Source: Polaromonas sp. (GTDB lineage Bacteria > Pseudomonadota > Gammaproteobacteria > Burkholderiales > Burkholderiaceae_C). Taken from it: DNA of 34,199 nucleotides. The translations under genes and the position numbers were made by a program. Positions 1-34,199 of this stretch are shown one piece after another. Position 1 is the stretch's first letter, and the number at the start of each line of letters is the position of its first letter. The stretch covers positions 1 through 34,199 of the forward strand of contig JAUSDK010000104.1 in the NCBI GenBank assembly GCA_030650875.1, read 5' to 3'. The notes under the pieces are model-generated. The model worked only from the letters and a program-made list of their open reading frames with translations, did no database searches and was not told the origin of the DNA.

Positions 1-1503
1 GGCGTCATGCTGGCCAGTGCGCTGGCCATTGCGCTGGTGTTTCCGACCATGAAGCAGGAACTCTCGCCGATGGAAGACCGCGGCGTGATCCTGGCCACCG
101 TCAACGCGCCGGACGGCGCCACGCTGGACTACACCAACCGCTATGCGCAGGCGCTCGAGAAAATGGGCGAGCCGTTCAAGGAGTTTGACCGGATTTTTGC
201 CAACGTCGGCAACCCGACCGTGGCGCAGGCCAGCGTGGTCTACCGCACCGTGGACTGGGATGAGCGCAAGCGCTCCACCATGGACTTGGCGCGTGAATTG
301 CAACCCAAGTTCAACGCGCTGCCGGGCGTGACGGCGTTTTCCATCACCCCGCCGTCACTGGGTCAGGGCTTTCGGGAACGGCCGCTTAATTTTGTGATCC
401 AGACCTCGGAAAGTTACCAAAACCTCGATGCTGTCGTGGAAAAAATGCTGGCAGAGATTGCCAAAAATCCAGGCATTGTCTCGCCCAATGTGGATTTGCG
501 CCTGAACAAGCCCGAGTTGCGCATTGAAGTGGCGCGCGACCGGGCTGCGGACCTGGGCATCAGTGTGGACGCCGTGGCCAAGGCCGTCGAAACCCTGCTC
601 GGTGGCCGCAACGTCACCCGCTACAAGCGCGATGCCGACCAGTACGACGTGATTGTCCAGCTTGAGGCTGGCAGTCGCAGCACCCCTGAAGCCATTGAGC
701 GCATTTACGTGCGGGGCCGCAATGACGCGATGATCCCGCTTTCCAGCCTGGTCAAGGTCAGCGAAAGCGTGTCGCCGCGCGAGCTGAACCACTTCGGACA
801 GCGGCGGTCGGTGTCCATCACCGCCAGCCTGGCGGGCGACTATTCGCTGGGCGAGGCGCTCAGCTTCATGGACCAGACGGCGGCCAAAGTACTCAAGACC
901 GGCTACAGCACCGACTTGAACGGCACGTCACGCGAGTTCAGGAATTCACAGGGCGCGCTGGTCATTGTGTTTGCGCTGGCACTGCTCTTTATTTTCCTGG
1001 TGCTGGCCGCGCAGTTTGAAAGCTTTATTGATCCGCTCGTCATCATGCTGTCGGTGCCGTTGTCCATGATCGGCGCGCTGCTGGCGCTCAAGTGGAGCGG
1101 CGGCTCGCTCAACGTCTACTCGCAGATCGGTCTGATCACGCTGGTGGGCCTGATCACCAAGCACGGCATCCTGATTGTGGAGTTCACCAACCAGTTGCGC
1201 GGACAGGGCATGGAAATGATTGACGCGCTGGTCAAGGCGTCTTCCCAGCGCCTGCGCCCCATCATGATGACGACCGGCGCCATGGTGCTGGGCGCCTTGC
1301 CGCTGGCGCTGGCCACGGGGGCCGGGGCTGAAAGCCGCATGCAGATTGGCTGGGTGATCGTGGGCGGCATGTCGCTGGGCACCTTGCTCACCGTGTTTGT
1401 GGTGCCGACCATGTACGCGCTGTTTGCCCGGAAAAAAGTGCCGGGCGCCAGCAAGGCCCTGGCCAAAGAACAGCCGGACCACCCCGTCGAGCAGCCCGCC
1501 TAG
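1..1503 (+). CDS. RND-family efflux permease, C-terminal part (5' end outside window)
   Basis: The frame is open from the first base and ends with TAG at 1501-1503, so about 500 codons of a roughly 1,000-residue inner-membrane pump are present. The visible part matches the second half of HAE1-type (AcrB/MexF-like) permeases. A periplasmic porter region (LSPMEDRG, then a long non-membrane stretch) is followed by a run of hydrophobic helices from about base 955. One helix carries TKHGILIVEF, which aligns with the AcrB segment around Lys940, a proton-relay residue; the Lys codon is at 1159-1161. Such pumps use the proton gradient to export drugs, solvents or dyes together with a periplasmic adaptor and an outer-membrane channel. 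Those partner genes would lie upstream and are not seen. The ATG at base 7 is internal, not a start. The substrate cannot be inferred. The gene converges on moeA with a 29-nt gap. Confidence 0.9.
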   Translation, partial: GVMLASALAIALVFPTMKQELSPMEDRGVILATVNAPDGATLDYTNRYAQALEKMGEPFKEFDRIFANVGNPTVAQASVVYRTVDWDERKRSTMDLARELQPKFNALPGVTAFSITPPSLGQGFRERPLNFVIQTSESYQNLDAVVEKMLAEIAKNPGIVSPNVDLRLNKPELRIEVARDRAADLGISVDAVAKAVETLLGGRNVTRYKRDADQYDVIVQLEAGSRSTPEAIERIYVRGRNDAMIPLSSLVKVSESVSPRELNHFGQRRSVSITASLAGDYSLGEALSFMDQTAAKVLKTGYSTDLNGTSREFRNSQGALVIVFALALLFIFLVLAAQFESFIDPLVIMLSVPLSMIGALLALKWSGGSLNVYSQIGLITLVGLITKHGILIVEFTNQLRGQGMEMIDALVKASSQRLRPIMMTTGAMVLGALPLALATGAGAESRMQIGWVIVGGMSLGTLLTVFVVPTMYALFARKKVPGASKALAKEQPDHPVEQPA

Positions 1504-1532
1504 GCGGGGCGGCGCTGAACCGGCGATCCTGT

Positions 1533-2888
1533 TTAGATCGCGCCGGCAAACATCATGACATCCACCTCATCGCCCACGGCCACATTGCCCTGGCCGTGGT
1601 GCAGCATGATCAGCCCGTTGGCTTCGGCCATGGAGCGCAGCACGCCCGAACCCTGGCTGCCGGTGGTTTTCACATGCAGCGCGCCATCGGGCGCGGTGGA
1701 CACCCAGCCGCGCTGGTATTCGGTGCGGCCCGGTTTTTTCCGAATCGCTTCGGTGCTGCGGGCTTTGAGCAGTGGCGGCTGCGCCTCGGTGCTGCCCATC
1801 ATCTGCAGCAGCGCCGGGCGTACAAAGGCTAGAAACGTCACCATCACCGCCACCGGGTTGCCGGGCAGGCCAAATAGCACCGCGCCTTCTGGATTGCTAT
1901 TGTTTAAATAGCTTCCTGCCTCGGCCAGAATTGGGTTAGTGGCTGGTTTTGTTGGAAATATACGGCCCACCGCCATGGGCCGTCCGGGCCGCATCGCAAT
2001 GCGCCAGAACGCCACATCGCCCAATTTTTTCATCATGGCCTTGGTGTAGTCGGCTTCGCCCACGCTGACGCCGCCCGAGGTGATGATGGCGTCGGCCTGC
2101 GTGGCGGCCTCGGTAAACGCCGCCTCCAGCAGCGCCGGGTCGTCGCGCACTACGCCCATGTCTATCATCTGGCAGCCCAGGCGGCTGAGCATGCCAAACA
2201 CGGTGTAGCGGTTGCTGTCGTACACGGCGCCTTCGCGCGGCACCTCGCCCAGCGACAAAATTTCGTCGCCGGTTGAAAAGTAGGCGACCCGCAGCGGCCG
2301 CCAGGTTGTCAGCGTTTTAAGACCCAAAGATGCTGCCAGCCCAATACGCGCAGGTGTTAGCAGCTCGCCTTTTTGTAGCGCTGGCTTGCCCTGCATCAGG
2401 TCCTCGCCGCGCAGCCGGCGGTTGTCGCCCGCGCGCAGCAAGGCCGGCGCAATGGTGATGTGCGCCACGTCGCCGGCCTGGCTCAGCGTGACGAACTCCT
2501 GCGGCACCACGGTGTCCAGGCCCTGCGGCATGATGGCGCCCGTCATGATCTTGACGCACTCGCCGGCTTTGACGGGGCCGCCCTTGCCTTGCCAGGCCTT
2601 GCCCGCCAGCGCCGTGCCCATGACCTGCAGCACCAGCGGCGCATCGGTTTGCAACTGGCCGCCGTCAAAGGCGTAGCCGTCCATGGCCGAGTTGTCATGC
2701 GGCGGCACGTCAAACGGCGGCATCACGTCGGTGGCCAGCACCCGGCCCAGCGCCTCAAACAAGGGCAGTTCCAGCACGTCCCGGACCGGTGTGACCAGTT
2801 TGGACAGGAAATCCAGCACCTGTTGCGCGGACAGGGCTTGCGGGTCGTAGCCCTGCAACTCGGCGGCAATTTGGTCTAGTGTTTTCAC
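1533..2888 (-). CDS. moeA: Molybdopterin molybdenumtransferase MoeA
   Basis: This 451-residue protein inserts molybdate into adenylylated molybdopterin, the last common step of Moco synthesis in the cytoplasm. Visible family motifs in order are [61 protein letters not shown] and [11 protein letters not shown]. The start is GTG at 2888; its bases overlap the mobA stop as GTGA, so the two genes are probably translationally coupled. Last gene of moaA-mobA-moeA. Odd feature: between GRPMAVGRI and LFGLPGNP there are about 25 extra residues compared with E. coli MoeA as I remember it. That segment is AT-rich, unlike the rest of the gene, and contains a copy of the dispersed GCTAT-N7-ATAGC motif (1896-1912) in frame. 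The reading frame is intact, so the protein is probably functional. Confidence 0.93.
1896..1912. repeat. GCTAT-N7-ATAGC motif inside moeA
   Basis: GCTATTGTTTAAATAGC is a 5-bp inverted repeat around seven bases, sitting in an AT-rich patch (about 1890-1965) of an otherwise GC-rich gene. Identical geometry recurs at 7559, 18539 and 31412. It is translated in frame as part of an extra loop of MoeA. Confidence 0.75.
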
Positions 2889-3559
2889 GGCAGGCTGGCT
2901 TCTAGCTGGTGCAGTTCGGCCAGCGTGTTGGCATTGAAAAAGCCGCGTGGGTCGTCGCCGGGCGCATCGAACGGCACCACCACGGTCTTGTGCTGTGCCG
3001 TCCAGGCGTCAATCTTGCGGCCGCCACCCTGCGTAAAACGCAGCAGGCTTTCCAGCAGGCGGGTCGGCATCAGGCAAAACACCGGCTGCGGCCTGAGTTT
3101 CCCGTCTTCTTCGCGGGCGGCGGCCACGGCGATCTCGGCATCTTCCCGTGCCATGGCGTCGGCCATGCGCGCCACCAGGTCCAGCGGAAACAGCGGTGTG
3201 TCGCACGGCACCGTGAGCAGGTAGGGGGTTTCGCAGCGCTCCAGCCCGGTCAAAAAACCGGCGAGCGGCCCGGCGTATTCGCCCAGGCCGGTAGCGTCGG
3301 GCCAGACCGGCACGCCAAACGACTCGTAGGCGGCCAGGTTGCGGTTGGCATTGATCATGACCTCGCCGACCTGGGGCGACAGCCGCATCAAGGTATGCAG
3401 CGCCAGCGGCACGCCGTTGAAGTTTTGCATGCCCTTGTCGGCACCGCCCATGCGCGCGCCGCGCCCGCCGGCCAGAATCACGCCCGTGATCGCTTCAGTG
3501 TGCAGCGGCGCTTCCATATTCATGTCGTTCATTTCGTTCAAATCGTTCAAATCGTTCAA
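2885..3559 (-). CDS. mobA: Molybdenum cofactor guanylyltransferase MobA
   Basis: MobA transfers GMP from GTP to Mo-molybdopterin, giving the guanine dinucleotide cofactor used by DMSO-reductase-family enzymes. The nucleotide-binding signature [15 protein letters not shown] is present near residues 29-43, and PCDTPLFP supplies the metal-binding Asp near residue 120. The best start is TTG at 3559, five bases after a strong GGAGG at 3565-3569. Later in-frame ATGs at 3532, 3523 and 3517 are possible but lie far from that site. The first codons form a 9-base tandem repeat (ATTTGAACG units) coding for repeated Asn-Asp-Leu. An ATG overlapping the moaA stop opens only a two-codon frame. The gene lies between moaA and moeA in one operon. 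Confidence 0.9.
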
Positions 3560-3563
3560 ATCA
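3532..3563 (-). repeat. 9-base tandem repeat at the mobA start
   Basis: Reading on the minus strand, the unit ATTTGAACG occurs three times in a row, followed by a degenerate unit AAATGAACG. It covers the TTG start codon and separates the Shine-Dalgarno sequence from the first ATG. The unit is a multiple of three, so copy-number change would keep the frame. Confidence 0.75.
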
Positions 3564-4694
3564 TCCTCCGATGTAGCTCATCTCAACGCGCTTGGCGGCG
3601 CCGTCTGCCGCACTGGTATCTGCGGGCAGGGCAGCGCGCAGCGCCGAATAGCGGTCTGTGCGCGCCTGCCAGATCGGGCCCACGGCTGCCGCGATCTGCT
3701 CGTCGGCGTAGTTGCCGCGCAGCAGGGCGCGCAAATCATGGCCCTGGCTGGCAAACAGGCACAAAAACAGCTTGCCTTCGGTCGACAGGCGGGCGCGGTT
3801 GCAGTCGCCGCAAAAAGCCTGCGTCACGCTGCTGATCACGCCAATTTCACCGGCGCCGTCGGCATAGCGCCAGCGCTCGGCGGTTTCGCCGGTGTAGTTC
3901 GGGTCAATCGCGGTCAGGGGGAACTCGGCGTTCAGGCGCTCAATGACCTGCGCGGACGGCAGTACCTCGTCCATGCGCCAGCCGTTGCTCGCGCCCACGT
4001 CCATGTATTCAATAAAGCGCAGCACCGCGCCCGAATGGCGAAAGTGCCGCGCCATAGGCACAATTTCAGCGTCGTTGGTGCCGCGCTTGACTACCATGTT
4101 GATCTTGAGCGGTGCCAGGCCCACTTTTTGCGCCACTTCAATGCCCTTGAGCACATCGGCCACCGGAAAATCCACATCGTTCATGCGCCGAAACACCGCG
4201 TCGTCCAGCCCGTCCAGGCTCACGGTCACGCGCTGCAGCCCGGCGTCTTTCAGCGACTGCGCCTTTTTGGCCAGCAGCGACGCATTGGTGGTCAGCGTGA
4301 TGTCCAGCGGCTTGCCGCCCGGCGTTTGCAGCTTGGCCAGCATCTCGATCAGCACTTCCAGGTGCTTGCGCAGCAGGGGTTCGCCCCCGGTCAGCCGGAT
4401 TTTCTCGACGCCGTGCGCGACAAAAATCCTGGCCAGGCGCGTGATTTCCTCAAAGCTCAGCAGCGAGCTTTGCGGCAAAAAAGCATAGTTTTTGTCAAAC
4501 ACCTCGCTCGGCATGCAGTAGTTGCATCGAAAGTTGCAGCGGTCGGTGACGCTGATGCGCAGGTCGCGCAGCGGCCGGCCCAGCGTGTCGCTGAGCAGGC
4601 CGGAGGGCGCCAGCAACCGGGCCGGAATGGCCGGCACGCGGCTGGCGTAGCGAATGTCTGCCAGCGGGATTACTTTGTGTGGTTTGTCTGTCAT
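3561..4694 (-). CDS. moaA: GTP 3',8-cyclase MoaA (radical SAM)
   Basis: MoaA catalyses the first step of molybdopterin synthesis, converting GTP to 3',8-cyclo-7,8-dihydro-GTP with MoaC downstream. From ATG at 4694 the protein has 378 residues. The radical-SAM cluster motif CxxxCxxC is at Cys53, Cys57 and Cys60, LTGGEPLL follows, and a second cluster motif [10 protein letters not shown] lies near the C terminus. The chain ends in Gly-Gly, as required in MoaA proteins. The frame extends further upstream, but ATG 4694 is preceded by AAGGA at good distance and gives the usual length. moaC, moaD, moaE and mog are not in this window. The stop codon touches the mobA translation-initiation region. 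Confidence 0.95.
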
Positions 4695-4803
4695 GGTGAA
4701 AATCCTTGGGGTGAATTTACTCCATTGGCCGTGCGCCGCATGGAGTGGGCCGCCTTGCCCCCAGCGGCTGCACGAGATGGCCGTTCTTGTTCTGGGCAGG
4801 CCC

Positions 4804-6237
4804 TCAGCCGTGCCGGATGGCAACGGTTTTCAGTGTCGTGAAGCCATGCAGCGCTTCAAACCCCTTTTCACGCCCGTAGCCCGAGGACTTCACGCCGCCA
4901 AACGGCAGCTCCACGCCGCCCCCTGCGCCGTAATTGTTGATGAATACCTGGCCGCTTTTCACGCGCTTGGCCATGCGGAACTGGCGCGCGCCGTCTGCGG
5001 TCCAGACGCCGGCCACCAGCCCGAAGCGGGTGGCATTGGCCAGTTCCACCGCGTGGTCTTCGTCGGTAAAGGGCATGGCGCACAGCACCGGGCCAAACAC
5101 CTCTTCCTGGGCCAGGCGGTGCATCACCGGCACGTCGCGCAGCAGGGTGGGTGCCTGGTAAAAGCCGGTTTCGGGTGCTTCGTCCACGATCTGGCCCTGC
5201 GCCACCATGGGAATGCCCGCGACCTGCGCATCGCTTAAAAAGTCCCACACGCGCTGCTGCTGGCTTTGCCGGATCAGCGGGCCCACGTCCAGGTCCATGG
5301 CGGCGGGGCCGACCCGCAGGGCTTCAAAGGCCTGGCCCAGCTGCTCCAGCAGCGGCTCGTAAATGGCTTGCTGCACCAGCAGGCGCGAGCCGGCCGAACA
5401 GGTTTGCCCGGCGTTTTGCACAATCGCGTTGACGATGGCGGGGATCACCGTGTCCGGGTCGGCATCGGCAAACACAATCTGCGGGCTTTTGCCGCCCAGC
5501 TCAAGTGTGACCGGGCAATGGCGCTCGGCCGCAACCTGCTGGATCAGCGTGCCAATGCTCGGGCTGCCGGTAAAGCTGATGTGGTCAATGCCGGGGTGGC
5601 GCGCCAGCGCGTCGCCCACTTCATGGCCGTAGCCGGTCACGATGTTGATGGCGCCGGCCGGAAAGCCGGCTTCGGCGGCCAGCTGGGCCACGCGGATCAG
5701 CGACAGGCAGGCGTCTTCGCTGGGCTTGACCACGCAGACATTGCCCGCCGCCAGCGCGCCGCCCACGCTGCGGCCAAAAATCTGCATCGGGTAGTTCCAC
5801 GGAATGACGTGGCCGGTCACGCCGTGCGGCTCGCGCCAGGTCATCACGCTGTAGCCGTCCAGGTAGGGAATGGTCTCGCCGTGCAGCTTGTCACAGGCGC
5901 CCGCGTAAAACTCGAAGTAGCGGGCCAGCGCCAGCGCGTCGGCTCGGGCTTGCTGGGTGGGTTTGCCGCAGTCGCGCTGCTCTATCAGCGCCAGTTCTTC
6001 CGCGTGCTCGGCCACCTTGCTTGACAAGCGCATCAGCAGCCGGCCGCGCTCGGCCGCGCTGAGCCGGCTCCAGACCCGGTCCAGGCAGCCGCGGGCGCTG
6101 CCGACCGCTACATCGATGTCGTACGCGTTGCCGCGCTGGATTTCGTCAAAGACCTGGCCGTCTGAAGGATCGATGACGGGGATGGTTTTGCCGGACGAGG
6201 AGGGCACCGAGGTGTTGGCGATGTAATTGAGTTGCAT
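4804..6237 (-). CDS. NAD(P)+-dependent aldehyde dehydrogenase
   Basis: A full-length (477-residue) member of the aldehyde dehydrogenase superfamily. The oxyanion Asn is at 148 (PWNYP), the cofactor-binding Lys at 171 (VVKPSE), the glycine motif FTGS at 222-225, the general base Glu at 246 (LELGGKSP) and the nucleophile Cys at 280 (GQTCSAG). No signal peptide, so it is cytoplasmic. Its closest look is to betaine- or semialdehyde-type enzymes, but the substrate cannot be read from sequence. The gene is co-directional with the upstream sugar-acid genes, so oxidation of an aldehyde from that pathway (for example glycolaldehyde or a ketoglutarate semialdehyde) is a reasonable inference. A gap of about 400 bases with a gene relic separates it from the receptor gene, so it may have its own promoter. 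Confidence 0.9.
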
Positions 6238-6633
6238 AGGCCTGATTTTGCGTGAAAGCGGGGCCTTGAGCTGCGCTGCCGGGTAAAGCCGCAGGGAACG
6301 CTTCCGATTGAGACCCGCTGTCTGGCGCTGTCCCGCATGTTGGGATTGGAACAGGGCCTGTGGGGATCTCCTGCTTGATGTCCGGGCGCTCCTGACTCAA
6401 GATGAACGCGCTGTCCACACAGTCGCCAGGGTAGTCATGCTCTTTTTTAACCACGGAATACAGCCTCACCGATGTACATCGGAGAACCACTCATCAACCC
6501 GCCGGCCGAGCGGCTGCGCCTGTCTGCCCAACTGGGCGTGGAACGGATGGTCATTGACAACCGGGGCACCGACCCGGTCAAGCCCGGCGGTGCGTGGGAC
6601 GTGAACAAGCGGTGCGGCTAGCCACCCTGCGCT
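6238..6633. other. Gap between aldehyde dehydrogenase and Bug receptor genes
   Basis: This 396-base stretch holds no intact gene of normal size. Its right half contains a 49-codon fragment resembling the N terminus of mannonate dehydratases (6472-6621, plus strand). The left half (6238-6470) has open frames on both strands, but none that I recognise. A short AT-rich run (TCTTTTTTAA near 6441-6450) is the only compositional break. A promoter for the aldehyde dehydrogenase probably lies near 6240-6330, but no clear -35/-10 pair is visible. Confidence 0.6.
6472..6621 (+). pseudogene. N-terminal remnant resembling mannonate dehydratase (UxuA-like)
   Basis: The 49-codon frame from ATG 6472 to TAG 6619-6621 begins MYIGEPLINPPAERLRLSAQ and continues with LGVERMVIDNRG and GAWDVNK. 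This pattern matches my memory of the start of mannonate dehydratase-type TIM-barrel enzymes, where such residues form the first strand and helix. Everything after about residue 45 of a normal protein of 350-400 residues is missing, and the frame stops 12 bases before the convergent receptor gene ends. It therefore looks like a deletion relic. It is on the opposite strand to the sugar-acid genes but fits their theme. The family assignment is from pattern memory only. Confidence 0.5.
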
Positions 6634-7617
6634 TTATTGCGACTTGATGCCGGCCGTCTTGATGACCCTGGTCCAGCGCGCTTCTTCGCTCTTGATAAAG
6701 GCGGCATAGGGCTTGGCGCCTTGCTGCGGCACCACAAAGCCCTGCGACTCCAGGCGCTGCGTCACCGCGGGCGAGGTCATGACCTGGACCATGGCGGCCT
6801 CGAGTTTGTCGATGATGGGCTGGGGCGTGCCCCTGGGCGCCGACATGCCGGACCAGGACAGCGCTTCAAAGCCCTTGTAGCCGGACTCGGCTACGGTCGG
6901 AACGTCGGGATAGAGCGGATTGCGCTGGGCGCTGGAGACCGCCAGCGGACGCAGCTTGCCCGCCTTGACATGCTGCAGCGCCACGTCCTGGTTGATGAAC
7001 ATCAGCTTGATCGTGCCGCCCAAAATGTCGGTCATCATCGGGCCGCCGCCGCGGTAGGGAATGCCCAGCATGAAGATGCCCGCGGTCTGCTTGAACTGCT
7101 CCATCGCCATGTGGCCAGACGCCGCCGGGGTGTAGCCATAATCGAGCTTGCCCGGGTTGGCCTTGGCATAGTCGACCAGGTCCTTTAGCGTCTTGAACGG
7201 CGTGCTCGGGTGAACTACCAGTACGTTGGGGCCGGAGTGGACCTGCGAGATGTGGATGAAGTCGGTGTTGGAGTTGTACTTGGGCAAGGGCTCCAGGCCG
7301 TGGGCCACGGCGCTTTGGCCGACGCCGGTCTGAATCAAGGTGTAGCCGTCGGGCGCGGCTTTGGCGCCCCGCTCGGTGCCGATCACGCCGCCGGCGCCGC
7401 CGATGTTTTCGACGATGAAGGGCTGCTTCAGGAGCTTGCCCAGTTCCTCGGCCAACAGGCGGCCCATGACGTCGCTGGTGCCGCCGGCCGGGAAGGGCAC
7501 GATGATCTTGACTGGCTTGCTCGGGTAGTCTGACTGGGCCAGGGCTGAACCGCTGGAGGCTATGAAACCAATAGCTGCACACGTAATGGTAGCGAGGGCT
7601 AGGCGTCTATTTGACAT
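6634..7617 (-). CDS. Bug/TctC-family periplasmic solute-binding protein
   Basis: A 327-residue extracytoplasmic receptor of the Bug (tripartite tricarboxylate transporter receptor) family. Residues 1-27 form a signal peptide (MSNRR, hydrophobic core, cleavage after GSALA), and mature protein starts QSDYPSKPVKIIVPFPAGG, the hallmark family segment. AGGTSDVMGR and the later PYRGGGPMMTDILGG also fit. Such receptors bind carboxylates or related small acids. No TctA/TctB membrane genes are here, which is common for this greatly expanded family in Burkholderiales. The start is well supported by AGGAGA upstream. It follows the dehydratase and RraA-like genes in the same direction (71-base gap), suggesting a sugar acid or its breakdown product as ligand. 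A repeat-motif copy lies in the signal-peptide codons (7559-7575). Confidence 0.9.
   Translation of the reverse strand: MSNRRLALATITCAAIGFIASSGSALAQSDYPSKPVKIIVPFPAGGTSDVMGRLLAEELGKLLKQPFIVENIGGAGGVIGTERGAKAAPDGYTLIQTGVGQSAVAHGLEPLPKYNSNTDFIHISQVHSGPNVLVVHPSTPFKTLKDLVDYAKANPGKLDYGYTPAASGHMAMEQFKQTAGIFMLGIPYRGGGPMMTDILGGTIKLMFINQDVALQHVKAGKLRPLAVSSAQRNPLYPDVPTVAESGYKGFEALSWSGMSAPRGTPQPIIDKLEAAMVQVMTSPAVTQRLESQGFVVPQQGAKPYAAFIKSEEARWTRVIKTAGIKSQ
7559..7575. repeat. GCTAT-N7-ATAGC motif inside the receptor signal-peptide codons
   Basis: GCTATGAAACCAATAGC on the plus strand, followed by TGCACACG, which resembles the flank TGCTTGCG of the copy at 18539 (read on its minus strand). It encodes part of the hydrophobic core of the signal peptide. 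Same 5-7-5 geometry as the copies at 1896, 18539 and 31412. Confidence 0.6.
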
Positions 7618-7688
7618 GAATTTATCTCCTGTTAATACGCGGTTGAAGCGTGGTTGAGCGGGGTGGAACTCGGGGGGTTCAGGGCGCT

Positions 7689-8405
7689 TCAGCGTCCTTT
7701 GGCTTGGCGCCAGGCGGCGAAGTCGTCCCTGGCCTGCTGCTGGGTCGGCGGGTAGAGGCCGATGATGGGCCGGCCCTTGAGGACTTCCTCGGTCACGAAG
7801 TCCTCGAACGCCGTCATCTCCACCGCCTCATCGGCAATCTCGTCGGCCATATGCGCCGGAATCACGAACACGCCTTCCTGGTCGCCGACGATCACGTCGC
7901 CCGGAAACACCGCCACATCGCCGCAGCCAATCGGCACGTTGATGTCCAGCGCTTGGTGCAGCGTCAGGTTGGTCGGGGCAGACGGGCGCTGGTGGTAGGT
8001 GGGGAAAGGTATGGCGGCCAGGTCGGGCGAATCGCGAAAACCGCCGTCGGTGACGATGCCGGCGGCGCCGCGCACCATCAGGCGTGAGATCAGGATGGAT
8101 CCGGCCGACGCGGCGCGCGCGTCCTTGCGGCTGTCGATCACCATGACGGCGCCTTCGGGGCATTGCTCGACGGCGACACGCTGCGGGTGCCTGGGGTCCT
8201 GGAACACGCTGATCGGGTTCAGGTCTTCGCGCGCCGGGATATAGCGCAGCGTGAAGGCCTCGCCGACCATGGTCGGCAGGCTGGGGTTGACCGGGTGCAC
8301 ATCCTGGATGAACTGGTTGCGCAGGCCGCGCTTGAACAGGGCGGTGCACAGCGTGGCGGTGCTGACGGTCTTGAGCTTGTCGCGGGTGGATGGGTTGAGT
8401 GCCAT
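7689..8405 (-). CDS. RraA-like family protein (possible class II aldolase)
   Basis: A 238-residue cytoplasmic protein of the RraA/HMG-CHA aldolase superfamily. The segment RGAAGIVTDGGFRDSPD carries the Arg-Asp pair that binds substrate and metal in the aldolase members. PIGCGDVAVFPGDVIVGDQEGVFVIP is the conserved C-terminal glycine/aspartate block. Many relatives are annotated as RNase E inhibitor RraA, but the position between a sugar-acid dehydratase and a solute receptor argues for catabolism. One caution: the acidic residue expected 21 positions before the Arg (D-x20-R-D in HMG/CHA aldolases) appears to be Ser here (SAGSILIS), so activity may differ. Start ATG 8405; the dehydratase ends 14 bases upstream, so the two are surely co-transcribed. 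Confidence 0.8.
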   Translation of the reverse strand: MALNPSTRDKLKTVSTATLCTALFKRGLRNQFIQDVHPVNPSLPTMVGEAFTLRYIPAREDLNPISVFQDPRHPQRVAVEQCPEGAVMVIDSRKDARAASAGSILISRLMVRGAAGIVTDGGFRDSPDLAAIPFPTYHQRPSAPTNLTLHQALDINVPIGCGDVAVFPGDVIVGDQEGVFVIPAHMADEIADEAVEMTAFEDFVTEEVLKGRPIIGLYPPTQQQARDDFAAWRQAKGR

Positions 8406-8419
8406 GGTGTCTTTCGTGC

Positions 8420-10159
8420 TTAGTAAATGTCCGGCTCGCCGATGGGCGCGCCGAACGAGGTTTCCAGAAAATCAAAGTCGCAGCCGGTGTCGGCCTGCTG
8501 GATGTGGCGGGCGCTCATCCAGCCGTAGCCGCGCTCGAAGCGCTTGGGCGGCGGCGTCCAGGCGGCGCGGCGCAGCGCCAGTTCGGCGTCGCTGACTTCA
8601 AGGTGGATGCGCCGCGCCGGCACATCGACGGTGATCAGGTCGCCGGTCCTGACCAGCGCCAGCGGGCCGCCGATGTAGGCCTCGGGCGCGACATGCAGGA
8701 TGCAGGCGCCATAGCTGGTGCCGCTCATGCGCGCGTCCGAGAGGCGCAGCATGTCTTTCACGCCCTGCTTGACCAGCTTGAGCGGGATCGGCAGCATGCC
8801 CCATTCGGGCATGCCGGGGCCGCCCTGGGGGCCGGCGTTGCGCAGGATCAGGATGTGGTCGGCGGTCACGTCGAGGTTCTCGTCATCGACGGCGGCTTTC
8901 ATCGACGGGTAGTCGTCGAACACCAGCGCCGGGCCGGTGTGCTGGAAAAACTGCGGCGCGCAGGCGCTGGGCTTGATCACGCAGCCGTCGGGCGCGAGGT
9001 TGCCGCGCAGCACGGCCAGCGCGCCTTCGGCATAAATCGGGTTGTCGAGCGGGCGGATCACGTCGTGGTTGTAGACCTCGGCGCCGAGCAGGTTCTCGCC
9101 CAGGGGCTTGCCGGTCACGGTCAGCGCTTCGAGCTTGAGGTGGTCCTTGAGCACGCTCATCATGCCGAGCATGCCGCCGGCGTAATAGAAATCTTCCATC
9201 AGGTAGGTGTCGCCGCTGGGCCGGATGTTGGCGATCACCGGCACCTTGCGGCTGGCGGCGTCGAAGTCGTCCAGGCCGACGGCGCAGTGCTCGCCGGCGC
9301 GGCGTGACATCGCGACCAGGTGGATGATGGCGTTGGTCGAGCAGCCCATGGCCATGGCCACGGTGATGGCGTTCTCGAACGAGGCGCGCGACAGCATCTT
9401 GGCGGGCGTGAGGTCTTCCCAGACCATGCTGACGGCGCGGCGGCCGCATTCGGTGGCCATGCGGATGTGGTTCGAATCAACGGCGGGAATCGACGAGGCG
9501 CCCGGAAGCGTCAGGCCAATCGCTTCGGCAATGCCGGTCATGGTGCTGGCCGTGCCCATGGTCATGCAGTGGCCGTGGCTGCGCGCAATGCCGCCTTCGA
9601 CTTCGAGCCACTGGGCCTGGTTGATCTTGCCGGCACGGCGTTCGTCCCAGTATTTCCAGGTGTCGGAGCCCGAACCCAGCACCTTGCCTTTGACGTTGCC
9701 GCGCAGCATCGGGCCGGCGGGCATGTAGATGAAGGGCACGCCGGCGCTCAGGGCGCCGAGCACCAGGCCGGGCGTCGTCTTGTCGCAGCCGCCCATCAGC
9801 ACTGCGCCGTCGATCGGGTGGCTGCGCAGCAGTTCCTCGACATCCATCGCCAGCATGTTGCGGTAGAGCATGGTGGTGGGCTTGACCAGCGATTCGGACA
9901 GCGACAGGGCGGGCAGCTCCAGCGGAAAGCCGCCGGCCTGCAGCACGCCGCGCTTGACGTCTTCGACGCGCTGCTTGAAGTGGCCGTGGCAGGTGCCGAT
10001 GTCGCTCCAGGTGTTGAGGATGGCGATGACCGGCTTGCCTTCCCAGTCCTGCGGGCCGTAGCCCAGCTGCATCACGCGCGAGCGGTGGCCGAAGGAGCGC
10101 ACGTCGTCGGGGGCGAACCAGCGCGCGCTGCGCAGTTCGTTGTAGGTTTTCTTCGTCAT
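8420..10159 (-). CDS. IlvD/EDD-family sugar-acid dehydratase (L-arabinonate dehydratase-like)
   Basis: This 579-residue protein belongs to the [2Fe-2S]-dependent IlvD/EDD dehydratases. Cys57 (SDIGTCHGH), Cys125 (GGCDKTTPG) and Cys198 (RSHGHCMTMG) are the cluster ligands. They sit two positions from the ligands I recall for Rhizobium leguminosarum L-arabinonate dehydratase (59/127/200), which has the same length. SDARMSGTSYG near 470-480 contains the catalytic Ser. The expected reaction is removal of water from a pentonate to give 2-keto-3-deoxypentonate. Dihydroxyacid dehydratase or phosphogluconate dehydratase are less likely because of length and context. The frame extends to 10207, but ATG 10159 gives the family start MTKKTYNELRSARWF. 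First gene of the minus-strand operon, controlled from the palindrome region at 10205-10220. Confidence 0.88.
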   Translation of the reverse strand: MTKKTYNELRSARWFAPDDVRSFGHRSRVMQLGYGPQDWEGKPVIAILNTWSDIGTCHGHFKQRVEDVKRGVLQAGGFPLELPALSLSESLVKPTTMLYRNMLAMDVEELLRSHPIDGAVLMGGCDKTTPGLVLGALSAGVPFIYMPAGPMLRGNVKGKVLGSGSDTWKYWDERRAGKINQAQWLEVEGGIARSHGHCMTMGTASTMTGIAEAIGLTLPGASSIPAVDSNHIRMATECGRRAVSMVWEDLTPAKMLSRASFENAITVAMAMGCSTNAIIHLVAMSRRAGEHCAVGLDDFDAASRKVPVIANIRPSGDTYLMEDFYYAGGMLGMMSVLKDHLKLEALTVTGKPLGENLLGAEVYNHDVIRPLDNPIYAEGALAVLRGNLAPDGCVIKPSACAPQFFQHTGPALVFDDYPSMKAAVDDENLDVTADHILILRNAGPQGGPGMPEWGMLPIPLKLVKQGVKDMLRLSDARMSGTSYGACILHVAPEAYIGGPLALVRTGDLITVDVPARRIHLEVSDAELALRRAAWTPPPKRFERGYGWMSARHIQQADTGCDFDFLETSFGAPIGEPDIY

Positions 10160-10204
10160 GAGCTTGTCATCCGGTTCTGGTTCAAATGCTGGAAGAAATT
10201 TAAG

Positions 10205-10220
10205 CACTAATATATTAGTG
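10205..10220. promoter_or_regulatory. Perfect 16-bp palindrome, probable GntR operator
   Basis: CACTAATATATTAGTG is fully self-complementary and lies in the 113-base divergent region between the dehydratase start (10159) and the regulator start (10273). GntR/FCD regulators bind short AT-centred palindromes, and autoregulation together with control of the adjacent operon is usual. The site lies about 45 bases upstream of the dehydratase start and 53 upstream of the regulator start, suited to control both promoters. Confidence 0.75.
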
Positions 10221-10272
10221 TGTCAATGCTATGATTTACCCTAGGCGCGACCCCTCTACCTATAAAGACCGC

Positions 10273-10989
10273 ATGAATGCTCTAGCGAATATTGCCCCGC
10301 TCAAGCTGGACCGCACCCGTCAATCGGCCCCCCAGGTTTTTGAAGCTTTGCGTGAACTGATCGTTTCGGTCCAGCTGGAACCCGGAACGGTGTTGCAGCG
10401 CGCCGAGTTGGCGGAGCATTTCGGCATCAGCCAGACCCCGATCCGCGATGCCTTGATGCGCCTGGGCGAAGAGCAGCTGGTGGACATCTTTCCGCAACAT
10501 GCCACGGTGGTGAGCCGTATCGATTTGTCGGCGGCCTTGCAGGCGCATTTTTTGCGCCGGGCGATTGAGCTGGAAATCCTGACGACGCTGTGCGAATTAC
10601 CTGAAGCGGAGCACCGCGCGCTGGTGGCGCGTTTGGACGCGAGTCTGGCGGTGCAGGAAGCGGCGCTCAAACCGCTGGACGTGTCGAAGCTGGCCATGGC
10701 CGACCAGGCCTTTCATCAGGAAATGTACGAGGCCGCCAGGGTGGGGCCGCTCTGGGCCCTGGTGCGTAAGCAAAGCGGGCACGTCGACCGGTTGCGCCGC
10801 CTGAATTTGCCCGACGAAGGCAAACCCCAGGCGATTGTGCGGGACCATCAGGCCATCGTTGAAGCCATTACGCGCAAGGACGCGCAGGCTGCTGAAAAGG
10901 CCCTGCGTCAGCATTTGGCGGGCACGCTCGCTCTTGTCGATGACATTAAACGCCGTTATCCGCAATGGATCGTGACGTCTGAGCGATAG
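10273..10989 (+). CDS. GntR-family transcriptional regulator with FCD ligand domain
   Basis: From ATG 10273 the protein has 238 residues. The N terminus holds a winged helix-turn-helix (FEALRELIVSVQLEPGTVLQ, then AEHFGISQTPIRDALMRL, typical of GntR). The remainder is an all-helical FCD effector domain with the expected acidic and His residues (FHQEMYEAAR, RDHQAIVEAI, LRQHL). FCD regulators usually respond to carboxylic acids, consistent with the sugar-acid operon across the divergent promoter. The frame continues upstream to ATG 10231, but 10273 follows AAAGA and starts just before the conserved region; 10231 is an alternative. It probably represses the dehydratase operon until a pathway acid binds; this is inference from arrangement. 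Confidence 0.88.
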   Translation: MNALANIAPLKLDRTRQSAPQVFEALRELIVSVQLEPGTVLQRAELAEHFGISQTPIRDALMRLGEEQLVDIFPQHATVVSRIDLSAALQAHFLRRAIELEILTTLCELPEAEHRALVARLDASLAVQEAALKPLDVSKLAMADQAFHQEMYEAARVGPLWALVRKQSGHVDRLRRLNLPDEGKPQAIVRDHQAIVEAITRKDAQAAEKALRQHLAGTLALVDDIKRRYPQWIVTSER

Positions 10990-11033
10990 GCCTTGAGGCG
11001 ACGGGCTGCCAGCCAGCCCGGGGCATGTCAGCG

Positions 11034-11240
11034 TCAGGTGGTGTAGTCCTTGGCCGACCACTCAAGGTAAGGCTTCAGATCTGCAATCAGCGCTTGTGCC
11101 AGCGCTGCGTCGCCGACCGAAGTCGTCATGGGCTGGGTGGGCGACGGCCATGGGCCGCCATGCTGCTGCGCTGCTCCGTATCCCTGGAGGCGCTGGGCAA
11201 TGCGCCCTTGTCCGGGCGGCTGTTTTGCATCGAGGCGGCC
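11034..11240 (-). pseudogene. Probable C-terminal remnant of an aldehyde dehydrogenase
   Basis: The minus-strand frame ending TGA at 11034-11036 contains QQHGGPWPSPTQP followed by TTSVG. This resembles the HGGP(Y/W)P...TSVG block near the C terminus of ketoglutarate-semialdehyde-type aldehyde dehydrogenases. No upstream ALDH sequence is present, since the hppA terminator and hppA itself occupy the space, and the residues after TSVG no longer match. The last enzyme of the non-phosphorylated L-arabinonate pathway is of this type, so a relic beside an arabinonate-dehydratase-like operon makes sense. The identification is pattern memory only; a short unrelated 31-codon gene from ATG 11129 is the alternative. 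Confidence 0.35.
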
Positions 11241-11284
11241 GAATAAGCAGCGCCGTACCCCGTTGCGTGGCCATTCAGAACAAG

Positions 11285-11305
11285 AAAACCCCGCCGAAGC
11301 GGGGT
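11285..11305 (-). terminator. Intrinsic terminator of hppA
   Basis: On the minus strand ACCCCGC, loop TTCG, GCGGGGT, then TTTTC. A 7-bp GC-rich stem with a UUCG tetraloop lies 24 bases after the hppA stop codon. Confidence 0.85.
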
Positions 11306-11328
11306 ATGGGCGGTCAGCTTTTGGGGTG

Positions 11329-13560
11329 TTACCGGGAAGTAGCTGGCACCGGCGTCGTGACGCCCGCAGCATCGGGCGCCTGCGTCGGGGCTGGTGCGGG
11401 CATGGCGGGCACCACCGGGCTGGCGGGCGCGCTAATGGCGGCGGGCGCCGCTGTGGGGGCGGACGGCGCGGCTGCGGCCTCGCCAGCATGAAACTTCATC
11501 ATCAGCGGCACGATCAGCAGCGCCACGATGTTGATGATCTTGATCAGGGGGTTGATGGCCGGGCCGGCCGTGTCCTTGTAGGGGTCGCCGACGGTGTCGC
11601 CGGTCACGGCGGCTTTGTGTGCGTCCGAGCCTTTGCCGCCGTGGTGGCCGTCTTCAATGTACTTTTTGGCGTTGTCCCAGGCGCCGCCGCCGGTACACAT
11701 CGAAATCGCCAGGAAGATGCCGGTCACGATGGTGCCCATCAGCAGGCCGCCCAGCGCCTTGGGGCCGAGCAGCAGGCCGACCAGAATCGGCACCACCACC
11801 GGCAGCAGCGACGGGATGATCATTTCCTTGATCGCCGCCGTGGTCAGCATGTCGACCGCGCGGCCGTATTCGGGCTTGGCCGTGCCTTCCATGATGCCCT
11901 TGATCTCCTTGAACTGGCGGCGCACTTCCACCACCACGGCACCGGCGGCGCGGCCCACGGCCTCCATGGCCATGGCGCCGAACAGGTAGGGAATCAGCCC
12001 GCCTATGAACAGGCCGACGATCACCATCGGGTCGCTCAGGTCAAAGCTGATGGCCCGGCCATAGCTTTCCAGCTTGTGGGTGTAGTCGGCAAACAGCACC
12101 AGCGCGGCCAGGCCGGCCGAGCCAATCGCGTAACCTTTGGTCACGGCCTTGGTGGTGTTGCCCACGGCGTCGAGCGGGTCGGTCACGGCGCGCACTTCGG
12201 GCGGCATGTCGGCCATTTCGGCAATGCCGCCGGCGTTGTCGGTGATGGGGCCGTAGGCGTCCAGCGCCACCACGATGCCGGCCATGCTGAGCATGGAAGT
12301 GGCAGCAATCGCAATGCCGTAAAGACCGGCCAGATTGAACGAGACCAGGATGGCGATGCAGACAAACACCACGGGCCAGGCCGTCGAGCGCATCGACACG
12401 CCCAGGCCGGCGATGATGTTGGTGCCGTGGCCGGTGGTGGACGCCTGCGCGATGTGCTTGACCGGCGCGTACTGCGTGCCGGTGTAGTACTCGGTCACCC
12501 AGACCAGCGCGGCCGTCAGCACCAGGCCCACGGCGCAGGCGCCGAACAGCTTCATCTGGCTGCCGCTGGCCGTAATGGCGTTGTCCGGCATCAGCCACAT
12601 CGTGACGAAGTAAAACGCGATCAGCGACAGAATGCCCGCCACGGCCAGGCCTTTGTAGAGGGCCGGCATCACGTTGGTCATGCCCGGCGAGGCCTTGACG
12701 AAAAAGCAGCCAATGATGGACGCGATGATGGACACGGCGCCCAGCGCCATCGGGTAGAGCACGGCATTGACGGGCGCGGCGCTGACCAGCAGCGCGCCCA
12801 GCACCATGGTGGCAATCAGCGTGACCGCATAGGTTTCAAACAGGTCGGCCGCCATGCCGGCGCAGTCGCCGACGTTGTCACCCACGTTGTCGGCAATCAC
12901 GGCCGGGTTGCGCGGGTCGTCCTCGGGGATGCCGGCTTCGACCTTGCCCACGAGGTCAGCGCCGACGTCGGCGCCCTTGGTGAAAATGCCGCCGCCCAGC
13001 CGCGCAAAGATGGAAATCAGCGACGAGCCAAACGCAAAGCCGATCAGCGGGTTGAGCAGGTCGGCCAGCTTGGTGGTCGGCGTGTAGTTGCCGTTACCCA
13101 CCAGAAACCAGTAAAACCCGCTGACGCCCAGCAGCCCCAGGCCCACCACCAGCATGCCGGTGATGGCGCCGCCGCGAAAGGCGACGTCGAGTGCGGGGCC
13201 AATGCCGCGCGTGGCGGCTTGCGCGGTGCGCACGTTGGCGCGCACCGACACATTCATGCCGATGAAGCCGCAGGCACCCGACAACAGCGCACCCACCACA
13301 AAGCCAAACGCTGTTTTGCCGTCCAGAAAGACGCCAATCAGCACGGCCAGGATGACGCCCACGACGGTGATGGTTTTGTACTGCCTGGCCAGATAGGCGG
13401 CAGCGCCCGTCTGGATGGCCTCCGCAATTTCCTGCATGCGCGCGTTGCCGGCGTCCTGGGCAAGAATCCAGCTGCGGGCCCAGATGCCGTACAGCACCGC
13501 GATGAGTCCGCACGCAAGCGCAAGAATGAGCGCCCACATGGGTGCTGAGTTGGCTGTCAT
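11329..13560 (-). CDS. hppA: Membrane-bound proton-pumping pyrophosphatase
   Basis: A 743-residue integral membrane protein with about 16 hydrophobic segments that couples pyrophosphate hydrolysis to proton transport across the inner membrane. The substrate site is visible as [19 protein letters not shown] (198-216), followed by [27 protein letters not shown]. Lys471 in [11 protein letters not shown] marks the K+-independent class of H+-PPases, where K+-dependent enzymes have Ala. Odd feature: after the last helix the protein ends in an Ala/Pro-rich tail of about 50 residues (from [10 protein letters not shown]), probably a disordered extension. ATG 13560 is the clear start. Divergent from the soluble pyrophosphatase gene, with a 270-base shared region. 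Confidence 0.96.
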
Positions 13561-13830
13561 AAAGTTCCTCTACGTTATTTTTAGCTTGGAGGAGGGCGCC
13601 ACGCTAGCGGCACCTCCGCTGCGTTGCTTCCTCGTTACTCACGCAGAGACGATTGGCCAACCCGCGAAATTTAACGCCAAAACCTCACGGGCGGGGGCTC
13701 CGTAAGGTCTGAATCAGTAAAATGCGGGTAAATACCGAGCAAGCAGCCTTGGCAAGCCCGTGCAGTCCGCCAGCGGCGACCCCAGGCTTTCTCGTCCGAT
13801 CAACGCCTTTTCAACAACTCCAAAGCGACC

Positions 13831-14370
13831 ATGTCCCTATCTAAAGTTACCCCCGGCAAAAACGCGCCGGAATCCTTCAACGTGATCATCGAAATCCCGA
13901 TGAATGCCGACCCGGTGAAGTACGAGGTGGACAAGGAGTCCGGCGCGATTTTCGTGGACCGCTTCATGAGTACCTCCATGCACTATCCGTGCAACTACGG
14001 CTATGTGCCCCAGACCCTGAGCGGCGACGGCGACCCGGTCGATGTGCTGGTGATCACCCCGGTGCCGCTGATTCCTGGCGTGGTCGTGACCTGCCGGGTT
14101 ATCGGCATCCTGAAGATGACCGACGAAGCCGGCGAAGACGGCAAGGTGCTGGCCGTGCCCGTCGACAAGAAATGCTCGCTCTACACCCACTGGCAAAAAC
14201 CGGAAGACATGAACCCGCTGCGCCTGAAAACCATCGCCCATTTCTTTGAACACTACAAAGACCTCGAAGAGGGCAAGTGGGTCAAGATATCAGGCTGGGA
14301 AGGTCCGGAATCGGCCAAGAAGGAAATCACCGACGGCATCGCCAACTACGCCGCCGCCAGCAAGGCCTGA
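13831..14370 (+). CDS. ppa: Inorganic pyrophosphatase, family I
   Basis: A 179-residue cytoplasmic enzyme that hydrolyses pyrophosphate and so drives biosynthetic reactions forward. The signature [11 protein letters not shown] carries the metal-binding Asp66, Asp68 and Asp71 (equivalent to 65/67/70 in E. coli). [12 protein letters not shown] and [17 protein letters not shown] are further family blocks. Start ATG 13831; the Shine-Dalgarno sequence is weak. It is followed by a copy of the small AT-rich repeat (14393-14414) and a strong terminator, so it is monocistronic. Confidence 0.96.
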
Positions 14371-14392
14371 GCCTTTGCGTCATATCGTTGAT

Positions 14393-14414
14393 GCGCTGCT
14401 ATAAAAAGTAGCGC
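14393..14414. repeat. Short variant of the AT-rich hairpin repeat downstream of ppa
   Basis: GCGCT and AGCGC flank a core that on the minus strand reads GCTACTTTTTATAGC. It is a shorter and less symmetric relative of the GCTAT-N7-ATAGC motif seen elsewhere. It lies between the ppa stop codon and its terminator. Confidence 0.5.
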
Positions 14415-14423
14415 AAAAATGTC

Positions 14424-14460
14424 AAAAAGCGCCTCCGGCCCGGTCCGCAGGCGCTTTTTT
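14424..14460 (+). terminator. Intrinsic terminator of ppa
   Basis: AAAAAGCGCCT pairs with AGGCGCTTTTT across a 14-base GC-rich loop and ends in six T. The A-run on the left arm could also let it work on the opposite strand. Confidence 0.88.
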
Positions 14461-14555
14461 CATGGCCTTCCGATGCGGCCGACGGATGCCCCCAGCAACG
14501 CAAGGCCAGACCCGCGCCATGGTACGGTGACGTTATTTTTTGAAAGGGCCGTTCA

Positions 14556-14957
14556 ATGGCTATAGGCTGGCTGACTGTTTTGCAGAGCGTTCCCTGGAGC
14601 GACGTGGTCCGCAATGCGCCCAAGGTCGCAGTGGGCGCCAAGAAGTTGTGGAATTCGGTCGGGAAAAAACCGCCGTCAGGCGCCCATCCGGTGGCTGATG
14701 CCCCCGGCACTTTCGCCCCCGGCGTCCAGTCCGTTTCTGCGCTGGCGTTGCGCGTGCGCGATCTGGAGGCCGATGCGGCTGACCTGCAATCCCAGCTCGT
14801 GGCGTCTTCCGAGGTGATCAAGGCGCTTGCAGATCAGAACACGCAGCTGATTATTCGCGTGGACACCTTGCGTGTTCGCATGCTGTGGCTGGCCGGCGCG
14901 CTGGCGGGGCTTGGCCTGGCGTGTGGTGCCGCTGTCTTTTTGCTCCTGATGCGCTGA
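14556..14957 (+). CDS. Hypothetical coiled-coil protein with C-terminal membrane anchor
   Basis: A 133-residue protein that I do not recognise. Residues 1-60 are polar to mildly hydrophobic and rich in Pro and Gly around 44-60. Residues about 60-100 (VSALALRVRDLEADAADLQS and onward) have heptad-like Leu/Ala spacing typical of a coiled coil. The last 25 residues form one hydrophobic helix (MLWLAGALAGLGLACGAAVF) ending in LLMR, so it looks tail-anchored with a cytoplasmic coiled coil. AAAGG precedes ATG 14556 at good distance and codon use is like the neighbours, so I regard it as a real gene. It follows the ppa terminator and precedes the raiA-like gene by 118 bases. Confidence 0.75.
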   Translation: MAIGWLTVLQSVPWSDVVRNAPKVAVGAKKLWNSVGKKPPSGAHPVADAPGTFAPGVQSVSALALRVRDLEADAADLQSQLVASSEVIKALADQNTQLIIRVDTLRVRMLWLAGALAGLGLACGAAVFLLLMR

Positions 14958-15075
14958 TGCCGGGTGTGGGTATTGAGGATGGCGATGGCTTTGGGTTAGG
15001 ATGAACATTCAAGCGTAGTCGGCACGCCTTGGGCGGCGAACACGCATCCTTGTTTACACACCAGGAGATCGCAAT

Positions 15076-15423
15076 ATGCAAATCCAAGTCAACGCAGACA
15101 AAAATATCGAGGGTGGCGAGCGCCTGACCCAATACGTCAAGACGGCTGTAGATGCAAAGCTGCACCGTTTCGCCGGGCAAATTACCCGTGTGGAAGCGCA
15201 CTTGAGCGACGAAAGCGGTCACAAGACCCACGGCGACGACAAGAAGTGCGTCCTGGAGGCCCGACCTGCGGGCCGCAACCCCCTTGCCGTGACGCATCTG
15301 GCCGCGACGCTCGACCAGGCCATCACCGGGGCCGTCGACAAACTCGAACGCGTGCTGGACAGCACCTTCGCCCAGCTGAACAACCCCAAGAGCGTGCCGG
15401 CCCCTACCCCCGTGGATGACTGA
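15076..15423 (+). CDS. HPF/RaiA-family ribosome-associated protein
   Basis: A 115-residue short-type ribosome hibernation/translation-inhibitor homologue. The start MQIQVNADKNIEGGERLTQY, the repeated helix TAVDAKLHRFAGQITRVEAHLSDE, and the second half DKKCVLEARPAGRNPLAVTH with LDQAITGAVDKLERVLD follow the beta-alpha-beta-beta-beta-alpha fold of HPF/RaiA. Such proteins bind the 30S decoding region in stationary phase or cold and block or preserve ribosomes. There is no C-terminal dimerisation domain as in long HPF. A strong AGGAGA precedes ATG 15076. It appears to be a single gene; the next gene begins 133 bases later. Confidence 0.85.
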   Translation: MQIQVNADKNIEGGERLTQYVKTAVDAKLHRFAGQITRVEAHLSDESGHKTHGDDKKCVLEARPAGRNPLAVTHLAATLDQAITGAVDKLERVLDSTFAQLNNPKSVPAPTPVDD

Positions 15424-15556
15424 GACCCCGAGTGCTCACGCCTGGACGCCTTGCGATTGCTGACCTTCCTCGCCGCTTTGGCGGGATCCGATCATCTGGC
15501 AGCAAGACGGTTTTTGTAAGGCCTCAACCCCAATCACCCACTCACAAAGGTAACTC

Positions 15557-15940
15557 ATGTACTACATTGTTGAAACCACCAAATCCTTCGAGCAGGCCTC
15601 GACCGATCTTGACGCGGCGGTGAAACGCCATGAGTTCGGCGTCCTGCATATTCACGATCTGGGCGCCACTCTTCGCAGCAAAGGCATTGCCTTTGAGGAG
15701 CAGTGCCGGGTTTTTGAAGTCTGCAACCCGGCCCAGGCGGCTAAAGTGCTGTCCACCGACATGCGCCTGAACATGGCGCTGCCTTGCCGGATTTCCGTGT
15801 TCACGGAGAAGGGCAAGACGAAGCTGGGCCTGATCACGCCCGTGAAAATGCTCTCCTCACTGTCCCAGGACCCGGCCTTGCTTGAAGTGGCCAAAGAGGT
15901 GGAAGAAAAAACCATCCAGATGGTGGATGAGGCGAAATGA
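15557..15940 (+). CDS. DUF302-domain protein
   Basis: A 127-residue soluble protein matching DUF302. The pattern FEQASTDLDAAVKRHEFGVLHIHDL, the middle CRVFEVCNPAQAAKVL and LPCRISVFTEKGKTKLGLITP correspond to the two half-folds of that domain. The function of the family is unknown; members are found alone or fused to redox and copper-related proteins. The two Cys in EEQCRVFEVCNP and one in LPCRISV could be functionally relevant, but nothing more can be said. AAAGG before ATG 15557 supports the start. Confidence 0.85.
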   Translation: MYYIVETTKSFEQASTDLDAAVKRHEFGVLHIHDLGATLRSKGIAFEEQCRVFEVCNPAQAAKVLSTDMRLNMALPCRISVFTEKGKTKLGLITPVKMLSSLSQDPALLEVAKEVEEKTIQMVDEAK

Positions 15941-16006
15941 ACGCTTCCCGCTGAACTGAAACCGGTGCAGCGTGTCTCTGCGGGCCACACAGCCCGTTGG
16001 CGTACG

Positions 16007-16342
16007 CTAAACAGAGATTACAAAGCGCACCTCGTCCATGTCGCCGCTCGTGTTGAGCGGCTTCAGGGCGGTCATGATGGCCCGGTCTTCGGCGTTTTCC
16101 CACAGCGCGATCACCTCAAGCTCGGCGCCACACTCGGCGTCTGTGCGCTCCTCGGTCGGCAGGCCTTCGATCAGTGATCGCGCTAGCATGCAGGCTTGCA
16201 GCGTGGGCAGCACACACTCGGCGCCACCCACACCAAACTCCAGGGCCATGCTAAACCGCAGTTCTGCGGCGCTGCGCTCGTCGGTGCTAAGTCCGGTGGC
16301 GCCAACCATGTTGACGGCATAAAGTTGTAGGGATTCGTTCAT
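16007..16342 (-). CDS. Conserved hypothetical protein downstream of the acyltransferase
   Basis: A 111-residue acidic, soluble protein without signal peptide or membrane helix. I do not recognise a domain. Its start codon ATG (16342) overlaps the stop codon of the upstream acyltransferase gene as ATGA, so the two are translationally coupled and probably act together or are co-regulated. Visible features are a Leu/Ala-rich middle (LPTLQACMLARSLIEGLP) and an acidic C-terminal half (EERTDAECGAELEVIALWENAEDR). Confidence 0.75.
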   Translation of the reverse strand: MNESLQLYAVNMVGATGLSTDERSAAELRFSMALEFGVGGAECVLPTLQACMLARSLIEGLPTEERTDAECGAELEVIALWENAEDRAIMTALKPLNTSGDMDEVRFVISV

Positions 16343-17746
16343 GAGGTGGTGGGTGTGTTGTGTGGGGATGGGGTGAGAGAAGCAGGGCGCGCCAGGCTGG
16401 CCTTGAACGGGCTGCGCTTTTCCAGATTGTCCATGTAACCGGCAATGCCTTCGCCCTCCTGGGCCAGATAGCGCTCGACCGCATCGGCAAACGCCGGGTG
16501 CGCCAGCCAGTGGGCGCTTGTGGTTTTGACGGGCAGCAGCGCACGCGCCATTTTGTGCTCGCCCTGGGCGCCGCCTTCAAAGCGCTGGATGCTGTGTTCG
16601 ATGCACCACGCCAGCGGCTGGTAGTAGCAGGCCTCAAAGTGCAGGCAGTCGACACGCTCCAGCGCGCCCCAGTAGCGGCCATATGCGATGCGAACCTCGT
16701 TTTTTGAGTCAAATTGGCCGTCAGACGAGGTGGAGCCTTGGCTGATAGCGATCAAACTGCTGGCAATCGGCACGCCGTCTCGTTCGGCCACGAACAGCAG
16801 CCAGTTCTCGGGCATGGTGCTTTGCATGCGCTGAAAGAAGTCGCGGCTCAAATAAGGGGCATTGCGGTGTTCGTAATAGGTGCGTGCATAGCACTGGTAG
16901 AAAAAATCCCAGTCGGCGTTGCAGATATTTGTGCCTTGCGCGCAGCGAAACGTGATGCCCGCATCCTGCACCTTGCGTCGCTCCTGGCGAATTTTCTTGC
17001 GCTTTTCCTGGCTCAGCGACATCAAAAAGTCGTCAAAGTCGCGGAAAGCGGGGGGCAAAGTGTGGGCGCCAGTGCTTGTCGAGGAGGACGGCTCTACCGC
17101 CGGGCCGCCCCAAGGTGGAGCAGCCCCCTCGGGGGGCAGCGCCGCACGCGAAGCGGCAAGCGTGGGGGCGATATTTGTCCAGTGAAACTGCACCGTGTGA
17201 CGCAGCATCAGGCCGGCCTCTTCGCAGGCGGCGACGTCCTCGTCCGTCGTGAACAGCACGTGCAGCGACGACAAGCCTTGTTGCGCGCACCATGCCACCA
17301 CTGCCTTGATCAGGTGCGTGCGCTCGGCGGCGTTGCGCGCCAGCAGGCGGGCGCCCGGCACCGGGGTGAAGGGCACTGCCACCACGGCTTTGGGGTAGTA
17401 GGCCAGGCCGTGCTGCTGGTAGGCGTTGGCCCAGGCGTGGTCAAACACGTATTCGCCGTAGGAATGGTCCTTGAGATACAGCGCGCAGGCGCCCGCCAGC
17501 GTGTCGCCCTGCCAGAGCGTGATGAAGCGCGGCGTCCAGCCGGTTTCGGGCGTGGCGCTGCCGCTGCTGTGCAGGGCGGCCAGGTACTCATGGCGCATGA
17601 AGGGGTTCATGCCCTGGTGCGCGCCTTGCATGGCCAGCAGGCCGTTCCAGGCTGCGCCGTCCAGCGCCAGCGGCGAATCCATCACACGGATGACATAATC
17701 GTTTGAGTCGTTTTTCACGTGTATTTTTTCGGGGTTCAGTCTCTTC

Positions 17747-17748
<2 letters not shown>
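16339..17748 (-). CDS. FemAB-like/GNAT-fold N-acyltransferase (DUF482 type)
   Basis: About 469 residues from ATG 17748. Segments such as ACALYLKDHSYGEYVFDHAW, AYYPKAVVAVPFTPVPGARL, LSQEKRKKIRQERRKV and FEACYYQPLAWCIEH fit the FemAB-like PF04339 family (COG3146), predicted acyltransferases of unknown substrate. Start choice is uncertain: ATG 17748 overlaps the divergent nadE start codon, while GTG 17718 and ATG 17682 are alternatives and none has a clear Shine-Dalgarno. Odd feature: a Pro/Gly/Ser-rich segment of about 33 residues (AALPPEGAAPPWGGPAVEPS and on) interrupts the domain. It is encoded by a GC-rich REP-like element at about 17092-17170 in frame. It is translationally coupled to the 111-residue protein downstream. 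Confidence 0.82.
17092..17170. repeat. GC-rich REP-like element within the acyltransferase gene
   Basis: The stretch contains GGGCCGCCCCAAGG, the near-perfect hairpin CCCCCTCGGGGGG (17124-17136), a second hairpin GCCGCACGCGAAGCGGC and GTGGGGGC at the end. I recall similar GCCGCCCCAAGG...CCCCCTCGGGGGGCAGCG...GTGGGGGC blocks scattered between genes in Comamonadaceae genomes. Here the block is read through in frame. Only one copy is seen in the window. Confidence 0.65.
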
Positions 17749-19827
<2,079 letters not shown>

Positions 19828-19859
19828 AACCGCATTCATTTTTTAGTCAGGCGCTGCGG

Positions 19860-20468
19860 TTAAATCTGGTCAAGCCGTACGGTGGGCGCCGTCATGCCGG
19901 CGGACTCCACCAGCGCTTGCAGCAACGGTTCCGCATCAGTACCGGTGCGAATCAGTTCCATTTGCCAGTCGTTCATGAAACCGGCCTGCACGGCTGAGTT
20001 CAGGAACACCAGCAGGCTGTCGAAAAAGCCGTTCATGTTCAGCAAGCCCACGGGCTTGTCGTGGTAGCCGAGCTGGCGCCAGGTCCAGACTTCAAAAAAT
20101 TCTTCGAGGGTGCCAATGCCGCCGGGAAGCGCCAGAAATGCGTCGGCGTGCTCGGCCATGATGCGCTTGCGATCATGCATGTTTTCAACAATGTGCAATT
20201 CGGTGCAGCCGGTGTGGGCCCATTCCTTTTCCACCAGCGCCTTCGGGATCACGCCGATCACCCGGCCGCCGGCCGCCAGCGTCGCGTCCGCGATGATACC
20301 CATCAGCCCATTGTGGCCGCCGCCATAGACCAGTTGGCCCCCATGCTGGCCTATCCAGGTGCCAACCTGGCATGCCATGGTGACAAATTCGGGTGTGTTG
20401 CCTGGGCGCGAGCCGCAGTACACGCAGACCGAAAATGCCGGCTTGCGTGGGATCGTTTCGGTATTCAT
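19860..20468 (-). CDS. LOG-family nucleoside 5'-monophosphate phosphoribohydrolase (TIGR00730)
   Basis: A 202-residue Rossmann-type protein with YGGGHNGLMG and the catalytic signature PGGIGTLEEFFEVWTW, both diagnostic of the LOG (LONELY GUY) family. These enzymes release the base from nucleoside monophosphates, with cytokinin nucleotides as substrates in plants. The bacterial role is less certain, with purine nucleotide salvage or housecleaning likely. The start ATG 20468 overlaps the dgkA stop as ATGA, so translation is coupled. Last gene of the minus-strand cluster that begins at 23356. Confidence 0.9.
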   Translation of the reverse strand: MNTETIPRKPAFSVCVYCGSRPGNTPEFVTMACQVGTWIGQHGGQLVYGGGHNGLMGIIADATLAAGGRVIGVIPKALVEKEWAHTGCTELHIVENMHDRKRIMAEHADAFLALPGGIGTLEEFFEVWTWRQLGYHDKPVGLLNMNGFFDSLLVFLNSAVQAGFMNDWQMELIRTGTDAEPLLQALVESAGMTAPTVRLDQI

Positions 20469-20911
20469 GCGGCAAACCTTTGGTAAAGCGCCATGGCCCA
20501 GGTGCCTGCGCAGAGTAGCAAACTGAGCAGTACGGCTGCGCTGCCCATGTCTTTGGCCCGCTTGGACAGCTTATGCCATTCGGGACCAATGCGGTCTATG
20601 GCGGTTTCGATGCCGGTGTTGAGCAGCTCGACAATCATGATCAGAATGACGGTACCGGCCAGCAACACGGTTTCAATCCAAGTGCGGCCTAGCCAGAAGG
20701 CGGCTGGAACCAGTATCACTGAAGCAATGGCTTCCTGGCGGAACGCCGTTTCGTGCCAGCCAGCCCGCAATCCGGCGAGGGAGTAGCCCGCAGCGTGAAA
20801 GACCCGGCTCATGCCTTTGCGGTTTTTTTGGGGATTCACCGCCGCTTCGGCCTGCAAGGGCGGCATGGCAGACGGTTTTTCGGAGGCTGATAACGGAACT
20901 TTTTGGGACAT
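20465..20911 (-). CDS. dgkA: Diacylglycerol kinase, prokaryotic type
   Basis: A 148-residue small integral membrane kinase that phosphorylates diacylglycerol (or undecaprenol) in the inner membrane. Three hydrophobic helices are visible, with the family motifs FRQEAIASV, VELLNTGIETAIDRIG (metal/ATP-binding Glu residues) and KRAKDMGSAAVLLSLLL. The N terminus carries about 30 extra polar residues compared with E. coli DgkA (122 aa). ATG 20911 is plausible; a shorter form from a later Met (GMSRVFHAAG) is possible. It starts 37 bases after the RDD gene ends and overlaps the LOG gene by four bases. Confidence 0.93.
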   Translation of the reverse strand: MSQKVPLSASEKPSAMPPLQAEAAVNPQKNRKGMSRVFHAAGYSLAGLRAGWHETAFRQEAIASVILVPAAFWLGRTWIETVLLAGTVILIMIVELLNTGIETAIDRIGPEWHKLSKRAKDMGSAAVLLSLLLCAGTWAMALYQRFAA

Positions 20912-20948
20912 GCGGGGGATTGTCTCGCAGCTTGGCCGTAGTTGGGCG

Positions 20949-21491
20949 TCAGGGCTGCGGGGGCGCTACGGCGCAGTTTGCTTTCGCTGTCTTTTTCCTG
21001 GCTTTTTCGGGCGTGACCCAGGACACCAGTTCCGTGCCGGCCCAGGCATCGTGCCAGAACTGTTGCCGGGGATGAAGGCGCGCCAAATTGGCCCACAACA
21101 AGACCCAGCCCAGCGTCAGTAGGGCGCCTTCCATGCCGGTCAATGCCAGCAGCCAGCTGATGGCCAACGGGGGCAAAAACCACAGCCAGCTCAGGACATA
21201 GCGCAGCAACGCCCGTTGTTGGGTAATGGGGGCACCCTGAACGTCCAGCACACGGATGTCCCATGTTTTCATGGCCAGCGTCTGGCCTTTGGCCCAAAAC
21301 CAGACAAAATAAATGCCAAAAATGACAAAAACGAAAGCTTGCAAGGCATGGCGATTGTCCAGCGCATTGCGGGTCTGGCTCAAGGTGCCAAACAGATAGC
21401 CGGCAATAAAGACGACGCCGAACATCAGCATGCCTTCGTACATCCAGCAGGCCATGCGCCGGGTCAGTGATGGGATTTGATTGCTATTCAC
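20949..21491 (-). CDS. RDD-domain membrane protein
   Basis: A protein of about 180 residues whose domain begins PSLTRRMACWMYEGMLMFGV, with the Arg of the R-D-D signature in TRRM and an Asp in ALDNRHA. Hydrophobic segments at GVVFIAGYLFG, AFVFVIFGIYFVWFW and LSWLWFLPPLAISWLLAL fit an RDD integral membrane protein. The family function is not settled; some members act in ion transport. The start is uncertain: GTG 21491 lies inside a copy of the AT-rich hairpin repeat and lacks a Shine-Dalgarno, while ATG 21455 would remove the conserved Arg residues. The frame stays open further upstream to 21746, but that part overlaps DUF3106 and looks non-native. It belongs to the sigma-factor cluster. Confidence 0.78.
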   Translation of the reverse strand: MNSNQIPSLTRRMACWMYEGMLMFGVVFIAGYLFGTLSQTRNALDNRHALQAFVFVIFGIYFVWFWAKGQTLAMKTWDIRVLDVQGAPITQQRALLRYVLSWLWFLPPLAISWLLALTGMEGALLTLGWVLLWANLARLHPRQQFWHDAWAGTELVSWVTPEKARKKTAKANCAVAPPQP

Positions 21492-21506
21492 TATTAATTT
21501 TGTAGC
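21483..21506. repeat. AT-rich hairpin repeat at the RDD gene start
   Basis: GCTATTCACTATTAATTTTGTAGC, followed by TAAGAGAAGGCGCT. It is a longer relative of the GCTAT-N7-ATAGC motif and is much richer in A and T than its surroundings. It covers the likely GTG start of the RDD gene, so it may have replaced the original start region. Confidence 0.55.
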
Positions 21507-21579
21507 TAAGAGAAGGCGCTGCCAAAAGGCGATCGGGCTTGATTGAAGAAAAACCGGCTGTTCTACGCTACGCCGTTGC

Positions 21580-22359
21580 TCAGCGCTTGGGATCAGCGCT
21601 GTTTTCGCTGGCGCGCGGAGGTGCTGGCGGGGCCAGTGTCGCAGCAGGAAGCGAGATTTTAGGGGCGGGGCGCGATGCCGGCCCAGCAGGCGGAGGGGGA
21701 ACCGCCAGCTTCTGACGCGCCACCGGTTTGACGGCTGTGGCGGCACCCGGTGTTTTGGGGTTGGCCTTGGCGGCCAGTTTCTGCTTTTCCTCAGCGCTCA
21801 GTGCTTGGTAGGTCTCCCATTTTTCTTTTTTTTCTTCGGCTGTCAGTTCCCTGGACAGTTCTTTCGTTTTTGCGAAGTTAAGACGTGCCTGGGCGCGTTG
21901 CTGGGGACTGAGGGCTACCCATTCGCTCATGCGGCTACGCATGACGGCTTGTCCTTCGGGCGGCAGTGAAGGATAGTTTTTGGAAATTTCCAGCCACTTG
22001 CGCTTTTGGGCCGCACTGATGGTGTTCCAGCTCTCAGCCAGGGGCTTGAGTGTCTGCTGTTGCACAGGCGTCAGTGCGGACCAGGCGGGGCCAGGAGATA
22101 CTGGTTTGATGGGGGCTGTCGGTAAGGGCTTACTGATGGCTGGAGAACTGCCGGCCATGGCGGGGCTGCTGGCCTGCGAAAAGCTCGGCAACGGCATGCC
22201 CAGCAAGCTTGCAAGCACCAGTCCAAGCGGCAGCAGCCGTAGCCCTGAAGCCGGAACGTATGAACGTATTTGCAAAAAGCGGTATGGAAGGGCAGGATAC
22301 CGCTGTACCGGTATCAATTCAGCGTGCGCTGTCATTGGAGCATCGGGGCTTGGTGTCAT
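21580..22359 (-). CDS. DUF3106 secreted protein with LSPQQ-type helical repeats
   Basis: From ATG 22359 the protein has 259 residues; ATG 22335 is an alternative. Residues about 38-62 (GLRLLPLGLVLASLLGMPLPSF) form a signal sequence or anchor with a long N-terminal extension. The mature part has two related helical segments: ALTPVQQQTLKPLAESWNTI...QKRKWLEISKNYPSLPPEGQ and MSEWVALSPQQRAQARLNF...KWETYQALSAEEKQKL. The LTPVQQ/LSPQQR pattern resembles the LTxxQ repeats of Spy/CpxP periplasmic proteins. The C-terminal 80 residues are Pro/Ala-rich and probably disordered. It starts five bases after the DUF3619 stop codon, in the sigma-factor operon. A sensing or chaperone role is inference. Confidence 0.8.
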   Translation of the reverse strand: MTPSPDAPMTAHAELIPVQRYPALPYRFLQIRSYVPASGLRLLPLGLVLASLLGMPLPSFSQASSPAMAGSSPAISKPLPTAPIKPVSPGPAWSALTPVQQQTLKPLAESWNTISAAQKRKWLEISKNYPSLPPEGQAVMRSRMSEWVALSPQQRAQARLNFAKTKELSRELTAEEKKEKWETYQALSAEEKQKLAAKANPKTPGAATAVKPVARQKLAVPPPPAGPASRPAPKISLPAATLAPPAPPRASENSADPKR

Positions 22360-22364
22360 CAGGA

Positions 22365-22793
22365 CTAGCGGGTGGCCTTTAGAAACTGGACAAAACCGGG
22401 ATCTGCAAATGCTGCCGGCGGCAACTCATCGGTGAGCAGCGCCACATCCACCTCGGCCACTTCCTGTGCCCGGTTATCGTTCTGAATCGAGTTGATGATC
22501 AGCAAGCCGGCGACCAATGCAATGAGCGGCAGCACCGATCCAATGCGGGCCCACCAGCTCAGGCCGTCACCAGATCCCCACATCAGGGCGGCGCTGCCGC
22601 CCGTGTTGAGCATGCTGCTTGCGGTTTCCGTCTTTGCAATTTTTCGCATGGACACGGCCTGAACGCGCGCCGCGCGCAGGCGTTCAGAAATGTCATGGGG
22701 AAGGCTGGTCGTGCCTGAAGACAAATAGGCGGCAGTTTTCAGGCCGAAACGGTCTTGCAGGGTATCGGTTCTTTTGATGAGTGAGTTAGTCAT
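22365..22793 (-). CDS. DUF3619 single-pass membrane protein, candidate anti-sigma factor
   Basis: A 142-residue protein with a cytoplasmic N-terminal region of about 80 residues (LPHDISERLRAARVQAVSMR is the conserved helix), one hydrophobic helix (IGSVLPLIALVAGLLIINSI) and a short outer part ending AFADPGFVQFLKATR. The ATG (22793) overlaps the stop of the sigma-factor gene (ATGA), with GGAGG inside the sigma 3' end as ribosome site, so production is coupled to sigma. The size, topology and coupling are those of membrane anti-sigma factors. However, no zinc-binding HxxxCxxC motif is present, so the role is an inference. Confidence 0.8.
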   Translation of the reverse strand: MTNSLIKRTDTLQDRFGLKTAAYLSSGTTSLPHDISERLRAARVQAVSMRKIAKTETASSMLNTGGSAALMWGSGDGLSWWARIGSVLPLIALVAGLLIINSIQNDNRAQEVAEVDVALLTDELPPAAFADPGFVQFLKATR

Positions 22794-23356
22794 AGTTTTA
22801 TACCTCCTGCCCTCAGTGCTTTGCTGAGGGCCTTGACTGCGCGGGAGCAGTGTGTCTTGACGCTGCCTTCAGAGCAGCCCATGGCAATTGCAGTTTCCGC
22901 CACATCCATTTCCTCCCAGTAACGCATTAGAAAAGCTTCCCGTTGACGCCCGGGCAATTCCTTTATCTGAAGTTCGATCTCGTGCAATATCTGTGCCCGT
23001 TCTGTGGCGTCCTGCGCGCTCTCTGTTCCCTCTGAGTTTGTCAGTACCTCTAAAGTTTCCAGGAGGTCAAAATCACCGTCTTCTCCCGGTGACTCGAAGT
23101 CGCTCATGTTTGAGAACAGGGCGTTTCGGGTCTTGCGGCGGCGAAACCAATCCAGCGTGGTGTTCGACAAGATCCGCTGAAACAGCATGGGCAACTCTGC
23201 CGCAGGCTTGTCCCCGTAGTGCTGCGCGAGTTTCATCATGCTGTCCTGCACGATGTCCAGAGCCGCTTCGCCATCACGCACGTGATAAACGCTGCGCTTG
23301 AAAGCCCGTTTTTCAACGCTTTTGAGGAAGTCGGAAAGTTCTTGTTCAGTTGCCAA
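22790..23356 (-). CDS. ECF-like RNA polymerase sigma factor
   Basis: A 188-residue sigma-70 family protein. Region 2 is seen in AFKRSVYHVRDGEAALDIVQDSMMKL (core binding) and LFQRILSNTTLDWFRRRKTR (-10 recognition). A linker of about 40 acidic residues follows, then region 4 with ELPGRQREAFLMRYWEEMDV and the helix-turn-helix ETAIAMGCSEGSVKTHCSRAVKAL. The start appears to be TTG 23356 (protein MATEQELSDFL...), since no ATG or GTG lies nearby; GGAA upstream is a weak ribosome site. TTG may keep expression low. The downstream DUF3619/DUF3106/RDD genes look like its regulatory and effector partners. Divergent from ilvB across 329 bases. Confidence 0.9.
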   Translation of the reverse strand: MATEQELSDFLKSVEKRAFKRSVYHVRDGEAALDIVQDSMMKLAQHYGDKPAAELPMLFQRILSNTTLDWFRRRKTRNALFSNMSDFESPGEDGDFDLLETLEVLTNSEGTESAQDATERAQILHEIELQIKELPGRQREAFLMRYWEEMDVAETAIAMGCSEGSVKTHCSRAVKALSKALRAGGIKL

Positions 23357-23685
23357 CGGTATGGGGTTCCGGGTTGTCCTGCGCGGTCGTTATTGTTTTT
23401 ACGTATGTCGAGCGTGTCGGGTCGCAAATCCGGCTGGCGCGGTAACGGCAAGCCTCAAAATTATCGCACCATGCGCAGTGGTGCACGGTGCATTCTGCAC
23501 GAACGCCGCTATGACCCAACGCAAAAATGCCATAATGCGCCTTGCAATTCAAACGGCAAACGGGTCATGACTCGGCGAATTATGTCTTCGCTTATGGTTT
23601 TGGCCTCAAGTCTCGACGCTGCTTCACGAGAGTGGGCCAAGAGGCACCCAAGGTATTTCGTTAGAGAAATTCACAAAGGTTCATC
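23357..23685. other. Divergent region between the sigma factor and ilvB genes
   Basis: No gene is convincing in these 329 bases, although plus-strand frames stay open. The region should hold the promoters of both flanking operons. CATAAT at 23531-23536 is a possible -10 for ilvB, but without a good -35. A short inverted repeat GTGCA...TGCAC is present near 23481-23500. A short frame MRLAIQTANGS (from ATG 23535) is not rich in Ile, Val or Leu, so I see no evidence of an ilv attenuator here. AAAGG before ATG 23686 is the ilvB ribosome site. Confidence 0.55.
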
Positions 23686-25470
23686 ATGGAAATTTCAAAA
23701 GTGGAACTTGCTTCCGCAGCAGCAGCCCAAACAGCGGGTCAAGCCCATCCTCAAGAACTTCGGGGTGCAGAAATCCTCGTCAAGGCGCTTCAGGCTGAGG
23801 GTGTCAAGCACATCTGGGGTTATCCAGGCGGTGCGGTACTTCATATTTACGACGCTTTTTACAAGCAGGACACCATCCAGCATGTGCTGGTGCGTCATGA
23901 ACAGGCGGCCGTGCATGCCGCTGATGGCTATGCGCGCGCCACGGGCGATGTCGGCGTGGCGCTGGTCACCTCCGGCCCCGGGTTGACCAATGCTGTGACG
24001 GGAATCGCCACGGCCTACATGGACAGCATTCCCATGGTCATCATCAGCGGCCAGGTGCCGACGGCCGCCATTGGCCTCGATGCCTTCCAGGAATGCGACA
24101 CCGTGGGCATCACACGCCCCATTGTCAAGCACAACTTCCTGGTCAAGGATGTGCGGGACATGGCAGAGACGATGAAGAAGGCTTTCCACATCGCCCGGAC
24201 CGGCCGGCCTGGCCCCGTGGTGGTTGACGTGCCAAAAGACGTCTCGTTTAACAAGACCCTGTATACCGGTTATCCCAAAAGCGTTGAAATGCGCTCTTAC
24301 AACCCGGTTCGCAAGGGTCATGCCGGGCAAATCCGCAAGGCCCTGCATCTGCTGATGACGGCCAAGCGGCCCTACATCTACACCGGCGGCGGCGTGCTCC
24401 TCAGCAACGCTTCCCAGGAACTGCGCACACTGGTCGACATGCTGGGCTATCCCTGCACCAACACCTTGATGGGCTTGGGCGCTTATCCGGCCAGCGATAA
24501 AAAATTCCTTGGCATGCTGGGCATGCACGGGACGCTGGAAGCCAACAACGCGATGCAGAACTGCGATGTATTGCTGGCGGTCGGCGCGCGGTTTGACGAC
24601 CGCGTGATTGGAAACCCCAAGCATTTTGCCCAGAACGAGCGCAAGATCATCCACATCGACATTGATCCTTCCAGCATTTCCAAGCGCGTGAAGGTCGACA
24701 TTCCCATCGTGGGCGACGTGAAGGACGTGCTGACTGAGTTGATCGCGATGATCAAGGAGTCCGGTCTGAAGCCCGACGCCAATGCGCTGGGCGGTTGGTG
24801 GGACACCATTGAAGGCTGGCGCAAGCGCGACTGCATGAAGTACAGCCTGGGCGACGGTGATGTCATCAAGCCGCAGTACGTGGTCGAGACGCTCTGGAAC
24901 ATGACCAAGGATGCCGACACCTACATCACGTCTGACGTGGGGCAGCACCAGATGTGGGCTGCACAATACTACAAGTTTGACGAGCCGCGTCGCTGGATCA
25001 ATTCCGGTGGTCTGGGCACCATGGGCGTTGGCATTCCCTACGCTATGGGCATCAAGCTGGCCAAGCCTGATTCTGAAGTGTTTTGCATTACCGGCGAAGG
25101 TTCGGTGCAAATGTGTATCCAGGAGCTTTCGACCTGCTTGCAGTACAACACGCCGATCAAGATCGTTTCGCTGAACAATCGTTACCTCGGCATGGTGCGC
25201 CAGTGGCAGGAAATCGAGTATTCGGGCCGTTACAGCAGCAGCTATATGGATGCCCTGCCCAATTTCGTGAAGCTTGCCGAGGCTTACGGCCACGTCGGCA
25301 TGCTGATTGAAAAACCGGAGGATGTGGAGCCGGCACTGCGCGAAGCCCGCAGACTCAAGGACCGCACGGTGTTCATGGATTTTCGCACCGATCCAACCGA
25401 AAACGTGTTTCCGATGGTGAAGGCCGGCAAGGGCATCACTGAAATGCTGCTGGGGTCTGAAGACCTCTGA
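23686..25470 (+). CDS. ilvB: Acetolactate synthase large (catalytic) subunit
   Basis: A 594-residue thiamine-diphosphate enzyme that makes acetolactate or acetohydroxybutyrate, the first common step to Val, Leu and Ile. Glu72 (VRHEQAAVHAADGYAR) is the ThDP-activating residue. The central FAD-binding domain has GARFDDRVIGN, and the C-terminal ThDP/Mg motif is GEGSVQM...NN (Glu471). Most family members have GDG at that site; Asp to Glu keeps an acidic Mg ligand and is, as far as I recall, seen in Burkholderiales. The protein carries about 25 extra residues at the N terminus before the conserved AEILVKALQ. Followed by ilvH (108-base gap) and ilvC. Confidence 0.96.
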   Translation: MEISKVELASAAAAQTAGQAHPQELRGAEILVKALQAEGVKHIWGYPGGAVLHIYDAFYKQDTIQHVLVRHEQAAVHAADGYARATGDVGVALVTSGPGLTNAVTGIATAYMDSIPMVIISGQVPTAAIGLDAFQECDTVGITRPIVKHNFLVKDVRDMAETMKKAFHIARTGRPGPVVVDVPKDVSFNKTLYTGYPKSVEMRSYNPVRKGHAGQIRKALHLLMTAKRPYIYTGGGVLLSNASQELRTLVDMLGYPCTNTLMGLGAYPASDKKFLGMLGMHGTLEANNAMQNCDVLLAVGARFDDRVIGNPKHFAQNERKIIHIDIDPSSISKRVKVDIPIVGDVKDVLTELIAMIKESGLKPDANALGGWWDTIEGWRKRDCMKYSLGDGDVIKPQYVVETLWNMTKDADTYITSDVGQHQMWAAQYYKFDEPRRWINSGGLGTMGVGIPYAMGIKLAKPDSEVFCITGEGSVQMCIQELSTCLQYNTPIKIVSLNNRYLGMVRQWQEIEYSGRYSSSYMDALPNFVKLAEAYGHVGMLIEKPEDVEPALREARRLKDRTVFMDFRTDPTENVFPMVKAGKGITEMLLGSEDL

Positions 25471-25578
25471 TAGCGTCGGCCTTTTTAATTATTCACCCCG
25501 TCAACTGACGAATCTATTGCCTGCCGAGCCTGCGCATTACCGTGCGAAGGGGAGGGCAGCGAAAAGAGGAATCTTCTT

Positions 25579-26070
25579 ATGAAACACATCATTGCAGTTT
25601 TACTGGAAAACGAGCCGGGTGCTCTTTCCCGTGTCGTCGGCCTTTTTTCGGCCCGCGGCTACAACATTGAAAGCCTGACCGTCGCGCCAACGGAAGATCC
25701 CACGCTGTCGCGCATGACCATCCAGACCTCGGGCTCGGATGATGTCATCGAGCAGATCACCAAACACCTGAACCGTCTGATTGAAGTGGTCAAGGTCGTT
25801 GACTTGACTGAAGGCTCTTACACCGAGCGTGAACTCATGATGGTCAAGGTGCGCGCTGTCGGCAAGGAGCGTGAAGAAATGAAGCGCATGGCTGATATAT
25901 TTCGCGGGCGGATTATTGATGTGACCGAAAAAAGTTACACGATTGAGTTGACGGGCGACCAATCCAAAAACGATGCGTTTCTGGAAGCTCTCGACCGCAG
26001 CGCGATCCTGGAAACGGTGCGAACCGGTTCAAGCGGCATTGGCCGTGGCGAACGAATTCTGAGAGTTTGA
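25579..26070 (+). CDS. ilvH: Acetolactate synthase small (regulatory) subunit
   Basis: A 163-residue regulatory subunit that raises activity of IlvB and confers valine feedback inhibition. The N-terminal ACT domain is clear (HIIAVLLENEPGALSRVVGL, FSARGYNIESLTVAPTEDPT), followed by the second ACT-like half (RELMMVKVRAVGKEREEMKR...GRIIDVTEKSYTIELTGD). Length is typical. GAGGAA upstream of ATG 25579 supports the start. It is in the ilvB-ilvH-ilvC transcription unit. Confidence 0.96.
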   Translation: MKHIIAVLLENEPGALSRVVGLFSARGYNIESLTVAPTEDPTLSRMTIQTSGSDDVIEQITKHLNRLIEVVKVVDLTEGSYTERELMMVKVRAVGKEREEMKRMADIFRGRIIDVTEKSYTIELTGDQSKNDAFLEALDRSAILETVRTGSSGIGRGERILRV

Positions 26071-26161
26071 ACCTGCCAATTCTGGCGTGAGGGCTTCGCT
26101 TGCGGCGCCCCCACCCGATTTGGTTAATTTGTTTTGTTTTGATTTATTTGTGATTATTTAG

Positions 26162-27187
<1,026 letters not shown>

Positions 27188-27218
27188 TTTCGGTTCTAAT
27201 CAGGTTTTGTCCTGCAAG

Positions 27219-27247
27219 AAGCCGCGCAAGGATCTTGTGCGGCTTTT
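27219..27247 (+). terminator. Intrinsic terminator of ilvC
   Basis: AAGCCGCGCAAG pairs with CTTGTGCGGCTT (12 pairs including one G-U) around GAT, followed by a run of T. It lies 32 bases after the ilvC stop codon. Confidence 0.88.
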
Positions 27248-27361
27248 TCAATGGCGGATGCAAACTGGTATGGGGCGGGCCTGGATTTTGCGGGCTGCAG
27301 CCCTCAAAGAATGTTTTTCCGCGCCATCAGGGATTTTGTCGGTGGTTCACGATTGAAGTTT

Positions 27362-27378
27362 GCTATCAATCCAATGGC
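27362..27378. repeat. Near-match of the GCTAT-N7-ATAGC motif upstream of pssA
   Basis: GCTATCAATCCAATGGC differs from the motif by one base in the right arm and is followed by TATTTGCGCGC, like the TGCTTGCGC flank of other copies. It lies 38 bases before the pssA start, where the promoter or 5' leader is expected. Confidence 0.5.
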
Positions 27379-27415
27379 TATTTGCGCGCAACAGTCGTGC
27401 TTCAGGAGTGTTTTT

Positions 27416-28228
27416 ATGCATGATGGCGAGGAGTCCGTTCAGATGGCCGAAGGGGGTGTGGCGCGCAAGCGTCGCAAGGGTATCTACATACTGCCTAATT
27501 TATTTACGTTGGCAGCCTTGTTCGGCGGCTTTTATGCGATCGTCATGGCCATGAACGGGCGGTTTGATCAGGCCGCCATCGGTGTGTTTGCAGCCATGGT
27601 GCTTGATAGCCTGGATGGACGGATCGCCCGCATGACCAATACCCAGAGTGCGTTTGGTGAGCAGATGGACTCGCTGTCGGATATGGTGTCGTTCGGTGCA
27701 GCGCCTGCACTGATTGCGTACATCTGGGCGCTAACCAGTCTGGGTCGCTGGGGCTGGCTCGGTGCGTTTGTTTATTGCGCCTGCGCTGCGCTGCGACTGG
27801 CTCGCTTTAATGTCAATACGGCCGTGGTGGATAAACGTTTTTTCCAGGGGCTGCCTTCCCCGGCCGCAGCAGCATTGGTGGCAGGCTTTGTCTGGTTGAT
27901 GACGGATGCCGGCATCAGCGGGCAGGATGTTCGCTGGCAAACGTTTGGACTGATGTTGTTTGCTGGCCTGACGATGGTGACCAATCTCCCGTTTTACAGC
28001 TTCAAGGATGTGCAGATGAAGCGCAGTGTGCCCTTCGTGGTCATTGTCCTGATTGCGATCGGAATCGCCGTGATCAACATTGATCCCCCGACCGTGATGT
28101 TCGCCTTGTTTGTGCTCTACGGTTTGTCCGGTTATGTGGTTTATGGCTGGCGTAAAGCCAAAGGCCTGCAGACCAGCGTCATTTCAACCTCAACGCATGA
28201 GCCTGATGAGCGCGGCTTGCATGAATAA
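27416..28228 (+). CDS. pssA: CDP-diacylglycerol-serine O-phosphatidyltransferase
   Basis: A 270-residue multi-pass membrane enzyme of the CDP-alcohol phosphatidyltransferase family that makes phosphatidylserine, precursor of phosphatidylethanolamine. The signature D-x2-D-G-x2-A-R-x8-G-x3-D-x3-D is complete: Asp64, Asp67, Gly68, Ala71, Arg72, Gly81, Asp85 and Asp89. About six to eight hydrophobic helices follow. The frame is open back to 27251, but ATG 27416 is preceded by CAGGAG at ideal spacing and gives the usual length, so the longer form is rejected. The psd gene, which I expect between ilvC and pssA in many Burkholderiales, is absent here. The leuA leader begins only 19 bases after the stop. 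Confidence 0.94.
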   Translation: MHDGEESVQMAEGGVARKRRKGIYILPNLFTLAALFGGFYAIVMAMNGRFDQAAIGVFAAMVLDSLDGRIARMTNTQSAFGEQMDSLSDMVSFGAAPALIAYIWALTSLGRWGWLGAFVYCACAALRLARFNVNTAVVDKRFFQGLPSPAAAALVAGFVWLMTDAGISGQDVRWQTFGLMLFAGLTMVTNLPFYSFKDVQMKRSVPFVVIVLIAIGIAVINIDPPTVMFALFVLYGLSGYVVYGWRKAKGLQTSVISTSTHEPDERGLHE

Positions 28229-28247
28229 ATTGTGGTAGATTCGCGTA

Positions 28248-28301
28248 ATGAAAAGAATTTCGCTAGCACTACTGCTATCTGCCAACGGGCGGAGACGGTA
28301 G
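28248..28301 (+). CDS. leuL: leuA leader peptide (attenuator, leucine-rich)
   Basis: A 17-codon frame MKRISLALLLSANGRRR, ending TAG 28299-28301. Four leucine codons lie within five positions (28263-28277), three of them CTA, which is rare in this GC-rich DNA. This is what a leucyl-tRNA sensor needs. The codons after the Leu run (28284-28290, AACGGGC) duplicate the 3' arm of the following terminator, so they can pair with its 5' arm as antiterminator. No strong Shine-Dalgarno is visible; TAGATT at 28236-28241 with TG one base upstream could be an extended -10, which would start the transcript almost at the ATG. Confidence 0.85.
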   Translation: MKRISLALLLSANGRRR

Positions 28302-28357
28302 CGTACGCGTAAACCTGATTCAACGGCCCGTTTGCACCAGCAACGGGCCGTTTTTTT
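28284..28357 (+). promoter_or_regulatory. leuA transcription attenuator (antiterminator plus terminator)
   Basis: Terminator: AACGGCCCGTT (28322-28332) and AACGGGCCGTT (28342-28352) form a perfect 11-bp stem with a nine-base loop and T to 28357. Antiterminator: AACGGGC at 28284-28290, inside the leader codons, is complementary to 28326-28332. A ribosome stalled at the first Leu codons leaves 28284-28290 free to pair and disrupt the terminator. A ribosome reaching the stop codon covers it and termination follows. leuA starts 135 bases downstream. Confidence 0.88.
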
Positions 28358-28492
28358 GTGTTGCTGGTTTTATGAAGATATAAAAACTGATCAACTTGAA
28401 GCAAGTTGTCAGCGTAAAGCCAATCGCACAACCGATTTGCCGACGACGTTGTCGCTTGAGGCATCAAGTCAAAAACCGAAGGAAAATGTGCC

Positions 28493-30031
28493 ATGACTGA
28501 AAAACTCATTATTTTTGACACCACCTTGCGCGATGGCGAGCAGTCTCCCGGCGCTTCCATGACCCGCGATGAAAAGCTGCGCATTGCCCGCCAGCTTGAA
28601 CGGCTGAAGGTGGATGTGATTGAGGCCGGTTTTGCCGCGAGTTCCAATGGTGATTTTGAGTGCGTCAAGGCCATTGCTGAAGTCGTCAAGGACGTCACTA
28701 TCTGCTCCCTCGCTCGTGCCAATGACCGCGATATTTCCCGCGCAGCGGAAGCCCTGAAGCCGGCCAATTCCGGGCGCCTTCATCTGTTTTTGGCGACCAG
28801 TGCCTTGCACATGGAGAAGAAATTGCGCATGACACCCGACCAGGTGTTTGAGCAAGCAAAACTTTCGGTGCGCTTTGCCCGCAACCTCATGGGCGATATC
28901 GAGTTCAGCCCTGAGGATGGTTACCGTTCTGATCCGGACTTTTTGTGCCGTGTGATTGAAGCGGTGATTGCTGAAGGCGCCACGACCATCAATGTACCGG
29001 ACACCGTCGGATACGCGATTCCCGAACTTTACGGCAATTTCATCAAGAACTTGCGCGAGCGCATTCCCAATAGCGACAAAGCCATCTGGTCCGTGCATTG
29101 CCATAACGACCTCGGCATGGCGGTTGCCAACTCACTGGCGGGCGTCAAGATTGGCGGCGCACGTCAGGTGGAGTGCACTATCAACGGTTTGGGCGAACGT
29201 GCCGGCAACTGCTCGCTTGAAGAAGTGGTCATGGCCGTCAAGACGCGCAAGGATTACTTCGGCCTTGAGGTGGGCATCGACACCAGGCACATTCTTGCGA
29301 CCAGCCGCATGGTGAGCCAGACCACCGGCTTTGTAGTGCAGCCCAACAAGGCCGTGGTGGGCGCTAACGCCTTTGCCCATGCTTCCGGTATCCACCAGGA
29401 TGGCGTGCTCAAGGCACGCGACACCTACGAGATCATGCGGGCCGAAGACGTGGGTTGGACCGCCAACAAGATCGTGCTGGGGAAATTGAGTGGCCGCAAC
29501 GCGTTCAAGCAACGTTTGCAGGAGCTTGGCGTCGCGATGGAAAGCGAAGCGGACATCAACAATGCCTTCGCGCGGTTCAAGGACCTGGCAGACCGCAAGA
29601 GTGAAATCTTTGACGAGGATATCCTCGCTTTGGTGAGTGATGAAAGCGTTGCCCAGGACAATGAACAGTTCGGGTTTGTATCCTTGTTCCAGCACAGCGA
29701 AACTGGCGAGCGTCCCCATGCACGCGTCGTGTTCACGGTGGAGGGCAAGGAAATCACCAGCGAATCAGATGGCAATGGCCCGGTTGATGCCTCGCTCAAA
29801 GCGATCGAATCGCATGTCAAGAGCGGCGCAGAGATGGTGCTCTATTCTGTGAACGCCATCAGCGGGTCGACTGAAAGCCAGGGAGAAGTGACGGTGCGCC
29901 TGCAAAACAGCGGTCGGGTCGTGAACGGTGTGGGTGCCGACCCAGACATTGTGGTGGCGTCTGCCAAGGCCTATTTGAGTGCCTTGAATAAACTCCAAAG
30001 TAAAGCTGACCGCGTGGCCGCTCAGGGCTGA
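28493..30031 (+). CDS. leuA: 2-isopropylmalate synthase
   Basis: A 512-residue enzyme that condenses 2-ketoisovalerate with acetyl-CoA, the committed step of leucine synthesis. The N-terminal TIM barrel shows [14 protein letters not shown] (metal Asp14) and VHCHNDLG (metal His202, His204). [16 protein letters not shown] follows, and the C-terminal 130 residues form the leucine-binding LeuA dimer domain. AAGGAAAA before ATG 28493 supports the start. Expression is predicted to be controlled by leucyl-tRNA through the upstream attenuator, in addition to feedback inhibition of the enzyme. leuB, leuC and leuD are not in the window. Confidence 0.96.
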
Positions 30032-30053
30032 CCTGGCGGGGTGCCTTGGTGTC

Positions 30054-30092
30054 ATTTCGCTAAGTCGTTTGAATTCAACGACTTAGCGAAAT
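30054..30092. repeat. Perfect 39-base inverted repeat after leuA
   Basis: ATTTCGCTAAGTCGTT (30054-30069) and its exact complement AACGACTTAGCGAAAT (30077-30092) flank TGAATTC. No T-run follows, so it is not a standard terminator. It lies 22 bases after the leuA stop codon and 60 bases before a true terminator. Confidence 0.8.
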
Positions 30093-30152
30093 ATTGGGGC
30101 GCTGTGCAGTGCACGGCTTCAAAACGCATTCAAAATTAAGAGTGATTTTAGG

Positions 30153-30188
30153 AAAGTCACGCAAGCGTTTGATATTGCGTGACTTTTT
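30153..30188 (+). terminator. Intrinsic terminator between leuA and pbpG
   Basis: AAAGTCACGCAA (30153-30164) and TTGCGTGACTTT (30175-30186) form a perfect 12-bp stem with a ten-base loop, followed by TT. It should end leuA transcription. Because it also lies 60 bases upstream of pbpG, it could instead act within a pbpG leader, but no leader peptide or alternative pairing is visible. Confidence 0.8.
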
Positions 30189-30247
30189 CTATCTGTATAC
30201 ACTTCAGACATTCTTTTTATTGCAACCTCGACCCGGCTCTACCCATC

Positions 30248-31345
30248 ATGTCTAAACAGATCCTCAATCGGGCATTAAAAATCTTCGGATTCCTGGCGCT
30301 GTCTGCAGCGCTTGTGACTCCGGCCGCCAACGCCGTGACGCCCAAACGTGCGATTGTAAAAAAACCGCATTCTGCAAAAATAACTGTTTCCAAATCCAAA
30401 AAAGTTGTTTCGACCCGCAAAAGCGTGCAGCTCACCTCTGGCGTAAAAAATAGAACAGTCATCCGTGCCGCTGCTGCCGCCGCCTCTGTGACTGCCGCAG
30501 TTGTGCCTGCCAAGCTTTCTTTTGGCCAGATGGCGGGGCTCCATAGCGTGCAGGATTTACTGGCCCTGAAGTCCAGCGTGGCTTTGGTGATCGATCAGGA
30601 TACGCGCGAGGTTCTGCTCAGCAAAAATGACCACGCAGTATTGCCCATCGCGTCGCTCACCAAATTAATGACCGGTGTCATCATCAGCGGGGCCAAGTTG
30701 CCCATGGATGAAATGATTGCGGTGACGCAGGATGATGTTGACACTGAAAAAGGTAGTCGGTCGCGGCTTAAGGTCGGCACCACGCTGACGCGGGGTGAAT
30801 TGCTGCACTTGGCCTTGATGTCAAGTGAGAACCGTGCGGCGCATGCCTTGGGCCGTACCTATCCAGGTGGCCTGGCAACGTTTGTCAGCCTCATGAATGC
30901 CAAGGCAAAAATGCTCGGCATGCACGACACCAGTTATGTCGAGCCGACAGGCCTTTCCAGCCGGAACCAGTCCAGCGCGCAGGATCTGGCCGCGCTGGTG
31001 ATTGCTGCGCACGGCGATCCCGTGCTTCGTGAGTTGACCACCTCCACCGGCTACCAGGTTGCCGTCGGCAACAGCACGCTTCAGTACAACAACACGAATC
31101 GTCTTGTCAAGAATCCGGAATGGGATATTGGTCTGCAAAAAACAGGCTACATCTCCGAAGCTGGGCAATGCCTCGTGATGCAGACCAAAATAGCCGGTCG
31201 CAAATTGATTATGGTGTTTCTCGATTCAGCCGGCAAGCTGAGTCGCTTGGGCGATGCCGAGCGGGTGCGTCGCTGGGTAGAGTCCAGCCCAGTGCAGGAC
31301 CCCAAAGTGAACATCAGCGCATCAGCGAAGCACATCAGCGGCTAA
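30248..31345 (+). CDS. pbpG: Penicillin-binding protein 7-like D-Ala-D-Ala endopeptidase
   Basis: A 365-residue periplasmic serine peptidase (S11 family) that cuts cross-links in peptidoglycan. The three active-site motifs are present: Ser136-x-x-Lys139 (ASLTKL), Ser193-x-Asn195 (SSEN) and Lys298-Thr-Gly300. Residues 1-29 form a signal peptide ending TPAANA. Residues about 30-95 are Lys/Ser/Ala-rich and low in complexity, a spacer before the catalytic domain. The frame is open back to a GTG at 30179 inside the terminator stem, but ATG 30248 gives a proper signal peptide. It is flanked on both sides by perfect 39-base inverted repeats. DacA-type carboxypeptidase is the alternative, but the length and lack of a C-terminal amphipathic anchor favour PbpG. 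Confidence 0.9.
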   Translation: MSKQILNRALKIFGFLALSAALVTPAANAVTPKRAIVKKPHSAKITVSKSKKVVSTRKSVQLTSGVKNRTVIRAAAAAASVTAAVVPAKLSFGQMAGLHSVQDLLALKSSVALVIDQDTREVLLSKNDHAVLPIASLTKLMTGVIISGAKLPMDEMIAVTQDDVDTEKGSRSRLKVGTTLTRGELLHLALMSSENRAAHALGRTYPGGLATFVSLMNAKAKMLGMHDTSYVEPTGLSSRNQSSAQDLAALVIAAHGDPVLRELTTSTGYQVAVGNSTLQYNNTNRLVKNPEWDIGLQKTGYISEAGQCLVMQTKIAGRKLIMVFLDSAGKLSRLGDAERVRRWVESSPVQDPKVNISASAKHISG

Positions 31346-31400
31346 GCCGGTCCGCGGGTAATGTCCCGCGTATTCGCACCAGTTTCCGAAGGCTCTCGGT

Positions 31401-31439
31401 GCATGTTAATTGCTATTTAAAAAATAGCAATTAACATGC
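31401..31439. repeat. Perfect 39-base inverted repeat between pbpG and iclR-type gene
   Basis: GCATGTTAATTGCTATTT (31401-31418) and its exact complement (31422-31439) flank AAA, giving an 18-bp perfect hairpin. Its centre contains GCTATTTAAAAAATAGC (31412-31428), an exact GCTAT-N7-ATAGC copy. It lies between convergent genes and may limit read-through from both sides, though no T-run follows on either strand. Confidence 0.88.
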
Positions 31440-31463
31440 CGGGAATAAGAGCCTGAGCCCTAT

Positions 31464-32243
31464 TTACCTGGGCTTGTAGCCAAGCGCTGCGGAGATATGG
31501 TCTGCAGTTGCTTGCAGCTTGGGTAGCCAGTGTTCGTCAAGGCGGTCGGCGGGCGCTGAAATCGATAGTCCGGCGACGAGCATGCTCTGGTCATCGTAGA
31601 TACCTGCGGCCATGCAGCGTACACCCAGTTCCAGTTCCTCATTGTCGCGTGCAATCCCATGCTGACGTGCCTCGGCTAGTTCGCGCTCCAGCGCTGGCAA
31701 CTGTGTGATGCTGTTGCGCGTTTGTCCCGGCAAGCCCGTGCGTGTGGCATAGGCACGCAAGCGCTGCGGGTCATCGGAAGCAAGAAAAAGTTTGCCTACC
31801 GAGGTTAAATGCAAGGGCGCCCGTCCGCCAATGGCCCGCACAACCTGCATGCCCGAGCGTTCGCTGTAAGCGCGTTCGACATAAATGATTTCATCGCCTT
31901 GGCGCATGCTCAGGTTCACGGGTTGCTGGGTGAGTTTGTGTAGTTCACGCATGGGGGCTAGCGCCGCATCTCGAACGCTCAAACGAGCCTTGACGAGGTT
32001 GCCCAACTCAAGAAGGCGCATACCCAGTCGATAGCTGCCCGCGACGGGCCGCTCCACAAAACGGCCAGTGGCCAGGTCGTTCAGAATGCGGTGTGCGGTT
32101 GAGGGGTGAAGTCCTGATTTTTCGCTAATTTCTTTCAGGGATACCGCTTCTTCACGGTTTGCCAGAATCTCGATCAAGGCAAACATGCGCTCAATGACTT
32201 GAACAGTCGGTGTGACGGGCGCGGGGATATCGAAATTTTTCAT
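31464..32243 (-). CDS. IclR-family transcriptional regulator
   Basis: From ATG 32243 the protein has 259 residues. The N-terminal winged helix-turn-helix (TVQVIERMFALIEILANREE, then SLKEISEKSGLHPSTAHRIL) is typical of IclR. The C-terminal effector domain has GRAPLHLTSVGKLFLAS, ELELGVRCMAAGIYDD and VAGLSISAPADRL, all characteristic. IclR regulators sense small aromatic or organic acids. The target genes are not obvious: bpt-aat lie upstream in the same direction with an 80-base gap, and pbpG is convergent. A palindrome at 32244-32260 overlaps the translation-initiation region, suggesting autoregulation. The frame continues upstream to 32318, but that part is not family-like. Confidence 0.9.
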   Translation of the reverse strand: MKNFDIPAPVTPTVQVIERMFALIEILANREEAVSLKEISEKSGLHPSTAHRILNDLATGRFVERPVAGSYRLGMRLLELGNLVKARLSVRDAALAPMRELHKLTQQPVNLSMRQGDEIIYVERAYSERSGMQVVRAIGGRAPLHLTSVGKLFLASDDPQRLRAYATRTGLPGQTRNSITQLPALERELAEARQHGIARDNEELELGVRCMAAGIYDDQSMLVAGLSISAPADRLDEHWLPKLQATADHISAALGYKPR

Positions 32244-32260
32244 ATGCAGACTTTCTGCAT
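32244..32260. promoter_or_regulatory. Inverted repeat at the IclR-type gene start, possible operator
   Basis: ATGCAGA-CTT-TCTGCAT, a perfect 7-bp inverted repeat around three bases, immediately upstream of the start codon at 32243. Its size suits an IclR operator, and a hairpin in the mRNA there would also cover the ribosome site. Confidence 0.55.
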
Positions 32261-32323
32261 CAAATTTTATCCTGTGAAATATAGGGCGCTGCCGATGCCG
32301 ATGAATTGAGCGTGGCAACCCAT

Positions 32324-33115
32324 TCAGCGGTCAATATCTGCTGGATTGGGCGCTTGGCTTGAGCTTGCAATTGCTGTAATGGCCGAGTGCACCCATTCGC
32401 CGTTGAGTAATACCTCATTGGGCTGGAATCCCGCCTTGTAGCTCATCTTTTGGCTTTCGGCGATCCAGTAGCCCAAATACACATAGGGTAGGGCAAGGTA
32501 CCTGGCCTGCTCAATTTGCCAGAGCACACTGTAGCTTCCATAGCTGGCGCGGTCATCGGGCTCATAGAACGTGTAAACGGCAGAGATGCCGTCTTCGAGC
32601 ACGTCAAGAATCGAGACCATCTTGAGTGGACCGGCCTCGCCGTTCGGCAGGCTTTCGCGAAACTCCACCAGGCGCGAATTGACGCGGCTTTGCAGCAGGA
32701 ATTGCGTGTATTGGTCAATGCTGTCATGGTCCATGCCGCCGCCAGCGTGGCGACCGTTCTGGTAGCGCAAATACAGCTCGTAATGCTCGGGCATGAAACA
32801 CAATTTGAGTATGCGCGCCTGTAGCGTGTGATGGCGCTTCCAGGCACGGCGCTGGCTGCGGTCTGGTTTGAAGCTGCCTGCGGGAACCCGCAGCGGCACG
32901 CAGGCCTGGCAGCCATCACAGTAGGGGCGGTAAGTGAACATGCCACTGCGCCGGAAGCCGTTGACGACCAGGTTTGAATAGGCGTCGTTGTGAATGAGGT
33001 GGCTCGGCGTCGCGACCTGCGAGCGAGCCTGCTTACCAGGCAGGTAGCTGCAAGCATAGGGGGCCGTTGCATAAAACTGCAAGGTTTGAAGGGGAAGGTC
33101 TTTGAGGTGCGTCAC
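32324..33115 (-). CDS. bpt: Aspartate/glutamate leucyltransferase (Bpt, ATE-family)
   Basis: A 263-residue aminoacyl-tRNA-protein transferase that adds an N-terminal residue to substrates beginning with Asp or Glu, marking them for ClpAP degradation. The block [17 protein letters not shown] has Cys66, Cys69 and Cys72. [31 protein letters not shown] and [20 protein letters not shown] are conserved ATE/Bpt segments. Bacterial members of this size are leucyl-transferases (Bpt) rather than arginyl-transferases. Start is GTG 33115, overlapping the aat stop as GTGA, so the two N-degron enzymes are translationally coupled. Confidence 0.92.
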
Positions 33116-33879
33116 GGTGAAGTTGGCGTTCCCGCTGTCAACATCTGATTCCAGTATACGGGCTCAAAGCGCCAGACTGGAGCGGGCCGCACGGTGTTCT
33201 GATCAAGGTGGCTCACAAATTCAGTGCGGCTAATATCTGCCGCGCCAAGGGAGGCAAGATGACCTGTGTTTTGCTGGCAGTCGATCAAAGGGATGTGGTG
33301 CGCCCGGCAAAAAGTGACCAAGGCCGTCAACGCAATCTTGGACGCATCGGTACGGTGGGAAAACATGGATTCCCCAAAAACCATTCGGCCTAAATTGACA
33401 CAGTACAGACCGCCCGCCAGTTCGCCGTCTATCCAGGTTTCGACGCTGTGGGCGTGCCCGGCGCGATGCAAGGCGCAGTAGGCCTGCACCATGTCGGGAA
33501 CAATCCAGGTGCCGGGCTGGCCTGCACGGGGCGTGCCGGCACAGGCGTTGATGACTTGTTCAAACGCGGTGTTGAATCGAATTTCGCACGACGAATCCTT
33601 CGTGAAATGAATCAGACTTTTGCGCAAGGAGCGGTGCAGTTTGAAGTTACGGGTCTGCAGCACCATGCGGGGGTCCGGACTCCACCAGAGCGTAGGTTGG
33701 CCCGGACTGAACCAGGGGAAAATTCCCTGCGCATAGGCCTGCAGCAAGGTGTCTACATCGAGCGACCCGCCAGCCGCTAGCAGGCCAGGAGCCGGGTCGT
33801 TCTCGCCCCATGCCGTTGTCAGTGGAGGGAAGGCCTCCCCGGCCGCAAGCCAGGGTAGAGGGTGCGATGGTTTTCCCAT
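33112..33879 (-). CDS. aat: Leucyl/phenylalanyl-tRNA-protein transferase
   Basis: A 255-residue cytoplasmic enzyme that attaches Leu or Phe from tRNA to proteins with N-terminal Lys or Arg, feeding the ClpS/ClpAP N-degron pathway. Family blocks are [42 protein letters not shown] with [38 protein letters not shown] with [11 protein letters not shown], and [14 protein letters not shown]. Start ATG 33879 without an obvious Shine-Dalgarno. First gene of the aat-bpt pair; clpS and clpA are not here. The 243 bases upstream, to the tRNA gene, contain no other gene that I can support. Confidence 0.95.
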
Positions 33880-34104
33880 GGATCAGTTGCTAGTGAGCAT
33901 GAGCCCGTTGAAAAGTAAAAGTGATGGTGATCTATGCGGTGTTTTTTTGATGGTAGCGGAGTCGGTGTGGTTTGCGCCTGCAGCAGGCAATAATTGAGGT
34001 CTGCTCCAGCATTCTGAAATGCGTGAAAAAACGAGTTGTTTTCAGACGGTTAAAAAGTAGATGCTTTTACGAGCGTCGACTCCGGAAACCTGAAAAACTC
34101 AGGC

Positions 34105-34110
34105 TATAAT
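34105..34110 (+). promoter_or_regulatory. -10 element of the tRNA-Asn promoter
   Basis: TATAAT is a perfect -10 hexamer, 12 bases before the mature tRNA 5' end, so transcription would begin about six bases upstream of it. No good -35 hexamer is visible at 16-18 bases upstream. Confidence 0.65.
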
Positions 34111-34122
34111 TTACTTCTGTAT

Positions 34123-34198
34123 TCCTCAATAGCTCAGTTGGTAGAGCGCCGGACTGTTAATCCGTAGGTCCCTGGTTCGAGCCCAGGTTGAGGAGCCA
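34123..34198 (+). tRNA. tRNA-Asn (anticodon GTT)
   Basis: Complete 76-base cloverleaf. The acceptor arms TCCTCAA and TTGAGGA pair fully, followed by discriminator G and an encoded CCA. The D arm contains AGCTCAGTTGGTAGAGC, the anticodon loop CTGTTAA has GTT at 34156-34158, and the T arm contains GGTTCGAGCCC. Nearly the same as E. coli tRNA-Asn in layout. Confidence 0.97.
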
Positions 34199-34199
34199 A

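Follow-up and report, generated by a model that had tools for sequence, protein, structure and literature searches.

Between pssA and leuA of Polaromonas sp., we found an element that is very probably a leucine-responsive attenuator of leuA transcription, one that works through the translating ribosome on an mRNA with a leaderless start. This reading is built on the anatomy of the element, its conservation among relatives, and its computed folding, from which we infer the transcription start, the translation of the leader, and the response to leucine. The kind of attenuator is known; new, as judged by the literature searched, are the conserved leaderless betaproteobacterial form without an Rfam match and a second leaderless leader class. 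Leader-peptide attenuation in response to leucine is textbook knowledge; a putatively leaderless version conserved across a proteobacterial family would be a natural system for studying how attenuation keeps ribosome and RNA polymerase in step when translation starts on a bare 5' AUG. An annotation rule is also gained for a leader that Rfam does not match.

Anatomy of the element

The window, that is, the whole stretch of 34,199 nucleotides analyzed here, comes from a genome of 3.23 Mb and carries ilvB (23686), ilvH (25579), ilvC (26168), pssA, the leader, and leuA in this order. The features of the element and its flanking genes are as follows.

27416 to 28228, + strand: pssA, CDP-diacylglycerol--serine O-phosphatidyltransferase, the gene upstream of the element (TIGR00473, above the NCBIfam cut-off)
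28233 to 28241, + strand: extended -10, TGGTAGATT, 6 bases before the leader ATG (sequence)
28248 to 28301, + strand: leader peptide ORF, MKRISLALLLSANGRRR and stop, 17 codons from ATG (28248) to TAG (28301), without a Shine-Dalgarno, predicted leaderless
28261 to 28309, + strand: leader hairpin (regions 1:2), CUACUG/CGGUAG plus UCUGCC/GGCGGA (MFE fold; alignment counts)
28263 to 28277, + strand: control codons CTA GCA CTA CTG CTA, four Leu (sequence)
28284 to 28290, + strand: antiterminator half (region 2), AACGGGC, a copy of the terminator 3' arm within codons 13 to 15
28322 to 28352, + strand: terminator hairpin (regions 3:4), perfect 11-bp stem (sequence; compensatory pairs)
28326 to 28332, + strand: antiterminator partner (region 3), GCCCGTT, part of the terminator 5' arm
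28351 to 28357, + strand: terminator T-run, its first two T's being also the last two stem bases (sequence)
28493 to 30031, + strand: leuA, 2-isopropylmalate synthase, the regulated gene in the proposed model (TIGR00973 and NF002087, above cut-off)

The 17-codon leader of the first-pass annotation, with four Leu in five positions and three of them CTA, is borne out by the sequence (codons 6, 8, and 10 are CTA and codon 9 is CTG), as is its position 19 bases after pssA, whose stop lies at 28226 to 28228. The perfect 11-bp terminator described there is likewise present, with arms at 28322 to 28332 and 28342 to 28352 and a loop of 9 bases. Codons 13 to 15 (AACGGGCGG), said to repeat the terminator 3' arm (AACGGGCCG), are identical to it at 8 of 9 bases, and the 7 bases common to both, AACGGGC, are complementary to GCCCGTT in the 5' arm. 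Together, the stretch holds what is expected of an attenuator: a short ORF with a run of Leu codons upstream of the leucine-synthesis gene leuA, an intrinsic terminator between the two, seen in sequence and covariation, and, by computation, a competing structure that precludes the terminator and becomes available when a ribosome stalls.

We searched both strands of the window for an ATG and 12 to 30 codons that include four or more Leu in a stretch of five, followed by a hairpin and T-run within 110 bases. This gave one hit, this element, and 0 hits in 100 dinucleotide shuffles. The region 28240 to 28420 folds with a z score of -3.77 against shuffles. A simple terminator scan, which allowed loops of 3 to 8 bases, did not list the hairpin at 28322 to 28352 with its loop of 9.

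A second possible hairpin, with one mismatch, lies at 28336 to 28368. One side is ACCAGCAACGGG, made up of the terminator loop and 3' arm, the other is TGTGTTGCTGGT directly downstream, and T's follow; this hairpin is present in L010, too, and could be a backup terminator. Farther upstream, the Rfam ilvH RNA (RF02993, 90.5 bits) is found at 25507 to 25574, between ilvB and ilvH, and one look at short ORFs upstream of ilvB made out no leader rich in Leu, Ile, or Val.

Conservation upstream of leuA

LeuA searches yielded 110 loci with leuA (30 plus the best 80 of 589 from named genome contigs), 104 of them with distinct leuA. A regular expression for the element (extended -10, 4 to 11 nt, ATG, an ORF of 12 to 40 aa with at least two Leu, and a GCCC/GGGC-type terminator) matches 86 of the 104, and L007 was counted as having it, being on the same contig as L036, where the element is present. 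Among the 17 other loci, four (L032, L034, L078, and L108) have less than 300 nt of upstream sequence. For the remaining 13, a covariance model (R1) built from our alignment A1 was run on the genomes and placed the element before leuA or a preceding long LeuA in nine at E values of at most 4.8e-7 (L017, L018, L024, L027, L028, L104, L105, L110, and L113); leader and downstream synthase motif were seen in eight of these, and L017 was placed by coordinates and a separate look. Of the rest, L111 has a weak match in the correct place (E 0.057), the L074 genome has the element on another contig (L200) upstream of a long LeuA, and L009 (contig edge) and L069 have no element by R1. Thus, 96/104 distinct loci, or 96/100 with enough sequence, have the element ahead of leuA or of a long-type paralogue of leuA.

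In 16 of the 86 loci, the leader is more than 400 nt away from leuA, and a long-LeuA motif lies in between in all 16. The intervening gene of L036 (L036:273-1970), directly downstream of the leader, is a 2-isopropylmalate synthase (PRK03739, 866 bits, cut-off 455), and this match led us to drop a cimA-like identity for it. Long- and short-type 2-isopropylmalate synthase genes stand in tandem behind one leader in L036, with at least 15 similar loci. In L200, the leader precedes a long LeuA, and its upstream neighbor is not pssA but a gene that we take, from reading its translation, to be glutathione-transferase-like. The element tracks leucine synthesis, not pssA.

These patterns bear on a simpler explanation, namely that the hairpin merely terminates the pssA transcript, that the short ORF is incidental, and that leuA has its own promoter downstream. 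Such a role would suit the start of the hairpin 93 nt past the pssA stop, a usual end-of-operon place, and the 135 nt between T-run and leuA in the window. However, promoter and Leu ORF precede the hairpin in the 96 of 104 loci, and the element also stands before long LeuA, once without pssA upstream. Moreover, the T-run is at most 60 nt from the leuA start in 46 of 63 loci (a number that includes a few duplicate contigs), so that a leuA promoter of its own would hardly fit there, although this argument fails for the window itself with its 135 nt. A consensus promoter scan of 27000 to 28700 found no promoter, but it missed the extended -10 at 28233 to 28241 as well. We consider a mere pssA terminator very improbable.

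Run independently of any ORF on 399 genomes of the order, which we take to be the former Betaproteobacteria, R1 gave 28 matches in 27 genomes. The 15 best (L115-L129) have both ORF and -10, and of the other 13, all weak (E of 0.002 or more), 12 showed nothing and one was an unrelated match. At E values of at most 3.0e-4, R1 matches 11 of 12 same-family genomes and, in another family (f10), four genomes that belong to one genus; in 12 more genomes, the matches are all weak.

Leader codons and reading frame

CTA makes up 201 of the 371 Leu codons in 82 distinct leaders and 11 of the 3078 in the leuA genes of the same loci, a comparison in which both leaders and genes are kin, so that Fisher values on codon counts overstate independence. 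All 82 leaders have at least one CTA and 79 have at least two. The first-pass annotation was right to call CTA rare but not to call its use unusual, since CUA control codons are a known design, that of the Salmonella leu leader (PMC1183508). GGG, the codon that carries antiterminator bases, is similarly enriched, accounting for 78 of 94 leader Gly codons vs 300 of 3086 in leuA. It is found in 71/71 aligned leaders (GGGC in 69) and in 85/86 of the wider set (GGGC in 82/86); L112, outside A1, has a leader without GGG.

The stop codon is TAG in 71 of 82 leaders, and we considered whether CTA is kept merely for pairing with it. Those columns are indeed kept, yet the last control codon, outside the pair, is also mostly CTA (A in 54 of 71), so pairing alone is insufficient for the CTA preference. 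In the 71 sequences, 15 or 18 nt separate the Leu codon in A1 columns 57-59 from GGG, and the stop ends 8 or 11 nt past GGGC. Indels within the A1 leader ORF come exclusively in multiples of 3, unlike those in the flanking gaps; this is supportive rather than decisive because an ORF was required in selection. CTA, GGG, and frame would have been lost from a chance ORF, which speaks further against an incidental ORF before a pssA terminator; the codon bias and the empty shuffles led us to reject a chance ORF.

Predicted leaderless start

For the promoter analysis, leaders were chosen by ORF and terminator alone, on the correct strand, giving 82 from the 104 distinct loci. The motif TGnTAnnnT ends 5 to 10 nt before the ATG in 80 of them and exactly 6 or 7 nt before it in 73; across the 60 nt before all 82 ATGs, there is just one further match. 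The two exceptions are L113 and L015, and in L015 the scan picked an earlier ATG, the later one having the -10. None of the 82 leaders has AGGA, GGAG, or GAGG at positions -20 to -4, compared with 72 of 82 leuA starts. A set of 72 leaders gives likewise 70/72 with the -10, 64 with 6 to 7 nt, 0 with a leader Shine-Dalgarno, and 63 with one before leuA. No -35 signal was seen at -30, within the positions -30 to -1 covered.

Nothing upstream of the ATG is better conserved than the extended -10. The suggestion of the first-pass annotation of a possible extended -10 and a leaderless mRNA is upheld, as is its remark that a Shine-Dalgarno is lacking. A transcription start can be predicted from the usual distance between -10 and start, and by that spacing transcription is predicted to begin at the A of the leader ATG or a base off. 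With a -10 directly before the start codon and no Shine-Dalgarno, translation of the leader would be leaderless. Alternatively, the same switch could operate with the leader translated from a longer transcript, for example by read-through from pssA; with pssA ending 19 nt before the leader on the same strand, some transcripts may extend into it. The absence of Shine-Dalgarno 4-mers from leaders whose own leuA genes mostly have them, and the placement of the -10 at 6 or 7 nt from the ATG in 73/82, argue against this, and we regard it as unlikely.

Terminator, leader hairpin, and antiterminator

Alignment A1 holds 71 of 76 distinct sequences, made without the 16 minus-strand loci; L058, L091, and L101 are out for length, and L112 and L114 were left out. 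The terminator has 94.0% paired cells, and its pairs 138-167 and 139-166 vary on both sides (AU:36/CG:34 and GC:59/AU:12). RNAalifold on A1 gave the terminator and three weak pairs around the leader end only; leader hairpin and antiterminator were therefore tested as named structures.

The leader hairpin has 78.6% paired cells vs 31.9 to 50.6% when slid, with 92.4% in the helix of control codons and stop codon and 65.6% in the inner helix UCUGCC/GGCGGA, one pair of which forms in 13 of 71. Its covariation score is 0.191 vs 0.166 in shuffles, and the 7 pairs changed on both sides in A1 are not above the shuffle mean of 7.2. Directly after the leader stop, CGCACGCG (A1 columns 101-109; window 28302 to 28309) is well conserved; part of it closes the leader hairpin, and a small hairpin is possible inside the antiterminator.

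The antiterminator has 88.5% paired cells vs at most 50.1% when slid, its second pair missing in 12 of 71. In A1, its covariation score equals that of shuffles, with no compensatory support, because its core hardly varies, and this invariance is partly due to selection, which demanded a GCCC...GGGC-type terminator. That unshared terminator pairs covary and the shared core does not is as a two-way switch predicts, the core being also in the selection pattern. Thus, the comparison of pssA-leuA gaps proposed by the first-pass annotation showed conservation of the leader, its Leu/CTA codons, the arm copy, the promoter spacing, and compensatory terminator pairs, but not the covariation expected of the second pairing.

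Folding of the switch and proposed mechanism

To follow the switch, the window RNA was folded as far as the 3' arm's first base, and bases covered by a ribosome were kept unpaired. The antiterminator probability is 0.25 without a ribosome, 0.96 and 0.97 with codon 6 or 8 in the A site, 0.45 with codon 9, and 0 with codon 10 or at the stop; hence, only early stalls would antiterminate. Among the 71 relatives, with the ribosome stalled at the columns 57-59 Leu codon (window codon 8), it is above 0.5 in 68 and stays below in three; it exceeds 0.5 in 21 without a ribosome and in none with the ribosome at the stop, the last by construction. The ribosome-stalling geometry proposed from the sequence is thus supported by computation. 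At full length, the terminator (-17.5 kcal/mol vs -14.7 for the antiterminator) is the favored structure in all the states that were folded; the switch must therefore be kinetic, acting during transcription.

In the mechanism we propose, RNA polymerase would start at or next to the A of the leader ATG, as its promoter spacing suggests, and a ribosome would bind the 5'-terminal AUG and translate the leader. With ample charged leucyl-tRNA, the ribosome would reach UAG and cover AACGGGC, letting the terminator form and stopping transcription before leuA. When the charged tRNA for CUA is scarce, the ribosome would stall at the first CUA codons, its body opening the leader hairpin and freeing AACGGGC, which could pair with GCCCGTT before the 3' arm is made, allowing transcription into leuA. 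If no ribosome loads, the leader hairpin would hide AACGGGC and the terminator would win.

Relation to known attenuators

The leu attenuator of Salmonella and Escherichia coli (RF00512) likewise has a Leu-rich leader with CUA control codons and an antiterminator/terminator switch upstream of leuA, and in Salmonella, changes of CUA to CUG lower sensitivity (Carter 1986, as cited in PMC1183508). The E. coli leader has 28 aa (PMC6123439), whereas the one described here is leaderless by prediction and mostly 16 to 18 codons long. RF00512 Leu_leader has no match in the window at gathering score, nor up to E 1 in 18 loci, five with this element and 13 with the second class described below, and we rejected membership in that Rfam family.

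Other systems share single traits. Streptomyces lividans has short leaderless Leu leader peptides, LeuL1 (leuA) and LeuL2 (leuS), LeuL2 being followed by an intrinsic terminator (PMC8079986); it differs in phylum, in sequence, and in that its leuA leader has no intrinsic terminator. The actinobacterial LEU element of leuA is a predicted pseudoknot (PMC1262725). Campylobacter jejuni LeuL, which precedes leuABCD, is likewise a Leu leader containing rare Leu codons, but it has 28 aa and was found by requiring a ribosome binding site (PMC3847290). The Sinorhizobium meliloti trpL attenuator resembles ours in that its RNA starts at the leader ATG (PMC7298713) and differs in responding to tryptophan and belonging to an alphaproteobacterium. 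By analogy with S. meliloti rnTrpL/peTrpL, the attenuated short RNA or the peptide might have an additional role in trans; this leaderless attenuator RNA of similar make, documented in PMC7298713, is a precedent, yet control in cis suffices for the conserved features, and we think such a role improbable.

Putative leader peptides of branched-chain amino acid genes across Gram-negatives are credited to Vitreschak 2004 in PMC6123439. We recognized no report of the leaderless betaproteobacterial leuA leader, its extent, or the second class in the literature searched, in part by listing, a scope outside which Vitreschak 2004, the likeliest prior report, falls.

A second leader class in the order

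The window form is found in one family and one genus of another. In leuA upstream regions sampled from 20 other families, one per family, we made out a different Leu leader in 13 and none in seven. A terminator-like hairpin is found in the leuA upstream regions of three other families (L143, L152, and L161) in which no Leu leader was made out. The 13 second-class leaders have 22 to 37 aa, a -10 directly before the chosen ATG, and CTGCGC plus GCGC near the end. The conserved CTGCTGCTGCGC..GCGC end of the class occurs in L163-L192, L206-L209, and L211, and first came to notice in L145-L160.

A sequence-only model of the second-class 3' end built from these 13 (R2) matches 244 of 399 genomes of the order at E values of at most 0.01. 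Places were checked for the 30 best, eight of which are the model's own sequences, and weaker matches may be chance, nine of them in the family of the window. Each of the 30 has a LeuA-type gene downstream; in 28, its motif starts 108 to 168 nt past the leader stop, and in L181 and L185 a long-LeuA motif follows. In 24 of the 30, the leader ends in LLLR[PLRV][AGR]R. TAnnnT ends 5 to 9 nt before the first in-frame ATG in 27/30, including all 24 leaders with a single candidate ATG, and a Shine-Dalgarno-like 4-mer occurs in 1/30. CTG is the dominant Leu codon (147/221), so rare codons are no part of this class.

Over 35 loci, the 20 nt after the second-class stop are 48% C and 5% G, and none has a perfect 7-bp hairpin plus T-run within 100 nt of the stop; L160 (same locus as L185) has an imperfect hairpin and then T's. 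Lacking a clear intrinsic terminator, the second class would have to work another way, and our guess is Rho-dependent termination gated by the leader ribosome.

The two classes share their place, a leaderless start, and Leu content, which suggests a common origin. From this, one may picture a leaderless Leu leader controlling leuA order-wide, with the second class widespread and the window form derived, having gained CTA codons and an intrinsic terminator, a swap of termination mode on one sensor; to our minds, the chances for and against this joint scenario are even. If true, the same sensor would be joined to different termination modes. In f10, five loci from three other genera have the second class upstream of leuA.
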